Part shown: one piece after another, positions 1 to 64,000 of the stretch
Position numbering within the stretch: position 1 is the first letter of the stretch
Layout of the letters: the number at the start of each line of letters is the position of its first letter
Origin: Croceicoccus pelagius
Lineage (GTDB): Bacteria; Pseudomonadota; Alphaproteobacteria; Sphingomonadales; Sphingomonadaceae
Reading direction: 5' to 3'
DNA: 64,000 bases
Assembly (NCBI RefSeq): GCF_001661915.1
Contig: NZ_LYWY01000039.1
Location: forward strand, 186,001 to 250,000
The notes under the pieces: generated by a model
Told to the model about the DNA's origin: nothing
What the model saw: only the letters and a program-made list of their open reading frames with translations
Database searches by the model: none
Translations under genes and position numbers: made by a program

Positions 1-233
1 AGCGGGGTCTGGAGCGTCACCAGCCAGCCGATCAGCATCAGCAGGCAGATTCGCATGATGAGGGCAAGGGCAAGGCCTAGCCGCCGTGCCTTGGATTGCT
101 GATGCTCGGGAAGGCGGTTCGAAAGGATGGCGATGAAGACGAGATTGTCTATTCCCAGAACGACTTCAAGCACGATCAGGGTGAGGAGGGCGGCCCAGGC
201 AGCCGGGTCGGAAAGCAGCGCAAGAATGTCCAT
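1..233 (-). CDS. TerC family integral membrane protein (partial, 5' part only)
   Basis: The gene runs off the left edge; 77 codons are visible, starting at the ATG complementary to 231-233. The visible protein is strongly hydrophobic. Near residues 26-37 it reads LGIDNLVFIAIL, the hallmark first membrane segment of the TerC family (acidic and Asn residues inside the helix). A basic loop (residues about 46-52) and a second membrane segment follow. Family members are inner-membrane proteins linked to metal export, mainly manganese, and to tellurite resistance; the exact substrate cannot be read from this piece. It is transcribed away from the cold-shock gene. The family call is firm; the function is only family-level. 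Confidence 0.8.
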   Translation of the reverse strand, partial: MDILALLSDPAAWAALLTLIVLEVVLGIDNLVFIAILSNRLPEHQQSKARRLGLALALIMRICLLMLIGWLVTLQTP

Positions 234-486
234 GGCGCGGGTTTTTGCCGCCCGTCAGCCGCCGTGGCAAGTAATCTCGGGCCTGCCGGACCTGTGATAT
301 TCGTGCCATCGTGTCCGGAAAATGGCGGCCAAAGCGTAAATTGTTCGCCAATGGTTCCCAAATGCCTTATAACGTCTCACCGTCAGGGACCGTTGCACGA
401 GGTATCGGTCCAAAGTCGTCGGTTTCTGTCCGTCCGCAGGCCATGGCGATCGAGGGAAGGGCGAGAGTTAAGGTACGCTTAGATTT
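234..486. other. divergent intergenic region, long leader of the cold-shock gene
   Basis: A 253-base gap between the divergent terC-like gene and the cold-shock gene. A TATAAC hexamer at 368-373 could be a -10 box for the rightward gene, but no good -35 box stands at the right distance (TTCGCC at 344-349 is 18 bases upstream). If it is used, the mRNA leader would be about 105 bases, long as is common for cold-shock genes. Open frames crossing this region are shadows with no coding character. Confidence 0.35.
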
Positions 487-1293
487 ATGGGTTATGACAG
501 AGGTCGGCGCGGTCGTGGCCGCGACAAACGCGATGGTTTCGGCGAAGACAATTACGATCCGTTCTCGCAGGGCGGGTTCGGATTCGATCAGGGCCCAGAC
601 AACCGTGGCGGCGGTGGCGGTGGTTACAACCGCGATCGCGGCGGATTCGGTAATGATCGCGGTGGTTACGGCGGCGGCGATCGCGGCGGTGACCGTGGTG
701 GCTTTGGTGGCGGTGGTGACCGCGGCGGCTTCCGTGGCGGCCCGGGCGGCGGCGGCGGCGGTGGTTTCCGCGGCGGCGGCGGTGGCGCCGGTGGCCGTAT
801 GCCCCCGCAGGTCGTCGGCACCGGCAAGGGCGTCGTAAAGTTCTTCAACTCGGGCAAGGGCTTCGGTTTCATCCAGCGTGAAGACGGCGGTGAGGACGTG
901 TTCGTCCACATCAGCGCGGTCGAGCGCGCTGGCCTCGAAGGTCTGGCCGAAGGTCAGGAGCTGGAGTTCAACCTCGTCGATCGCGGCGGCAAGATTTCGG
1001 CAAGTGACCTTCAGGTCGTCGGCGACGTGATCCCGGTCGAAAGCAAGCCCGCAGCGCCGCAGCGCGAGCTGACGGGCGACAAGGCCGTCGGCACGGTCAA
1101 GTTCTTCAACTCGGTGAAGGGCTTCGGCTTCATCACCCGCGATGACGGCGAGCAGGATGCTTTCGTCCACATCAGCGCGGTTGAACGTTCGGGCCTGTCG
1201 CAGCTGAACGAAGGCGATCGCCTTGAATTTGATCTCGAGGTCGACCGCCGGGGCAAGTATTCGGCCGTGAACCTCGTGCCCATCCAGGGCTGA
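487..1293 (+). CDS. cold-shock protein with N-terminal RGG tail and two cold-shock domains
   Basis: A 268-residue protein. Residues about 5-105 are a low-complexity tail rich in Gly, Arg and Asp with repeated RGG, RGGF and GGDRGG units. Two cold-shock domains follow, at about 110-183 and 199-266. Each has the RNP1 pattern (KGFGFIQR and KGFGFITR) and RNP2 (VFVHIS and AFVHIS), so both should bind single-stranded RNA or DNA. Typical bacterial Csp proteins are about 70 residues with one domain; double-CSD proteins are common in alphaproteobacteria, but the long RGG tail is less usual. A rho-independent terminator follows at 1361. Likely role: RNA chaperone. The RGG part may drive RNA binding or condensation (inference). 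Confidence 0.9.
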
Positions 1294-1360
1294 GAGCTTC
1301 ATCGGCGGGATCCGGCCCACGGTTGATTGACCGAACAGGCCGGATTTCCTAGATGCAGAA

Positions 1361-1400
1361 AAATGGCGGTTCCCACCGGGGGCCGCCATTTCTCTTTTGA
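1361..1400 (+). terminator. rho-independent terminator after the cold-shock gene
   Basis: Inverted repeat AAATGGCGG (1361-1369) and CCGCCATTT (1383-1391), followed by the T-rich run TTTCTCTTTT. It lies 67 bases after the cold-shock stop and before argD, so it separates the two transcripts. Confidence 0.85.
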
Positions 1401-1424
1401 ATATTCCGTAAGAGGATCGCTGAA

Positions 1425-2603
1425 ATGTCGATTACGCCCCTGATGCCCGTGTATCCGCGCTGTGATGTCCGGCCGGTGCGAGGCGAAAACTGCCATCTCG
1501 TTTCCGAGGATGGCCGGCGATTCCTCGACTTTGCCAGCGGTATCGCGGTGAATCTTCTCGGCCATTCGCATCCGGGTCTGATCGGTGCGATCAAGAAGCA
1601 GGCCGAGACGCTGATGCACGTCTCGAATATGTACGGTAGTCCGCAGGGCGAATCGCTGGCGCAGCGGCTTGTCGACCTGACCTTTGCCGACACCGTTTTC
1701 TTCACGAACTCGGGCGCCGAGGCGGTCGAGACCGCGATGAAGACGGCGCGGGCCTATCACCAGCATGACGGCAACGAAGATCGCTACGAGATCATCACCT
1801 TCAAGAACGCCTTCCACGGCCGTACGATGGCGACGATCAGCGCGTCGAACCAGGACAAGATGCACAAGGGCTTCATGCCCCTGCTGCCCGGATTCAAGTA
1901 TGTAGAGTTCAATGATCTCGAAGGCGCCAAGGCCGCTGTCGGGCCGCACACTGCCGCGATTATGGTCGAGCCGGTGCAGGGCGAGGGCGGCATCCGCGTT
2001 GCCGACGACGCCTTCATCAAGGGACTGCGCGATCTTTGCGATGCCAATGACTTGATGCTGATCTTCGACGAGGTTCAGTGCGGGGTGGCGCGCACCGGCA
2101 CGTTCTACGCCTACGAACAGTTCGGCGTCGAACCCGACATCCTTGCAACTGCAAAGGGCATCGGCGGTGGCTTCCCGATGGGCGCGTGCCTCGCGACCGA
2201 GAAAGCCGCGCGCGGCATGGTCTTCGGTACACATGGCAGCACGTATGGCGGTAACCCGCTGGCGATGGCTGCGGGCGAGGCTGTTCTGGACGCGGTGGCG
2301 AACGACGAATTCCTCGCGCACGTCCGCACGATGGGCGAAAAGCTGCGCGGCCGTCTCGAACAGTTCATCGGCAACTACCCCGACCTGTTCGAGGACGTTC
2401 GCGGGATGGGTCTGATGATGGGCGTGAAGATGAAGGTCGAGAGCCGGCCCTTCGTGGCGCACCTGCGCGACCATCACGGCCTGCTGACAGTCGCTGCGGG
2501 CGACAATGTTATCCGCATCCTTCCGCCGCTCGTCATCGAAGACGCTCACATCGACGAATTCATGGAGAAGCTGTCCGCCGGGGCGGCTGATTACACGCCG
2601 TGA
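1425..2603 (+). CDS. argD: acetylornithine / succinyldiaminopimelate aminotransferase
   Basis: A 392-residue class III PLP aminotransferase. It converts N-acetylglutamate semialdehyde to N-acetylornithine in arginine synthesis, and in many bacteria also serves lysine synthesis. Visible motifs: the phosphate-binding [15 protein letters not shown] near residue 93, FHGRT near 129, the cofactor-contacting [14 protein letters not shown] near 213, and the PLP lysine in [14 protein letters not shown] near 242. Length and motifs match ArgD rather than GabT. The stop overlaps the GTG start of argF by four bases, and argF in turn overlaps hslO, so the three are translationally coupled. The ATG at 1425 follows directly after the terminator region. 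Confidence 0.96.
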
Positions 2604-3529
2604 GCGTGCGGCATTTCCTCGACCTCTCGGATGCGGGGGGAGACGCGATTGCGGCGATGATCAACGACGCCATCGACCGCAAAGAAGCGCGTGTCGGGAT
2701 GCCCAAGGGCGCGCCCGATGACGATGCGCCGCTCAAGGGCCGCGTTCTGGCCATGATCTTCGAGAAGAACTCGACCCGTACGCGCGTGTCGTTCGACATG
2801 GCGATCAGACAGCTTGGCGGCAGCTCGATCATCATGGAAGCGGGCAGCATGCAGCTTGGCCGGGGCGAGACCGTGGCCGACACCGCGCGCGTCCTTTCGC
2901 GCATGGTCGATGCGATTATGATACGAACCGACGATCACGCCAAGATCGAGGAATTGGCGCGCCATGCGACCGTTCCGGTGATCAATGGGCTCACCGATCG
3001 TTCCCACCCCTGCCAGATCGTCGCCGACCTGCTCACGCTAGTCGAGCATGGCAAGGCGCTGCCGGGGCTGGAACTTGCATGGCTCGGTGATGGCAACAAC
3101 GTGCTGCACTCGATCCTCGAGGCGGCGGGCCTGATGAAGTTTAACGTCCGGTATGGTGTGCCCGAAGGGTATGAGCCGGATGCAGAATTCGTCGAAATGG
3201 CACGGGCTGCGGGGTCGACCGTCACGCTTTGCCGCGATGCTTCAAAGGCAGCTTCGGGCGCTGACGTTCTGGTGACCGACACCTGGGTTTCCATGGGACA
3301 GGCGGAAGCGGCCGAAAAGCTGGCGGCGATGCGTCCCTACCAGGTCAACGCCGAACTCATGGCTCATGCTCAGGACGACGCGGTATTCTTGCACTGCCTG
3401 CCCGCTCATGTCGGGGACGAAGTGAGCAAGGACGTGTTCGAAGGGCCGCACTCGGTCGTCTGGGATGAAGCGGAAAACCGCATCCACGCCCAGAAGTCGG
3501 TGCTGCGCTGGGCGTTCGGCCAGCTGTGA
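2600..3529 (+). CDS. argF: ornithine carbamoyltransferase
   Basis: A 309-residue enzyme that makes citrulline from ornithine and carbamoyl phosphate, the step after ArgD and deacetylation. The carbamoyl-phosphate loop STRTR is near residue 57, the HPCQ motif near 136, and the ornithine-site HCLPAH near 264. The start is GTG inside the last codons of argD (4-base overlap), which fixes it well because the protein then begins with the family-typical SVRHFLDL. The stop overlaps the hslO start in the same way. Cytosolic; normally a homotrimer. Confidence 0.96.
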
Positions 3530-4431
3530 GCGATACGCCGCCTGTCATGCAGAACGAGACCGGGTTTGACCGCGTGCTTGCCTTCACGCTGCCCGAAAGG
3601 GACGCGCGCGGGCGATGCGTTCGTCTTGGTCCGACGCTCGACCTGATCCTGTCTGCGCACGACTATCCGGCGGCAGCGCGCAACCTGCTGTCGGAAGCGC
3701 TCGTGCTGTGCACGCTGATGGGTTCGCTGGTAAAGACCGGCGGGCAACTGACGATGCAGGTGCAGGCGCCGAATGGTGCGGTCAGCCTGCTTGCTTGCGA
3801 CTATCGCGGCGGAGAGCTGCGCGGTTATCTCCAGCACGACGAGAAGGCGTTGGAACGGCTGGGCGCCAATCCCGGACTCAAGGCGCTGTTCGGTGACGAA
3901 TCCTTCCTCGCGATCACCTTCGATCTCGCGACCGGCGGTCGGTATCAGGGAGTAGTGCCGCTTGACGGAACGTCGCTGAGCGAGGCTTGCGAGATGTATT
4001 TCCGGCAGTCGGAACAGGTCCCCTCAGTCCTGCGTGTCGCGATCAGTTCGGAAGGTAGCCACACGGTCGCCGGGGGCGTGCTGATCCAGCACTTACCCGA
4101 TGGCGAGGAAGGCCGCGAAAGGCTTCACGTGCGCTACGACGATCCCGATTGGGAGCATGTCGCGGTGATCGGGGGAAGCATTCGCCACGCAGAGCTTGTC
4201 GATCCGGCGCTCTCGATGGAGGCGATCGTCTGGCGTCTCTACCACGAGGAAGACACGGTCCGCGTCGAAGCGCTGGAGCATATCGTGCGCGGATGCCGCT
4301 GCACGGTCGAGCACTACCGCAGTGTCTTGTCGCAGTTCGCACAGGACGATCTTGCCGAGATGCGCGAGGACGACGGCCTGATCCATGTCGACTGCGCGTT
4401 CTGCTCCAAGGTCTTTGCGCTCGACGTCTGA
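3526..4431 (+). CDS. hslO: Hsp33 redox-regulated holdase chaperone
   Basis: A 301-residue Hsp33. The C-terminal redox switch is complete: Cys257-x-Cys259 and Cys290-x-x-Cys293 bind zinc when reduced and form disulfides under oxidative stress, which activates the holdase. The N-terminal two thirds match the substrate-binding core. It starts with GTG overlapping the argF stop by four bases. The argD-argF-hslO order recurs in Sphingomonadales, so translation of this stress chaperone is tied to arginine genes here. Activation is post-translational; nothing in the DNA suggests separate control. Confidence 0.94.
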
Positions 4432-4472
4432 ACCCGCTTGCGCCCGGCGAAGGTGCATCCTAGCTCCACGTC

Positions 4473-5159
4473 ATGACTGATCAGCACAAACAAGCGCCTG
4501 CCGTCGTTCTCCTGTCGGGTGGGCTGGACTCGATGGTGACCGCCGGGATCGCGCGCGAGCAGGGCTTTGCCCTCAATGCGCTCACGATCGATTACAACCA
4601 GCGGCATCGCCGGGAACTGGAGAGTGCGAAACAGATCGCTGGCGAACTTGGCACGGACCGGCACGTCGTTCTGCCGCTGGACCTGCGCGCTTTCGGCGGT
4701 TCAGCGCTGACTGCCGATATCGACGTGCCGAAGGACGGCGTCGGCGAAGATATTCCGGTCACATACGTCCCGGCACGCAACCTCGTGTTCCTGTCTTTGA
4801 CGCTGGCATGGGCCGAGGCGATTGGCGCGCGCGACATCTTTATCGGTGTCAATGCGCTCGACTACTCGGGCTATCCCGATTGCCGCCCCGAGTTCATCCA
4901 GGGATTTGCCGATCTCGCTCGCTTGGCGACCAAGGCCGGGGCTCAGGGTGGAGAGTTCACGATCCACGCACCGTTACAATATCTGGGCAAGGCGGAGATC
5001 GTTTCCGAAGCCTACAGGATTGGGCTCGATCCGGCGGTAAGCTGGTCCTGCTACGATCCGATGCCCGACGGCACCGCTTGCGGACAATGCGACAGCTGCC
5101 GGTTGCGGCTGGAAGGCTTCAGCAAGGCCGGACGCGAAGATCCGCTGTCCTACGCCTGA
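4473..5159 (+). CDS. queC: 7-cyano-7-deazaguanine (preQ0) synthase
   Basis: A 228-residue ATP-dependent enzyme that turns 7-carboxy-7-deazaguanine into preQ0 in queuosine synthesis for tRNA modification. The PP-loop LLSGGLDSMV lies at residues about 13-22. The C-terminal zinc site is seen as CYDPMPDGTACGQCDSC near residue 192 (four cysteines). Length is normal. It follows hslO after 41 bases, so it may share that transcript. Its stop is followed by a strong bidirectional terminator shared with the convergent ompA-type gene. Confidence 0.95.
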   Translation: MTDQHKQAPAVVLLSGGLDSMVTAGIAREQGFALNALTIDYNQRHRRELESAKQIAGELGTDRHVVLPLDLRAFGGSALTADIDVPKDGVGEDIPVTYVPARNLVFLSLTLAWAEAIGARDIFIGVNALDYSGYPDCRPEFIQGFADLARLATKAGAQGGEFTIHAPLQYLGKAEIVSEAYRIGLDPAVSWSCYDPMPDGTACGQCDSCRLRLEGFSKAGREDPLSYA

Positions 5160-5180
5160 TGCCATTACACCGATGAAAAG

Positions 5181-5213
5181 AAAAAGGGGCCGGCGTGAAC
5201 CGGCCCCTTTTTC
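5181..5213. terminator. bidirectional rho-independent terminator
   Basis: A perfect 13-bp stem: AAAAAGGGGCCGG (5181-5193), loop CGTGAA, CCGGCCCCTTTTT (5200-5212). The A-run on one side and the T-run on the other make it work in both directions. It lies between queC (rightward) and the OmpA-family gene (leftward), which converge here. Confidence 0.93.
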
Positions 5214-5242
5214 TTGTTTCGTTTCCGAGTGATCGGAAAGAA

Positions 5243-6304
<1,062 letters not shown>

Positions 6305-6335
6305 TCGCGTTTCCCCTTGTTCTTAGGCGACATTG

Positions 6336-6352
6336 CCCGAGGCCACCTCGGG
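6336..6352 (-). promoter_or_regulatory. hairpin in the leader of the OmpA-family gene
   Basis: Perfect inverted repeat CCCGAGG / CCTCGGG with a 3-base loop, about 32 bases upstream of the start codon. No T-run follows in either direction, so it is not an obvious terminator. It may stabilise the abundant porin mRNA (inference). Confidence 0.4.
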
Positions 6353-6422
6353 ATTCTCTATCGTCCGCCTAAAACGCAGGCAAGCAATGATACGTATCTG
6401 CATGTAAGTCTTTTGTTAACGA

Positions 6423-6875
6423 TTAGCCTGTGATCCCCTCCTGGTTCAGAGCAGCGATTATCCCGTCGATGGCGGCGCGGGCTTCGATGTCGACATTCGT
6501 CCCGCCTTGCGGGCTTGAAATCGGGGAAAGTCGGCTCCAGCCATTCGCGAAGAATGCAAGCGCTCCGGTTGTGAGATCGAACACTTGCATACCTCGGGCC
6601 GGTGAGCAGAAAATCCATTGTCCATCGTGATAGCAGGCGATCTCGTCATCATGCGATGCGAACAGGCCGTTACCGCTTGGCGCGACGATCCAGCATTCAC
6701 CGGATTTGGGATCGGTGGGCGGTGTATCGGTGGTACCTTGGACAACCGGATGCAGCAGGGCATCGAGAATGACGTGGGCCTCGTTCACGAAGACCTCTTT
6801 CTGAGCCTGCGCGACGTTCAGGAAGGGAAGCTTGAAGCGTGCCGTAGTCGCACTGAAGCCAATCGGGTCGGGCAT
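6423..6875 (-). CDS. DUF2793 protein, last gene of the GTA remnant
   Basis: A 150-residue protein. It matches the DUF2793 family, seen at the 3' end of GTA and phage tail clusters in sphingomonads: LPFLNVAQAQKEVFVNEAH near residue 17, then the conserved GECWIVAPSGNGLFASHDDEIACY region. The family is thought to contribute to the tail fibre or cell attachment. The ATG at 6873-6875 is preferred over an upstream GTG because a GGAG ribosome site sits five bases before it. It lies 21 bases downstream of the broken gene 15. The reading frame is intact although the genes around it have decayed. The function is inferred from context. Confidence 0.75.
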   Translation of the reverse strand: MPDPIGFSATTARFKLPFLNVAQAQKEVFVNEAHVILDALLHPVVQGTTDTPPTDPKSGECWIVAPSGNGLFASHDDEIACYHDGQWIFCSPARGMQVFDLTTGALAFFANGWSRLSPISSPQGGTNVDIEARAAIDGIIAALNQEGITG

Positions 6876-6896
6876 GAGAATCTCCACGATCAGAAA

Positions 6897-9082
6897 TTAG
6901 AAGTTGAGTGAGAGCGGGAGCGAACGCGCATGGTCGCCGATCTGCCTGATCTCGAATGTCGCCGGTCTGGGCTTGGCGCGAAGGCCCGTCGCGGTAGCTG
7001 CATCGATATCGAGATGCGCTTCCGGGACTTCCCAGACGATGGCGACACCGTCCGCGTCGATAAAGCGGACTTCGTAACCCTCTCGACTTTCCATGAGCGG
7101 TATTTCGACTTCATCCGGCCATGACCACGCGCCGCGCGCACGGCGTGTCCATGCAATCGAAAGCCCACCATCCACGTTCTCGCTCATGCTCGCCCGGACT
7201 GCGGAAAGCGGACGCAGCGTCGCACCTCCCGAAGAAACCGGTGACCGAACCGGTTGCGGATCTGCGTGGCCCAAGGCGACGATATCGAAATTTGCCGCGG
7301 TCCCGATCGCCGCAGTGTCGAGCGCCGTAAGATTATCGTCCAACAGGACAAAGACCTCGTCGGCACCATGGTTTCCGATTTCATGCTCGGCTCCGCCTCG
7401 GCCGCGGAGCAAGTTGGCGAGCTCATAAAGGCCGCCGCCTCTTGGGGGCGCCGAACCGAACTGAATGATTTCTTGGCCGATCCGGGCCCGATTTGCGCAC
7501 TGCGCCAATTCGTCGATGCTGGCATCGGTAAGCGCGAACTCAGCATCGCGAGCTGGACAAGCAGTCTGCTCGCCCGGTCGACCAGATGTGGGGAAGCAGG
7601 GGATAGCGGCGACTGTAGGTTGCCAACAATTGCACGGTCTCGTTCCGCCCGACCGATTGTGAGAAGTACCCCGTCGCCGGTATCGATATGCAGCGCGGCG
7701 CCTGTCCAACCGGAGTATGCCGACGACACTGCGGCATAGACCTGTCGCTCGTTACCGCTTCCGCTGCCATCCCAAGGCAGTTCAAAGGCGCTTAGAAGCG
7801 TGGGCCCATTGCTCAGATCCCGCGGCTTGCGATCGGCCCCGGCATCGCCGGCAGAGCGGATACCCCCTGCATGACCCATTGGAACAGAGCGCAATACGAG
7901 TTCGATGCCTGACGCTCGCCATTCCTATCCGGCGACTTGCCAGACAGTGTTGGTTGCTTGCGGACGGACGAAGCTTCCGGGACGAATGGATTTGTCGATA
8001 GTCGCAACGCGATAAGCGAGCCGCTCGCGTCCGGTCATCGATCGTTCCGCCAATTCCTGCGCTATGTGGTGGGCAGCGTCCGCCGTAAGACCTACCGGAA
8101 AGTCGACGGTCTCGATCGCGCCGTTGCCGGCAACGCCGCGACTCCTCTGGAGACCGGGCTGAAAGTCGCGATCCTTGTCGTAGTAGCGCAGACACATCGC
8201 GGTCTGCCTGGCGCCCGCCATGCGCGATCTTTTAGAACCGGTGGACTGCCCGAATTCGCCTTCGCGGTTAGCGATAGGCGTGGGCAGATCGACGACATCG
8301 GTTGCAATCTTTATCGCACTTCCGATCACGCCGAGACTTCCTCGCGACGCATCGATTGCTAAGGGATAGCCGGTGTCGATTGTCGCCAGGAGTGCAAGCC
8401 CGCTGCCGCTTTCGTGACTGATCCCGGTCATACCCTCCAGTTCGAAGCCGGATGCAATTTCCTGCCCGTCCGAGAGCAGAGGCACAAGTTCGGGCGAGCT
8501 TTCACCCGCAAAGATTTCGAACGTCAGCGCGGGAATGCGATTGCCGAAGTCTGCAAGCTCGAGATCCTCGAAGACGACATAAGCGATTCCCCGAAACGCC
8601 GGGCATGTGGCACCCATGTCTGAGCCGATCAGCGGGTCCGGTGCTTGATGTTCGGAGCCGTAGTAGATGCGAAAGCTTCCGCCGACTTTCAGATCACCAT
8701 TGGCGCCGCGCAGCAGGTTGCCGTCAGCCCAGATACGTCCCACGCCGTCTATCGGCCGGCTGGCGAGCGCGACTGCGAACGACATCGTGTAGCTGTAAGT
8801 GGTGATCTTCGGTTTGCCCTTGCCGCCGCCGCTCTTCTCCTTGTGCTCGACAAGGTTGGTAGCCCAGATCACGCTCCCCGCGGTTCGGACGGTTCCGAAG
8901 TGACGGGGAATGGCCGTGCCGTAACTCGACGTCGTGACAGCGAGTTCCTTGAGCCGCGCGCCCTCGTGCTTTGGCGAGCCGAAAACGGCATTGTCGAGCG
9001 CGCGTCCGGCCAGCGTGCCAAGCGCGCCGCCAAGCGGACCGCCAAGCGCGGTGCCGACTGTGGTCAGGACCAGTGTTGCCAT
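6897..9082 (-). pseudogene. broken GTA gene 15 (phage tail / host-specificity protein)
   Basis: One gene of 729 original codons, now interrupted twice. The first 385 codons (9082 to 7928) encode the tail protein N-terminus: Gly-rich start GTALGGPLGGALGTLAGRA, and SYGTAIPRHFGTVRTAGSVIWATN, typical of this family. An in-frame TAG stands at 7925-7927. The same frame then continues with EWRASGIELVLRSVPMGHAGG through VDRASRLLVQLA. At about 7545-7551 a single base is missing and the sequence resumes one frame over with DAEFALTDASIDELAQ and GQEIIQFG, ending at the natural TAA at 6897. Total length 2186 bases is one short of a multiple of three, which fits one deleted base. The alphaproteobacterial gene product forms the GTA baseplate and tail tip. 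A sequencing error cannot be excluded for either lesion. Confidence 0.85.
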
Positions 9083-9085
9083 CGT

Positions 9086-9496
9086 TCAATCCTTGAAATG
9101 TGTCGGAATCTGCCATGCCGCGATCCGTTTCCAGGACGGATCGGGTTTGCCCTGTACGACTTTGCGGAGGCCAGCGTGTGCGTGGACGATCGCCTCGGGC
9201 CCGACCGCGACAGCAAGATGGAATTGGCCTGCGCCCAGATCGAATAGCAGCACATCTCCCGCCGAGGGGTTCTCGGTTCGCCTGAGCCCGGAGGCCGATG
9301 CGCTGCTGAGCATGGCGTTGATGCTCGTGTTACGAAGCCCGTATGACGTGGGCGGACGCGCTTTTCCGCCGACGCGGTCTGTCACGGCGGCTATCAGCCC
9401 GACGCAGTCCAGACCCGTCATCGGGTCGCGCCCGCGCAAGCGAAATGGCGAGCCCACAAAAGCTTCGGCCGCCGCCACCGTGTGTGGATTGCTCAT
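9086..9496 (-). CDS. GTA gene 14: NlpC/P60-type peptidase
   Basis: A 136-residue protein. It carries the NlpC/P60 pattern: the nucleophile in TGLDCVGLIAAV near residue 25 and the histidine in GQFHLAVAVG near 92. In GTA and phage particles this small cell-wall peptidase sits in the tail and helps entry through peptidoglycan. The start at 9494-9496 overlaps the stop of gene 13 in an ATGA arrangement, as is usual between GTA genes; a longer upstream frame would only overlap gene 13. Three bases separate its stop from the start of gene 15. The reading frame is fully intact. Confidence 0.88.
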   Translation of the reverse strand: MSNPHTVAAAEAFVGSPFRLRGRDPMTGLDCVGLIAAVTDRVGGKARPPTSYGLRNTSINAMLSSASASGLRRTENPSAGDVLLFDLGAGQFHLAVAVGPEAIVHAHAGLRKVVQGKPDPSWKRIAAWQIPTHFKD

Positions 9497-10311
9497 CCGG
9501 AAACCCGGTATCTTGCGAGGAGATCGTTCCCGGGGAGGAAAGGTTCGCCCCGGAAATTCACACCGTTTGCAAAGCGGCCGCTGCATGTCGCCCACCGGCG
9601 ATCGCAACCCTGACGCAATTCGATCCGCGTTCCGACCGCGACCGTCTCTGCGAGCGCCGGTGACAGCACGAAAGCACCGTCGTCTATGGCGGTCACTTCA
9701 TGGATCAGGCCGGTTCCAGCACCGTCCAGCACGCGTACTTCGCCATCGAGGTAATCGGTGGGTGCGATCTCATCGGCCACAATAAGTCGTGTGCCCTCCT
9801 GACCGATCACCGCAACCCGGCTGGCGTTAGCGAACCGTGACACGGGCAGATTGCATCCCGGTCCGCAGAACCGGGCTCGGCAGGTCGGGCTCGTGCGCGG
9901 TATCGTGTCGACGTCGAGGCGGCTCTTTTCGGATAAAAGTTCGGCCGTGAAACTGCCCGCGTCTTCCTCGACCGTGCCGACGCGCCCCGTATAGATCACT
10001 TCGCGTTCGAGCGTTTCCCAATCGACGATCCCCATTTCGACCCGGGCCTCATCGAACCGCCCCGCCTCGAGGTCCTCGCTCGTCACGGCCGCGTGGGCGA
10101 GTGCGCCGCTCATCTCAGCGCTGTCGGGTTCAAAATCTGCGCTGAACCTGACGGCGGAAGGTACCATCCCGGGTGCGGTCAGATGGCGGATGTCGTCGAA
10201 GACGATGTCGCGGTCGTGGCTGGTGAAACCGATTGTCACTCCATCCTTGCGAAAGATGCGCCACCAGGTCGCGACTGTCTCGAGTTCGCTCTCGAACCAG
10301 ACCCGGCTCAT
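9493..10311 (-). CDS. GTA gene 13: DUF2163 phage baseplate protein
   Basis: A 272-residue protein of the DUF2163 family (phage conserved BR0599-like C-terminus). Family features visible: FTSHDRDIVFDDI near residue 30, the cysteine cluster CRARFCGPGCNLP near 147, and the C-terminal signature GCDRRWATCSGRFANGVNFRGEPFLPGND split over residues about 234-262. In RcGTA-type particles this is a tail-baseplate hub component. The start codon overlaps the stop of the gene 12 remnant (TGA within GCATGA), keeping the ancestral junction. The frame is intact. Confidence 0.88.
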   Translation of the reverse strand: MSRVWFESELETVATWWRIFRKDGVTIGFTSHDRDIVFDDIRHLTAPGMVPSAVRFSADFEPDSAEMSGALAHAAVTSEDLEAGRFDEARVEMGIVDWETLEREVIYTGRVGTVEEDAGSFTAELLSEKSRLDVDTIPRTSPTCRARFCGPGCNLPVSRFANASRVAVIGQEGTRLIVADEIAPTDYLDGEVRVLDGAGTGLIHEVTAIDDGAFVLSPALAETVAVGTRIELRQGCDRRWATCSGRFANGVNFRGEPFLPGNDLLARYRVSG

Positions 10312-10798
10312 GCCGCTTCCCTGACCTCGACGAGAGGAACGCTGGGCGCTTCATCGCTTCCTCGGCTTCGCTCGCCTCGCGCATCCTTTCGCGCATCAGG
10401 TCGAGCTTCGCATTGATCGAGGCGATGATCTCCTCCTCGTCCAACTGCTGTTCGTTCGCGCGCATCTTGCTGACCGTTTCCTTGTGCGCGATCAGCAGGC
10501 GAAGCGAGTTGGCGTTGTCGTACTTGCGCTTTCCCTTGGTCTTGGCACTTTCGTATTCGCCCATGCGCAAGCGGCGAACCAGTTCCAGTTCAAGGATTTC
10601 GTATCCGTCGCATAGTGCCTGGAACCAGGCCTTGGCGAAAACCGGGTCTGCCCGACGCTGGCGATAGACCGTGCCGGTGTCGACTTTCTCAGCGCGAGCG
10701 GCGGCCTTGATGTTCGAGGTGCAGGAAAGCGTATCGAGAAAGATCTGCTTCCAGTCTGCAGGCGTGCGTCGACCCGCCGGGGTGGAACCCTGAGCCAT
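10130..10798 (-). pseudogene. GTA gene 1-like small-terminase protein, C-terminus replaced by deletion
   Basis: Starts at the ATG 10796-10798 behind a strong AGGGAGGT ribosome site. Residues about 12-50 look like a helix-turn-helix (DWKQIFLDTLSCTSNIKAAARAE, then DTGTVYRQRR). Long charged helices follow to residue about 150 (LDEEEIIASINAKLDLMRERMREASEAEEAM). This is the layout of the first GTA gene of sphingomonads, resembling a small terminase. After the Met-Lys codons near 10350 the frame runs out of phase through the gene 12 stub and into gene 13, giving about 70 residues of Arg-rich nonsense before the stop at 10130. The real domain ends near 10351. A promoter is still present upstream. 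Confidence 0.7.
10308..10350 (-). pseudogene. 3' stub of GTA gene 12 (DUF2460)
   Basis: Immediately upstream of gene 13, a frame different from the small-terminase frame reads APSVPLVEVREAA and then TGA. The pattern APS-V/I-P-L-V/I-E-V/L-R is the usual carboxyl end of GTA gene 12 products, and the TGA overlaps the gene 13 start as in intact clusters. Everything upstream of this stub is instead small-terminase sequence. The stub therefore marks one side of an internal deletion that removed genes 2-11 and nearly all of gene 12. Confidence 0.75.
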
Positions 10799-10875
10799 GT
10801 GGACCTCCCTGTTGGCTGACCGCGAGAACCATGTCGCCACTGCCCCGGCGACTCGCTCTATCGCAATGTTCAATT

Positions 10876-10904
10876 TCTCTAACCAAAGAGCGTCACAATG
10901 TCAA
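10876..10904 (-). promoter_or_regulatory. candidate sigma-70 promoter of the GTA remnant
   Basis: On the minus strand, TTGACA (10899-10904), a 17-base spacer and TAGAGA (10876-10881) stand about 80 bases before the small-terminase start. The -35 box is perfect and the -10 weaker. The region around it is AT-rich compared with its surroundings. Confidence 0.5.
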
Positions 10905-11032
10905 TATAAAAGTGCCAAATAGGTTATTTGATGGATGTGGGATTAGCCTCTGTCCCTCGCGGAAAGATCGGCTAAATAGCTCACGATGTTCGGATTGCTC
11001 CTGCGCGATCCACTGGAAGACGAGAGGGTCGC

Positions 11033-11671
11033 GTGCTTCGCAAGCTTTACGAATGGACGATGGAAAAGGCGCAACATCGCCATGCCGAACGCTGGCTGGC
11101 CGGGTTCGCTTTCGTCGAATCGAGCTTCTTTCCGATTCCGCCGCACCCTCTGCTCGGCCTCATGTGCCTGGCAAACCCGAAGAAGGCGGTTCGCTATGCG
11201 TTGATCACGACCATCGCGTCAGTGCTGGGTGGATTGTTCGGCTATGCGATCGGATACTTCCTTTACGACACGCTCGGTCAATGGCTGATCGCGACGCTCG
11301 GCCTGCAGGAAGCGTTTCCCAAGGCCGCCTGCTATCTTCGCGAATATGACGTTGAGGTGATCCTGCTTGCCGGATCGACGCCGGTCCCGTTCAAGCTGCT
11401 GACGATCACCGCCGGTTTCATCCAGATGGCGCTGCTGCCGTTCATCCTCGCCAGCATCGCCGGGCGCGGGCTGATCTTCATGAGCTGCGGCATCCTGTTC
11501 CGTGTCTTCGGCGCACCCATCAAGAGCTTTATCGACAAGTACCTCGGCTGGGTCACTGCTGCATTCGTGGTGCTGGTCGTGGCCGGTTTCATCGCCCTTT
11601 CGTTTCTCGGCGGAGGTAGCGAGGAGACCAAGACGGCGTGCGATCTAGCGACATCGGTGCGCCCCGCCTGA
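11033..11671 (+). CDS. YqaA / DedA-like (VTT domain) membrane protein
   Basis: A 212-residue membrane protein with the YqaA-family order: amphipathic start, FVESSFFPIPPHPLLGLM near residue 28, a glycine-rich helix (LGGLFGYAIGYFLYD), the re-entrant GSTPVPFKLLTITAGFI near 115, then GRGLIFMSCG and a last membrane helix near 180. DedA/VTT proteins flip or move lipids such as undecaprenyl phosphate or phosphatidylethanolamine in the inner membrane; the exact substrate of YqaA is not known. The GTG at 11033 is chosen because GAGAGGGT lies just before it and the next ATG would cut the first helix. It reads away from the GTA remnant. Confidence 0.85.
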   Translation: MLRKLYEWTMEKAQHRHAERWLAGFAFVESSFFPIPPHPLLGLMCLANPKKAVRYALITTIASVLGGLFGYAIGYFLYDTLGQWLIATLGLQEAFPKAACYLREYDVEVILLAGSTPVPFKLLTITAGFIQMALLPFILASIAGRGLIFMSCGILFRVFGAPIKSFIDKYLGWVTAAFVVLVVAGFIALSFLGGGSEETKTACDLATSVRPA

Positions 11672-11787
11672 ATTGCTGCGCTGCACAAAAGATCGTTGAC
11701 GCAACCGGATCTTTACCGGATCATGTCATTGTGATTTCCAGTGATAGCGCCGAATAATCCCATTGGGCGCGACACGCAGGAGGAGCG

Positions 11788-12057
11788 ATGGCGGACCGGG
11801 ATTTTGAGCTTCAGGTTCAGGGCTACGGCCTGACCACGGTGCAGGTGCATTTCTGGATGCCCGATCACCGGAGTCTTCTGCAGCAATTCGTATTCCAGCA
11901 ATACGACATCGCCCCGAAATTTCCCCGCCTCGGCACGTTTCTCGATTACTGGCGCACCGATATAGAAGCGGTGCTGCACTCCGTAGCGGTTGCGCACAAG
12001 CACCTGATCGGGCCCGCTGAATGGCAGGCCGTTGACGGGGTCATCACGATCAACTGA
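11788..12057 (+). CDS. usg: Usg family protein
   Basis: An 89-residue soluble protein matching the alphaproteobacterial Usg family: FELQVQGYGLTTVQVHFWMPDH at the start (residues 6-27), FVFQQYDIAPKFPRL near 38, and LHSVAVAHKHLI near 63. The family is conserved but without a known biochemical role. A strong AGGAGGAG ribosome site precedes the ATG. It ends five bases from the convergent TPR gene. Upstream (11703-11722) the heptamer CCGGATC occurs twice, four bases apart. The family call is sure; the function is unknown. Confidence 0.88.
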   Translation: MADRDFELQVQGYGLTTVQVHFWMPDHRSLLQQFVFQQYDIAPKFPRLGTFLDYWRTDIEAVLHSVAVAHKHLIGPAEWQAVDGVITIN

Positions 12058-12062
12058 CGGGA

Positions 12063-13676
12063 TCAGCCGCCAGTGGCGATTTCTTCGACCAGCCGGCTTG
12101 CCACGGGGTCCAGCGGGCGCACCTCCAGCGTCTTGCGCGCTTCGCGTAGTGCGCCCTCGCTATCGCCTGCTGCCTTCAGCGCCAGTGCATAGTCCCGGCG
12201 GACCGGGTACCAGAAGGCGGGCGGATCAGAGAACCGGCTGAAGTCGTCGGTTTCCTCGATCATCGCGGCCTCTGCAAAGGCGGCGGCGGCATCGCGCGGG
12301 CGGCTTTCCATCATCGCGACCCGGCCCGTCAGCACGGCACGAGTGATCGAGAGCATCTGTTCAGGGGCGTTCTTGTAGCTGCCTTCGCCTTGCGGCTCGA
12401 TGCTGGCGGGAATGGCTGCGATCTCTGCCTTTACGCCGTCGGCATCGCCAAGGAATGCGAGAGCCTCGCCGCGTGCATAGTGCCGGGCGGCGGCAAGATA
12501 GGGCAACTTGGGTTCGGGCAGCGCGAGGACGACTTTTGGATCTTCGAACCGGCCCAGCGCGAAATAGCCTGCTGCCGAAAGGAGCTGGCGGACGGGGCTG
12601 CCTTCTTCCTGGTCCTGCGAATATTCGACCAGCGGACGGCCCAGCATCAGCGCGGTGCGGCTGTCACCGGACATGAGCGCACCGCCAAGGCCGAAGATGA
12701 CGTTGTGCGCATGGTACGGGATTTTCCAGACCCCGCCCTCGGCATCGGGCGGGAGCAGCATCGCCTGATGCTCGCCAATCATCACTGCACGCTTGTTGGC
12801 TGCGGCGGCATCGGCGTAGCGGCCCACCCAGTACCACGTGTGCGATGGCATGTGGACGAGGTGGCTGGCCTGCAGCCGCATCGCATCGAGCCGGTCTGCA
12901 GCGGCCACGGCCTTGGCCGGATCGCCCGCGATTTCGGTCGCGTGGATGTAAAAGTGGATCGCGTCGGTGTGATCGGGGTTGCGAGCCAGTACGGGCTCGA
13001 TCAGGTTGATCGGCTCTGCCATGCCGCTCTCGTCGGTTGAGGCGACCATTAGCGCGTCTGCGGCGAGAACCTGCAACGTGTCATGTTCGGGCCAGCGCGC
13101 GGCAAGTTCGGCCATCTTGTGGGCATAGGCCTTGTCGCGCGCCTCTACATCGCCCTTGGGGCGGTAGCGCAGAGCCAGCGCCTCGATCAGCGCGCTTTCC
13201 TGGTCGGTCGTCGTGCCTTTCGCCAGTCGCCGGGCTTCAAGGACTTCGGCATAGGCGTCCTTCCGTTCCTCGGCATCGCGCCCGTAATTGAGTGAGGGGC
13301 CCATCGACAGTGCATGACCCCAACGGCACATAGCGCATTCTGGAGCGAGGCGTACTGCTTCCGCCATCGCGGCGGTCGCCTCGTCGTGCGAGAACGCCAT
13401 CATCAGTTCGATGCCGTTGTCGAAGAAGGCCTGCGCCTGCGTATTGTCGGTGCTGATCGGAAAGCCGCCATTGCCGACATTGGCGATCAGCTGCGTGGGC
13501 TTGTCCGCCCCGTGATCCATCGCTTTATGGCCCGGCGCGGTTTCTTCGTTTGGGGCGCTGACGGCGGTTTCGGAATGCGACCCGTCGGGCAGTCCCACTG
13601 GCTTTGCATCCTGCGCAAGGGCAGGGCAAGCAGCGCCCGCAAGCAGGAGTGAAGTGAAAGCGGTAAGCGCACGCAT
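12063..13676 (-). CDS. secreted tetratricopeptide-repeat protein
   Basis: A 537-residue protein with a signal peptide (residues 1-21, ending PALA before QDAKP) and TPR-like helices throughout. The stretch AQAFFDNGIELMMAFSHDEATAAM followed by CAMCRWGHALSMGPSLN (residues about 76-123) is characteristic of a family of periplasmic TPR proteins found in sphingomonads and related bacteria. Later repeats appear near residues 240, 300 and 480. The start at 13674-13676 is chosen over an upstream in-frame ATG because it gives a clean signal peptide and has AGGGGA before it. No enzyme motif is visible; a role in protein binding is inferred. It is three bases from the convergent usg terminus region and downstream of spt. 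Confidence 0.8.
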   Translation of the reverse strand: MRALTAFTSLLLAGAACPALAQDAKPVGLPDGSHSETAVSAPNEETAPGHKAMDHGADKPTQLIANVGNGGFPISTDNTQAQAFFDNGIELMMAFSHDEATAAMAEAVRLAPECAMCRWGHALSMGPSLNYGRDAEERKDAYAEVLEARRLAKGTTTDQESALIEALALRYRPKGDVEARDKAYAHKMAELAARWPEHDTLQVLAADALMVASTDESGMAEPINLIEPVLARNPDHTDAIHFYIHATEIAGDPAKAVAAADRLDAMRLQASHLVHMPSHTWYWVGRYADAAAANKRAVMIGEHQAMLLPPDAEGGVWKIPYHAHNVIFGLGGALMSGDSRTALMLGRPLVEYSQDQEEGSPVRQLLSAAGYFALGRFEDPKVVLALPEPKLPYLAAARHYARGEALAFLGDADGVKAEIAAIPASIEPQGEGSYKNAPEQMLSITRAVLTGRVAMMESRPRDAAAAFAEAAMIEETDDFSRFSDPPAFWYPVRRDYALALKAAGDSEGALREARKTLEVRPLDPVASRLVEEIATGG

Positions 13677-13733
13677 GGACAGTTCCCCTTTTTCCGAAGG
13701 GACTGTCTCATGCGGTTGCGCCGATCGCAACGG

Positions 13734-14990
13734 TCAGATGATGCCGACGGCCTTGCCGGCTGCTTCGAACATGGTGAGGATCTGGCCGACCTGTTCCTCG
13801 CTGTGTTCAGCGCAGAGCGAGCAGCGCAGCAGCGTCATGCCCGCAGGGGTTGCCGGCGGACGGGCAAGATTCACGTAAAGCCCTTCCTTCAGCAGTGCTT
13901 CCCACATGCCCGCGCCGCGTTCGAGATCGGGCATGATGACCGCGATGATCGCGCTCTGCGGTTCCTCGGTGCCAAGCTCGAAACCGAGATCGCGCAGGCC
14001 CTTGTGGAGCCGTTTCGAGTTTTCCCAGAGATGCTCGCGCTTGTCGCCCGCATCCATGAGCTTGCGGATCGAGGTCGCGGCAGTGGCCACGACGCTCGGC
14101 GGAAGCGAGGCGGTAAAGACGTAGGGGCGGCAGACCAGGCGCATGATCTCGAACTTCGGGTGGTTCGAGACGCAGAAACCGCCGACCGTACCCACCGACT
14201 TGGAGAACGTACCGATCACGAAATCGACATCGTCCAGAACGCCCTGATCCTCGGCGACGCCGCGGCCGTTCGGGCCGATAAAGCCCATCGAGTGCGCCTC
14301 GTCGACCAGCACCATCGCGCCGTGCTTCTTGGCGATGGCGATCATTTCCTTGAGCGGGGCAATGTCACCCAGCATCGAATAGACGCCTTCGAGGACGACC
14401 AGCTTTCCTGCGCCTTCGGGAATGCGCTTCAGGCGCTTTTCCATGGCTTCAAGGTCGTTGTGCTTGAAGGGCACGACTTCGGCATTGCCCATCGCGCAGC
14501 CGTCCCAGATGGAGGCGTGGCTGTCGATGTCGAGGACGATGTAGTCGCCCTTGCCGGCGATGGTCGAAATGATGCCGAGGTTGGCCTGGTACCCGGTAGA
14601 GAAGACCATGGCGTGATCCATGCCATAGAATTCGCAAAGCGCGGCCTCGACATCCTTGTGACCGACATATGTGCCGTTCAGCACGCGGCTGCCCGTCGTG
14701 CCCGAGCCGTAGTTGTCTAGTGCGTTCTTGCCCGCCTCGATCACGTCGGGGTCAAAGGTCATGCCCATGTAGTTGTAGGTGCCGAGCAGGATTGTCTCGC
14801 GTCCGTTGCATACGGCGGTGACGGGAGACAGTACACGTTCCATCACCAGGCCGAACGGGTCCTCGAGGCCGCTGTCGAGCAGATCCTGGCGCTGCTTGAT
14901 GAGCGGGTCGAACTTGCTGAACAGGTCCTTCGCGTCCTCCGCCTCGGGCAGGGGCTCGGGCTTGTCGGGGGTGGAAATGCTCTCGCTCAT
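13734..14990 (-). CDS. spt: serine palmitoyltransferase (sphingolipid synthesis)
   Basis: A 418-residue PLP enzyme of the alpha-oxoamine synthase family. It condenses serine with a fatty acyl thioester to 3-ketodihydrosphingosine, the first step of sphingolipid synthesis. Motifs: NYMGMTFDPDVIEAG near residue 88, GSGTTGSRVLNGTY near 113, VDEAHSMGFIG near 230, and the PLP lysine in GTFSKSVGTVGGF at about Lys264. Agreement with the soluble Sphingomonas enzyme is high, unlike KBL or ALAS. It lies seven bases after the acyl carrier protein gene, the known arrangement in sphingolipid-making alphaproteobacteria. Cytosolic homodimer. Confidence 0.94.
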   Translation of the reverse strand: MSESISTPDKPEPLPEAEDAKDLFSKFDPLIKQRQDLLDSGLEDPFGLVMERVLSPVTAVCNGRETILLGTYNYMGMTFDPDVIEAGKNALDNYGSGTTGSRVLNGTYVGHKDVEAALCEFYGMDHAMVFSTGYQANLGIISTIAGKGDYIVLDIDSHASIWDGCAMGNAEVVPFKHNDLEAMEKRLKRIPEGAGKLVVLEGVYSMLGDIAPLKEMIAIAKKHGAMVLVDEAHSMGFIGPNGRGVAEDQGVLDDVDFVIGTFSKSVGTVGGFCVSNHPKFEIMRLVCRPYVFTASLPPSVVATAATSIRKLMDAGDKREHLWENSKRLHKGLRDLGFELGTEEPQSAIIAVIMPDLERGAGMWEALLKEGLYVNLARPPATPAGMTLLRCSLCAEHSEEQVGQILTMFEAAGKAVGII

Positions 14991-14997
14991 GTGCCGG

Positions 14998-15240
14998 TTA
15001 CTCGCCGCGCAGCTTGGTAACGGCGTCGATCAGCTGGCCATAGGTTTCGATCTCGGCCTGCTGGTTCATCGAGATGATAATGTCGAATTCGTCCTCGATC
15101 GCGGCGACGAAGTCCATGACGGTCAGGCTGTCCCATTCGAGATCGCCGGCAAACGTCGTGTCGTCGGTGATGGCGACGCCCTTCTTGTTGAAGGGTTCGA
15201 TCAGCGTGTCGATCCGGGCCTTGGTATCTTCGCGGTCCAT
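14998..15240 (-). CDS. acyl carrier protein dedicated to sphingolipid synthesis
   Basis: An 80-residue acidic acyl carrier protein. The phosphopantetheine attachment serine is in EWDSLTVMDF near residue 37. It differs clearly from the housekeeping AcpP (which has GADSLDTVE), for example in the longer N-terminus (DTLIEPFNKKGVAITDDTTF). It precedes spt by seven bases on the same strand, so it most likely supplies the acyl thioester to serine palmitoyltransferase, as shown for the Caulobacter counterpart. The ATG is at 15238-15240; only a weak ribosome site (CAGAAAG) is seen. Confidence 0.9.
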   Translation of the reverse strand: MDREDTKARIDTLIEPFNKKGVAITDDTTFAGDLEWDSLTVMDFVAAIEDEFDIIISMNQQAEIETYGQLIDAVTKLRGE

Positions 15241-15424
15241 GGTGGAATTGGCTTTCTGATGAAGGAATGAATTTTCAACCGTTGGGCAAAGCGGGGTGAG
15301 GCTCCGGTGTCAAGCGGAGAGGTGGCCCGCGCCTGTGCATGGTCAGCAGGTCGGGGCGAGCGAAGGACGGCCTGCGGCCTGTCTTCGGCCCGCTTGCCAG
15401 CAGGTTGCTTAGCTGTCATCCCTG

Positions 15425-15997
15425 ATGGCGATGGATAAGGGGACCACGCCGGAGCCGGACAGAACCGAGGCCGAAACAAGGCCCGCCGTCCGCCGCTTTT
15501 CGCAGCAGGCGATCCATCTTGTCCGTACCTCGCAGACCAACAACCTTGCGCTGTCGCAGATGGCGGACCAGAAGGCGTCGATCCTGATGGGCGCGACGTT
15601 CGTGGTTTTCAGCATCGCTGTCGGACAGGCGAGCCAGGGGATCATGCCGATCTCGCTCTCGGTTCTCGCGATCTTCGCATTTGCCTCGGCCATATGCGCG
15701 GTGATGGCGGTCCTGCCGTCGACAAGGGGGAAGCACCAACACTCCGATTCACGGGCGAACGAGCTGTTCTTCGGCGTGTTCTCGCAAATGCCCGAGGACG
15801 AGTGGATCGAGGACATGCTCGGCACGTTGGGCAGCGACGAGGCGATCTATCGCGCAATGCTGCGCGACATCTACCAGAACGGGCAGGTCATGGCCCGCAA
15901 GAAGTACCGGTTCCTGGGCTATGCCTACCGGTTGTTCATCGCAGGGCTGTGCACGACGTTCGCCGTGTTCCTGCTTGAAAGGTTCGTGCTGAATTAA
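15425..15997 (+). CDS. Pycsar-effector-like two-TM protein (DUF5706 / PycTM)
   Basis: A 190-residue protein. Residues about 25-50 (AIHLVRTSQTNNLALSQMAD followed by QKASILMGATFVVFS) and the two membrane helices (about 52-98) match the PycTM domain. The cytoplasmic loop has ANELFFGVFSQMPEDEWIEDM near residue 115 and MLRDIYQNGQVMARKKYRFL near 143, followed by a last helix. PycTM proteins are the membrane-damaging effectors of Pycsar anti-phage systems and answer cyclic CMP or UMP. No cyclase gene is next to it: it sits between the sphingolipid genes and divK, converging with divK by a 4-base overlap of stop codons. A housekeeping role is possible. The domain call is good; the function is inference. 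Confidence 0.75.
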   Translation: MAMDKGTTPEPDRTEAETRPAVRRFSQQAIHLVRTSQTNNLALSQMADQKASILMGATFVVFSIAVGQASQGIMPISLSVLAIFAFASAICAVMAVLPSTRGKHQHSDSRANELFFGVFSQMPEDEWIEDMLGTLGSDEAIYRAMLRDIYQNGQVMARKKYRFLGYAYRLFIAGLCTTFAVFLLERFVLN

Positions 15998-16374
15998 GCC
16001 GCGGCGCGGCGGTCGATCAGGGCGTTTACGGCCGACATGAAGGGGTGGATCGATACCGGCTTGGACAAGTAGCCTTCGGCCCCTGCATCGCGGATCTTTT
16101 CCTCGTCACCCTTGCCGGCGTACGCGGTCACGGCCAGTATCGGGACGTCGCGCAGGCGTAAATCGCCCTTCATCGCCTCTATCAAAGAAATGCCCGAGAC
16201 GTTCGGAAGCTGGATATCCATGATGACGAGATCGGGACCGAAATTCGCCGCACGGGCGATAAAGTCGTCGCCGTCGGCGAAAGGCTCCACAACGAACCCG
16301 TTCGCTCGTAGTAGATCGCAAAACAGTTTTCGATTTAGGTCGTTGTCCTCGACAACGATCACACGTTCAGTCAC
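15994..16374 (-). CDS. divK: DivK-type single-domain response regulator
   Basis: A 126-residue receiver domain without an output domain. The acidic pocket is ED at 9-10, the phosphorylated residue is Asp53 in VIMDIQLPN, Thr is in AVTAYA near 84, and Lys in YLSKPV near 106. Length and sequence match DivK, which in alphaproteobacteria controls polarity and the cell cycle through PleC/DivJ and CtrA. The divergent neighbour is a DUF3572 gene, a conserved pairing with divK in this class. The stop codon overlaps that of the convergent PycTM-like gene. Paralogous single-domain regulators cannot be ruled out. Confidence 0.82.
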   Translation of the reverse strand: MTERVIVVEDNDLNRKLFCDLLRANGFVVEPFADGDDFIARAANFGPDLVIMDIQLPNVSGISLIEAMKGDLRLRDVPILAVTAYAGKGDEEKIRDAGAEGYLSKPVSIHPFMSAVNALIDRRAAA

Positions 16375-16457
16375 TGCGATTTACCCCCGGCAGGTCTTCC
16401 CCAAGGCCCACCACCGTCTGATTGTGTAATTTATATACCCGGAGTTTGACAATCCCG

Positions 16458-16739
16458 ATGCAGCCCCCAGCTTCAGCAGACGATGCGACTGTGGCTTTGA
16501 TGGCACTGTCGTGGCTGCTGCAGGACCAGCGCCTTGCCGATCGTTTCCTCGGCCTCACCGGATTGTCACCCGACAGTCTTCGGGAAGGGATAGGAACCCG
16601 CGAAGTGCAGTCCGCAGTGCTCGAATTCCTTGCCGGGAACGAGGGTGACATGGTGGCCGCGGCCGACGCGCTTGGCCTGACGCCCGAACGCATCGTCAAG
16701 GCACGCGATGCCCTTTCGGGCAGGAGATACGAAGTATGA
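16458..16739 (+). CDS. DUF3572 family protein
   Basis: A 93-residue alpha-helical protein. It shows the family pattern VALMALSWLLQDQRLADRFL near residue 11 and LSPDSLREGI near 36, followed by VLEFLAGNEGDMVAAADALGL. Function unknown; its gene sits divergently from divK in many alphaproteobacteria. The ATG at 16458 is preferred to a GTG 36 bases upstream, because the added residues fall in the AT-rich promoter region and do not look coding. Its stop codon overlaps the start of the following HAD gene, which suggests coupling. Confidence 0.8.
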   Translation: MQPPASADDATVALMALSWLLQDQRLADRFLGLTGLSPDSLREGIGTREVQSAVLEFLAGNEGDMVAAADALGLTPERIVKARDALSGRRYEV

Positions 16740-17365
16740 AACGCCCACTCGTGATCACGGACTGCGACGAAGTCCTGCTGTTCATGGTCAATCACTTCCG
16801 CGACTGGCTGGGCGAGGAACACGGCGTCGACATGACGCTCGCGCAAGGGTTCGAGAACGCGCTGCGCTATCGCGAAACCGGCGAGCCGGTGGAGCGAGAG
16901 GAAATCTGGAAACTGCTTGGCGGGTTCTTCGATACCGAGATGCACCGGCAGGACCTGATCCCTGGCGCGGACGAGGCGATTGGCGCGCTGTCTGAAAAAG
17001 CCGACGTTGTCGTCCTGACCAACCTGCAGGACCACCGCCGCGAAAATCGCACGCAGCAGTTGAAGAAGCTGGGCATCGACCTCCAAGTCTACACCAACCA
17101 GGGGCCCAAGGGGCCAGCGCTGCAGAAGATCCTAGACGAACATGGAGCCGACAGGCCCGCTTTCTTCATCGACGATCTGGCCATTCACCACGGCTCTGTC
17201 GCAGGGGTTGCGCCGCAAGTGACGCGTCTCCATTTCGTGGGCGAACCGGACGTGGCCCCACATGCCACGTGCGCCTATACCGCGGGCGATGCCCATGCCC
17301 GTATCGACGCCTGGGACGAAGCGCTCCCGTGGCTGATGAAGCAAATCGAAGGAGACGACGCGTGA
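16736..17365 (+). CDS. HAD-family hydrolase
   Basis: A 209-residue haloacid-dehalogenase-like protein. Motif I is TDCDEVLL (Asp9 nucleophile and Asp11), motif II VVVLTN near residue 89, a lysine in QGPKGPAL near 125, and motif IV FFIDD near 145. Such proteins are phosphatases of small metabolites; the substrate cannot be told. The start ATG overlaps the stop of the DUF3572 gene and the stop overlaps the GTG of the RidA gene, so the three form a coupled operon. Confidence 0.82.
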   Translation: MKRPLVITDCDEVLLFMVNHFRDWLGEEHGVDMTLAQGFENALRYRETGEPVEREEIWKLLGGFFDTEMHRQDLIPGADEAIGALSEKADVVVLTNLQDHRRENRTQQLKKLGIDLQVYTNQGPKGPALQKILDEHGADRPAFFIDDLAIHHGSVAGVAPQVTRLHFVGEPDVAPHATCAYTAGDAHARIDAWDEALPWLMKQIEGDDA

Positions 17366-17826
17366 GCGCCAATATCGAAGCCCGCCTTGCCGAATTGGGA
17401 CTGACCCTGCCCGAACCGGCCGCGCCGGTGGCAAGCTATGTCCCGGCAGTCGAGGCAGGCGGCCTGCTGCATATTTCCGGCCAGCTTCCTTTCGTCGCTG
17501 GCACTCTCGTCACCGGGCGGTTGGGCGAGAGCGTCTCGCTGGAGCAGGGGATCGAGGCGGCGCAGGCCTGCGGCGTGATGATCCTTGCACAGGCAAAGGC
17601 GGCCTTGGGCTCGCTCGACCGCGTGACGCGCGTCGTGAAGCTGGGCGGATTCGTCAATTCGACCGGAGATTTTACCGATCAGCCCAAAGTCGTGAACGGC
17701 GCGTCCGACCTGATGATGGCCGTCTTCGGCGAAGCGGGGCGCCATGCCCGCAGCGCGGTCGGCGTGCCGGTCCTGCCTCTGGGCGCGGCGGTCGAAGTCG
17801 ACGCGATCCTGCAGGTGAGCGCCTGA
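17362..17826 (+). CDS. RidA / YjgF family protein
   Basis: A 154-residue protein of the long RidA subfamily (YjgF-like, about 150 residues). Typical features are LHISGQLPF near residue 31, the central VTRVVKLGGFVNSTGDF near 87, and the C-terminal ARSAVGVPVLPLGAAVEVDAI. The family arginine (in HARSAVGV) that binds the carboxylate of the imine substrate is present. RidA enzymes hydrolyse reactive enamines and imines from PLP enzymes. The GTG start is set by the four-base overlap with the HAD gene and a GGAG ribosome site. Confidence 0.86.
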   Translation: MSANIEARLAELGLTLPEPAAPVASYVPAVEAGGLLHISGQLPFVAGTLVTGRLGESVSLEQGIEAAQACGVMILAQAKAALGSLDRVTRVVKLGGFVNSTGDFTDQPKVVNGASDLMMAVFGEAGRHARSAVGVPVLPLGAAVEVDAILQVSA

Positions 17827-17843
17827 GCACGCACTCCAACCGG

Positions 17844-18569
17844 ATGGCCGTTATGGCCCGTCAGGTGTGGTTGGCCGACTGGACTTATGCCCACCGAGGT
17901 CTGCACGATGCGGACACTTGCGAGAACTCGCCAGCGGCGTTTCGCGGGGCGATCAAGGCCGGTCTAGGCATCGAATGCGACGTGCAGATGAGCGGCGACG
18001 GCGAGGCGATGGTCTTCCATGACTGGACGCTCGACCGCCTCACCACCGAAAGCGGCGCGTTACGCGATCGGACGGCGGACGAACTGGCGCAGATTGCGTT
18101 GAAGTCTGGCGGCAATATTCCGCGGCTCTGCGAATTTCTCGCGCTGGTCGGCGGACGAGTCCCCGTACTGATCGAGGTGAAGTCGAAGCGCGACGCCGAA
18201 TGGAAGCCGCTGGCGCGCTCGGTCGTCCAGGCGCTGTCGCGCTACAACGGTCCGGCTGCCGTCATGAGCTTCGATCCGCGCATCGTGCGCTGGTTCAGCC
18301 GCACCTTGCCGACCCGCCCGCGCGGACTGGTGACGGGAAGGGGGGAGAAGCAGCGGCTGGCCTTTGCGGTCGAACGGGCGATGGCCATCGTCCATGCGCG
18401 CGCCACTTTCATCGCCTGCGACATCCGCGACCTGCCCGATCCCGCACTTGATCGATATCGGCGTCGCGGCATGCCGCTGCTGACCTGGACGGTCCGCAGC
18501 CGCGAACTCATGGCGCGGGCGCGTCACCATGCCGATGCCGCGATTGCGGAAGGGGCGGGGCTGGCGTGA
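17844..18569 (+). CDS. glycerophosphodiester phosphodiesterase
   Basis: A 241-residue GDPD-family TIM barrel. It has the catalytic AHRGLHD near residue 16, metal ligands in IECDVQMSGDGE near 45, VFHDWTLDRLT near 60, and LIEVKSK near 113. It cleaves glycerophosphodiesters to glycerol 3-phosphate and an alcohol. No signal peptide, so a cytosolic UgpQ-like role is likely. It follows the RidA gene by 17 bases and overlaps the FemAB-like gene by four, so it belongs to the operon that starts at the DUF3572 gene. Confidence 0.9.
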   Translation: MAVMARQVWLADWTYAHRGLHDADTCENSPAAFRGAIKAGLGIECDVQMSGDGEAMVFHDWTLDRLTTESGALRDRTADELAQIALKSGGNIPRLCEFLALVGGRVPVLIEVKSKRDAEWKPLARSVVQALSRYNGPAAVMSFDPRIVRWFSRTLPTRPRGLVTGRGEKQRLAFAVERAMAIVHARATFIACDIRDLPDPALDRYRRRGMPLLTWTVRSRELMARARHHADAAIAEGAGLA

Positions 18570-19717
18570 GCGAGGATGCTGGCGACGGCGAACTTGCCGT
18601 GCGGCTCAATCCGTCTGTCGGCGGGCTCGATGCCGCGAAGTGGGACGCGCTCGACCCAACGGGCAATCCCTTCACCAGCCACCGCTTCCTCGCTCTGCTG
18701 GAAGAATCGGGCAGTGTCGGCCCAGGCACCGGCTGGTCGCCTACGCCCTTGACGCTGGGCGCGAAGGACGGCGAAATCCTCGCCGCGCTACCCGCGTATA
18801 TCAAGGGACACAGCCAGGGCGAATATGTCTTCGACCACGGCTGGGCCGATGCGTGGCAGCGGGCAGGGGGCAGCTATTACCCCAAGCTCCAGATCTCGGT
18901 TCCGTTTACGCCTGCAACCGGTCCGCGCGTTCTGGCCCCCGACGATGCGACCGCGCGCACGATGCTGCGCGCGGTCGAAATGCTCTGCGAGAACGAGGGT
19001 CTGTCTTCAGCCCATGCGACTTTCATCGCGGACGAACAGGTTCACATCTTCGAGGAGGCCGGATGGATGATCCGCGAGGATATCCAGTTCCACTGGACCA
19101 ATCGCGGCTATGCAAGTTTCGAGGACTTCCTTGCCACGCTCGCTTCGCGAAAGCGCAAGGCCATTCGCAAGGAACGCGCCAAGGCGCAGGAAGGCATCCG
19201 GATCGAAAGTCTGACCGGAGGCATGATGCGGCCCGAACACTGGGACGCTTTCTGGCTCTTCTATCAGGATACCGGCGCGCGGAAGTGGGGCACGCCTTAC
19301 CTGACGCGTGAGGCCTTTGACCTGTTCGGCCAGGAGATGGCCGACGATGTGCTGCTGATGCTGGCCTATGACGACGATGTGGCGGTGGCAGGCGCACTGA
19401 ACTTCATCGGACCCGAGGCGCTTTATGGTCGGTACTGGGGTGCGCTGGTTGACAAGCCGTTCCTGCACTTCGAGCTGTGTTATTACCAGGCCATCGACGA
19501 GGCGATCGCGCGGGGGCTGTCACGGGTGGAAGCAGGCGCCCAAGGTTCGCACAAGCTGGCCCGTGGTTACGAGCCGGTGCGCACGCGCTCTGCCCATTTC
19601 ATTCCGCATCCCGGCTTTCGGGCAGCGGTTGCCGATTTCCTCGAGCGCGAGGCGCTTGGTGTCGGCATGGAACAGGAAGCCCTGCAAGGGCTGTCCCCGT
19701 TCCGCAAAGGCCCCTAG
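18566..19717 (+). CDS. FemAB-like GNAT acyltransferase (DUF482, 'peptidogalycan biosynthesis')
   Basis: A 383-residue protein matching the DUF482 family. Typical blocks are NPFTSHRFLALLEESGSVG near residue 33, YVFDHGWADAW near 93, HWTNRGYASFEDFLATL near 176, and SRVEAGAQGSHKLARGYEP near 319. It combines two GNAT folds like the Fem transferases and is widely annotated as peptidoglycan-related without biochemical proof. The GTG start overlaps the GDPD stop by four bases. A GC-rich hairpin follows the stop at 19709. Confidence 0.85.
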   Translation: MSEDAGDGELAVRLNPSVGGLDAAKWDALDPTGNPFTSHRFLALLEESGSVGPGTGWSPTPLTLGAKDGEILAALPAYIKGHSQGEYVFDHGWADAWQRAGGSYYPKLQISVPFTPATGPRVLAPDDATARTMLRAVEMLCENEGLSSAHATFIADEQVHIFEEAGWMIREDIQFHWTNRGYASFEDFLATLASRKRKAIRKERAKAQEGIRIESLTGGMMRPEHWDAFWLFYQDTGARKWGTPYLTREAFDLFGQEMADDVLLMLAYDDDVAVAGALNFIGPEALYGRYWGALVDKPFLHFELCYYQAIDEAIARGLSRVEAGAQGSHKLARGYEPVRTRSAHFIPHPGFRAAVADFLEREALGVGMEQEALQGLSPFRKGP

Positions 19718-19727
19718 CGCAGGGGCC
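19709..19727. terminator. possible terminator hairpin between convergent genes
   Basis: Stem GGCCCCT (19709-19715) / AGGGGCC (19721-19727) with a 5-base loop, spanning the stop codon of the FemAB-like gene. Only three Ts follow on the minus side and none on the plus side, so termination strength is doubtful. Confidence 0.4.
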
Positions 19728-19733
19728 ACTCCA

Positions 19734-20081
19734 TCAGGCGACGCGGCGGTTCGCGGTTTCGGCCAGGAACGCGCGGGCGCGGCGCTGGGCTTCCACGATT
19801 TCGCGGGCGGTCATTTCCTCGGCGACTTCGGCGCGACAGGCCTGCGCTTCCTCGTGGCCGCGCGATGCGGCAAGGTTGAAGTACTTGTGCGCCTCGACCA
19901 GATCGCACAGCGCACCGCGGCTGCCGGTCGAAAAGGCGCAGCCCAGTTCGAACAGCGCGTTGTCATCCCCGTCGGCGTGCTGCGAAAGGCAGCGACAGAC
20001 GAGCGCCTCGGTCGTTTTGAGAACCGCCGGATCAACTGCCGGACCGGTTTCTACAAGGTACAGATGTTCGGCGTATGCCAT
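19734..20081 (-). CDS. small SEL1-like / helical-repeat protein
   Basis: A 115-residue protein with one clear SEL1/TPR-like unit, AHKYFNLAASRGHEEAQACRAEVAEEM split around residue 70, preceded by a helical region with three cysteines. Small proteins of this type are common and conserved in sphingomonads, but their role is unknown. The ATG at 20079-20081 has an AGGGG ribosome site nine bases upstream; a longer frame to 20132 reads into poorer sequence. No operon partner: it converges with the FemAB-like gene. Confidence 0.7.
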   Translation of the reverse strand: MAYAEHLYLVETGPAVDPAVLKTTEALVCRCLSQHADGDDNALFELGCAFSTGSRGALCDLVEAHKYFNLAASRGHEEAQACRAEVAEEMTAREIVEAQRRARAFLAETANRRVA

Positions 20082-20270
20082 ATCGATCACCCCTGTCTTG
20101 CGCCGCTCAAAATCCCCTGCGGCAAGGAACAAGGTGGGTCATCGTGGTCAACAAAACGTTAACTGACAAAATTCCAAGCGGGAACAGGATCTTCCTCTAA
20201 TAACGTTTCATTCAACACTGTTCGGCAGAGCTTAATCTGTGGGTGATTACATCATTCGACGAAAATGCGC

Positions 20271-20299
20271 TTGTTTGCGAATCGGCGGGCACTTATAGG
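20271..20299 (+). promoter_or_regulatory. candidate promoter of dksA
   Basis: TTGTTT (20271-20276), a 17-base spacer and TATAGG (20294-20299), in the otherwise empty 280-base region before dksA. Both boxes have mismatches. The leader would be about 55 bases. Confidence 0.4.
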
Positions 20300-20361
20300 G
20301 CCAGCCCAGGGATCGGAAGGGCCGGTGGCTCCTAGGCGCCGGCAAGTGCGGAGTGTGACGC

Positions 20362-20817
20362 ATGGGCCTCGCGGCTGCTACGGAAATTGACGTACTCGCA
20401 ACTGCTCGTCGCAACGTGGGCGATTATACGCCCGACGCGGCAGAGCCCTATATGAATCCGCAGCAGCAGGAATTCTTCCGCAAGCTGCTCATCGAATGGA
20501 AGCACTCAATCCTCGACGCTTCGGCCGGGACGCTGCAGTCGCTGCAGGACGGGCCGATCCGCGAACCCGATCTCAACGACCGCGCTTCCAGCGAAACCGA
20601 CTGGGGGATCGAACTTCGCACCCGCGACCGGCAGCGCAAGCTGATTGCCAAGATCGATTCGGCCCTGCGCCGTATCGATGAAGGCGAATACGGTTACTGC
20701 GAAGTGACGGGCGAACCGATCGGCCTTGGCCGCCTCATCGCGCGTCCGATCGCGACGATGACTGTCGAAGCGCAGGAAGCGCATGAGCGTCGCGAGAAAA
20801 TCTCGCGCGACGATTGA
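20362..20817 (+). CDS. dksA: DksA, RNA polymerase-binding regulator with degenerate zinc finger
   Basis: A 151-residue DksA. The coiled-coil tip and arms are clear (EFFRKLLIEWKHSIL near residue 35, then ETDWGIELRTRDRQRKLIAKI near 77). The C-terminal finger region reads YGYCEVTGEPIGLGRLIARP. Only the first of the four zinc cysteines remains; the others are Thr/Gly/Ile/Ala as in many alphaproteobacterial DksA proteins. It binds the RNA polymerase secondary channel and, with ppGpp, adjusts rRNA and amino-acid promoters. The gene is monocistronic and followed by an intergenic region before the PilZ gene. Confidence 0.92.
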   Translation: MGLAAATEIDVLATARRNVGDYTPDAAEPYMNPQQQEFFRKLLIEWKHSILDASAGTLQSLQDGPIREPDLNDRASSETDWGIELRTRDRQRKLIAKIDSALRRIDEGEYGYCEVTGEPIGLGRLIARPIATMTVEAQEAHERREKISRDD

Positions 20818-21001
20818 TTTAACCGGATTTTTCGCCTTTCGGCGGTAACTGTCCCGAACGGGAACAGGGCCGGCACAAAGGTGGGTAATCCTGCTGACCC
20901 GTTTACACTTCGTTAGCCCTGCTGCGTTAGTCCTTGCTCATCGAGGTTAATGCGTGCGCAACCTTTTTCACCGCGCGCGGCAGGATATCCGGGGGTAAGT
21001 C

Positions 21002-21364
21002 ATGCGGGATCAGGACAACCGCAAGCACGAACGCGATTCGCTGTTTCTCATGGCCGAACTCCGGCTTGAACGGGACGGCGCGCCTTATGCGGTGAAGCTT
21101 CGCAACATTTCGGATTCCGGCGTCATGGCCGAAGGGCAGATGCGCGTGATCCGCGGCAGCGAAGTCTTCGTCGACCTGTGCAACATCGGCCTTGTCGCGG
21201 GCACAGTGGCCTGGGCCGCCGGCGATCGTTGCGGCATCGCATTCGTCGAGGCGGTGGAGTCTGCCAAGGTGCGATTTCCCGTGACCGACGTGGATCTTCC
21301 CGAACGCGATGCCGAAACCGGCAAGACCATTCGGACCGATACCGAAGCCGACCGCGGCGCCTGA
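21002..21364 (+). CDS. PilZ domain protein
   Basis: A 120-residue single PilZ domain, a possible c-di-GMP receptor. The N-terminal basic motif is DNRKHERDS (residues 5-13; the usual RxxxR) and the second motif is RNISDSGVMAEG near 35 (the usual D/NxSxxG). The rest has the beta-barrel pattern ending GIAFVEAV. A second, different PilZ protein lies at 56731. It is not clearly coupled to its neighbours. Output unknown. Confidence 0.82.
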   Translation: MRDQDNRKHERDSLFLMAELRLERDGAPYAVKLRNISDSGVMAEGQMRVIRGSEVFVDLCNIGLVAGTVAWAAGDRCGIAFVEAVESAKVRFPVTDVDLPERDAETGKTIRTDTEADRGA

Positions 21365-21427
21365 ACTTTCCGATAGCGACGATCATAGCTGCTGACCGCG
21401 CACGATTGCGCTGTTAGGGAAGGGGCG

Positions 21428-22861
21428 ATGCGGCCCCTTCTTCGTCCTCTTGCCTGCCTGACCATCGCAATGCTTGCCGCCTGCGACAGCGGGGACGGCG
21501 GGCGTTTCGACGTGATCCTGGTGGGCGACGAAAAGTCCGCGCTTTCCGCCGACCCTCCATTCTCTCCTGCCGCCGGCCTCCTACGCGAAGCGACCGGCAG
21601 CGGGCTTGTCGGCCTCGACGCCGAAGGGCGTATCCGGCCGGACCTTGCCGACCGCTGGATCGTGACCGACGACGGGCTGAGCTACATCTTCCGCTTCGAT
21701 CAGAGCGCGCTTCCCGGCACCGAACCGCTGACCGCGCGCGAAGTTCGCACCGCGCTTCTGAAAGCGATCAAGGATCTTGACGGGACGGGTCTGGGAAAGG
21801 ACCTGGCGATGATCGACGGGATATATGCCCGTACGAACCAGGTCATCGAGATCCGGTTGAAGACCGCGGCACCCGAATTCCTGCAACTGCTCGCCGATCC
21901 GGCGCTGGCGCTGAGGTTCGACGCGCGCAAGGACCGCGTGCTCGGCATGGAGAACGAGGGCGGGGTGCTGACCCTTGCGACTTATGCCGAAGACCCGCGC
22001 GATGCCGAGACGATGGACTTGCGCATCGCTGGGCCGAAGGAAGCAGTGCAACGCTTTCAGCGCGGCGAGGCGCGGCTGCTGCTTGGCGGCGGGATCGATG
22101 CCCTGCCGCATGTCGAACTGGGGGGACTGCTTCGCGGGACGATCCGTCTCGATCCGGTGACCGGCCTTTTCGGGCTGGCGATCGGCGACAGTGAAGGCTT
22201 CCTCTCGCTCGCTTCCAACCGCGAGGCGATTTCGATGGCGATCGACCGGCAGGCGCTTATCGCGCCATTCGGGATCGGCGGCTGGTCACCGCGCACGCGG
22301 CTCGTTCCGGTGGGCGCTCCGGGCACGCAGCAGCCGGCGGGCCGATGGGCGGCGCTGACAATGGAGGAACGGCAGAATGTCGCAGTGCAGCGCGTTGCGG
22401 GATGGGTGGCGAGCGAGGGGGCCATCGCTCCGCTGACGATCGCACTTCCCACGGGCACGGGCGGCGACATCCTGTTCCGGCGACTTTCCGCCGATCTGTC
22501 GCGTATCGGGCTTGGCGCGCGGCGCGTGGGGCCAGACGACAAGGCCGACCTCATGCTCGTCGACGATGTCGCATGGATGGACCGTCCCGAGTGGTATCTG
22601 CACCGGCTAGATTGCAACGTGACGAAGGGGCTGTGCAGCGAAGAAGCGGACGCTCTTGTCGCGCAGGCCATCGCCGAACCCAATGCCGAGGTGCGGCTGC
22701 AGCTTTTGTCCGAAGCCGATGCGCTTCTGACCGATCTCGACGGCTTCATTTCCTTCGGCCCGCCGATCCGGTTCTCGCTCGTGCGCGGCGGGGTAGACGG
22801 GTTCGCGGTCAACCGCTGGGGTTTCCATCCCTTGTCGCAGCTGTTTGCCGACCCCACTTGA
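21428..22861 (+). CDS. ABC-type peptide solute-binding lipoprotein (SBP family 5), orphan
   Basis: A 477-residue exported protein with a lipobox (CLTIAMLAACDSG, Cys20). The family 5 core starts with GSGLVGLDAEGRIRPDLADRW near residue 58 and ISMAIDRQALI near 270; the pattern continues through NRWGFHPLSQLFADPT. Family members bind oligopeptides, dipeptides, nickel or other ligands for an ABC importer. No permease or ATPase gene is nearby, so it either works with a distant importer or has another role. Codon use matches its neighbours. Confidence 0.8.
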   Translation: MRPLLRPLACLTIAMLAACDSGDGGRFDVILVGDEKSALSADPPFSPAAGLLREATGSGLVGLDAEGRIRPDLADRWIVTDDGLSYIFRFDQSALPGTEPLTAREVRTALLKAIKDLDGTGLGKDLAMIDGIYARTNQVIEIRLKTAAPEFLQLLADPALALRFDARKDRVLGMENEGGVLTLATYAEDPRDAETMDLRIAGPKEAVQRFQRGEARLLLGGGIDALPHVELGGLLRGTIRLDPVTGLFGLAIGDSEGFLSLASNREAISMAIDRQALIAPFGIGGWSPRTRLVPVGAPGTQQPAGRWAALTMEERQNVAVQRVAGWVASEGAIAPLTIALPTGTGGDILFRRLSADLSRIGLGARRVGPDDKADLMLVDDVAWMDRPEWYLHRLDCNVTKGLCSEEADALVAQAIAEPNAEVRLQLLSEADALLTDLDGFISFGPPIRFSLVRGGVDGFAVNRWGFHPLSQLFADPT

Positions 22862-22866
22862 GGGGC

Positions 22867-23331
22867 ATGGACCAAGGCAATCGCAATGACGGAGTGCGTG
22901 GCGCGGACGGTTTCGAGACCGGTCGTGCAAGGCGCATGGATTTTCGGGACAACATGCCGGTCGGCAACGATCCGGCCTCCATCCGCAAGCGGATCGAGGC
23001 GATGGAAGCGGTGCTGGAACGCGCTTTCGTGATCCCCGGCGTGAACTACCGGGTCGGTCTCGATTCGGTCGTCGGCCTCGTACCCGTGATCGGCGATGTG
23101 ATCACCGCCGCGATGGGCGCCTATATCGTGTGGGAAGCCCGCAACCTCGGCATTCCGAAGTGGAAGCTGTGGCGCATGGCCGCGAACATCGGGTTCGATA
23201 CCGCTGTCGGCGCAATCCCGGTCGTGGGCGATGCCTTCGACCTCTTGTTCCGGTCGAACACCAAGAACCTGAAGATCATAAAGAAGCACCTCGACAAGCA
23301 TCACCCCGAATCGCGGGTGATCGAGGGGTGA
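22867..23331 (+). CDS. DUF4112 membrane-associated protein
   Basis: A 154-residue protein of the DUF4112 family. It has the conserved RVGLDSVVGLVPVIGDVITA near residue 60 and the mirrored GFDTAVGAIPVVGDAFDLLF near 105, two hydrophobic hairpins that probably sit in the membrane. The C-terminus is basic (NTKNLKIIKKHLDKHH). The ATG at 22867 has GAGGGG immediately upstream; an alternative in-frame ATG at 22936 would give 131 residues and still include the whole domain. It follows the SBP gene by five bases, so the two are probably cotranscribed. Function unknown. Confidence 0.8.
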   Translation: MDQGNRNDGVRGADGFETGRARRMDFRDNMPVGNDPASIRKRIEAMEAVLERAFVIPGVNYRVGLDSVVGLVPVIGDVITAAMGAYIVWEARNLGIPKWKLWRMAANIGFDTAVGAIPVVGDAFDLLFRSNTKNLKIIKKHLDKHHPESRVIEG

Positions 23332-23347
23332 GCACGCGGATTCGCGA

Positions 23348-23524
23348 TCAGAAGTCGATCGCGATCCCGTTTTTCTCCCAATCGCCAAAGCGCGTCGGGT
23401 CGGGGCGCTCGTCCTCTTCGTGACGGCTTCCGGGGCCCGGCTTCGGGGCGGGGTCGTTGGTCCAGTGCGCGGGCTTGGTGAAGCCTTCTGGGCGCTTCGT
23501 GGCTCGCTTCGTTTCTTCGGTCAT
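23348..23524 (-). CDS. DUF1674 protein (SdhE-unrelated succinate dehydrogenase assembly factor 4 type)
   Basis: A 58-residue protein ending in PDPTRFGDWEKNGIAIDF, the defining C-terminal signature of DUF1674 / SDHAF4. In mitochondria this small protein binds the flavinylated SdhA before assembly of complex II; in bacteria the role is presumed similar. The start at 23522-23524 gives MTEETKRATKRPEGF. It is divergent from rsmB by 95 bases, a pairing often seen in alphaproteobacteria. Confidence 0.85.
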   Translation of the reverse strand: MTEETKRATKRPEGFTKPAHWTNDPAPKPGPGSRHEEDERPDPTRFGDWEKNGIAIDF

Positions 23525-23619
23525 GGTGAGCAAGATGGGGTACGCCGCATCCGGTTGCAACGCTCACGAAGGACAGTTCGTGTTGCCAAGCGCAGGGCGA
23601 AGGCCGATAGGCGCGGGCG

Positions 23620-24858
23620 ATGAACGACATTGCCGGACTTCCCGCGCGTAACGCCGCGCTCAAGATGCTGGATGCGGTCCTGCGCCGCGGCGACACGCTC
23701 GACACGGCGGCGGGCGCTGCCAAGGGTCTCGGGCCGTCCGATGCGGCGCTGGCCCGGGCTATCGCCAGCGAAGTGCTGCGCTGGCAGGTCGACCTCGACC
23801 GCCTGATCGATTCCGCGACCCGCCAACGACTGCCCGACGATGCCAAGGTTCGAACTGTGCTACGCATGATGCTCGCACAGGCGCTGAAGCTGGAAACAGC
23901 GCCCCATGCCGTGATCGCGACGGGCCTGCCGCTGCTTTCAGGCGGACCGAGGCGGCTGGCGCATGGTGTGTTCTCGACCCTCGACAAGAAGGGCGCTCGC
24001 CTGCCCGATGCGCCCACGATACCCGAAGACGTAGCCGCACGCTGGCGCACGCAATATGGCGAGCGTTTTCCCGAAATCGCCGCCGGCCTTGCGTCGCCTC
24101 CGCCGCTCGACATCACATTGCGCGATGCGGGCGAAACGGATGCCTGGGCCGAGCGACTGGTCGCCCGCGTCATGGCACCGGGACAGCTGCGCCTTTCGCG
24201 CGGTCAGGCCGTAGATGCTCTGCCCGGCTTCGACGAGGGCGCCTGGTGGGTTCAGGACCTTGCCGCTTCGATTCCGGCCAGCCTGCTGGGTAAAAGTGCG
24301 GGCACGGCGCTCGACCTTTGCGCTGCGCCGGGCGGCAAGACCTTGCAGCTGGCGGCAGCGGGGTGGGAGGTAACCGCGCTCGACATCGCCAAGCGGCGAT
24401 TGAAGCGCCTGCATCAAAATCTCCAGCGCACGGGCCTTGCGGCAGAAGTCGTCGAAGTAGACGCCCTGAAGTGGGAGCCGGAACAGGGCTTCGACGCCAT
24501 CCTGCTCGACGCGCCGTGCAGCGCCACGGGTACCTGCCGCCGCCATCCCGATGTTCTTCACCGCGTATCGCGGGGCCAGATCGAGGATCTCTCAAAGCTG
24601 CAGGCGGCCCTGATCGAGCGGGCAAGCGCCTGGCTCAATCCCGGCGGCTTGCTGGTCTATGCCGTCTGTTCGATGGAGCGCGAGGAAGGCGAAGCGCAGA
24701 TGGGCCGCGTTTCGCTAACGCCCGCTCCGATTACGCAGGACGAACTGCCCGCCGGCCTTGCGCCGACCGCAGAGGGCTGGCTCAGGACCGATCCGGGCAT
24801 GCTGGCCGATGCTGGCGGGCTCGACGGGTTCTTCGTCGCCCGCTTCCGCAAGGACTGA
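23620..24858 (+). CDS. rsmB: 16S rRNA (cytosine-5)-methyltransferase, RsmB type
   Basis: A 412-residue protein. Residues about 1-130 form a NusB-like RNA-binding domain. The Rossmann methyltransferase part has the AdoMet motif ALDLCAAPGGKT near residue 229 and the catalytic cysteines in LDAPCSATGTCRRHPD near 296 and YAVCSMEREEGE near 348. It modifies C967 of 16S rRNA (E. coli numbering) if it is true RsmB; some alphaproteobacterial members of this Sun family may have other sites. It converges with msrA. Confidence 0.9.
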   Translation: MNDIAGLPARNAALKMLDAVLRRGDTLDTAAGAAKGLGPSDAALARAIASEVLRWQVDLDRLIDSATRQRLPDDAKVRTVLRMMLAQALKLETAPHAVIATGLPLLSGGPRRLAHGVFSTLDKKGARLPDAPTIPEDVAARWRTQYGERFPEIAAGLASPPPLDITLRDAGETDAWAERLVARVMAPGQLRLSRGQAVDALPGFDEGAWWVQDLAASIPASLLGKSAGTALDLCAAPGGKTLQLAAAGWEVTALDIAKRRLKRLHQNLQRTGLAAEVVEVDALKWEPEQGFDAILLDAPCSATGTCRRHPDVLHRVSRGQIEDLSKLQAALIERASAWLNPGGLLVYAVCSMEREEGEAQMGRVSLTPAPITQDELPAGLAPTAEGWLRTDPGMLADAGGLDGFFVARFRKD

Positions 24859-24869
24859 TCGGCGACCGC

Positions 24870-25400
24870 TTACTGAGGCTTCACCCGGTCGGCGAAGCTC
24901 TTGCGCAGCTTCTGCAGCTTGGGCGGGATCGTCGCGACGCAGTACGGGTTGCGCTGTCCGTCACCTTCCCAGTATTCCTGGTGATAGTCTTCGGCCGGAT
25001 ACCAGGTCGCCGGGCCTTCGATCGTCGTCACGACCGGCTGGTCATGGTTTTCCTGCGCACGCTCGATCGCGGCTTCGGCTTCGGCTTTCTGCCTGTCGTC
25101 CAGCGGGAAGATGGCCGAACGGTACTGCGTGCCGACATCGTTGCCCTGCCGGTTCAGCTGCGTCGGATCGTGAGTCGCAAAGAAAATGTCGAGGATGTCG
25201 CCCAGTCGCACGATCTCTGGATTGAAGGTCACGCGAACCGCCTCTGCATGGCCGGTATTGCCCGAACAAACCTCGCGATAGGTGGGGTTTTCGGTCGTGC
25301 CTCCGATATAGCCGCTTTCGACATCGCTGACGCCCAGCACGTCGCGGTACACCGCCTCGGTGCACCAAAAGCAGCCGCCTGCCACGATAACCTGTTCCAT
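24870..25400 (-). CDS. msrA: peptide-methionine (S)-S-oxide reductase
   Basis: A 176-residue MsrA. The catalytic cysteine is in AGGCFWCTEAVY near residue 10, and the family blocks GYIGGTTENPTYREVCSGNTGHAE and FFATHDPTQLNRQGNDVGTQYRS are present in order. It repairs oxidised methionine using thioredoxin. The C-terminal resolving cysteine is at YCVATIPPKL. The start at 25398-25400 (MEQVIVAGGC) gives the usual MsrA length; the open frame extends nine codons further without support. Confidence 0.95.
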   Translation of the reverse strand: MEQVIVAGGCFWCTEAVYRDVLGVSDVESGYIGGTTENPTYREVCSGNTGHAEAVRVTFNPEIVRLGDILDIFFATHDPTQLNRQGNDVGTQYRSAIFPLDDRQKAEAEAAIERAQENHDQPVVTTIEGPATWYPAEDYHQEYWEGDGQRNPYCVATIPPKLQKLRKSFADRVKPQ

Positions 25401-25552
25401 TAGTCCGTCTTCTCCTTGCTGCCGCACAGATGGGGAGGGGCAGCGTCGTTTTCCATCCGATCAACCGCATAAACGGTTCGCGAACCCATTCGGTCCTGAC
25501 CTTGGACGGGTTACGGTGGACTTGGGGCCATGCGCACCATATCTGCATGGCC

Positions 25553-26399
<847 letters not shown>

Positions 26400-26407
<8 letters not shown>

Positions 26408-26891
26408 TCAGCACCTCTACCTGATCGCGCTGGGCGGCAACGTGCGGCATCGGAGGTATGGCGTACCGGCACAGGTCCTGACTGCGGCGACTGATGCGAT
26501 CGACGATGCGGTCGGCAAAGTCGTCGCGGCCTCTCCGGTTATGCACAGCGCAGCGGTGGGGCCCTCAGCACGGCAATACGCCAACGCCGCGATCCTCGTG
26601 CGAAGCAAGTTCGGCCCCCGCGACATGCTGGCAGCGCTCAAGGATATGGAAGCAATCTTCGGACGACGCAGGGGTGGGCAGCGCTGGTCGGCAAGGACGC
26701 TGGATTGCGATATCGTGCTCTGGTCAGGCGGGGTCTGGGCGGACGAGGCGCTGACGATCCCGCATCCTCTTTTCCGCGAACGCGATTTCGTGCTGCAACC
26801 CGCCGCGGCCATCGTCCCGCACTGGCGCGATCCACTTACGAACCTGTCAATTCGCCAACTCCTTTTCCGCAATCGTCACCAAGGCGCTTGA
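26400..26891 (+). CDS. folK: 6-hydroxymethyl-7,8-dihydropterin pyrophosphokinase
   Basis: A 163-residue HPPK of folate synthesis: it transfers pyrophosphate from ATP to 6-hydroxymethyl-dihydropterin. Visible are LIALGGNVRHRRYG near residue 8, the two family signatures QRWSARTLDCDIVLW near 92 and IPHPLFRERDFVLQPAAAI near 119. The ATG at 26400 overlaps the end of aguB. It lies 40 bases before tRNA-Lys. Confidence 0.92.
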
Positions 26892-26930
26892 CCGCGCCGC
26901 CGCCCCTCCTTAGGTGACCGCTCCGTGGTC

Positions 26931-27006
26931 GGGGCCCTTAGCTCAGTCGGTAGAGCAACTGACTTTTAATCAGTAGGTCGCTGGTTCGAACCCAGCAGGG
27001 CTCACC
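26931..27006 (+). tRNA. tRNA-Lys (anticodon TTT)
   Basis: A complete cloverleaf: acceptor GGGCCCT / AGGGCTC with one G-U pair, D arm GCTC..GAGC, anticodon arm ACTGA-CTTTTAA-TCAGT, T arm GCTGG-TTCGAAC-CCAGC, and an encoded CCA at 27004-27006. The region just downstream is gene-poor and holds coding traces, as often seen where elements integrate at a tRNA 3' end. Confidence 0.97.
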
Positions 27007-27336
27007 ACATTTTCTCCGCCGATGCGCTTTTCTTCCAAACGCAGCCGCTACGCCATCTGCCACTTCCGATGGAAATATGCGGCAGATTTGTCGGCAGTGA
27101 GGCGTTGGCCGGCAGGTGCGATCACCTGATGGGCAAAAAGGCCAAGAACCGTCGCGTGTCGTTAGGTCGATACCCCTAGGGCGGCGATGAAGCGGATTTA
27201 AGGCAGGTCAGGCTAAAGCCTCCGAATGAAGCCCTCCACGGAGCGCGGCAGGGTATTTGTAGGGGGCGAGCATGAAGCTGGTGCATTCGAAGCTGTTCGT
27301 TTGTGTGATCGTGGACGGCCCACTTGCGTTGCCGAC
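27007..27336. other. gene-poor region 3' of tRNA-Lys
   Basis: No convincing gene. On the minus strand an open stretch of about 37 codons without a start ends at a TAG near 27046-27048 and reads LFAHQVIAPAGQRLTADKSA before YFHRKWQMA; it looks coding but is not recognised. No copy of the tRNA 3' end is seen as a direct repeat, so no attachment site can be claimed. Confidence 0.4.
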
Positions 27337-27654
27337 ATGACTTTCAAGGCCCGCTCCATGCACAACGAGGAGGTCGTCGAGGCCACGATCCTGCGCGAAC
27401 TGGCGGCAGAGATCGAGAGGCTGGGCGAAGCGTTCTGCAAGGAACCTGACGTGATCGACCGGTTCATGACAGAACTGCAGTCGATGGACCGTATCGCCCA
27501 AACTCAGCGCGCGCTTGCCGGTCTGATCGAGGCGGGGGCATCTCCCGCAGCGATTGACGCCGCCGTGCTGGATGCGATCAAGGCCCGATATGCGGGCAAG
27601 AGACGCCCTGCGCCGCCGATCCTGAAGCGGAAGGATGATTCCGACGTTTTCTGA
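27337..27654 (+). CDS. hypothetical helical protein
   Basis: A 105-residue, mostly helical, charged protein (VVEATILRELAAEIERLGEA near residue 10, then DRFMTELQSMDRIAQTQRALAGLI near 35) with a basic, proline-containing C-terminus. No family recognised. The start is uncertain: ATG at 27337 or 27358 (the latter has AAGG upstream); the longer frame from 27226 runs through sequence that does not look coding. A strong terminator follows 32 bases after the stop, which supports a real transcribed gene. Confidence 0.55.
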   Translation: MTFKARSMHNEEVVEATILRELAAEIERLGEAFCKEPDVIDRFMTELQSMDRIAQTQRALAGLIEAGASPAAIDAAVLDAIKARYAGKRRPAPPILKRKDDSDVF

Positions 27655-27685
27655 CGTCCCACGCTCTTTCTACTCTACCGAAACG

Positions 27686-27717
27686 AAGGGGCTGCCGGGG
27701 CAGCCCCTTGTTCTTTG
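27686..27717 (+). terminator. rho-independent terminator
   Basis: Stem AAGGGGCTGCC (27686-27696) and GGCAGCCCCTT (27699-27709), tight loop, then GTTCTTTG. It ends the transcript of the small helical protein. Confidence 0.85.
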
Positions 27718-28076
27718 TCCAGCGTCGATATGGTTCATTAGCGCCTTGTGCGCAGGGCCTGGTTGATCATGATGGCGTTCGAGGACGTCGCAGCTGCCGC
27801 TTTTTATGCTGCCCAGCAAGCGATTGCGGGCCTTGCGCATAGAGATCACGCATCGTGACCACGACCTGATCATCGACAACAACCTTGAACTGTAGGAGCG
27901 CGATCTCGTGGTTCGTCCGTCACTCCTGTTCGTTGGGGGAGCAGGGGCTGCGACGCAGGGGTTTCCAGACGGATCGCGATCGGCGCTCGCATCACGCGGA
28001 CGCGCTTTACGATGCGACGAAGGACGGGCGCGACCTGGTCATGATCGCCCGCGCCCAATAGGTCTTCGGCCAGTAC
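27718..28076. other. non-coding region with decayed coding traces
   Basis: No complete gene. One plus-strand frame (27885-28061, TAG at 28059) has high-GC third positions in its last third, reading HHADALYDATKDGRDLVMIA, but lacks an ATG and a ribosome site. Another frame upstream reads HRDHDLIIDNNLEL and then a stop. Together they look like fragments of a lost gene, not recognised. Confidence 0.35.
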
Positions 28077-29375
28077 CTACAGGCTGCGCGCCAGTGCATC
28101 GCGGAATCGCGGGTGGGCAAGCGCAATCATGGCCTCTGCCCGCTCGTTCAGTGATTTGCCGCGCAAGTTGGCCGCGCCGAATTCGGTCGCGATCCATTCG
28201 ACGTCGTTGCGCGGGGTCGTGACCGGGCCGTCCAGTTTCGGCACGATCCGGCTCACCGTGCCGCCCTTGGCGGTTGCGCGGCAGGCGATGATCGACTTGC
28301 CGCCCTTGGAAGCAGTCGCCCCGCGCACGAAATCGAGCTGACCGCCCGATCCCGAATACTGGTGGCCCATCATGTGTTCTGAATTACAGGCGCCCGACAG
28401 GTCCACCTGCAGCGTCGCGTTGACCGAGACGACGTTGTCGTTCTTCGCGATGTGGCGCGGGTCGTTCACGATGTCGACAGGCAGCGAATAGATCGCCTGG
28501 TTGTCGCCGAGCCATTCGTAAAACGCCCGGTCACCGAGCGCGAAGGTAAAGACGCTGCGGCCCGGAAAGGTCGCTTTCAGCCGGTTGGTTACAGCGCCGT
28601 GCCGCATCAGTTCGGCCAGCGCGGGAGTCATCAATTCGGTGTGGATGCCAAGATCGCGCCGCGTCTTCAGGCGGGCGCAAACGGCGCTTGGCAAGTTGCC
28701 GATGCCCATCTGCAAACAGGCACCGTCATCAATCATGCCTGCAACGATGTCCGCGATGGCCTCGTCCTCGGCGCTCGGCGTGTGACCTTCGACTTCGAGA
28801 AGGGGGGAGCGATTCTCGACGATGACATCGACTTCGGAAACGTGAAGCGGACCTTCGCCGAAGACGCGGGGCATCAGCGGGTTTACCTCGACGATCAGCT
28901 TCGTCGCCGCCCGCGCCGCGGCCGAGGTGTAATCGTTCGCCGCGCCGAAGGTGAAATAGCCGTGCCTGCCCATGGGCGAGACCATCGTGACGCAGGCGTC
29001 GAGTTCGCGGTCCTCCCGCAAGAGACGCGGGGAGGCGCTGAACGCGGTGGGCACGAATTCGATCATCTGCGCGCAGCGATCGGGCTCTGCGCGCATCAGG
29101 GCGCGTTCTACTCCGCTCAGGAACATGCAGTGCGGCCTGACACGGCCCAGCAGGTCGCGCTGCAGGACGGTATCGGCGGCATGGCTCATCGAATGGAAAT
29201 ACCAGATCCGCAAGGCATCAAGATCGCCGGCCTCCACCCTGCGGGCCATGGCGGCAAGGATCGCGGGCGGTTCGGCAACCGCCATGCCCATGGCAACGTC
29301 GCTGTCGGATCGCAGCATCGCGGCAGCCTCGTCCGCGCTTGTCAGCTTGTTACGGTAAATGGCGTCGACGTCCAT
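28077..29375 (-). CDS. acetyl-CoA hydrolase / CoA-transferase family protein
   Basis: A 432-residue class I CoA-transferase of the acetyl-CoA hydrolase / 4-hydroxybutyrate CoA-transferase group. Blocks: an N-terminal domain with VAMGMAVAEPPAILAAMA near residue 26, GIGNLPSAVCARL near 227, the catalytic glutamate in GIHTELMTPAL near 245, and a C-terminal YSGSGGQLDFVRGATASKGGKS region near 341. It moves CoA between acyl groups, probably acetate or short acids; the substrate is not decidable. Monocistronic, reading left away from the OmpA-like gene. Confidence 0.87.
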   Translation of the reverse strand: MDVDAIYRNKLTSADEAAAMLRSDSDVAMGMAVAEPPAILAAMARRVEAGDLDALRIWYFHSMSHAADTVLQRDLLGRVRPHCMFLSGVERALMRAEPDRCAQMIEFVPTAFSASPRLLREDRELDACVTMVSPMGRHGYFTFGAANDYTSAAARAATKLIVEVNPLMPRVFGEGPLHVSEVDVIVENRSPLLEVEGHTPSAEDEAIADIVAGMIDDGACLQMGIGNLPSAVCARLKTRRDLGIHTELMTPALAELMRHGAVTNRLKATFPGRSVFTFALGDRAFYEWLGDNQAIYSLPVDIVNDPRHIAKNDNVVSVNATLQVDLSGACNSEHMMGHQYSGSGGQLDFVRGATASKGGKSIIACRATAKGGTVSRIVPKLDGPVTTPRNDVEWIATEFGAANLRGKSLNERAEAMIALAHPRFRDALARSL

Positions 29376-29556
29376 GATTCAGCCCCGGCAACCGGCGCAT
29401 ATCCGCCGCTTCTGTCCCACGATGCAGGCTCTATCCGCCAACGGCAACCGCTTCGTCGGTAAGCATATTCGTAAAGCCGGTGGTTACCGCTTCCTGCGAG
29501 GTTTTTGGCCGTTCGACGAATTTGACGCCGCCTCGACCGGTTGAAGGAGCAATGCT

Positions 29557-30408
29557 GTGACCATATTCGCCAAGGGGCCGAAGGCTCTCCTCCTCATCGC
29601 GATGCTGGGTGCCACGACCAGCCTTTCCGCACAGGATTTCCAGTCGGACGACGAAGTCCTGACCGTGAACGGCATGCGCGGCGTGAAGGGCCCCGTGATC
29701 GAGGGCATCATCTCGGCCCGCAGCGGCGAGAAGGTCCAGATCACGACGGCGGAGGGGGCGCGCGCCGTCGTCATGGTCGACGATCGCACCGAGATCCGCG
29801 GCAAGGGCGGCTTCCTTGGCATGAGCAGCAAGGAAAAGGGTACTTCGTCCCTGTTCAACGGCCTGCCGGTGACGATCAAGACGCGCCGCTTCGAAACGGG
29901 CCTCTTCGCCGAGGAGATCCGCTTCAAGAACGACGATCTCAAGACTGCCGCGATGATCCACAACGGCACCGACCAGCGCTTCCTGAAGCAGGCCGCAGCG
30001 ACCGAGGCGCTGCGCAGCCGGATGAGCGACATCGACAAGTACAACGTCAAGGACACGACCAACGTGTACTTCGCATCGGGCAAGTACATGCTGACGTCCG
30101 ACGCCGAACGCGATCTTTGCGATGCGGCCAGCAAGGCCGATGCGATGGACAACGCGATGCTGCTCGTTGTCGGCTATACCGATTCCACCGGCAGCTACGA
30201 AGTGAACCAGGCGCTCAGCGAAAAGCGCGCCGCGCGCGTCGTGAACCACCTGCAGCAGGCTTGCGGCTGGAAGCCTTACCGGATGTTGACACCCACCGGC
30301 ATGGCCCAGGCGGACCCGGCAGCCGACAACGACACCGAAGAAGGCAAGGCGCAGAACCGCCGCGTCGCGGTCAACATCCTCGTCAGCAAGGGTCTCGACG
30401 GGCTGTAA
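29557..30408 (+). CDS. exported OmpA-domain protein with DUF5666-like N-terminus
   Basis: A 283-residue protein. A signal peptide (residues 1-25, LIAMLGATTSLSAQ) is followed by a beta-rich domain (about 38-115, VKGPVIEGIISARSGEKVQI, resembling DUF5666), a short helical linker, and an OmpA-like peptidoglycan-binding domain (about 165-280). The latter includes VYFASGKYMLTSDAERDLC, VVGYTDSTGSYEVNQALSEKRA and QNRRVAVNIL. It likely tethers to peptidoglycan from the periplasm or outer membrane. The GTG start at 29557 is supported by GAAGGAGC seven bases upstream. Confidence 0.85.
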   Translation: MTIFAKGPKALLLIAMLGATTSLSAQDFQSDDEVLTVNGMRGVKGPVIEGIISARSGEKVQITTAEGARAVVMVDDRTEIRGKGGFLGMSSKEKGTSSLFNGLPVTIKTRRFETGLFAEEIRFKNDDLKTAAMIHNGTDQRFLKQAAATEALRSRMSDIDKYNVKDTTNVYFASGKYMLTSDAERDLCDAASKADAMDNAMLLVVGYTDSTGSYEVNQALSEKRAARVVNHLQQACGWKPYRMLTPTGMAQADPAADNDTEEGKAQNRRVAVNILVSKGLDGL

Positions 30409-30512
30409 TACCGGAATACCTTGCATGACCATGGAGGCGGGGCGGCACAGCGTTGTCGTCCCCATTCATTCAGGCCATTGGGCGTTCGGGGCAGTGCTGC
30501 TATGGGCCGCCC

Positions 30513-32375
30513 ATGCTTACTATCGACGGCATCACTGTCCGGCTTGGCGGCCGGCCCATTCTCGAACGCGCGAGCGCGACGATTCCGCAAGGCGCGCGGG
30601 TCGGGCTGATCGGGCGCAACGGGGCGGGCAAGTCGACACTGATGAAGACTCTCATCGGCGAGATCGAGCCTGACGACGGCCAGATCGGCAAGCCTTCGCG
30701 GGCGCGCATCGGCTATATCGCGCAAGAAGCGCCCGACGGCGCGATCACGCCTGAAGAGGCGGTGCTGGCCGCCGACGTGGAACGAGCGCGGCTGCTCGAG
30801 GAATCGGAGACCTGCACCGATGTCGACCGGCTCGGCGAAGTGCACGAACGGCTACTGGCCATCGACGCCTACAGCGCGCCGGCACGCGCGGCCAAGATCC
30901 TCAACGGCCTTGGCTTCGACGAGGAAATGCAGCGCCGCCCGCTTTCCAGCTTTTCGGGCGGGTGGAAGATGCGCGTCGCGCTTGGCGCGCTGCTGTTTTC
31001 GCAGCCCGATATCCTCCTGCTCGACGAGCCTTCGAACCACCTCGACCTCGAAGCGACCTTGTGGCTGGAGAATTTCCTCAAGTCCTATCCGGCAACGCTG
31101 CTGGTCATCAGCCACGAACGCGACCTGCTGAACAATGTCGTCGACCACATCCTGCACCTCCAGGGCGGCAAGCTGACGATTTATTCGGGCGGCTACGATT
31201 CCTTCGAAAAGCAGCGCGCCGAACGCGCCGCGCAGCTGGCCTCGGCCAAGGCGGCGCAGGACGCGCAGCGTGCGCGCCTTGAGGATTACGTCGCCCGCAA
31301 CAGCGCCCGCGCGTCGACCGCGAAGCAGGCGCAGGCACGTGCCAAGATGCTGGCCAAGATGCAGCCGATCGTCGCGCTGATGGAAGACCCTTCGCTCAGC
31401 TTCGAGTTTCCTTCGCCGGGGGAACTGCGCTCTCCGATGATCACGCTCGACGGGGCTGCGGTTGCCTATGGCGACGCCCCGCCGATCCTGCGGCGGTTGA
31501 ATATGCGGATCGACGCGGACGACCGGATTGCGCTTCTGGGCCGCAACGGCAATGGCAAGACGACGCTGGCACGCCTGCTGTCGTCCCAGCTTCAGGCCGT
31601 CGAAGGCGCGATGTCGGCGCCGGGCAAGCTCAAGGTCGGCTATTTCACGCAGTACCAGGTCGAGGAACTGTCATCGGATTCGACGCCGCTCGACCTCATG
31701 ACGCTGGCGATGGAGGGCAAGACGCCCGCCGCCGTCCGCGCGCAATTGGGCCGCTTCGGCTTTTCCGGCCCCCGCGCGACCCAGAAAGTCGAGAAGCTTT
31801 CGGGGGGAGAGCGCGCGCGGCTTGCGCTCGCTCTCATCACCCGCGACGCGCCGCATCTCCTCATCCTTGACGAGCCGACCAACCACCTCGACGTCGATGC
31901 GCGCGAGGCGCTGGTCCAGGCGCTGAACGACTATTCCGGCGCGGTCATCCTGATCAGTCACGATCGCCACATGGTCGAACTGACGGCAGATCGCCTGATG
32001 CTGGTCGATGAAGGAACCGCGCGCGAATATTCGGGCAGCATGGACGACTACATCGACTTCGTGCTGGGCCGGAACCAGCCGAAGAAGGACGCCAAGCAAG
32101 CGCCGGCGAAGGCCTCTTCGGGCGATTCCGCCAAGACGCGCGCGAAGGCCCGCTATCTCAAATCCGAACTGGCATCGGCCGAGAAGACGATGAACCGCCT
32201 TGAGGCGAGCCTGAGCGAGATCGACGAGGCGATGTGCGAACCGGCAAAAGCGCCGAAGCATCTTGCCGGCATCGCGATGGGCGACCTGCTGGTCCGCCGC
32301 GCCGAGGTTAGCGAGCGGCTGGAAAAGGCCGAAGCGGAGTGGCTGTCGATCGGCGAGCAGCTGGAGACGCTTTAG
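30513..32375 (+). CDS. ABC-F family ATPase
   Basis: A 620-residue cytosolic protein with two ABC ATPase domains and no membrane segment. Domain 1 has Walker A GRNGAGKST near residue 35, signature FSGGWKMRVAL and Walker B ILLLDEPSNHLDLE. A charged linker (about 230-290) follows. Domain 2 has GRNGNGKTT near 342, LSGGERARLAL and LILDEPTNHLDVD. The C-terminus is a basic coiled coil. ABC-F proteins act on the ribosome; this one resembles the YheS/Uup group rather than antibiotic resistance factors. The ATG at 30513 gives the canonical start MLTIDGITVRLGG. Confidence 0.9.
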   Translation: MLTIDGITVRLGGRPILERASATIPQGARVGLIGRNGAGKSTLMKTLIGEIEPDDGQIGKPSRARIGYIAQEAPDGAITPEEAVLAADVERARLLEESETCTDVDRLGEVHERLLAIDAYSAPARAAKILNGLGFDEEMQRRPLSSFSGGWKMRVALGALLFSQPDILLLDEPSNHLDLEATLWLENFLKSYPATLLVISHERDLLNNVVDHILHLQGGKLTIYSGGYDSFEKQRAERAAQLASAKAAQDAQRARLEDYVARNSARASTAKQAQARAKMLAKMQPIVALMEDPSLSFEFPSPGELRSPMITLDGAAVAYGDAPPILRRLNMRIDADDRIALLGRNGNGKTTLARLLSSQLQAVEGAMSAPGKLKVGYFTQYQVEELSSDSTPLDLMTLAMEGKTPAAVRAQLGRFGFSGPRATQKVEKLSGGERARLALALITRDAPHLLILDEPTNHLDVDAREALVQALNDYSGAVILISHDRHMVELTADRLMLVDEGTAREYSGSMDDYIDFVLGRNQPKKDAKQAPAKASSGDSAKTRAKARYLKSELASAEKTMNRLEASLSEIDEAMCEPAKAPKHLAGIAMGDLLVRRAEVSERLEKAEAEWLSIGEQLETL

Positions 32376-32449
32376 AGCGCCTGACGCACTGTCGTTTGCG
32401 TTATTGAACCATCCTCATATACTGCACCGCAAAACGAGAGAGGATTGCG

Positions 32450-33502
32450 ATGCGGGCATGGGTAACCCATGACTATGGCGACATGCGCCTTGAACACGTG
32501 CCCGACCCGCGGCTCAAGCCCGGTTGGGTGCGGGTCCGGGTCCTGACCGCGCAGCCCAGCATCACCGAAATCCTGCTGTTTCAGGGCGAGCGCAGCTATG
32601 GCCACGACATCATCGCGCGGCGGCTTCGCGAGGGGCCGGTGCAACTGTTCGGGCACGAATTTTCTGCCCAGGTCATCGAAATCGGTGAAGGCGTGACCAG
32701 CCTTGCCGTCGGCGACCGCGTCACCGCTCGCGGCTCGCATCCCGAAGGCATTGTCGGCTTCGATTATCCCGGTGCTTTTGCCGAAGAAGGTGTCTTTCCA
32801 GAAACCCTGCTGGCCAAGCTGCCGCCGTCGGTCAGCGACAGTGCGGGCGCAGCGATACAGGCGCTGACCGATTGCGTCGCCGCGGTCCATGCCGCCGCTC
32901 CGACGTTGGAGGATACGGCCGTGATCATCGGCCTGGGCGCGATGGGGTTCGGCTGTCTACAGGCCGCGCGGGCAGCCGGAGCGGGACGAACGATCGCGGT
33001 CGGGCGGCGGGCAGAGGCATTGGAACTGGCGTTACAGCTTGGCGCCGACGCGGTTGTCGACGTGCGGGCGCAGGACCCGGTCGAAACGGTGCTGGAACTG
33101 ACCGGCGGGCGCGGCGCGGACATCGTCTTCGAATGCGCGGGCGGCCCGGTTTCGCGTGGGCTGGCGGGTAACGCGACGACGATACAGGCCGGACAGATGG
33201 CGCGACCCGAAGGGCAGGTCATCGGCCTGTCCTTCGATGGCGATGCCGCCGTCCTGCCGTATGCGGATTTCCGCTTCCGCAGCATCCGCTTCAGCTTTCC
33301 CGCCATCCTGACCCGCTCACTGTTCGAGAGAACGGTCGCGCTGGTCGGCACGGGGCGCATCGCGCTCGATCCGCTGATCGGCTGCACGCTGGAAGGGCTC
33401 GAGGCTTTGCCGGAGGCTTTCGCCATGACGCTCGACAAGGGGCGGCATGGCCTCGTCAATCCGGCCCAGATCAGGATCAGCACACCCGAGGAGATCGCAT
33501 GA
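32450..33502 (+). CDS. zinc-type MDR oxidoreductase lacking the usual zinc cysteines
   Basis: A 350-residue medium-chain dehydrogenase/reductase. The GroES-like part has LFGHEFSAQVIEIGEGV near residue 66, and the Rossmann part VIIGLGAMGFGCLQAARAAGA near 163 followed by GRGADIVFECAGGP near 222. The canonical catalytic-zinc cysteine (normally in C-x-T/S-D) is replaced by SITEILLF near residue 40, and the four-cysteine structural zinc loop is absent. It is therefore either zinc-free or uses other ligands. The next gene (SnoaL-like) overlaps its stop by four bases, so the two are coupled. Substrate unknown. Confidence 0.8.
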   Translation: MRAWVTHDYGDMRLEHVPDPRLKPGWVRVRVLTAQPSITEILLFQGERSYGHDIIARRLREGPVQLFGHEFSAQVIEIGEGVTSLAVGDRVTARGSHPEGIVGFDYPGAFAEEGVFPETLLAKLPPSVSDSAGAAIQALTDCVAAVHAAAPTLEDTAVIIGLGAMGFGCLQAARAAGAGRTIAVGRRAEALELALQLGADAVVDVRAQDPVETVLELTGGRGADIVFECAGGPVSRGLAGNATTIQAGQMARPEGQVIGLSFDGDAAVLPYADFRFRSIRFSFPAILTRSLFERTVALVGTGRIALDPLIGCTLEGLEALPEAFAMTLDKGRHGLVNPAQIRISTPEEIA

Positions 33503-33879
33503 ACGACAAGGCCCACGCGCACCACCTGTTTCAGGACATCTATTACGGCCACGTCGACAAAGGCGACATGGACACTGCCGTCACCGCCTTTCATCCCGAT
33601 GTCGACTGGAGCCATGCCCAGGTCTGGGCGCATCACGAATTCGCGCGCGGAGAGCCCAGCCGCATTCACGGGCGTGACGCGGTCCACGAATTGCTGAGCG
33701 CGCGCGTCGAACAGCTCAAGGATGCGAAGATTACCCATCATGTCTGCGAGATGGTCATGGAAGGTGACAGGGGGGCTTTCCTCGGTGCGGTAAAGGGCCC
33801 CGGTCCCGACAAGCACTTCATGGTCTGGTTCGAACTGACCGATGGTTACGTCAGCCGCTACGATCTGCGCCCACTCTGA
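33499..33879 (+). CDS. SnoaL-like / NTF2-fold protein
   Basis: A 126-residue cone-shaped NTF2-fold protein. It has the SnoaL pattern (DIYYGHVDKGDMDTAVTAFH near residue 14, GRDAVHELLSARVEQLKD near 61) and the C-terminal SRYDLRPL. The fold is shared by isomerases, dehydratases and binding proteins; the lining residues are not diagnostic. The ATG overlaps the stop of the MDR gene, so the pair likely acts in one pathway. Confidence 0.75.
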   Translation: MNDKAHAHHLFQDIYYGHVDKGDMDTAVTAFHPDVDWSHAQVWAHHEFARGEPSRIHGRDAVHELLSARVEQLKDAKITHHVCEMVMEGDRGAFLGAVKGPGPDKHFMVWFELTDGYVSRYDLRPL

Positions 33880-33899
33880 CCTGGCAGGTCCGCTTTTTT
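33878..33899 (+). terminator. weak rho-independent terminator
   Basis: GACCT (33878-33882), loop GGC, AGGTC (33886-33890), then CGC and six Ts. The stem is only 5 bp. It lies between convergent genes, right after the SnoaL-like stop. Confidence 0.5.
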
Positions 33900-35028
33900 A
33901 GTCGAGCTTTGCCAACAAATCGCGCGTGAAGGGGCGCAGTTCGTCGGCACGGCCCCCGCGCACAAGGTCCGCCCAATCGGGGTTCGCGATCATCGCGCGG
34001 CCCACGGCGATCATGTCGAATTCTTCGGCTTCGATCGCTTCTGCGACTTGCTCCACATGGGCAGAGCGCGCTGCGCTTTCGGTGATACCGCCGCCGGCTT
34101 CGCTCGTCCCTTCCTTGAAGTCGCGCTCCAGCGTGACCGAACCTACCGCGATGACGGGCAATCCGGTGATGTCCCTCGTCACGCCCGCCAGCGATCTATC
34201 GCCGTCGGCAAAGCCGGGTTCCCAGAAACGGCGGGTGGAAACGTGAAGGGCGTCAAGCCCGGCTGCGCACAGAGGTTCGAGCATCGCTGCCCATTCGCCC
34301 TTCGTTTCGGCAAGGCGGGCGGTATAGTCGACCGACTTCCACTGCGAGATGCGCGCGATCACGGCAAAGCCTGGTGAGGTCGCGGCGCGGCAGGCACGGA
34401 TGATCTCGGCGAGGAAGCGGCTGCGCTGCGCGGTTTCGCCGCCCCACGTATCGGCGCGGCGGTTGGTCCTGTCCCACATGAACTGATCGGCTAGGTAGCC
34501 ATGCGCGCCGTGGATCTCGATGCCGTCGCAGCCCGCGCTTTCGGCGGCGGCAGCGGCGCGGGCGAAGTCGGCAATGGTGTTGGCGATGTCGTCTTCGCTC
34601 ATGACTTCGCCGCCGGGCTCGCCGTTTCCGTACAGTCCCGACGGACCGACGCGCGGCGGGCGTTGCTTCACTGTGCCGGGGTTCACGGTCGTCGGCGAAT
34701 CCTGCATCCCGACGTGCCAGAGCTGAGCCACGATACAGCTGCCTTGCGCCTTCACGGCGGAGGCGATCCGGCCAAGGGCTGCCTGGGCCTCGCTCTGCCA
34801 AAGCAGGGGTATCGGTCCGTCATGTGCGCCCGCGGCGTTGACGGCCATGCCCTCGGTAATGATCAGCCCGCATCCGCCTGCGGCCCGCCTGCGATAGTAC
34901 TCGACGACATCGTCACCGGGCACGCCACCTGGCGCAAATTCGCGGGTCATCGGTGCCATCGCGATTCGGTTCCGTACGGTCATGCCGCCGAGCGACAGCG
35001 CGGTGAAAAGGCGGTCGATGGCGGTCAT
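33898..35028 (-). CDS. NADH:flavin oxidoreductase, Old Yellow Enzyme family
   Basis: A 376-residue FMN TIM barrel. It has RNRIAMAPMTREFAPGGVPG near residue 19, the substrate-anion site IHGAHGYLADQFMWD near 173, DTWGG near 192, and the phosphate-binding DMIAVGRAMIANPDWADLV near 338. OYE-family enzymes reduce activated C=C bonds or nitro groups with NAD(P)H. An AGAGGA ribosome site lies six bases before the start. A palindromic operator overlaps the -10 box, so it is probably repressed until a ligand or electrophile appears. Confidence 0.9.
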   Translation of the reverse strand: MTAIDRLFTALSLGGMTVRNRIAMAPMTREFAPGGVPGDDVVEYYRRRAAGGCGLIITEGMAVNAAGAHDGPIPLLWQSEAQAALGRIASAVKAQGSCIVAQLWHVGMQDSPTTVNPGTVKQRPPRVGPSGLYGNGEPGGEVMSEDDIANTIADFARAAAAAESAGCDGIEIHGAHGYLADQFMWDRTNRRADTWGGETAQRSRFLAEIIRACRAATSPGFAVIARISQWKSVDYTARLAETKGEWAAMLEPLCAAGLDALHVSTRRFWEPGFADGDRSLAGVTRDITGLPVIAVGSVTLERDFKEGTSEAGGGITESAARSAHVEQVAEAIEAEEFDMIAVGRAMIANPDWADLVRGGRADELRPFTRDLLAKLD

Positions 35029-35043
35029 GCGAAATCCTCTTTT

Positions 35044-35063
35044 ATTAAGTTATATGACTTAAT
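35044..35063. promoter_or_regulatory. palindromic operator upstream of the OYE gene
   Basis: ATTAAGT (35044-35050), six-base centre TATATG, ACTTAAT (35057-35063): a perfect 7+7 inverted repeat, AT-rich in a GC-rich genome. It lies between the -10 box and the start codon region of the OYE gene, a placement typical for a MarR, HxlR or TetR-type repressor site. Confidence 0.7.
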
Positions 35064-35067
35064 TATA
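35062..35067 (-). promoter_or_regulatory. -10 box of the OYE promoter
   Basis: On the minus strand the hexamer is a perfect TATAAT, about 34 bases before the start codon. No good -35 box stands 16-18 bases upstream. It abuts the palindrome at 35044-35063. Confidence 0.6.
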
Positions 35068-35304
35068 GTGCGGAGATCGCGCATCGCTCCCGATCGCGCA
35101 AGGCCTTTAGGAAATTGGCCGGGAATCGCTGAAGTAAGACGGTTTCCGGTTGGATCATCGTGAGGCGGGGCGGAAAATATACCGATCCACTTCGCATATT
35201 CGCGCTTTGGTCATCGGCTGTTTCGCTGCTATCCCGTCCGAAACGACGCGGGTTCATGCCAAAAAATGGTGCAGTTGCGCGAAGTATCGGTGGAAGAGAT
35301 GCGT

Positions 35305-36678
35305 ATGGCAGACGATTACGACGTTATAATCGTAGGGGCGGGCGGAGCAGGGCTGGCGGCGGGGCTGACCGCCGCGGATGCGGGAAAGCGCGTGCTTCTG
35401 GTCGAGGCCGATGACCGTGCCGGAGGCTCCACTTCGCTGTCCGGCGGGGTGTTCTACGCGGCAGGCACCTCGCTACAGCGGGAGGCGGGTATCGAAGGCG
35501 ACACGGCCGAGGACATGTATCGCTATTACATGACCTTGAACCAGTACAAGCCGGAGCCTGCCATCGTGCGCCGCTTGTGCAAGGATGCGACCCCGGCTTT
35601 CGAATGGCTGCGCGAGCTGGGCGTGACGTTTCGCACCGAAGATCTCTATGCATCGGGCGTCGACAAGATACGCCGCGGACACCGCGCCGCGGGCCACGGC
35701 GCCGAAATCACCGAGGTGCTCGAAGGGCACCTGTCGACGCGCGGTGCGGACCTGGCTCTCGGCACGCGGGTCGAGCGATTGCTGATCGAGAATGGCCGGT
35801 GCCGTGGCATCGTCGTGGACGGCGAGCCGGTGACGGCAGGGGCGGTCGTTCTCGCCACCGGCGGCTTCGGCGCGAACAGGGCCATGCTTGCCGAGCTTTA
35901 TCCCGATGCCGCGCTTCATGGCGACCGGCACTGGTACATCGGATCGGACCACTGCCAGGGGGACGGGCTTACGCTGGCGCTCGAGGCAGGGGGCGAGCTT
36001 ACCCCGCGCAACCGGGGTCTGCTCCTGCTGACGCCGGGCTTTGCGCGGGACCTTGAAAGCTATCTTCCCGGATGGCTGATGATGGTAAACCGGCAGGGCC
36101 ATCGCTTCGTCGACGAAACGATCGAATATTCGGTACTCGCCACTGTTTTGCGAGAGCAGGAGGGGCGCGAATGCTGGGCCATTCTCGACGAGGATGCCCG
36201 GCTGGAGTCTGCGACCACGCAGTACCGCCCGGCACCCAACTGGCACGAGGAACGTCTGCTCGACCACGTTGCGGCAGGCACATTGCAGACCGGCGCCACG
36301 CTGGAGGAACTGGCGCAGCGGTGCGGCCTTCCGGCAGACGCGATGAAGGTCACCGCCGAACGCTATTCCGAGATGAGCGACCGGGGTGAGGATACGGACT
36401 ATTTCAAACCGGCGGGGATGCTGCGCCCCGTCAGGCGCGGACCGTTCTACGCCGCGCGAATCAACGCGGCGATCGTGTGCTGGACGGGCGTAGGCATCCG
36501 CATCGACGCCGAAGCGCACGTGCTGGCAAGCGACGGTACGCCGATCCACGGACTGTATGCCGCGGGCGAGACAACTGGCGGCATGCACGGTGACTGCTAT
36601 GCCGCCGGCGGTGCTTCCATCGCCAATGCCATCGTGTTCGGACGGATCGCGGGCCGCAACGCCGCCGCGCTGGCGTGA
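35305..36678 (+). CDS. FAD-dependent oxidoreductase (flavocytochrome c / ketosteroid dehydrogenase-like)
   Basis: A 457-residue flavoprotein of the FAD_binding_2 family. Dinucleotide fold [16 protein letters not shown] is at residue 5, [16 protein letters not shown] near 44, and the C-terminal FAD block [20 protein letters not shown] near 418. Relatives include soluble fumarate reductases, 3-ketosteroid dehydrogenases and urocanate reductase; the substrate cannot be set. No signal peptide or haem motif. The start at 35305 is preferred because GGAAGAG lies six bases upstream; 35299 is possible. It is divergent from the OYE gene, with which it may share a pathway (inference). Confidence 0.82.
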
Positions 36679-36695
36679 TGTATTTGGGATCAAGG

Positions 36696-36772
<77 letters not shown>

Positions 36773-36812
36773 ACCCTTGGTGCTGCTTCCTTGAGGGAAG
36801 CGGCGAAAACGG

Positions 36813-36885
36813 TGGGCCCGGCAGGATTCGAACCCGCGACCTAGCCGTTATGAGCGGCCAGCTCTAACCGCTGAGCTACAGGCCC
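36813..36885 (-). tRNA. tRNA with CAT anticodon (probably Ile2, possibly elongator Met)
   Basis: A 73-base cloverleaf without encoded CCA: acceptor GGGCCTG / CGGGCCC, D arm GCTC..GAGC, anticodon arm GGCCG-CTCATAA-CGGCT, T arm GCGGG-TTCGAAT-CCTGC. CAT can mean Met, initiator Met or Ile2 (with lysidine). The first acceptor base pair is normal, so it is not the initiator. Ile2 is favoured by the overall sequence; elongator Met remains possible. Confidence 0.88.
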
Positions 36886-36935
36886 GTGGCGGACGCGACT
36901 AGCGGGGGCAGAGGAGCTTGGCAAGCGCGCTTGCG

Positions 36936-38660
36936 TCAGGCGACGGCTTCGTGTTCGCTTTCGGCCTCGTCAGTCCTTGCTGGAAGAGTGAGGATAAGAG
37001 CGGTGTCGTCGCGTTCAAGGCTGCCGCCGGCCGCCTTGGCCTCGGCGCAGGCGAGGCGCAGGGCAAAGCCGCGGCCCAGCATTCCGGTCGCCAGTTCCTC
37101 GTTGCTGTCGGTGGCAGGCGATGCGCCGAACAGCGTTTCGTCGTCCAGTTCGGCCAGAGCGGGCGGCATCCCGATCGTGATCGTCACCGCATCGGTGCCT
37201 GCGTGGAGTGAGAAGGGCAGCACGTCGCCATCACGAGCCGAACCAGCAACGGTCGCGATCAGGCGCCAGAGGCTGCGTTCCAGTTCGCCCTGTTCGATAG
37301 GTACGGTCATGCCCGGATCGGAAATGCGCGCATCCATGCGGGCGCGGCGTGCGTTCAGCATGGGTGAAGCCTGGTCGACCAGCGATTCGACCAGCGGGCC
37401 GATCGCGGTTGCGCCCGCGCTGATAATGCGAGTGCCGCGCCTCAGGCGGACGAGGCGATCGACCTCTTCAAGCCCTGCCAGCAGCGCCGCCGTCTCTCCG
37501 GCAATGCCAGCCGCTAGAGAGCGGTACTGGTGAGGCACGGGGCCGAACAACTGCTGCTGGATGATCTCGGAGAACCCCTGCAACGCGTTGATCGGCGTGC
37601 GCAGTTCGTGGAGCGCCTGTCTCACGAGATCGCCGCGACGGTCGGGTACAGAGCCTATGTCGCGGGTCAGGCGCGCGTGGTGGCCGAGAAAGCGGCCCAC
37701 GGGATCGAAATGCGGCGCAGCGTCCAGACGCCACACGCCCGAAATCGCGGGCGAGGCCCCGATGGTAACGCGGCCCGAACGAACAGCCTGCTGGCGGCGC
37801 AGCGCGGTCGAGGTCGCCTCATCGACTTTGGCGCTCGCGCTGTCGGAGGGCGAGAGCATCAAGCCGGTCAGCATCGGCGACAGGCGCGCGGCCCAGTCGA
37901 TGCGGCCCTCGGGCGAGATCATGCAGTCGATTTCGCGCGTCGTCGCGATGGGCGGCGGGCCCGCGGACTGAGAGACTTCGTCTTCGAGCAGGTACTCGTC
38001 CCGATCGACAGGCGACTTGCGGCCGGTGGCGACAATTTCCTCGTTGACCTGCTCGCGCCGTTTAAGCCGGAAGCGTTCGATGCGGGCCACGATTTCGGCA
38101 ATGTCGCCGTCGCGCGGTGTTTCGGCGGGGGGCTGAGTGACCGCCGGCGGGGGCGGCGCAGGCATGCGCGGCGCGCGGGACGGGACGGGGGCGCTGGGCG
38201 TTAGTTCGTCGGCGAGCGAGGTTCGCTTCTTCCCCCGTTCGGCGAACAGCGGGGGCGGTGCCTCGACATTGCGGGCTCGGCCCGTGGTGCGCGCGCTGCG
38301 GACGCGGTTCTGCAAGCTTTCGTCGAGCACGCTGATCAGCACCGTCCAGCCGTCCTCGTCGAGATCGGCCGCGTCGATCGCGGCATTGGCGACTTCTTCC
38401 TCCCCCTCGCAGAGCTGGGCCACCAGCGGGGCGGAGCGCAGGCGCAGGGCAGGGTCGGCGAGGATCTTCGCGCGTTCGAAGGCCGGGATGCGGCGGGCAA
38501 GGGCGGCAAGGCGCAGGAACGAGGCCGCGACGAGCGAGCCGTCCGCCACCGTGCGCCCGCTGCCGAGGAGGTCGACGAGCTGCTGATACTGCGCGCGTGC
38601 GGAAGTATCGCTGTCGGCAGCGACTTCGAGCACTGTGCGCAAACGGTCGTCGAGTGTCAT
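36936..38660 (-). CDS. sensor histidine kinase-like protein with helical N-terminus
   Basis: A 574-residue soluble protein. The H-box is VRQALHELRTPINALQGFSEI with His near residue 350, followed by a long dimerisation helix. The ATP-binding domain is degenerate: there is GMLGRGFALRLACAEAKAAGG near 535 (G2-like) but no clear N-box. Residues 1-130 are helical (ADPALRLRSAPLVAQLCEGE near 72), similar to the HEAT-like DUF2336 fold, and 150-200 is Pro-rich. No membrane segments, so it senses a cytoplasmic signal. No response regulator is adjacent. The ATG at 38658-38660 has GGGGGAA before it. Kinase activity is uncertain. Confidence 0.75.
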   Translation of the reverse strand: MTLDDRLRTVLEVAADSDTSARAQYQQLVDLLGSGRTVADGSLVAASFLRLAALARRIPAFERAKILADPALRLRSAPLVAQLCEGEEEVANAAIDAADLDEDGWTVLISVLDESLQNRVRSARTTGRARNVEAPPPLFAERGKKRTSLADELTPSAPVPSRAPRMPAPPPPAVTQPPAETPRDGDIAEIVARIERFRLKRREQVNEEIVATGRKSPVDRDEYLLEDEVSQSAGPPPIATTREIDCMISPEGRIDWAARLSPMLTGLMLSPSDSASAKVDEATSTALRRQQAVRSGRVTIGASPAISGVWRLDAAPHFDPVGRFLGHHARLTRDIGSVPDRRGDLVRQALHELRTPINALQGFSEIIQQQLFGPVPHQYRSLAAGIAGETAALLAGLEEVDRLVRLRRGTRIISAGATAIGPLVESLVDQASPMLNARRARMDARISDPGMTVPIEQGELERSLWRLIATVAGSARDGDVLPFSLHAGTDAVTITIGMPPALAELDDETLFGASPATDSNEELATGMLGRGFALRLACAEAKAAGGSLERDDTALILTLPARTDEAESEHEAVA

Positions 38661-38921
38661 CAATTCCCCCGGGCGGGGCGGCAATGCGGCATCGACAGGG
38701 GTGATGACGCACGTGATTCCGCCCCTGTGCTTGAGGTAAACATCGTCTTAACGGGGGGGAAGGGGAACGATCTGTCCGTTGCAAAGTGGAACAGGCATCG
38801 TCATAGTTCATTTATTGCGTAGTGGGGCCATCCTGTTATCCGCAAGTTGCGGTATCAGGCATTTTCCGTTTCCCTAGATCAGGAGCGTGGCCTGATTCGC
38901 CGCGAACAGGGTTTGACGAGC

Positions 38922-39383
38922 ATGATTTTTGACGAGATCGATCGCAGGCTTCTTGCCGAACTGCAGGCAGAAGGCCGGATCACGAACGTGGAACTGGCCA
39001 GCCGGGTGGGCCTGACGGCTCCGCCGTGCCTGAGGCGCGTGCGTGCGCTTGAGGAAAGCGGCGCGATCCAGGGGTATCACGCCGATCTCGATCCCGCGAC
39101 GCTGGGCTTCACCATCACCGTATTCGCGATGGTCAGCCTGAAGAGTCAGGCCGAGGACGCGCTGCGTTCGTTCGAGGAGCACGTGCTGAAGCTTCCCGAA
39201 GTGCGCGAATGTCACATGCTCAACGGCGAGATCGACTTCATTCTGAAGATCGTGAGCAAGGACCTGCAGCGCTTCCAGGAATTCCTGACCAGCAGCCTGA
39301 CGCCCGCTCCTAACGTAGCAAGCGTAAAGACATCGCTCGTCATCCGCCGTTCGAAGAACGAACCCGGCGTTCCGCTGGGCTGA
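38922..39383 (+). CDS. Lrp/AsnC family transcriptional regulator
   Basis: A 153-residue regulator. The N-terminal winged helix has DEIDRRLLAELQAEGRITNVEL at residue 4 (split across the helix) and RVGLTAPPCLRRVRALEESG near 29. The C-terminal RAM (amino-acid-binding) domain has VRECHMLNGEIDFILKIVSKD near 96. Such regulators respond to amino acids and often control nearby or unlinked catabolic genes. The ATG at 38922 (MIFDEIDRRLL) is the family-typical start. It is divergent from the histidine kinase gene with about 260 bases between them. Confidence 0.9.
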   Translation: MIFDEIDRRLLAELQAEGRITNVELASRVGLTAPPCLRRVRALEESGAIQGYHADLDPATLGFTITVFAMVSLKSQAEDALRSFEEHVLKLPEVRECHMLNGEIDFILKIVSKDLQRFQEFLTSSLTPAPNVASVKTSLVIRRSKNEPGVPLG

Positions 39384-39387
39384 GCGT

Positions 39388-39987
39388 ATGCGGCTTCCCA
39401 TGCGGAACCGCGCTTTCCTTTTGGTCATTACCCTGGCGCTCGCGGCGTGCAGCGAGGAACCGCGTGATGCGCAGGTCTCTGCCCCGCGTCAGGCGATGAT
39501 GGACGGCATGCCGGCAGATGCGCGGGGTCTGCGCAAGGTTGCGACGTTCGATGCCGACGTACTGGTGCTGAGCCGCCGTAACTATGGCGGATTGTTCGGC
39601 GATACATTCTCGGACTACTCGCCCGTCGATCTGGCAGTCGCGTGGAGCGAGGGCGCAAGGGCCGAAGTGCACTCGCAGATCAAGATCCGACAGTCGGGCC
39701 GGTTCTACTACTGGCGGGCGGGCGGGGACGCATGGCAGGATCCGCGTGTGCGCCGCTTCGGCAAGCATTCGGCCAACTGGCACCTCATTCCCGCTGACGA
39801 GGCGATCGCGAGGAAGATCGACGGGATCGGCGAGAACGACGTCGTCGGCCTCAAAGGCTATCTGGTGGACATCGACGCGCCTGACGGTTCCCGTTGGCGC
39901 ACTTCGCGTACCCGCAATGACCAAGGGGCCGGGGCGTGCGAGATCATCCTCGTGACCGAGGTGCGCGCCTATGATCAGGCGGCCTGA
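39388..39987 (+). CDS. hypothetical lipoprotein
   Basis: A 199-residue exported protein with a lipobox (LVITLALAACSEE, Cys near residue 22). After a linker it has a globular domain with ADVLVLSRRNYGGLFGDTFSDY near 58 and VDLAVAWSEG, ending in CEIILVTEVRAY. Proteins like this are found across sphingomonads and annotated as hypothetical. It starts five bases after the Lrp gene, so it is probably cotranscribed with it. An alternative start at 39400 gives a shorter signal peptide. Confidence 0.72.
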   Translation: MRLPMRNRAFLLVITLALAACSEEPRDAQVSAPRQAMMDGMPADARGLRKVATFDADVLVLSRRNYGGLFGDTFSDYSPVDLAVAWSEGARAEVHSQIKIRQSGRFYYWRAGGDAWQDPRVRRFGKHSANWHLIPADEAIARKIDGIGENDVVGLKGYLVDIDAPDGSRWRTSRTRNDQGAGACEIILVTEVRAYDQAA

Positions 39988-40032
39988 CTTCTAGGGAAAA
40001 GCGTGCCGGAGCGGGTGGCTCCGAACAGGACC

Positions 40033-41379
40033 TCAGCCCCGCTCGGCAAGCCACTCCTCGAGCCACTTGATGGTGTAGTCGCCGTTCAGGAAGTCAGTTT
40101 GCCGGATCAGTTCCTGATGCAGCGGGATCGAGGTCTGCACGCCTTCGATCACCATCTCTTCCAGCGCGCGCTTGAGCCGCATGATGCAGCCTTCGCGGGT
40201 GCGGCCATAGACGATCAGCTTGGCGATCATCGAATCGTAATAGGGCGGGATGCGGTAACCCGCATAGAGCCCCGAATCGACGCGCACGTGCATGCCGCCA
40301 GCCGCGTGGTAGTTCTTCACCTCGCCCGGGCTGGGCGCGAAAGTGAAGGCGTTTTCCGCGTTGATGCGGCATTCGATCGCGTGGCCGGTGAAGCGCAGTT
40401 CGTCCTGTGTGACCGAAAGTGGCTTGCCGTCGGCGATACGAATCTGTTCGCGCACCAGGTCGACGCCCGTGATCGCTTCTGTCACGGGGTGTTCGACCTG
40501 CAGGCGGGTGTTCATCTCGATGAAGTAGAACTCGCCGTTTTCCCACAGGAACTCGATCGTGCCCGCGCCGCGATAGCCCATTTCGGCCATCGCATCGGCG
40601 CAGACCTTGCCCATGCGGTTGCGTTCTTCCTCGCTGATGACGGGCGAGGGTGCTTCTTCGAGAACCTTCTGGTGGCGGCGCTGCAACGAACAGTCGCGTT
40701 CGCCAAGGTGAATGGCATTGCCCTCACCGTCGCCGAAGACCTGGAATTCGATGTGGCGCGGGTTGCCGAGATACTTCTCGATATACACCGTCGCGTCGCC
40801 GAAAGCGGATTTCGCCTCGCTGCCGGCCTGCTTCATCAGGGTTTCGAGGTTTTCTTCGGCGTCGCAGACCTTCATGCCGCGGCCACCGCCGCCCGACGCG
40901 GCCTTGATGATGACCGGATAACCGATTTCGGCCGCAATCTTGCGGGCTTCGTCGTAATCCGAAACCGCACCGTCCGAACCCGGCACCAGCGGCAGGCCCA
41001 ATTCGCCGGCCGACTTCTTGGCCGCGACCTTGTCGCCCATCGTGCGGATGTGTTCGGGCTTGGGCCCGATCCACTTGAGGCCGTGCGCCTCGACGATTTC
41101 GGCGAACTTCGCGTTTTCCGAAAGGAAGCCGTAGCCGGGGTGGATCGCATCGGCATTGGAGATTTCCGCTGCCGAGATGATCGCCGCCATGTTCAGATAG
41201 CTGTCGGTCGCCGAAGGCGGGCCGATGCAGACCGCCTGGTCGGCCAGCCGCACGTGCATGGCATCGGCGTCGGCGGTGGAGTGTACCGCCACCGTCTCGA
41301 TGCCCATTTCATGCGCGGCGCGGTGGACACGCAGCGCGATCTCGCCGCGGTTGGCGATGAGAATGCGCGAGATTGCCAT
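40033..41379 (-). CDS. accC: acetyl-CoA carboxylase, biotin carboxylase subunit
   Basis: A 448-residue ATP-grasp enzyme. It carboxylates biotin on AccB with bicarbonate and ATP, the first half of malonyl-CoA synthesis. Visible: the start [27 protein letters not shown] near residue 84, the glycine-rich loop [13 protein letters not shown] near 159, and the catalytic [16 protein letters not shown] near 288. It lies 13 bases downstream of accB; the two form the conserved accBC operon. Confidence 0.96.
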
Positions 41380-41392
41380 TGCTGGACCCCGC

Positions 41393-41887
41393 TCAGTCGA
41401 TCACGACGAGCGGCTGGTCGAATTCGACCGGCTCGCCATTGTTGACGAGGATCTGGCTGATCGTGCCGGCCTTGGGGGCGGGGATCGCGTTCATGACCTT
41501 CATCGCTTCGACGATGAGAAGCGTTTCGCCGGCCTTCACCTTCTGGCCGACCGTGATGTAGTCGGGCGCGCCGGGTTCTGGGGCGAGATAGCAGGTGCCG
41601 ACCATCGGCGACTTTACCGCATCGGCTGAAACCGCAGAGGCGGCGTCGGCTGCGGGCGCGGCGGCCGACGCAGGCGCGGCTGCGGGCGCAGCGGCCATGG
41701 GCATCGCGACGGGCGCAGCGGCAGCGGCAAGGGCCGCACGCGATACTTTGATCTTACGATCGCCGTCCTCGACCTCGATCTCGGTCAGGCCGGTTTCGGC
41801 CAACAGTTCGGCGAGTTCACGCACGAGTGCGCTGTCAACATTCATTCCGGCCGTGCGGCGGCCGGTGGGGGTCTTGGCTTCGCCCAT
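41393..41887 (-). CDS. accB: acetyl-CoA carboxylase, biotin carboxyl carrier protein
   Basis: A 164-residue BCCP. The N-terminal region [20 protein letters not shown] is followed by an Ala/Pro-rich flexible linker (about 62-95) and the biotinyl domain with the biotinylated lysine in EAMKVMN near residue 130. The start at 41885-41887 ([11 protein letters not shown]) has GAGGA six bases upstream; an internal ATG at 41843-41845 would also keep the domain. accC follows. Confidence 0.94.
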
Positions 41888-41992
41888 GTAGTCCTCGGCT
41901 AAGCAGTTACAGGTTGCAGGCGGCGCTACGCGCAGCAGGAACCATTCGCAAGAGCAAAGGGCCAAGTTCCCCCAGCGGCAGGACGAGCGATC

Positions 41993-42406
41993 CTAGCGGT
42001 CGATGCCTTTGGCCTTACCCCACTGGCGGGCGACGGTGTAGCCGAGATAGCCGGTCCCGAAGAGCGCGTAGAGCGGTTCGGGCAGGCCGTTGAGGTAGCG
42101 GGTCATGCCGTCGGCGATGGCGAGTGCGGCTGTGGGATCGAAGGCGGCGACCAGTCCCATCGGGATGGCGAAGAGGATCATCGCGTACATCACGTAGAGA
42201 AAACCGGGGCGCGCCCTGCTGGTCCACGGATCGGCGGAATTGGCCTCTGCGACGATGGCGGAAAGGCGGGCCTCGACCATCTGCATCTCGTGCGTGCCTT
42301 CGAGCTTCAGGAGTTCGAGCTTGGCTCTCTCGCGGGCCTCCTTGTCGGGGATGACCTTGTCGATGATGCGGGTGATCGGGACGATGAGCGAATCGAGAAC
42401 GGGCAA
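41993..42406 (-). CDS. 3TM-type holin family protein (orphan)
   Basis: A 137-residue protein with a charged N-terminal helix (ITRIIDKVIPDKEARERAKLE) and the motif ANSADPWTSRARPGFLYVMYA near residue 56. Two or three membrane helices follow, and the C-terminus ends in TVARQWGKAKGIDR. This is the pattern of 3TM holins used by GTA and phage lysis modules in alphaproteobacteria, where the holin usually stands beside an N-acetylmuramidase or other endolysin. No lysin gene is next to it. It is far from the decaying GTA cluster (about 31 kb), as lysis genes of such GTAs often are. Lysis role inferred. Confidence 0.72.
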   Translation of the reverse strand: MPVLDSLIVPITRIIDKVIPDKEARERAKLELLKLEGTHEMQMVEARLSAIVAEANSADPWTSRARPGFLYVMYAMILFAIPMGLVAAFDPTAALAIADGMTRYLNGLPEPLYALFGTGYLGYTVARQWGKAKGIDR

Positions 42407-42519
42407 GGGGGACCTCCTGTTTCGGCGTTTTTCGATGAAGGTGCCACCAAGACCATTGCGCGCAGGCAGTAGGAAAATAAATTCGCGCGTTCAGGCAGGT
42501 AATTCGGGAAGGGCGCGTT

Positions 42520-43107
42520 TTGGCAGTTACGATCAGGTCGCTGACAGGGGAAGAGATCAAGGCGGCGATCCCTGCGCTTGCAGCGCTGCGCATCGCGGTC
42601 TTTGCTGAGTGGCCGTACCTTTACGACGGCGATCTCGCCTACGAGGAAGACTACTTGCGCGAATTCGCCGCCGCGCCGGATGCGGTGCTGGTTGCCGCGA
42701 TGGATGGCGATCGGATCGTCGGCGCTGCCACGGCCTCGCCCATGGCGGCGCAGAAGGACGAGTTCCGGCGCCCGTTCGAGAAGCGCGGCCTTGCCACGCA
42801 GGACATGTTCTATTTCGGCGAATCCGTCCTGCTGCCCGAATATCGCGGGCAGGGCATCGGCCACGCCTTCTTCGACCACCGCGAGACGCAGGCGCGCAAG
42901 TGCAGTGCTAAGACCGCCTGCTTTGCCGCCGTGGTCCGGCCTGCCGACCATCCCGACCGTCCGGCCAATTACCGCCCGCTGGACGCGTTCTGGCAAGCGC
43001 GCGGCTATGAAAAAGTACCGGGATTCGAGACGGGTCTTGCCTGGAAGGACCATCGTGACGCCGCCGAGACGGAAAAGGCGATGCAATACTGGATGCGGGC
43101 GCTGTAA
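42520..43107 (+). CDS. GNAT family N-acetyltransferase
   Basis: A 195-residue acetyltransferase. The acetyl-CoA binding loop is in FGESVLLPEYRGQGIGHAFF near residue 98 (R/Q-x-x-G-x-G as RGQGIG). The start is a TTG at 42520, well supported by GGGAAGGG six bases upstream; no ATG lies nearby in frame. The N-terminus ITIRSLTGEEI-like (here VTIRSLTGEEI) is normal for the fold. The substrate is unknown. It is divergent from the holin gene. Confidence 0.8.
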   Translation: MAVTIRSLTGEEIKAAIPALAALRIAVFAEWPYLYDGDLAYEEDYLREFAAAPDAVLVAAMDGDRIVGAATASPMAAQKDEFRRPFEKRGLATQDMFYFGESVLLPEYRGQGIGHAFFDHRETQARKCSAKTACFAAVVRPADHPDRPANYRPLDAFWQARGYEKVPGFETGLAWKDHRDAAETEKAMQYWMRAL

Positions 43108-43292
43108 TGCTTCGCATAAGCTGCCCTTAATTGCGTAAAATTGGCGGGTTATCGCGCTGAACTATGGGAGTGTGGTGGAATCCGTCGCAAAGGCGTTCAG
43201 ATAAGGTGATAAACGTCTTGGCGAAATTGCTAGTGTAGGGTCCTGCTCGAAAAGAGCCGTGCGATTCAGCGCGGTGCAGGAGGCGAGGACGA

Positions 43293-44576
43293 ATGAACCA
43301 ATACCAGACAGGGTTCGGCAACGAATTCCAGACCGAGGCGGTGAAGGGAGCGTTGCCCGTCGGTCGCAATAGTCCCCAAAAGCCTGCCTTCGGTCTTTAT
43401 GCCGAACAGTTCTCGACCAGCGCCTTCACGATGGCCCGCGCCGAGAACAAGCGCAGCTGGTTCTATCGCATGCGCCCGACCACCGCGCACGGCGCGTTCG
43501 AGCCGCTGGACACGATGCTGCGCGTGTCGAGTGCGCCTTTTCCCGATGCCAGCCCCAACCGCTATCGCTGGGATCCGCTGCCCATGCCAGAGGCGGCGAC
43601 CGACTGGCTCGAAGGCCTCGTCACTTATGGCGGCAATGGCGATGTCGGCACCGGTGCTGGGATCGCGGTGCACATGTATGCCGCGAACCGGTCGATGGAG
43701 CGGCGGGTTTTCCAGTCGAGCGACGGCGAACTGCTGATCGTTCCGCAACTCGGCACTCTGCACATCGATACCGAAATGGGTCGCATGGACGTGCCGCCGG
43801 GGCACATCGCGGTCATCCCGCGCGGCTTGCGCTTTGCCGTGCGGCTCAGCGAACCTTCGCGCGGCTACGTCTGCGAAAACTATGGTTCGCCCTTCCGCCT
43901 GCCCGACCTTGGGCCTATCGGCGCGAATGGCCTCGCCAATCCTCGCGATTTCGAAACGCCGGTCGCCTGGTTCGAGGATGTGGACCGCGATTTCGAGTGG
44001 GTGCAGAAGTTCCAGGGCAAGTTCTGGCGCACTGTGCTCGACCACTCGCCGTTCGATGTCGTCGCGTGGCACGGCAATACCGTGCCCTACCGCTATGACC
44101 TTGCGCGCTTCAACACGATCGGTTCGGTCAGCTTCGATCACCCCGATCCCTCGATCTTCACCGTCCTGACTTCACCCAGCGAGACTGCCGGAACCGCGAA
44201 CTGCGATTTCGTGATTTTTCCGCCGCGCTGGATGGTGGCCGAGGATACTTTTCGCCCCCCGTGGTTTCATCGTAACGTGATGAGCGAATTTATGGGACTG
44301 GTGCAGGGTGTCTATGATGCCAAGGAAGGCGGGGGCTTCGTGCCCGGCGGTGCCAGCCTGCACAACCAGATGAACGGTCACGGCCCCGATGCGGAAAGCA
44401 CCAGGCGGGCCATGCAGACAGCGCTGCGGCCCCAGAAGATCGCCGATACCATGGCCTTCATGTTCGAAAGCCGCTGGGTCATCCGGCCCACGCCTTTCGC
44501 GCTGACCAGCCCGACGCTGCAGGACGACTACGACACCTGCTGGAAGGGCTTCAGGAAGGCGCAACTGCCGCGGTGA
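43293..44576 (+). CDS. hmgA: homogentisate 1,2-dioxygenase
   Basis: A 427-residue non-haem iron dioxygenase that opens homogentisate to maleylacetoacetate in tyrosine and phenylalanine breakdown. It starts [20 protein letters not shown], a strong family signature. The iron ligands fall in [16 protein letters not shown] near residue 322 and in [10 protein letters not shown] near 359. It is the first gene of hmgA-fahA-maiA; its stop overlaps a GTG just before fahA. The 185-base upstream region holds no clear operator. Confidence 0.96.
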
Positions 44577-44611
44577 TGCGCGGCTTCGCAGAGATAACGA
44601 CAAGGATGCAA

Positions 44612-45901
44612 ATGCTCGACCATACCCACGACGCCCAAGCCACGAGCTGGGTCGAAAGCGCCAACCGACACGCTGATTTTCCCGTCCAGAATCTGCCGCT
44701 CGGCATATTCTCGCCCAAGGGAGAGAAAGACTTGCGGGGCGGCGTCGCGATCGGCGACAAGATCCTGTGCCTGCGTGGCGCGGCGAGCGTGCTTTCTGGC
44801 AAGGCGGCAGAAGCGGCAAAGCTGGCCGATGCGGCTTCGCTCAACGCGCTGTTCGCAGAAGGCAACGCGATGGCCGATACGCTGCGGCTGGGCCTGTTCG
44901 AACTGTTGACCGACGCGAACAAGGCGGACATTGCGGGCAGGATGCTGTTCGCGGCGGACGAATGCGATTTGTTCGTTCCGTTCCACGTCGGCGACTACAC
45001 CGATTTCTACACCGGGATAGAGCATGCCAAGAACATCGGCGCGCTGTTCCGGCCCGACAATCCGCTGCTGCCGAACTACAAGTACGTGCCGATCGGCTAT
45101 CACGGGCGCAGTTCCTCGATCCGGGCAAGCGGTGCCGACGTGATCCGCCCCTCGGGCCAGACCCGCCCGGTAGATGGCGAGACCCCGCCGTTCCAGCCAA
45201 GCGCGCGGCTCGACTACGAAATGGAAATGGCGATCTGGACCAGCGGGTCGAACGATCTTGGCAAGCCGGTGCCGATCGCTGAGGCGGGGAGCCACATCGC
45301 GGGTCTGTCGATCCTCAACGACTGGTCGGCGCGCGATCTGCAGGCGTGGGAATACCAGCCGCTCGGGCCCTTTCTTGCCAAGAACTTCCTGTCCACCGTA
45401 TCGCCGTGGATCGTGACGAGCGCGGCGCTCGCCCCCTTCCGCACGGCGCAGCCGGACCGACCCGAGGGCGATCCGAAGCCGCTCGATTACCTTTGGGACG
45501 ACACCGATCAGAAGTCGGGTGCATACGCGATTTCGATGGAAGTGCTGCTCAGCACCGCGAAGATGCGCGAGGCGGGGATGGAGCCGCATCGCCTGAGCAA
45601 GGGGCCGATGACGGCGATGTACTGGACGGCGGCGCAGCTTGTCGCGCACCACACGGTCAACGGCTGCAACCTTCAGCCGGGCGACCTGCTTGGCACCGGC
45701 ACACTGTCAGGGCCGGACGCGTCGAGCTTCGGTTCGCTGATTGAGCTGTCGGGCGGGGGCAAGAATCCCATCGAACTGCCGAACGGCGAGACTCGCACTT
45801 TCCTTGAAAACGGGGACGAGATCATCATGCGCGCGCACGGCGAGGCGCAAGGCGCACGCACAATCGGGTTTGGCGAGTGCCGGGGCCGGGTCGTCGGCTG
45901 A
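44612..45901 (+). CDS. fahA: fumarylacetoacetase
   Basis: A 429-residue hydrolase that splits fumarylacetoacetate to fumarate and acetoacetate, the last step of the pathway. It has DFYTGIEHAKNIG near residue 131, IGYHGRSSSIRASG near 159, RLDYEMEMAIW near 198 and ILNDWSARDLQAWEYQPLG near 232, including the metal-binding acidic residues. The ATG at 44612 (MLDHTHDAQA) is chosen because AAGGA precedes it and it matches family N-termini; an open frame begins at a GTG overlapping hmgA (44573). The stop overlaps the maiA start. Confidence 0.95.
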   Translation: MLDHTHDAQATSWVESANRHADFPVQNLPLGIFSPKGEKDLRGGVAIGDKILCLRGAASVLSGKAAEAAKLADAASLNALFAEGNAMADTLRLGLFELLTDANKADIAGRMLFAADECDLFVPFHVGDYTDFYTGIEHAKNIGALFRPDNPLLPNYKYVPIGYHGRSSSIRASGADVIRPSGQTRPVDGETPPFQPSARLDYEMEMAIWTSGSNDLGKPVPIAEAGSHIAGLSILNDWSARDLQAWEYQPLGPFLAKNFLSTVSPWIVTSAALAPFRTAQPDRPEGDPKPLDYLWDDTDQKSGAYAISMEVLLSTAKMREAGMEPHRLSKGPMTAMYWTAAQLVAHHTVNGCNLQPGDLLGTGTLSGPDASSFGSLIELSGGGKNPIELPNGETRTFLENGDEIIMRAHGEAQGARTIGFGECRGRVVG

Positions 45902-46542
45902 TGACGCTCACGCTCCACGGCTACTGGCGTTCTGGTACCAGCTACCGCACGCGCATCGCGCTGAACCTGAAGGGTTTGGAATACGCGCAAGTCACGCACG
46001 ACTTGCGCAAGGGCGAGCAGAAGAACGCAGCCTATACCGCGCTCGCGCCGCAGGGGCTGGTGCCGGCTCTGGAGATCGGTAACGGCGTGGTCCTGCCGCA
46101 GAGCGTCGCTATCCTCGAATGGCTGGAGGACACGCACCCCGAACCGCCGCTGCTGCCACGCGATGCGAACGAGCGGGCCATCGCCCGCGCCATGTGCGCC
46201 ACGATCGGCAGCGACGTTCATCCGCTGAACAACCTGCGTATCCTTAAATACCTGAAGAACGAACTGGGGCAGGAGCAGGCGGCAGTCGATGCATGGGCGC
46301 GCCACTGGATCGCGGAAGGTTTTGCCGCCCTCGACACAATGATCGCGGCGCACGGGGCCGGCTATGCCTATGGCGCGACGCCGAGTTTGGTGGACTGCTA
46401 CCTGGTGCCGCAGGTCTATTCGGCCGAGCGGTTCGGCAGCACGCTGTCGGCCTATCCGAACCTGATGGCAGCATACGAGAAGGCGGCAGCGCATCCCGCG
46501 ATCGCGGCCGCGCATCCCGACAAGCAGCCGGACGCCGATTAG
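45901..46542 (+). CDS. maiA: maleylacetoacetate isomerase (zeta-class GST)
   Basis: A 213-residue zeta glutathione transferase that isomerises maleylacetoacetate to fumarylacetoacetate with glutathione as cofactor. The active-site motif is YWRSGTSYRTRIALNLKGL near residue 6 (zeta consensus SSCSWRVRIAL), and the glutathione site is LPQSVAILEWLED near 62. The ATG overlaps the fahA TGA. Its stop overlaps that of the convergent LysR gene by four bases. Confidence 0.94.
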   Translation: MTLTLHGYWRSGTSYRTRIALNLKGLEYAQVTHDLRKGEQKNAAYTALAPQGLVPALEIGNGVVLPQSVAILEWLEDTHPEPPLLPRDANERAIARAMCATIGSDVHPLNNLRILKYLKNELGQEQAAVDAWARHWIAEGFAALDTMIAAHGAGYAYGATPSLVDCYLVPQVYSAERFGSTLSAYPNLMAAYEKAAAHPAIAAAHPDKQPDAD

Positions 46543-47432
46543 GCGTGCTGGAACTTGGCCGCTTCCAGCCTGTCCTGAAGTTTGGCGCGCAACAGCGCGA
46601 CAAGGCCGCTGATCTTGGGTGAGAGGTGTCGCCGCGTGGGATAGATCGCCCAGATCGGCTCGTCCTCGGGCCGTTCGTTTTTCAGCACTTCCTGCAAGCG
46701 ACCCGCCGCCAGATGCTCACGCACGTAGAAGGCGGGCAATTTGCACACGCCCATGCCTGCAAGGCAGGCGTCGACCACGGTCGTCCCGCTGTTGCAGTGC
46801 CAGCGCCCACGCGGACGGAAGGTCTGCCCGCGCCGGAAATGCCATTGCGTGGATGACCCGACCAGACAGTCGTGCGCGGTCAGTTCGGCAATCTCGCGCG
46901 GCTCCCCGTGCGAGGACAGGTAGTGGCGCGAGGCGACCGTCACCAGTTCGCGCTGGGCCACGCGGGTCGCGATCAGGCGCGAATCCTCGAGATGGCCGGT
47001 GCGCACGGCAAGGTCGTATCCACGGCTGACGATATCGACCACGTCGTTATCGAGATCGAGCGTGACGACGAGCGCGGGATGCTCCTGCGCGAACTCGCGC
47101 ACCAGCGGGGCAACGAAACGTTCGCCCAGCGCATAGGAGCAAGTGAGCCGCAGCGCCCCGCGCGGCTGGCCCTGCGATGCGATACCCGCGATCGCCTCCT
47201 CCCGCTCGTCCACCAGCCGCTGGCACTGTTCGAGGAAGATGCGCCCCGTGTCGGTCAGAAACAGCGAGCGGGTCGTGCGGTTGAACAACTGCGTTTCCAG
47301 CCGCGCTTCCAGTCGGGCGACGGCGCGGCTCATGTGCGTGACCGAAGCGCCGAACGCTTTCGCGCCTGCGGTGAAGGACCCGGCCCGCGCCACAGCGACG
47401 AACTCTTCTATCCCGTCCCAGCCTCCGATCAT
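46539..47432 (-). CDS. LysR family transcriptional regulator
   Basis: A 297-residue LysR regulator. The N-terminal winged helix has FVAVARAGSFTAGAKAFGAS at residue 11 and THMSRAVARLEARLETQLFNRTTRSLFLTD (split 32-62). The C-terminal effector domain ends in a TRRHLSPKISGLV stretch. It faces frmA across a 111-base divergent region holding an ATTAT-N12-ATAAT inverted repeat, so it may control frmA and itself; control of the convergent hmgA operon is equally conceivable. The effector is unknown. Confidence 0.9.
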   Translation of the reverse strand: MIGGWDGIEEFVAVARAGSFTAGAKAFGASVTHMSRAVARLEARLETQLFNRTTRSLFLTDTGRIFLEQCQRLVDEREEAIAGIASQGQPRGALRLTCSYALGERFVAPLVREFAQEHPALVVTLDLDNDVVDIVSRGYDLAVRTGHLEDSRLIATRVAQRELVTVASRHYLSSHGEPREIAELTAHDCLVGSSTQWHFRRGQTFRPRGRWHCNSGTTVVDACLAGMGVCKLPAFYVREHLAAGRLQEVLKNERPEDEPIWAIYPTRRHLSPKISGLVALLRAKLQDRLEAAKFQHA

Positions 47433-47434
47433 TG

Positions 47435-47456
47435 ATTATTGCCTCTGAGTGATAAT
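47435..47456. promoter_or_regulatory. candidate LysR binding site
   Basis: Inverted repeat ATTAT (47435-47439), 12-base spacer, ATAAT (47452-47456), fitting the T-N11/12-A pattern of LysR boxes. It lies immediately upstream of the LysR start codon, between it and frmA. Confidence 0.45.
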
Positions 47457-47543
47457 GCTTTGCCAAAATCTCTGTTTATCACCGGATGGTGTGATTGCTA
47501 GAGCGACATCAAAGACATTCACGCATCCCCAAGGAGCATACCC

Positions 47544-48656
47544 ATGAAAACCCGCGCCGCCGTCGCTTTCGAAGCGAAGAAGCCGCTCGAAATCGTCGAA
47601 GTCGATCTTGAAGGTCCGAAGGAAGGCGAAGTCCTTGTCGAGATCATGGCGACCGGCATCTGCCATACCGATGCCTACACGCTCGACGGGTTCGACAGCG
47701 AAGGCATCTTCCCCTCGATCCTCGGCCATGAAGGTGCTGGCATCGTGCGCGAAGTCGGCCCCGGCGTGACGAGTGTGAAGCCCGACGATCACGTGATCCC
47801 GCTCTACACCCCGGAATGCCGCCAGTGTAAGATGTGCCTGTCGGGCAAGACCAACTTGTGCAGCGCCATCCGCGAAACGCAGGGCAAGGGTGTGATGCCC
47901 GATGGCACCAGCCGCTTTTCCTATAAGGGCGAAACGATCTTCCACTACATGGGCTGCTCGACCTTTTCGAACTTCACGGTGCTTCCCGAAATCGCGGTGG
48001 CCAAGATCCGCAAGGATGCGCCGTTCAAGACCAGCTGTTACATCGGTTGCGGCGTGACGACGGGCGTTGGTGCGGTTACCAACACCGCCAAGGTGCAGGT
48101 CGGCGACAACGTCGTGATCTTCGGTCTGGGCGGGATCGGCCTCAACGTCATCCAGGGCGCTCGGCTCGCCGGCGCGAGCAAGATCATCGGCGTTGACATC
48201 AACCCCGACCGCGAGGAATGGGGCCGCAAGTTCGGCATGACCGACTTCCTCAACACCAAGGGCATGAGCCGCGAGGACATCGTCGCCAAGATCGTGATGA
48301 TGACCGACGGCGGCGCGGACTACACCTTCGACGCCACCGGCAATACCGAAGTCATGCGGACTGCGCTGGAAGCCTGCCACAAAGGCTGGGGTACCAGCAT
48401 CATCATCGGCGTGGCCGAAGCTGGCAAGACGATCGAGACCCGCCCGTTCCAGCTCGTCACCGGTCGCAACTGGCGCGGCACGGCGTTCGGCGGAGCCAAG
48501 GGCCGCACCGACGTTCCCAAGATCGTCGACATGTACATGACCGGCAAGATCGAGATCGACCCGATGATCACCCACGTCATGGGCCTGGAAGAGATCAATA
48601 CCGCGTTCGACCTGATGCACGAGGGCAAATCGATCCGTTCGGTCGTCGTGTTCTAA
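47544..48656 (+). CDS. frmA: S-(hydroxymethyl)glutathione dehydrogenase / class III alcohol dehydrogenase
   Basis: A 370-residue zinc MDR enzyme that oxidises the formaldehyde-glutathione adduct to S-formylglutathione with NAD. Catalytic zinc ligands are in [12 protein letters not shown] near residue 36 and GHEGAGIV near 58. The structural zinc loop [17 protein letters not shown] is near 91, and the Rossmann fold [17 protein letters not shown] near 191. It is the first gene of the formaldehyde route, with CAAGGAG before the ATG. A LysR gene is divergent. Confidence 0.96.
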
Positions 48657-48727
48657 AGTATTGGTAGTATGCGATCTGACGGTGCGTTTACGTATCGGCA
48701 GATCGAATAAACCAAAGGAGAGCGATC

Positions 48728-49111
48728 ATGTTCAGTCACGTACACCTCGGCGCCAACGATGTTGAAAAGTCCCGCAAGTTTTATGACGCCATCATGGGCG
48801 CGCTTGGGGCCGGACCGGGTAAATTCGACGCGGAACGCAACCGCTACTTCTGGATGCACAACGGTACGATGCTGATCGTGGGCGAACCTCTTGACGGAGA
48901 AACCGCGACGCCCGGCAACGGCGTCACGATCGGCTTCACGGTCGAGAGCGAGGAAATGGGCCACAAGTGGTACCAGACCGCCTGCGCGAATGGCGGCGTC
49001 GGTATCGAGGAAGCCCCCGGCGTGCGCACCAAGATGGTGGGCGATCTGTTCCTCGCCTATGTCCGCGATCCCGACGGCAACAAGCTGTGCGCACTTAAAG
49101 CCATGGGTTAG
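48728..49111 (+). CDS. VOC family protein (glyoxalase fold), first of a tandem pair
   Basis: A 127-residue vicinal-oxygen-chelate protein: MFSHVHLGANDVEKSRKFYDA at the start, GFTVESEEMGHKWYQTA near residue 70, and the C-terminal YVRDPDGNKLCALKAMG. Metal-ligand positions are consistent with His near residue 4 and a Glu near 73, but activity is not sure. It is about one third identical by eye to the next gene (same start pattern and DPxGNKLC end), so the two are old duplicates. It sits between frmA and fghA, suggesting a role in glutathione-adduct metabolism. Confidence 0.85.
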   Translation: MFSHVHLGANDVEKSRKFYDAIMGALGAGPGKFDAERNRYFWMHNGTMLIVGEPLDGETATPGNGVTIGFTVESEEMGHKWYQTACANGGVGIEEAPGVRTKMVGDLFLAYVRDPDGNKLCALKAMG

Positions 49112-49119
49112 GGGTATCC

Positions 49120-49164
49120 GCGCGGCAGTCGCTACGGGCCATCGCGCCCGCGGGCCTGCCGCGC
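49120..49164. repeat. long inverted repeat between the two VOC genes
   Basis: GCGCGGCAG (49120-49128) and CTGCCGCGC (49156-49164), 9 bp perfect, with a 27-base GC-rich loop that can fold further. No T-run follows, so it is not a standard terminator. Confidence 0.55.
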
Positions 49165-49198
49165 GCACCCGTCCCGCATTTGTGAGGAAATCACCAAG

Positions 49199-49576
49199 AT
49201 GTTCACCCACGTTTTCGTCGGCACCAACGACGTCCCCGGTTCCAAGACATTTTATGATGGCGTCATGCAGGCGCTCGGCCATGGTGAGGGCACGGTCATC
49301 AACGACGGCAAGGCGGTTCTCTATCGCGGCGATGCCGGCGCCTTCATCGTCGGCAATCCGCGCAACGGCCAGCCGGCAACGGCAGCGAACGGCGGCACCG
49401 TGGGTCTTTATGCGGCTGATCCGGCAGCGGTCGATGCGGCCTATGCTGCTGGCATAGCCAATGGCGGCACCGATGAAGGCGCGCCCGGCCCGCGCGAGGC
49501 GTTCCCCGGCAGCTACGGCGCCTACTTGATCGATCCGTCGGGCAACAAGCTGTGCCTGTGGCACGTGGCGGCCTGA
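49199..49576 (+). CDS. VOC family protein, second of a tandem pair
   Basis: A 125-residue glyoxalase-fold protein: MFTHVFVGTNDVPGSKTFYDG, then GGTVGLYAADPAAVDAAYAAG near residue 62 and YLIDPSGNKLCLWHVAA at the end. The metal glutamate position seen in the upstream copy is Ala/Asp-rich here, so the two may differ in activity. It lies four bases before fghA, which ties it to the S-formylglutathione pathway. Specific function unknown. Confidence 0.85.
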   Translation: MFTHVFVGTNDVPGSKTFYDGVMQALGHGEGTVINDGKAVLYRGDAGAFIVGNPRNGQPATAANGGTVGLYAADPAAVDAAYAAGIANGGTDEGAPGPREAFPGSYGAYLIDPSGNKLCLWHVAA

Positions 49577-49580
49577 TCCC

Positions 49581-50420
49581 GTGACCATAGAAACCGTTTC
49601 GACGAACAAGGCCCACGGCGGCGTGCAGGGGGTGTACAAGCACACATCTGCCGCCACGGGGACCGAAATGACCTTTTCGGTCTTCGTGCCGGACCATGCG
49701 CCAAACGAGAAGCTGCCGGTGCTCTGGTACCTCTCGGGCCTGACCTGCACCCACGCCAACGTGACCGAGAAAGGCGAATACCGCGCGGCCTGTGCCGAAC
49801 ACGGCATAATCTTCGTCGCGCCCGATACCTCGCCGCGCGGTGACGATGTGCCTGACGACGAAGGCTACGACTTCGGCAAGGGCGCAGGATTCTACGTCGA
49901 CGCGACCGAAGAACCTTGGGCGACGCATTTCAACATGCGCTCCTATATCGAGAGCGAGTTGCCCGAACTCGTCGCTGCAAACTTCCCCGCCGACATGGCG
50001 CGGCAGGGCATCACCGGCCATTCGATGGGCGGCCACGGCGCGTTGACGATTTCGCTTCGCAACCCGGGCCGCTTCAAGTCGACCAGCGCCTTTGCACCGA
50101 TCGTCAGCCCGCTGAACTGCCCTTGGGGTGAAAAGGCACTGACCGGTTATATCGGCGCGCACAAGGCGGCGTGGCGCGAATACGATGCCTGCGCGCTGAT
50201 CGAAGACGGTGCGCGCCTGCCCGACCTGCTGGTCGATCAGGGCACGTCGGACAATTTCCTTGCCGAACAGCTCAAGACCAATCTGCTCGAACAGGCGGTC
50301 GACGATGCGGAAATGAAGGCAATGATCCGCCTGCAGGAAGGGTACGATCATTCCTACTACTTCATCTCGACCTTCATGGCCGAACACGTCGCATGGCACG
50401 CCGAAAGGCTGAAGGCGTGA
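49581..50420 (+). CDS. fghA: S-formylglutathione hydrolase
   Basis: A 279-residue esterase-D-type serine hydrolase. It releases formate and glutathione from S-formylglutathione. The nucleophile is in GHSMGGHGALT near residue 148, with PVLWYLSGLTCTHANVTEKG near 47 and a C-terminal YDHSYYFISTFMAEH containing the catalytic His near 255. The start is GTG at 49581, four bases after the second VOC gene. The stop overlaps the GTG of the SnoaL-like gene. Confidence 0.95.
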   Translation: MTIETVSTNKAHGGVQGVYKHTSAATGTEMTFSVFVPDHAPNEKLPVLWYLSGLTCTHANVTEKGEYRAACAEHGIIFVAPDTSPRGDDVPDDEGYDFGKGAGFYVDATEEPWATHFNMRSYIESELPELVAANFPADMARQGITGHSMGGHGALTISLRNPGRFKSTSAFAPIVSPLNCPWGEKALTGYIGAHKAAWREYDACALIEDGARLPDLLVDQGTSDNFLAEQLKTNLLEQAVDDAEMKAMIRLQEGYDHSYYFISTFMAEHVAWHAERLKA

Positions 50421-50821
50421 CCGTCGCCGAGACGTTGGCCGCCTATTACGCGGCCTTCAACCGGCAGGATGCTGAAGGCATGCTGGCGCTGCTCGCCAAC
50501 GATGTCGTCCACGAACCGAGCCAGGGCACTGCGCGACACGGCAAGCAGGCTTTCCGCGAATTCCTCGCCCACATGAACCGGTGTTATGCCGAGCAGGTCA
50601 TCGATCCGGTGTTCCTGACAGGCGAAGACGCCTCGCGCGGCGCGGCGGAATTCATGCTGGACGGGCGTTATCTGGAAACGGACGAGGGCTTGCCGCCTGC
50701 CACGGGGCAGACCTACCGGCTGCGCGTCGGGGCGTTTTTCGCGCTTGAGAACGGCCTCATCACGCGGGTTTCGAACCACTACAACCTTGCGGACTGGACG
50801 CAGCAGGTTCAGTCTGCCTGA
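50417..50821 (+). CDS. SnoaL-like / ketosteroid-isomerase-related protein
   Basis: A 134-residue NTF2-fold protein: ETLAAYYAAFNRQDAEGMLALL near residue 4, EPSQGTARHGKQAFREFLAHM near 32, and VSNHYNLADWTQQV at the end. Relatives are annotated as ketosteroid isomerase-related; none has a proven link to formaldehyde. The GTG start overlaps the fghA stop by four bases and fdsG begins four bases after its stop, so it is embedded in the formaldehyde-formate operon. That embedding is the best clue to its role. Confidence 0.78.
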   Translation: MTVAETLAAYYAAFNRQDAEGMLALLANDVVHEPSQGTARHGKQAFREFLAHMNRCYAEQVIDPVFLTGEDASRGAAEFMLDGRYLETDEGLPPATGQTYRLRVGAFFALENGLITRVSNHYNLADWTQQVQSA

Positions 50822-50825
50822 CGTC

Positions 50826-51242
50826 ATGGACCGGATCGACCAAATCGTCGCCCGCCACGTGGACCGTGAAGGCCCGCTGCTCCCCATCCTGCATGACGTG
50901 CAGGCGGAACTGGGGGCGATCGACACGGCCGCCGAAACCCGCATCGCGCACTTGCTGAACCTGACCCGCGCCGAAGTGCACGGGGTGGTCAGCTTCTATC
51001 ACGACTTTCGTGCAGAGCAGGACTTGCGCCCCGTCGTGCAGGTCTGCCGTGCAGAGGCGTGTCAGGCCCGCGGGATCGAGGCAATGATGCCTGCCGTTGC
51101 CACAGCGGCTGGCGACAGGGTGCGGGTCGAGACGGTCTATTGCCTCGGCCTGTGCAGCGTCGGCCCCAATGCGCGGATCGGCGACGATCTCCACGCGCGG
51201 CTGAATGAGGCCGCACTGACGAAACTGGTGGAAGGCGCATGA
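50826..51242 (+). CDS. fdsG: NAD-dependent formate dehydrogenase, gamma subunit
   Basis: A 138-residue NuoE-like subunit with one [2Fe-2S] cluster; ligands include CRAEACQARG near residue 79 and CLGLCSVGPN near 112 (four cysteines in all). It passes electrons within the cytosolic formate dehydrogenase complex to FdsB. The ATG at 50826 gives a standard FdsG start (MDRIDQIVARH). The stop overlaps the fdsB start. Confidence 0.93.
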   Translation: MDRIDQIVARHVDREGPLLPILHDVQAELGAIDTAAETRIAHLLNLTRAEVHGVVSFYHDFRAEQDLRPVVQVCRAEACQARGIEAMMPAVATAAGDRVRVETVYCLGLCSVGPNARIGDDLHARLNEAALTKLVEGA

Positions 51243-52777
51243 GCACGGTCCGCATCTCCGACGATGCCGTCGCCCGCGCTTGCGGAGCGGACAAGGTCGT
51301 CGCGGCCTTCGACAAGCTGGGCTGGACGGTGGAGCGCGTGTCGAGCTGGGGCATGCACTGGCTCGAACCGCTGGTCGAAGTTAACGGCGTCGGCTGGGGG
51401 CCTGTGACGGTGGATCGCGTGGCAGAAATTGCCGAGGGCGGCGCGGACGACCTCTGCATCGGTCCTGTCGCGGCCCATCCCTTCATCGCCAGCCAGCAGC
51501 GCCTGACTTTTGCGCGGGCAGGGCGCACCCGTCCGCTCAGCCTCGATGACTATGTCGCGACTGGCGGCTGGGCAGGTCTTGACCGCGCCCGTGCCATCGG
51601 CAGCGAACAGGTGCTGGCCGAAATGGTGCAGTCCGGCCTTCGCGGACGCGGCGGTGCGGGGTTCCCTGCCGGTATAAAGTGGCAGACGGTCGCCAGGGCG
51701 GAAGGTGCCCGCAAGTACGTCGTGTGCAACGCCGACGAAGGAGACAGCGGCACGTTTGCGGATCGCATGGTCATGGAAGGCGATCCCTTCGCGCTTATCG
51801 AGGGCATGGCGATCTGCGCCTACGCGGTCGGCTCGGGACAGGGCTACGTCTACCTGCGTAGCGAATATCCCGACGCCATCGGCAAGCTGAACGCAGCGAT
51901 CGACCTTGCCGCACCGCGCATCGCGCCGTTCCGCATCGAGGTTCGCGTCGGCGCGGGGGCCTATGTCTGCGGTGAGGAAACCTCGCTTCTCAACAGTCTT
52001 GAGGGCAAGCGCGGCGAAGTCCGCGCCAAGCCGCCGCTGCCAGCATTGCAGGGCCTGTTCGGTTGTCCGACGGTCGTGAACAATGTCCTGACGCTTGCCG
52101 CCGTGCCGCATATCCTGACCGAAGGCGGGGCGGTGCGTTACGAGAACCTGGGCATGGGCCGGTCCAAGGGTACGATGCCGATCCAGATCGCGGGCAACGT
52201 GCTGCACGGCGGGCTTTACGAAACGGCGTTCGGCGTCACCTTGCGCGAACTGGTCTACGACATCGGCGGCGGCACGGCATCGGGCAGGCCGGTGAAGGCC
52301 GTGCAGGTGGGCGGACCGCTGGGCGCCTATATCCACCCCGACCAGTTCGACATCGCATTCGACTACGAAACATATACTGCCGCCGACGCGCTGATCGGTC
52401 ATGGCGGCATCGTGGTCTTCGACGATACCGCCGACATGGCATCGCTCGCCCGGTTCGCGATGAAGTTCTGCGCGGCGGAATCCTGCGGCAAGTGCACGCC
52501 TTGTCGCATCGGATCGGTGCGGGGCATGGAAATCATCGAGCGAATCCTTGCCGGAGGGCGTCAGGCCGATGCGGTCGAAAAGCTGCCCCAGATGCACAAC
52601 GTGCGCGCGTCCCAGCGCAGCTTTGAAGAGCAGGTCGCACTGCTGGAGGACTTGTGCGAGACGATGAAGTTCGGCTCGCTCTGCGCGCTGGGCGGGTTCA
52701 CGCCCTATCCGGTCCTGTCCGCGCTGCGCCACTGGCCGGAGGATTTCGGCCTTGCGAAACAGGCAGTTCCGGCATGA
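51239..52777 (+). CDS. fdsB: NAD-dependent formate dehydrogenase, beta subunit
   Basis: A 512-residue protein. Residues about 1-110 are a thioredoxin-like domain as in other FdsB. The NuoF-like part has the NADH/FMN motif GLRGRGGAGFPAGIKW near 131, the FMN stretch YVVCNADEGDSGTFADR near 161, and the [4Fe-4S] ligands ESCGKCTPCRIGS near 417. It hands electrons from formate to NAD. Overlaps fdsG at its start and fdhD at its stop (four bases each). Confidence 0.94.
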   Translation: MSTVRISDDAVARACGADKVVAAFDKLGWTVERVSSWGMHWLEPLVEVNGVGWGPVTVDRVAEIAEGGADDLCIGPVAAHPFIASQQRLTFARAGRTRPLSLDDYVATGGWAGLDRARAIGSEQVLAEMVQSGLRGRGGAGFPAGIKWQTVARAEGARKYVVCNADEGDSGTFADRMVMEGDPFALIEGMAICAYAVGSGQGYVYLRSEYPDAIGKLNAAIDLAAPRIAPFRIEVRVGAGAYVCGEETSLLNSLEGKRGEVRAKPPLPALQGLFGCPTVVNNVLTLAAVPHILTEGGAVRYENLGMGRSKGTMPIQIAGNVLHGGLYETAFGVTLRELVYDIGGGTASGRPVKAVQVGGPLGAYIHPDQFDIAFDYETYTAADALIGHGGIVVFDDTADMASLARFAMKFCAAESCGKCTPCRIGSVRGMEIIERILAGGRQADAVEKLPQMHNVRASQRSFEEQVALLEDLCETMKFGSLCALGGFTPYPVLSALRHWPEDFGLAKQAVPA

Positions 52778-53589
52778 ACGGCACCGAACTTGCCCGCGTG
52801 CAGCGGCTGGGGCTGGAGGCAGAAGGCGACGGCGAGCTTGTCCGCCCGCTCGCCATCGAAACGCCGGTCGCCATAGAATACAACGGTTTAGGCTATGCCG
52901 TGATGATGGCCACGCCTGATCGGCTGGAGGATTTCGCGCGGGGGTTCACCCTGTCCGAAGGGCTTGTCGACGCGGCCTCGAAGATCGAGGCGATCGACGT
53001 TCACGAAACCGTCGACGGCTGGATCGTGCGCATCGCGCTTCCGCAAGAGGCGATGGAGCCCGTGATCGCACGGGCGCGCACCCGCGTTTCGGAATCGAGC
53101 TGCGGCCTTTGCGGGATGGACAACATCGCCGAAGTCCTGCGGCCGATGCCGCGCATCACTGCACGCATCGAAACGACCCGCGAGGCTATCGCGGACGCGC
53201 TGCGCCGCCTGCACCATCACCAGCCCATGGGCCTGCGCACAGGGGCCATGCACGTGGCGGCGTTCTGTGCGGCGGACGGTTCGATCGTGCTGGCGGCAGA
53301 AGACGTCGGGCGGCACAACGCGCTCGACAAGCTGATCGGCTCAATGGCACGCGAAGGGCGCGATGCAGGCGCAGGCTTCATCCTGCTGTCGGCGCGGTGC
53401 AGCTTCGAACTTGTCGAGAAGACGGTGCGTGCCGGTTGCCCGCTGCTCGTCACCATATCCGCGCCGACCAGTCTTGCCGTCGACCGCGCGGCACAGGCAG
53501 GCCTTGCGCTCGTAGCCTTGGCACGGCGCGATTCCGCGCTCGTCTTCGGCGATCCGCAAGGCGTCCTGGCACTTGAGGGAGAGGCCTGA
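52774..53589 (+). CDS. fdhD: FdhD sulfurtransferase for formate dehydrogenase
   Basis: A 271-residue FdhD. It transfers sulfur from cysteine desulfurase to the molybdenum cofactor, which formate dehydrogenase needs. The transfer cysteines are in SESSCGLCGMDN near residue 112, and VGRHNALDKLIG near 176 is conserved. It is placed between fdsB and fdsA, with overlaps at both ends, which is not the most common fds order (see findings). Confidence 0.94.
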   Translation: MNGTELARVQRLGLEAEGDGELVRPLAIETPVAIEYNGLGYAVMMATPDRLEDFARGFTLSEGLVDAASKIEAIDVHETVDGWIVRIALPQEAMEPVIARARTRVSESSCGLCGMDNIAEVLRPMPRITARIETTREAIADALRRLHHHQPMGLRTGAMHVAAFCAADGSIVLAAEDVGRHNALDKLIGSMAREGRDAGAGFILLSARCSFELVEKTVRAGCPLLVTISAPTSLAVDRAAQAGLALVALARRDSALVFGDPQGVLALEGEA

Positions 53590-56444
53590 TGGGATACGCG
53601 AAACAACCCGATTTCGGCACGCCCGCTGTCCGCAGCGACCGGACGGTCACGCTTTCCATCGACGGCCGCGAAGTCACCGTTCCCGAAGGCACCAGCGTCA
53701 TGCGCGCTGCGGCCGAGATCGGGGGCGACATCCCGAAGCTGTGCGCGACCGACATGGTCAAGAGCTTCGGCTCCTGCCGCCTGTGCCTTGTCGAAGTCGA
53801 AGGGATGCGCGGTACGCCCGCGTCCTGCACCACGCCCGCAACCGAAGGCATGGTCGTGAAGACGCAGACACCGCGGCTGGAAAAGCTGCGGCGCTCGGTG
53901 ATGGAGCTTTATATCTCCGACCATCCGCTCGATTGCCTGACGTGCAGTGCGAACAACGATTGCGAGCTTCAGGACGCGGCTGCCGACGTGGGCCTGCGCG
54001 ATGTGCGATATGGCTATGACGGCGCGCATCATCTGGGGCAGGCGCCGGACCTGTCGAACCCCTATTTCCTCTTCGCACCGGACAAATGCATCGTCTGCTC
54101 GCGCTGCGTGCGCGCCTGTGACGAGGTGCAGGGTACGTTGGCCCTGACGGTCGACGGACGGGGCTTTGCATCCAAGATCAGCGCGGGCACGGCTGAGGAC
54201 GATTTCCTGTCCAGCGAATGCGTGTCCTGCGGCGCCTGCGTGCAGGCCTGCCCCACATCCGCGCTCATGGAAAAGAGCGTGAAGGAGCACGGCAAGCCCG
54301 AACGCTCGGTCGTCACGACATGTGCCTACTGCGGTGTTGGCTGCACCTTCCGTGCAGAGATGCGGGGCGAACAGTTGGTCCGCATGGTGCCGTGGAAAGA
54401 GGGCAAGGCGAACCGCGGCCACTCCTGCGTGAAGGGCCGCTTCGCCTGGGGCTATGCCAACCACAAGGACCGGATCACGTCACCGATGATCCGCGATTCC
54501 ATCGACGAGCCATGGCGCGAGGTCAGCTGGGCCGAGGCGATCAGCTATACCGCCGGACGCCTGAAGGACATCCGCGCGCAGCATGGCGCAAGGGCGCTGG
54601 GCGGCATCACCTCCAGCCGCTGCACCAACGAGGAGACATTCCTCGTCCAGAAGCTGGTGCGTGGCGGGTTCGGATCGAACAACGTCGATACCTGCGCGCG
54701 CGTCTGCCATTCGCCGACCGGTTACGGCCTGAAAACCACTTTCGGCACCAGCGCGGGAACGCAGGACTTCGACAGCGTCGAGCATAGCGACGTGATCCTC
54801 GTCATCGGCGCGAACCCGACCGACGCGCATCCCGTCTTCGCCAGCCGCATGAAGCGCCGCTTGCGTGAAGGCGCAAAGCTCATCGTGATCGACCCGCGCC
54901 GGATCGACCTCGTCCGCTCGCCGCATATCGAGGCGCAGTATCACCTGCCGCTGCAACCCGGCACCAACGTCGCGGTCCTGACCGCGATGGCGCATGTGAT
55001 CGTGACCGAGGGGCTGGTAGATACGCAGTTCGTGGCTGAACGCTGCGAAGTCGACGCGTTCGAGGACTGGGCCCGCTTCGTCGCGGACGAGAGCCACAGC
55101 CCCGAGCGGCTGGAGCCTGTCACCCGCGTCCCTGCCGAAGAACTGCGCGCTGCCGCGCGGCTTTTCGCCACCGGCGGGAACGGCGCGATCTACTACGGTC
55201 TTGGCGTGACGGAACATTCGCAAGGGTCGAGCACGGTCATGGCCATCGCGAACCTCGCCATGGCGACCGGCAATATCGGCCGTCCCGGCGTCGGCGTGAA
55301 CCCTCTGCGTGGGCAGAACAACGTGCAGGGCGCCTGCGACATGGGCTCCTTCCCGCACGAATTGTCGGGCTATCGGCACATCTCCGATGCCGAAACACGC
55401 GCGCTGTTCGAAAGCGACTGGGGCGTGACGCTGGATGCAGAACCGGGTCTGCGCATCAACAACATGCTCGACGCCGCGGTCGATGGCACGTTTCGCGCGA
55501 TCTACATCCAGGGCGAGGACATTCTCCAGTCCGATCCCGATACGAAGCACGTCGCGGCGGGGCTCAAGGCGATGGACTGCGTCATCGTCCACGACCTGTT
55601 CCTCAACGAAACCGCGAACTACGCGCATGTTTTCCTGCCGGGTAGCACGTTCCTCGAAAAGGACGGCACGTTCACCAATGCCGAACGCCGCATCCAGCCG
55701 GTCCGCCGCGTCATGGACCCTGCCAACGGGTATGAGGATTGGCAGGTCACGCAGCTTCTGGCGAACGCGATGGGGCTTGGCTGGGACTATGGTCATGCCA
55801 GTGAAATCCTGGCCGAAATCGCCCGCCTGACGCCGACATTCGCCGGTGTCACGTGGGAGCGGCTATGCGAGGAAGGCTCGCTGCAATGGCCGGTGAACGA
55901 GGCCAATCCCGATGGCGCGCCGGTGATGCACGTTGACGGTTTCGTGAGGGGCAAGGGGCACTTCGTCGTTACCGAATACGTTCCGACGGACGAGAAAACC
56001 GGCCCGCGCTTCCCGCTGCTGCTGACCACCGGGCGCATCCTGTCTCAATACAATGTCGGCGCGCAGACGCGGCGCACGGCGAACACGGCTTGGCACCCCG
56101 AAGACCTGCTGGAAATGCACCCCACGGATGCCGAGAACCGCGGGCTGAACGATGGCGACTGGGTGCGCCTCGCCAGCCGCAAGGGCGAGACGACGCTGCG
56201 CATCAAGGTGACCGATCGTGTCGCGCCGGGGGTGGTATACACGACGTTCCACCACCCCGAAACGCAGGCGAACGTGGTGACGACGGACTTCTCCGACTGG
56301 GCCACGAACTGTCCCGAATACAAAGTGACGGCGGTGCAGGTCTCCGCCTCCAACGGGCCGACCGACTGGCAGGAAGACTACGCCGGCCTCGCCGAACGCT
56401 CCCGCCGCATCAGTCATGAGGCTGAGGGGGAGCCGGCGGAATGA
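53589..56444 (+). CDS. fdsA: NAD-dependent formate dehydrogenase, alpha (molybdenum) subunit
   Basis: A 951-residue catalytic subunit. Order: N-terminal [2Fe-2S] with CRLCLVEVEGMRGTPASC near residue 62, a His-Cys cluster HPLDCLTCSANNDC near 115, two ferredoxin-type [4Fe-4S] sites (CIVCSRCVRACDEVQGT near 166, CVSCGACVQACPT near 215), the [4Fe-4S] of the core (CAYCGVGCTF near 243), and the bis-MGD domain. The molybdenum ligand is Cys, not Sec, in RVCHSPTGYG near 373, followed by the catalytic His/Arg region. C-terminal MGD-binding DWVRLASRKGETTLR is near 855. Soluble, oxygen-tolerant type. Overlaps fdhD and fdsD. Confidence 0.96.
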   Translation: MGYAKQPDFGTPAVRSDRTVTLSIDGREVTVPEGTSVMRAAAEIGGDIPKLCATDMVKSFGSCRLCLVEVEGMRGTPASCTTPATEGMVVKTQTPRLEKLRRSVMELYISDHPLDCLTCSANNDCELQDAAADVGLRDVRYGYDGAHHLGQAPDLSNPYFLFAPDKCIVCSRCVRACDEVQGTLALTVDGRGFASKISAGTAEDDFLSSECVSCGACVQACPTSALMEKSVKEHGKPERSVVTTCAYCGVGCTFRAEMRGEQLVRMVPWKEGKANRGHSCVKGRFAWGYANHKDRITSPMIRDSIDEPWREVSWAEAISYTAGRLKDIRAQHGARALGGITSSRCTNEETFLVQKLVRGGFGSNNVDTCARVCHSPTGYGLKTTFGTSAGTQDFDSVEHSDVILVIGANPTDAHPVFASRMKRRLREGAKLIVIDPRRIDLVRSPHIEAQYHLPLQPGTNVAVLTAMAHVIVTEGLVDTQFVAERCEVDAFEDWARFVADESHSPERLEPVTRVPAEELRAAARLFATGGNGAIYYGLGVTEHSQGSSTVMAIANLAMATGNIGRPGVGVNPLRGQNNVQGACDMGSFPHELSGYRHISDAETRALFESDWGVTLDAEPGLRINNMLDAAVDGTFRAIYIQGEDILQSDPDTKHVAAGLKAMDCVIVHDLFLNETANYAHVFLPGSTFLEKDGTFTNAERRIQPVRRVMDPANGYEDWQVTQLLANAMGLGWDYGHASEILAEIARLTPTFAGVTWERLCEEGSLQWPVNEANPDGAPVMHVDGFVRGKGHFVVTEYVPTDEKTGPRFPLLLTTGRILSQYNVGAQTRRTANTAWHPEDLLEMHPTDAENRGLNDGDWVRLASRKGETTLRIKVTDRVAPGVVYTTFHHPETQANVVTTDFSDWATNCPEYKVTAVQVSASNGPTDWQEDYAGLAERSRRISHEAEGEPAE

Positions 56445-56734
56445 GCGACACGCCCCATTCTGGTACTTTGGCCCGCCTGATCTACATGGCGAACCAGATC
56501 GCGCGCAATTTCTGCGCGCTCGACCATGATGCTGCCGCCACCGCCACCGCAGATCATATCGCGCAGTTCTGGGACCCGCGAATGAAGGCGGCGATTTCGG
56601 GCAAGGAGGCCGACCTGTCGGATGTTGCCGCACGGGCCTTTGCGATCTTGCACGAACAGGGCGAACCGGCTCCGCAGACGCGGGCGACGGTGTTCAACGA
56701 TGCGGATGAAGGCGGGCGGTCAGACGCCGGTTAG
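56441..56734 (+). CDS. fdsD: NAD-dependent formate dehydrogenase, delta subunit
   Basis: A 97-residue small subunit: LARLIYMANQIARNFCAL near residue 10, HDAAATATADHIAQFWDPRMK near 28. It is needed for stability or activity of Fds complexes but carries no cofactor. The ATG overlaps the fdsA stop by four bases. Its stop overlaps that of the convergent PilZ gene. Confidence 0.9.
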   Translation: MSDTPHSGTLARLIYMANQIARNFCALDHDAAATATADHIAQFWDPRMKAAISGKEADLSDVAARAFAILHEQGEPAPQTRATVFNDADEGGRSDAG

Positions 56735-57057
56735 CTCAGGCGCGGTTCCGCATCGGGGGCGAGCATACCGCGGGCATGGGCATCTTCGAGGTGATCGAGC
56801 AGGGCGCTGTGCAGCGGGCGGGTGAACGCAAGGCCGCAGAACGAACCGTATTGCCAGCGAACCTGCGCCGAAACGGGGGCAAGGTTGCCGATCGCGATCG
56901 ACAGGCCCTTGCCGGGAGCCAGAAGCTCGACCCCGTTGCGCAAGCGGCAGCCCATTTCGGAGATGTCGATGACGGAAGTTTCGTACTCGGCACCGTCGTC
57001 GGTCCGGTATCCGGCGGGTATGCTGACCCGAGAGCGGGGATCATGGCGTGCGGTCAT
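56731..57057 (-). CDS. PilZ domain protein
   Basis: A 108-residue PilZ protein. The basic motif RHDPRSRVSI is at residue 4 and the second motif VIDISEMGCRLRNG near 30 fits D-x-S-x-x-G with Met in place of the usual residue; it ends in CGLAFTRPLH. A c-di-GMP receptor is likely but unproven. It converges with fdsD, sharing the stop-codon bases. Confidence 0.8.
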   Translation of the reverse strand: MTARHDPRSRVSIPAGYRTDDGAEYETSVIDISEMGCRLRNGVELLAPGKGLSIAIGNLAPVSAQVRWQYGSFCGLAFTRPLHSALLDHLEDAHARGMLAPDAEPRLS

Positions 57058-57260
57058 GCCCCCTCATAATGCGGGTACGCTTAACGTTTCCTCCCCCGGT
57101 TGCGGACAAATTAATGTGCAAAGTGTCCCCGAAATGCGTAGTTTCGCGCCGTTCCGGACAACTTTCGGATGCCTTGCGGCTGGCACCGCGCTGGTGCAGT
57201 GTGCCGATCCCTGCCGTACGGGCGTGGTGCCCTGCCGGCCATGATGGAAGGGGGTCTGTC

Positions 57261-57773
57261 ATGCGTTACCTTGCCCTGATCACGACTTGCGCCGCTTTAG
57301 CGCTGTCCGCCTGCGGGCCTGCCGACGAACCGGCGGCCGAAGCGACTGTCGAAACGCCAGAAGAACAGGTGGCGGCGAGCCAGCCTGCAACTGACGAAAC
57401 CGCCGATGCCAATTACGTGCCGGCCAAGCAGGTTGCCGACATCCCGATCGAGCGGGTCGAATTCGCCGATGGCGAGAAGGCGATCACGATCGAGGATTCT
57501 ATCAAGGGCTACGAATCGATCGACTACGTGGTGAAATTGGCGGCGGGGCAGCCCCTTAACGTTTCGATGGCGACGCAGCACACCGCGACCTATTTCAACC
57601 TCATCGCACCGGGCGAGGAAGACGTTGCCTTCTTCATCGGTTCGACCGAGGGTAACCAATTCGAAGGTACGACCGAACTGGCAGGCGACTACCGCATAAG
57701 GGTCTACATGATGCGAAGCGCCGCCCGGCGCGAGGAGACTGCCGATTACCGCCTCGAGATCATCGCCGGATAA
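57261..57773 (+). CDS. hypothetical lipoprotein
   Basis: A 170-residue lipoprotein with lipobox LALSACGPA (Cys18), an acidic low-complexity linker to about residue 55, and a globular C-terminal domain with TIEDSIKGYESIDYVVKLAAG near 78. The ending AGDYRIRVYMMRSAARREETADYRLEI resembles small bacterial pre-peptidase or inhibitor-like beta-sandwiches. The ATG at 57261 has AAGGGGG upstream. It lies 16 bases before the cytochrome b gene and may be cotranscribed with it. Confidence 0.75.
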   Translation: MRYLALITTCAALALSACGPADEPAAEATVETPEEQVAASQPATDETADANYVPAKQVADIPIERVEFADGEKAITIEDSIKGYESIDYVVKLAAGQPLNVSMATQHTATYFNLIAPGEEDVAFFIGSTEGNQFEGTTELAGDYRIRVYMMRSAARREETADYRLEIIAG

Positions 57774-57789
57774 AGGATCGCCGCCCCGC

Positions 57790-58590
57790 GTGGTGAGGCG
57801 CCACCGCGCCTCCACGCGGGCGTGGCACTGGCTCAACGTCGTTGCCGTCTTCACCCTGCTGATGAGCGGGATGACGATCTTCAATGCTCACCCCCGGCTC
57901 TATTGGGGGCAGTACGGGGCGAACCCGGATCAGCCCTGGCTGCGGATATATGCAACGCGCGGGGGCGAGGGGTTTCTTCGTGTCGGGCCTCTCGAGGTGG
58001 AGACGACCGGCGTGCTGGGCGTTTGGGAAAAGGACGGGCGAACACAGACCCGCGCCTTTCCGCACTGGATGACGCTGCCGTCGAACTACAGCCTTGCCGA
58101 GGGGCGCAAATATCACTTCCTCGGCGCGTGGCTGCTGGCGATTGCTGGTACGCTCTACCTGCTGTGGTCGCTGGCGAACCGCCACGTCTGGCGGGATTTG
58201 CTGCCTCGGCGCAATGAGATCGCGCCGCGCCACTTGTGGCAGGACGTGAAGGACCATGCCCGGCTTCGCTTGCCGCGCGGCGAAGCGGCGGCGCGGTACA
58301 ATCCGTTGCAGAAGCTGGCCTACCTGTCGGTCCTGTTCGTGATCCTGCCGGTCATGGTCCTGACGGGGCTGGGGATGAGCCCGATGATGAATGCCAGCTG
58401 GGGCTGGATCCTCGACCTGTTCGGCGGGCGGCAGTCGGCACGCTCGGTCCATTTCATCGCCGCTTGCCTGCTGGTTGCTTTTATCGTCGTTCACCTCGTC
58501 ATGGTGGTGATCGCGGGACCGGTGAACGAGATCCGGTCGATGATCACGGGCCGCTTCCGCCTGCCGCCTGAAAAGGGAGACACGCCATGA
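57790..58590 (+). CDS. membrane cytochrome b (b/b6 domain) partner of the next gene
   Basis: A 266-residue membrane protein with four helices: near residues 15-33 (HWLNVVAVFTLLMSGMTIF), 113-132, 174-196 (LAYLSVLFVILPVMVLTGLG) and 219-240. Haem-ligand histidines stand in HWLNVV, YHFLGAW, VHFIAAC and VHLVMVV, the usual four-helix di-haem pattern of formate- or thiosulfate-reductase-type cytochromes. The start is GTG at 57790 (57793 also possible). It overlaps the molybdopterin oxidoreductase gene by four bases, so it is its membrane electron partner (inference). Confidence 0.82.
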   Translation: MVRRHRASTRAWHWLNVVAVFTLLMSGMTIFNAHPRLYWGQYGANPDQPWLRIYATRGGEGFLRVGPLEVETTGVLGVWEKDGRTQTRAFPHWMTLPSNYSLAEGRKYHFLGAWLLAIAGTLYLLWSLANRHVWRDLLPRRNEIAPRHLWQDVKDHARLRLPRGEAAARYNPLQKLAYLSVLFVILPVMVLTGLGMSPMMNASWGWILDLFGGRQSARSVHFIAACLLVAFIVVHLVMVVIAGPVNEIRSMITGRFRLPPEKGDTP

Positions 58591-59336
58591 TCATCGGACG
58601 GCGCAAGCTGATCGCAGGGCTGGGCGCGGGGATCGCGCTGGGCGGGTGCCAGAAGATACTGGAAACCGAACCGGCGGACCGGCTGGCATCCTCGCTCGAC
58701 CTGTTCACCCGCGATGCGCAGCGGCTGGTGACCGACCGGAACGCACTGGCCCGCGAATATGCGCCGGAAGAGCGCAGCCCCGAATTCCGCGCCAACGGGT
58801 CCCGCACGGTCGATACGCCCGAATATCGGCGGCATCTTGCGAATGGCTTTGCCGACTGGCGGCTTAGCGTGGGCGGCATGGTGGCAAGGCCTCTGTCGCT
58901 GTCCATTGCCGATCTTCAGCAGATGCCCGCCCGGACCCAGATCACGCGGCACGACTGCGTCGAGGGGTGGAGCGCGATCGGCCAGTGGACGGGCACGCCG
59001 CTTTCGCATCTCCTGCAACTCGCGCGGATCAACGGCAGGGCGCGCTATGTCCTGTTCCGCTGCGCCGACAGTTTCGGTGATACACCCTATTACGAATCGA
59101 TCGACATGATCGAGGCGATGCACCCGCAGACGATCATGGCATGGCGCATGAACGGCCAGCCGCTGCCCGAACGCCACGGCGCACCGCTGCGCCTTCGGGT
59201 GGAGCGACAGCTTGGCTACAAGCACGCCAAATACGTGACCGGCATCGAGGTGATCGAGGATTTCCGCAGCATCGCGGGCGGGAAGGGCGGCTTCTGGGAA
59301 GACCGTGCGGGTTACCAGTGGTGGGCCGGCATCTGA
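58587..59336 (+). CDS. molybdopterin-dependent oxidoreductase (sulfite-oxidase fold)
   Basis: A 249-residue exported protein. The N-terminus GRRKLIAGLGAGIALGGC looks like a Tat signal merged with a lipobox (Cys21). The Mo-cofactor domain has the cysteine ligand in TRHDCVEGWSAIGQWTG near residue 128, CADSFGDTPYYESIDM near 163 and KHAKYVTGIEVIEDF near 218. It is shorter than MsrP (about 330 residues) and lacks MsrP's usual N-terminus, so this is a different family with unknown substrate. It pairs with the upstream cytochrome b. Confidence 0.8.
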   Translation: MIIGRRKLIAGLGAGIALGGCQKILETEPADRLASSLDLFTRDAQRLVTDRNALAREYAPEERSPEFRANGSRTVDTPEYRRHLANGFADWRLSVGGMVARPLSLSIADLQQMPARTQITRHDCVEGWSAIGQWTGTPLSHLLQLARINGRARYVLFRCADSFGDTPYYESIDMIEAMHPQTIMAWRMNGQPLPERHGAPLRLRVERQLGYKHAKYVTGIEVIEDFRSIAGGKGGFWEDRAGYQWWAGI

Positions 59337-59346
59337 GCGACGCGAC

Positions 59347-59913
59347 GTGAGCCCTGACGAATTTCTGGCCCTTGCCCTGGAGAACCCGGTAAACCGCGTC
59401 CTTCTGGACAGGCTGCCCGCGTTCGGCCTTGCCGAATGCTACCTGACGGCGGGGTGCCTGTTCCAGACGGTGTGGAACCTGAAGTCGGGCCGCGATCCGC
59501 AATGGGGCATCAACGACTACGACGTGTTCTACTACGACGCCGCCGACCTCAGTTACGAGGCGGAGGACGAGGTCATCCGTCAGATCGACGCCGCGACCGC
59601 CGATCTGGGCGTAACCGTCGAGGTGCGCAACCAGGCGCGCGTGCATCTCTGGTACGCGGACCGTTTCGGCGGTGAATACCCTTCGTTGGCATCGTCGAGA
59701 GAGGCGATCGAACGATACCTTATCCCATGCACCTGCATCGGTATCGATGTCGCGACAGGCGAACTTTTCGCGCCCTACGGCCTCGACGAAACGGCGCGCG
59801 GGATTCTGCGGCCCAATCCGGTCAACTACAGGCCGGAGTTGTTCGCGAAAAAGGCGCAAAGCTACCGCGATCGGTGGGAATGGCTTGAAATCGACCCGGT
59901 TGATGATGGTTGA
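59347..59913 (+). CDS. nucleotidyltransferase family protein
   Basis: A 188-residue protein of the NTP_transf_6 / DUF925 type. The metal site is in YLTAGCLFQTVWNLKSGRD near residue 33 and GINDYDVFYYDAAD near 56, followed by the family stretch IEVRNQARVHLWY (here VEVRNQARVHLWY). No substrate is known for the family. The GTG at 59347 is chosen because it stands right after the previous stop and gives the usual start SPDEFLAL; an upstream in-frame GTG or ATG would overlap the previous gene. Confidence 0.8.
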   Translation: MSPDEFLALALENPVNRVLLDRLPAFGLAECYLTAGCLFQTVWNLKSGRDPQWGINDYDVFYYDAADLSYEAEDEVIRQIDAATADLGVTVEVRNQARVHLWYADRFGGEYPSLASSREAIERYLIPCTCIGIDVATGELFAPYGLDETARGILRPNPVNYRPELFAKKAQSYRDRWEWLEIDPVDDG

Positions 59914-59940
59914 TCATGAGGTTGCCGTATTTTTAATTTG

Positions 59941-60172
59941 AACGGGTGCCTCCTCGGAAGGCTGGGATCGACCCGCTGCCTTTCCTGCATCAGACCACGG
60001 CAACACCGCGCAGGGAGGCAGCCGCTGGGCGCAGCGCGCCGCGGCCGACCGCGCCGAACAGGCCCGCCGCGCCGATGCGCCCTGGGTGGGTTCGATCGGC
60101 AAGGACTGCGAAAAATACATGGAGCCGGCCGGCCCCGGAACGCCCGCCTGCTGGGTCATCAAGTGCCAGTGA
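59941..60172 (+). pseudogene. start-less Cys-containing ORF remnant
   Basis: A frame of about 76 codons without ATG, GTG or TTG at its 5' end. Its end reads WVGSIGKDCEKYMEPAGPGT and PACWVIKCQ before TGA at 60170-60172. The cysteine spacing looks natural and codon use is GC3-rich, so it is probably the remaining 3' part of a lost small gene. Not recognised. Confidence 0.35.
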
Positions 60173-60245
60173 CGCCGCAGGCTTGAAGGCCCGCCGATCC
60201 TGATGCACCCTTGTCGCCGAAGCGACGCTTTGCGGGAGAGGTGTC

Positions 60246-61034
60246 ATGACAACGGAATGCCGGGCGGGGCAGGCGCAGATCGCGCCGGTCGCGGTTGCCG
60301 ACAACCTGACGATTGCAGATCTGGGCGCGGCGCTGGCTGCGGGGTGGCGGGACTTTATCGCTTATCCCGCGTACGGGCTGTTCTTTGCCGCGACTTATGT
60401 GGGGGCGGGGCTATTTCTCGCCTACGCGCTGATGGAATGGGACGCGGTCGCGTGGCTTATCCCGGCGGCGGCGGGCTTTCCATTGCTTGCGCCCTTTGTG
60501 GCGGTCGGTCTTTACGAGGTGAGCCGCAGGCGCGAGGCGGGAGAGACGCTGTCGTGGGGCGCGGTGCTGGGCGCACTTCGGGGCAGGGGTGACGAACAGA
60601 TCCTGTCGATGGGCGTGATCGTTTTCGTCGCCTTCGGTTTCTGGCTCATGGTTGCCCACGGCATCTTCGCGGTGTTCCTGTCGGAATCGGGTATCGGCGG
60701 GGAATCGCTGGCGCTGTTCGCGACGCCTGCGGGCATGATGATGCTGGCCGTGGGCAGCGTTGTCGGCGCGGTCATGGCGCTGGCGTTCTATGCGATCACG
60801 GTATGCAGCCTACCGATGCTGGTCGACCGCGAAGTCGATTTTCTGACCGCGATCATCGTCAGCCTTGGCGTCATGCGGTCGAACGCATTCGTCATGCTGG
60901 CATGGGCTGTGCTGATCGCGGCGTTGCTGTTCGCGGCGATGATACCGGCGTTCCTCGGTCTGATGATCGTGTTGCCAGTGCTGGGCCACGCGACATGGCA
61001 TCTCTATCGCCGCGTGGTGGCCGGACCCGATTGA
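60246..61034 (+). CDS. DUF2189 integral membrane protein
   Basis: A 262-residue protein with six predicted membrane helices (near residues 42-62, 68-92, 120-143, 155-185, 200-218, 222-248). The family core GWRDFIAYPAYGLFFAATYVG is near 34 and FPLLAPFVAVGLYEVSRRREAG near 77. DUF2189 proteins occur near cytochrome oxidase and other respiratory genes, but their function is unknown. Monocistronic; it converges with the Mur ligase gene. Confidence 0.85.
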   Translation: MTTECRAGQAQIAPVAVADNLTIADLGAALAAGWRDFIAYPAYGLFFAATYVGAGLFLAYALMEWDAVAWLIPAAAGFPLLAPFVAVGLYEVSRRREAGETLSWGAVLGALRGRGDEQILSMGVIVFVAFGFWLMVAHGIFAVFLSESGIGGESLALFATPAGMMMLAVGSVVGAVMALAFYAITVCSLPMLVDREVDFLTAIIVSLGVMRSNAFVMLAWAVLIAALLFAAMIPAFLGLMIVLPVLGHATWHLYRRVVAGPD

Positions 61035-61050
61035 GCCTGGCAAATCGGGA

Positions 61051-62673
61051 TCAGAGCAGGCGGCGTTCTTCGAGAAGATCGGGCAGATCGTTTTCGTAAA
61101 GCACGACGTCTTCGGGCTTTGCCTCGACTTTCAAGGCGTCGCGCGCGTCGGCGAAGCTGGCGACCTCGATCGCGGTCTTGCCGTTGGCGGACAGCGCCGA
61201 GGTGAACGTGCCGATGCGCGACGGATTCACGGCATAGACCACGTCGGCAAGGCCTGCCGTATATTCGCCGAGACTTGCGTGAACGCGGTCATGCTCGATC
61301 CCCAGTTCGGCAATGCCGGGGGTGACGAGGATCGAGCGCCCGCCGCGCTGCTTTGCGAGTTCCGATGCGACCGCGACCGCGTTGCGAAAGCCTGCCTCGT
61401 TCGCGTTGTAGGCATCATCCAGCACCAGCGGCTGGCCGGGGCTTTCGCGCTTTTGCAGGCGGTGCGGGACCTGTTCGACATCGGGCGTTACGAGCGGAAT
61501 GCGCGTCGCGATGGCGGGGTCGATGATCCACGCCGCCGCCACGGCCAGCGCCGAGTTGGTAACGTTGTGTTCGCCCAGCAGCGGCAGTTCGTATTCCAGT
61601 CTCGTGCCGCCAGCGCCCTCGCGCCGGTCTTCCAGAACGATCTTCCAGTCCGCCTCGACCAGCGCGGCAGAGATTATGCGGATGTCGGCGGTCTCTTCCG
61701 GTCCGACAGAGATGACCTTGCCCGGATAGTCGGCGCGCAGGATCCGGAACGGTTCGTAGTCCAGCACCTGCGTCGAAACGATCGCGGTGCCGCCGTTTTC
61801 GCATACGTCCTCGACCAGTTCGGACTTGGCCTGCGCGATGTTGTCGACCGATCCGAACCGTTCGGTATGCGCGTCGCCGATTGCGGTCACGATGCCGAAG
61901 TCGGGCTTCACGAAGTTGCAAAGGCGGTGGATCGACCCGATGCCGTATGCGCCCATTTCCGCGATGAAATAGCGGTGGCTCCACTGCAGCCGTTCGCGGA
62001 TGTGGCGCGTGAGGCCCAGCACCGTGTTGATCGACCCGCGCGAATAGAACACCGGGCCGGACACGGCGAGAACCTCGGCGAAGATGTGCTTCGTCGTCGT
62101 CTTGCCGAAGCTGCCGGTGATGCCGATGCGCTTGGGGTTGAGGCGGGCGAGCTTGGCGCGCGCTTCTTCGATATAGCCTTGGTTGATCCGTTCCTGTGCC
62201 GGGGCGAGGATGCGGTTCGCAAGGATCAGCGTGAAGGGCAGCAGTTGCAGGGCGATGATGGCCCAGATGATGCCGATCAGCGCAAGCAGCACCAGCACCC
62301 CTGCAAACACCGCCGCCAGCTTGCGGATGCGGCGAACGCGTTCGGTCAGGACCAGCGGTTTCTTGTAACCGTAGCGGCTTTCCTTCCACGCGATCAAGCA
62401 GATCGCGGCAGACGCGGCGACGATGGCCGCGAACAGCAGCGCCCTGCCAAGTTCAAGCTGCGTGATCGCGATCGTCGCGATCAGCAGCGCCAGCAGCACG
62501 AGACTGGCGCGCACGTCGTAAAGCCGCACCCGCTTCACCGCGCCAAGGAAGCGCGAACCGTTGTATTCTTCCTGCTGGAAATAGGTCAGCAGTGTGTGGA
62601 GCCGCACCCATGTCAGCGCGCCGAGCGAGAAGATCATCGCGAAAAGCGCGATCGGCAGCATCAGTTCGCTCAT
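61051..62673 (-). CDS. membrane-anchored Mur ligase (MurF-like)
   Basis: A 540-residue protein. Residues 1-160 hold four or five membrane helices; then a Mur ligase with the ATP loop GITGSFGKTTTKHIF near 187, a central domain (AEMGAYGIGSIHRLC near 240, DAHTERFGSVDNIAQAKSEL near 270) and the C-terminal ligase domain with DDAYNANEAGFRNAV near 420. Classical MurF has no membrane part, and its gene normally lies in the dcw cluster. This one follows an alpha/beta hydrolase gene (ATGA overlap) and faces a ddl gene. It may join D-Ala-D-Ala or another peptide to an envelope precursor (inference). Confidence 0.82.
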   Translation of the reverse strand: MSELMLPIALFAMIFSLGALTWVRLHTLLTYFQQEEYNGSRFLGAVKRVRLYDVRASLVLLALLIATIAITQLELGRALLFAAIVAASAAICLIAWKESRYGYKKPLVLTERVRRIRKLAAVFAGVLVLLALIGIIWAIIALQLLPFTLILANRILAPAQERINQGYIEEARAKLARLNPKRIGITGSFGKTTTKHIFAEVLAVSGPVFYSRGSINTVLGLTRHIRERLQWSHRYFIAEMGAYGIGSIHRLCNFVKPDFGIVTAIGDAHTERFGSVDNIAQAKSELVEDVCENGGTAIVSTQVLDYEPFRILRADYPGKVISVGPEETADIRIISAALVEADWKIVLEDRREGAGGTRLEYELPLLGEHNVTNSALAVAAAWIIDPAIATRIPLVTPDVEQVPHRLQKRESPGQPLVLDDAYNANEAGFRNAVAVASELAKQRGGRSILVTPGIAELGIEHDRVHASLGEYTAGLADVVYAVNPSRIGTFTSALSANGKTAIEVASFADARDALKVEAKPEDVVLYENDLPDLLEERRLL

Positions 62674-63434
62674 GCGGCCTCTCCCGGGATCGTCACGGCT
62701 TCCTTGATGGCGAGCGCGATCTGGTGCCGCCCACGATCAAGGATCGAGATATGATCGTAATGCGGGCACTCGACATAAGTGCTGTTCGGAACGAGCGCGG
62801 CGATCTTCTTGCCGATTTCCGGCGGAGTCTCGGTATCGGCGCTGCCGTAGATCAGGGTCGTTTCGGTCGGGATGCGCGGCAGGTCCGCGCTCTGGTCCTC
62901 GGAGATGGTTGCGACGAAGATGTCGCGCATTCCGGTCTCCCGGCTCATGACATAGTCGGGGCTGCCGAATTTCTTTTCCAGCGCAATCAGGTCATCCTCG
63001 GTCTTCGCCTGCGCCTTCAGCCTCTGGAACTTGCGGCCGTTCCACTTGCGCTTCCACCGTTCCTTCGTGGTCACATTGCGCGGAACGCCCGCGCCCGCCA
63101 CGATGACGAGATGATCGAGCATGCCCGGCGACTGCACGCCAAGCCGAAGCCCCACGCGCCCGCCGAAGCTGTGGCCGACCCACACACACTTCGAAATGCC
63201 GAGGTCGCCCACGATGTACCGTGCCATGTATTCGGCGTATTCCACCGTTCCCCATGCATCTTCGGGCCGCTCGGACTTGCCGTGGCCGGGAAGATCGAAC
63301 AGGTAGGCATCGATCGACGGGGCAAGTGCCTCGGCAACGGGAATGAAATCGCGGTGCGACCGGCCCCAACCGTGGCCGAAGACCACCTTGGGCATGCCCG
63401 GCGTGCCGATCCTGATGTAGTGGGGAGGCTGCAT
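62670..63434 (-). CDS. alpha/beta-fold hydrolase
   Basis: A 254-residue hydrolase. The oxyanion stretch VFGHGWGRSHRDFIPVAEAL is near residue 17, the nucleophile in VWVGHSFGGRVGLRLG near 91, Asp near 195 and His in PHYDHISIL near 232. No signal peptide. The start ATG (63432-63434) has AAGGGGG upstream. The stop overlaps the ATG of the membrane Mur ligase, so the two are translationally coupled; the hydrolase may trim or load the peptide or ester used by the ligase (inference). Confidence 0.85.
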   Translation of the reverse strand: MQPPHYIRIGTPGMPKVVFGHGWGRSHRDFIPVAEALAPSIDAYLFDLPGHGKSERPEDAWGTVEYAEYMARYIVGDLGISKCVWVGHSFGGRVGLRLGVQSPGMLDHLVIVAGAGVPRNVTTKERWKRKWNGRKFQRLKAQAKTEDDLIALEKKFGSPDYVMSRETGMRDIFVATISEDQSADLPRIPTETTLIYGSADTETPPEIGKKIAALVPNSTYVECPHYDHISILDRGRHQIALAIKEAVTIPGEAA

Positions 63435-63526
63435 GGCCCCCTTCTTACAGCGCGTGCGATGGCGCACAAGTTGACACCTGCGAGTCGCGCACAGGGTGCG
63501 ACGAGCAAGCTGGGGAAAGTGGCGTA

Positions 63527-64000
63527 ATGGCCCAAAAAAAACGGGTTGCAGTTCTGTTCGGCGGCGCAAGCCAGGAACATGACGTCTCCGTCGTGTCGGC
63601 GCACCAGCTGATGGATGCGGCCGACGTGCGCGGGATCGAGGTCGTGCCGGTCTATACCGACTTCGAGAACCGCTTTTTTTCCGCCCCCTTCCTGCGCGAC
63701 ATCCGCCGGTTCCGGCCCAAGCCTTCGGGCGCGCCCGAGGTCATCTTCTCGTGGTCGGAACGCGGGCCGGTGATGCGCGAGCGCAAGAGCCTCAACGAAA
63801 CGCCGATCGATTGCGTCCTGCCGGTATTCCACGGGCCCTTCGGAGAGGACGGGCGGCTGCAAGGCCATTTCGAGTTGCTGGGCATTCCCGTCACCGGTTT
63901 TGCCGCAGGGTCGAGCGCGATGGCCATGCGCAAGGACGCGACCAAGGCCTTGGTGCGGCTGGCGGGCGTGAACGTGCTGGACCATGTCACTGCCAATCGC
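63527..64000 (+). CDS. ddl: D-alanine--D-alanine ligase (partial, N-terminal part)
   Basis: The first 158 codons of an ATP-grasp ligase; the rest is beyond the window. It begins with VAVLFGGASQEHDVSVVSA (residues 7-25), the family signature 1 with the catalytic Glu, and has CVLPVFHGPFGEDGRLQGHFELLGIPVTG near 95 (split), family signature 2 region. It makes D-Ala-D-Ala for peptidoglycan. The ATG at 63527 follows GGGGAAAG. It is divergent from the hydrolase / Mur ligase pair (92 bases apart) and not in an obvious dcw setting, so it may be a second Ddl. Confidence 0.9.
   Translation, partial: MAQKKRVAVLFGGASQEHDVSVVSAHQLMDAADVRGIEVVPVYTDFENRFFSAPFLRDIRRFRPKPSGAPEVIFSWSERGPVMRERKSLNETPIDCVLPVFHGPFGEDGRLQGHFELLGIPVTGFAAGSSAMAMRKDATKALVRLAGVNVLDHVTANR

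Follow-up and report, generated by a model that had tools for sequence, protein, structure and literature searches.

A remnant RcGTA-type gene transfer agent cluster in Croceicoccus pelagius, and a deletion with a common break point of such clusters in other members of the family

The window analysed here, a stretch of 64,000 nucleotides, corresponds to bases 186001-250000 of contig C32 in the 3.30-Mb, 40-contig genome of Croceicoccus pelagius, which is listed as 100% complete. On its minus strand, between the genes for a VTT-domain protein and an OmpA-like protein, it carries a remnant of an RcGTA-type gene transfer agent (GTA) cluster. In the RcGTA gene numbering from 1 to 15, this remnant comprises gene 1 and a scrap of gene 12, followed by genes 13 and 14, a disrupted gene 15, and a DUF2793 gene (Table 1). 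Genes 13, 14, 15 and DUF2793 follow each other in order and belong to RcGTA-type families. Intact relatives share with the RcGTA-type clusters of Alphaproteobacteria both the gene order and the DUF2793 tail fibre, the matched families being terminase, portal, capsid, tail tube, DUF2460, baseplate hub, NlpC/P60, and Rcc01698-like tail protein. Unlike such clusters, the window is devoid of genes 2-12, and the gene 12 of the relatives differs from them by combining a tail-sheath TIM barrel and DUF2460 in one 776-aa protein. An ancient Sphingomonadales prophage with an OmpA neighbour was reportedly described by Viswanathan et al. in 2017, and is possibly this very locus.

Table 1. Features of the GTA remnant and its neighbours in the C. 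pelagius window
Feature	Position	Strand	Remark
VTT-domain membrane protein, left neighbour	11033..11671	+	gene found in 14 of 14 same-genus genomes
Conserved block ahead of gene 1 (TTGACA, ribosome site)	10799..10960	-	by comparison with relatives
GTA gene 1 (TerS-like)	10353..10798	-	native for codons 1-148 and two more bases; 12 to 14 codons missing at its end
Junction gene 1/gene 12	10352..10353	-	gene-1 side ends at 10353, gene-12 side starts at 10352
Gene 12, last 14 codons and stop	10308..10352	-	non-contractile tail sheath and DUF2460 in relatives
Gene 13 (baseplate hub, PF09931), open	9493..10311	-	75% to C. sediminis (G001), 72% to C. gelatinilyticus (G013)
Gene 14 (NlpC/P60), open	9086..9496	-	longer ORF to 9607
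Gene 15 (phage tail, Rcc01698-like), broken	6897..9082	-	in-frame stop at 7927-7925, 1-bp deletion near 7549
DUF2793 (GTA tail fibre family), open	6423..6887	-	62% to C. sediminis (G001)
OmpA-like protein, right neighbour	5243..6304	-	by comparison with relatives

Gene 1 matches its counterpart in C. gelatinilyticus (G013) at 96% over 149 aa and that of C. sediminis (G001) at 89% over 140 aa. A first, sequence-only reading of this DNA had considered its promoter, ribosome site and small-terminase domain as intact. The ribosome site GGGAGG ahead of the gene-1 ATG is indeed unbroken, but what was called a promoter is a conserved, TTGACA-bearing block with a few window-specific substitutions, and no Pfam family matches gene 1 at E<=0.001, so that the small-terminase label derives from synteny and from similarity to relatives. 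A second, short sequence resembling the 3' part of gene 1 at about 78-83% is also present elsewhere in the genome (G000:C32:273492-273565) and at one place in each of seven other same-genus genomes. Besides, a gene with DUF6456, a domain of the GTA regulator GafA, is found in all 14 same-genus genomes, that of C. pelagius included.

The closest relatives found, C. gelatinilyticus and C. sediminis, both possess a complete cluster between the same neighbours, orthologous gene by gene and at the same place. Five further genomes of the genus match terL, genes 12 to 15 and DUF2793, the latter with a stop in G003 and in two frames in G002. Among the 14 same-genus genomes, gene 13 was detected in seven besides the C. 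pelagius genome, and all seven also match genes 1, 12, 14 and 15, terL and DUF2793 at the locus; the genes in between were seen in G001 and G013 and in the records of G008, G002 and G009. In the 14 intact loci first fetched, genes 1 and 13 are about 7 to 10 kb or more apart, and no case of natively adjacent genes 1 and 13, an arrangement which would have made a loss unnecessary to invoke, was seen in the genus. In C. sediminis, gene 12 (L031:10639-12969; 776 aa) encodes a single protein comprising a tail-sheath N domain, a TIM barrel and DUF2460.

The ORF starting at the ATG at 10798 runs to 10130 on the minus strand (222 aa) and corresponds to native gene 1 for 148 whole codons and two bases; the earlier estimate of a clean gene-1 frame up to about 10351 agrees with the alignments with G001 and G013, in which the sequence is native through 10353. 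From 10352 onwards, the gene-12 frame reads EAPSVPLVEVREAA-stop, its TGA (10310-10308) overlapping the ATG of gene 13 at 10311. In C. sediminis, the matching residues close the 776-aa gene 12 just ahead of gene 13, so that a chance match can be discounted. The scrap had thereby been correctly identified, overlap included, although it counts 14 codons instead of the 13 initially announced. As proposed, the coding sequences are joined out of phase: genes 1, 12 and 13 are in three different frames, and the gene-1 frame consequently runs on for 74 codons, the first of them a hybrid, to 10130. Translational coupling of gene 13 to gene 12 has presumably been lost. Compared to the intact clusters, 9,694 bp are missing relative to C. 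gelatinilyticus (L032 reversed, 3456-13149) and 9,703 bp relative to C. sediminis (L031, 3222-12924), i.e. the end of gene 1, terL, portal, gene 3.5, protease, capsid, the genes up to 11, and gene 12 save its 14 last codons. On both sides of the exact join at 10353/10352, the window is collinear with these relatives to the last base, with neither inserted nor shuffled sequence, and the microhomology amounts to 0 bp, as neither parent side extends into the other in the comparison with G001 and G013.

The genes for terL, portal and major capsid, without which a cluster would not be functional, have no match in the genome. No match was obtained with the portal (PF04860), capsid (PF05065) and terminase (PF03237) models, which recognised proteins in 4, 4 and 6, respectively, of 14 well-known genomes used as a control, and neither gene 12 nor the N- or C-terminal part of terL was found elsewhere in the C. 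pelagius genome. A relocation of the missing genes is therefore rejected.

Taken together, these data make it highly probable that the window contains the remains of an RcGTA-type cluster left in a Croceicoccus by one illegitimate deletion of about 9.7 kb. Such a deletion, joined without homology, would have taken away the genes for terminase, portal, protease, capsid and head-tail proteins and most of those for the tail, leaving gene 1, interrupted after codon 148, in an out-of-frame fusion with the final 14 codons of gene 12. Particles would then no longer be made, the remaining genes would be losing constraint, with gene 15 already broken, and the resulting GTA-minus ('cheater') state may be tolerated or even favoured. 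The join, the absent genes, the intact relatives and the gene-15 lesions are direct observations, and parsimony points to a single event. The one clean join relative to both closest relatives fits this part of the original proposal, but serial deletions could end at the same join. Accordingly, a scar produced by several successive deletions or rearrangements deserves mention: partial clusters with other break points exist in the family, and a deletion series would give an identical final join, but the collinearity of both sides to the last base, with nothing inserted or shuffled, makes this history unlikely. An assembly error inside the 587-kb contig is a formal possibility, as the join is known from the assembly, but the missing genes are on no other contig.

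Gene 15, whose damage the first reading had not noticed, is interrupted by an in-frame stop after codon 385 and by the 1-bp deletion; in G001 and G013 its ORF is intact (727-730 aa). No other decay was seen in the remnant than these two lesions, which may predate the cluster deletion, so that the description of a 'dated-looking' intermediate of GTA loss applies only loosely. An accelerated decay of genes 13-15 in the window was not seen. The gene-13 dN to G003 is 0.329 for the window, 0.331 for G001 and 0.333 for G013, and for the window versus G001, dN/dS amounts to 0.07 in gene 13 and to 0.13 in the 5' part of gene 15 (the G013 row for the 3' part of gene 15, out of frame with 7 stops, and gene 14 of G003, with a stop, were left out), these ratios being rough since genes 13 to 15 have a high or saturated dS. 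The low dN/dS and the lack of extra distance to G003 suggest that constraint was kept until recently, and the loss would therefore be young. In the block from gene 13 to DUF2793, dS is 1.3 or more, or saturated, in the readable pairs of the window, G001 and G013, against 0.31-0.60 for gene 1, VTT and OmpA; as it is high between the intact clusters too, this block must be either exchanged or fast-evolving and cannot date the deletion. The same region, 6423-10311 in the window with its equivalents in L031 and L032, has a dS several times that of its flanks, which could reflect allele replacement or very fast tail-tip evolution. A crude age of about 0.01 substitutions per site, calculated from one stop in genes 13-15 on the basis of 93 expected stops per unit of neutral divergence, is not relied on, its error being more than tenfold.

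Other one-off deletions of the same cluster occur in the family, and the loss in the window is an ordinary one-off GTA loss, of a kind already known from the available text of PMC10883770. That study of the co-evolution of gene transfer agents and their alphaproteobacterial hosts reports, in the same portion, GTA cheaters and recurring losses, and the C. pelagius lineage resembles its pseudogenised or lost clusters in that it seems, judging from its gene content, to have lost GTA production while its kin keep it. Unlike the window, the cases in this text are described with neither a base-level scar nor a repeated break point. The conserved Sphingomonadales prophage mentioned above is predicted to be an RcGTA-like element in the available text of PMC6821227.

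A second type of deletion, in which terL codon 152 is joined to about codon 22 of DUF2793, was found in at least 33 genomes from 17 genera of the family. Six of them belong to Croceicoccus, i.e. 6 of the 14 same-genus genomes, which show the order VTT, gene 1, terL codons 1-152/DUF2793 (from about codon 23-26) and OmpA, and in all of which gene 12 is absent genome-wide. The scar of the window is not of this recurrent type, its genome having no terL match, genes 13-15 being kept and the join linking gene 1 to gene 12. Across 397 family genomes, the N-terminal terL query matched in 309 and the C-terminal one in 276 (both in 266, N only in 43, C only in 10). The 43 N-only genomes comprise 30 with the terL152/DUF2793 join, two (G176 and G268) with two contigs ending at the join, and 11 with other or decayed forms or a contig end. 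The 33 deleted loci consist of those 30 and of G006, G012 and G109 from outside the 43, and this number is a lower bound, since the 266 genomes with both matches were examined in part and a second terL, as in G109, can hide the deletion. An intact cluster was also fetched in 12 of the 17 genera. A search for gene 12 in 23 of the deleted genomes gave a single match, in G014, which is partial, covers DUF2460 only and lies at another place. Similarly, the 80 named gene-1 loci include 61 with a portal, 11 with terL and DUF2793 and no portal, and 8 that are of another form or end early; the join is present in 10 of the 11 portal-less loci, the last one, L212, being another deletion. No report of this join was found in the literature as covered by titles and abstract openings, PMC10883770, PMC6821227 and PMC9836097 being among the sources.

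An artefact of in-silico cutting is an unlikely source of this deletion, because the join lies in two public records, NZ_JABWGV010000002.1 (676748, Actirhodobacter atriluteus) and NZ_WTYL01000002.1 (1077472, Allopontixanthobacter sediminis), both as long as their own assembly names state; these correspond to G122 and G109 and are not added samples. The terL-frame ORF of deleted loci ends at varied lengths, from 166 to 638 aa, and open-frame length is a poor screen, as deleted G395, G282 and G263 have frames of 419 to 638 aa. The contig pairs of G176 (C48/C28) and G268 (C23/C19), i.e. L104, L178, L127 and L181, break off at the recurrent join and lack the usual overlap, and gene 12 was not found in either genome. 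Further one-off partial deletions were noticed in L132 (G138), L151 (G102), L159 (G413), L161 (G337), L173 (G158), L272 (G114), L212 and L248; the one in G138 also begins at about terL codon 153, and ends in gene 10.

The 33 loci with the recurrent join (L089-L094 and 27 further ones) were compared base by base. In 31 of them, the GC of terL codon 152 and the CAG of DUF2793 are exactly 8 bp apart; in one the spacing is 9 bp, and in G109 it is irregular. This constant register is compatible with two readings. The first, held tentatively and at somewhat less than even chances, is a site-precise excision recurring in many lineages of the family through an unknown enzyme or process. The second, a possible reading although we would sooner doubt than accept it, is that one old deleted allele has persisted beside the intact allele in many species, as a trans-species polymorphism, with recombination making the flanks species-specific; it agrees with the view in the available text of PMC10883770 that cheaters and losses recur.

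In favour of recurring excision, a quick tree of gene 1 and terL-N (67 rows) requires at least 19 intact/deleted changes, with starred branches forcing at least 13 for the deleted label, and a VTT tree requires 15, of which 9 are forced, but support is SH-aLRT only, many forks are weak and the genes are linked to the locus. Close pairs in opposite states are found, namely G183/G116 (support 100) and G131/G014 (support 95). Moreover, lineage-specific letters reach the join in the letter alignment, for which 11 of the 65 oriented loci were skipped or not anchorable. Both states of genus g2 have PEHSHA on the left and THNEAL on the right, down to about 15 bp from the join on both sides, and HHIA is shared by intact G272 and deleted G395, with lineage letters to within a few bases of the join on the left. 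The tree and these flanking letters argue against simple descent of one allele, and under the old-allele reading, the alleles of genus g2 would need to have recombined as close as about 15 bp from the join on either side. The pairs formed by the first two bases of the spacer are either terL-like or DUF2793-like (Fisher p=0.004, indicative only as the rows are related), which is in line with recurring excision.

Flank likeness between genera, determined on 56 intact or deleted loci, five of them anchored by hand, bears on both readings. Within 0-14 bp of the join, deleted alleles are slightly more alike than others, with 0.845 deleted-deleted, 0.819 mixed and 0.790 intact-intact on the left, and 0.889, 0.864 and 0.840, respectively, on the right, as expected from an old allele; nevertheless, mixed likeness lies midway between the like-state values, which shared site preference alone would also produce. 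At 14-29 bp on the left, the values are 0.802 for deleted-deleted and 0.786 for mixed, and farther out the gap is about zero: past 29 bp on the left and 14 bp on the right, two deleted alleles from different genera resemble each other no more than a deleted and an intact one do, up to about 0.01, which speaks for recurring excision. The base following the GC of codon 152 is T in 18 of the 31 8-bp joins and in none of the 26 anchored intact terL genes, in support of the old allele, but a fresh join with a DUF2793 Phe codon would also give T. Finally, the contigs of G176, a metagenome-assembled genome (MAG), and G268 end within a base of the join, as if the reads of both alleles had forked there, which would again fit two coexisting alleles.

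Several observations weigh against excision. The two sites show neither homology nor a hidden repeat in the join register (0.28 versus a mean of 0.26 over offsets), no recombinase was recognised by eye in the ORFs between terL and portal of 11 loci, and no excision circle or reciprocal junction was present in the best 80 of 566 related viral contigs. Some intact clusters carry extra ORFs in the 0.5-1.2 kb between terL and portal (L155, L157, L160, L164, L167, L176). GTA clusters of this kind also occur among IMG/VR viral contigs (L283-L362), L283 being 100% identical to the terL part of C. sediminis.

A third reading, in which the leftover itself (gene 1, a 152-residue TerL fragment and a DUF2793 domain) is useful and selection keeps only this fusion, appears improbable. 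It could account for the low dN/dS of terL-N (0.07-0.16) and its lack of stops in the five Croceicoccus species with the common deletion, as well as for the absence of stops from gene 1, terL-N and DUF2793, as far as they were aligned, in 26 of the 27 deleted loci inspected (the exception being DUF2793 of G109), but the terL-N data also fit a recent formation and count in favour of recurring excision. Selection on the fusion is made less likely by its halves being out of frame; the varied ends of the terL-frame ORF and the frank decay of other truncated forms further oppose it.

At the left site, G001, G013 and G008 have TCG or ACG where most genomes have AGC. One may speculate that, owing to this altered site in the nearest relatives of the window, the loss of the cluster in its clade followed a different route; the left letters of deleted G395 and G282 differ as well, which makes a strict requirement for this motif doubtful.

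The available text of PMC10883770 discusses the open question of how GTA production, being costly and lethal, can persist in the face of non-producers. In this context, the window offers one clean, young-looking loss with intact sister species for comparison, and the recurrent deletion provides at least 33 natural GTA-minus genomes with a common break point, hence a direct way to ask whether losses reflect random decay, a programmed event or a balanced polymorphism. With chances that we regard as even, Sphingomonadaceae-type bacteria have had their GTA cluster removed repeatedly at the same two nucleotides without homology, either by programmed or hot-spot excision or through two very old alleles maintained across species. 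If this is true, the recurrent join would amount to a molecular switch that separates producers of a shared DNA-transfer particle from non-producers, and the C. pelagius window would represent a different, one-off way to the GTA-minus state.
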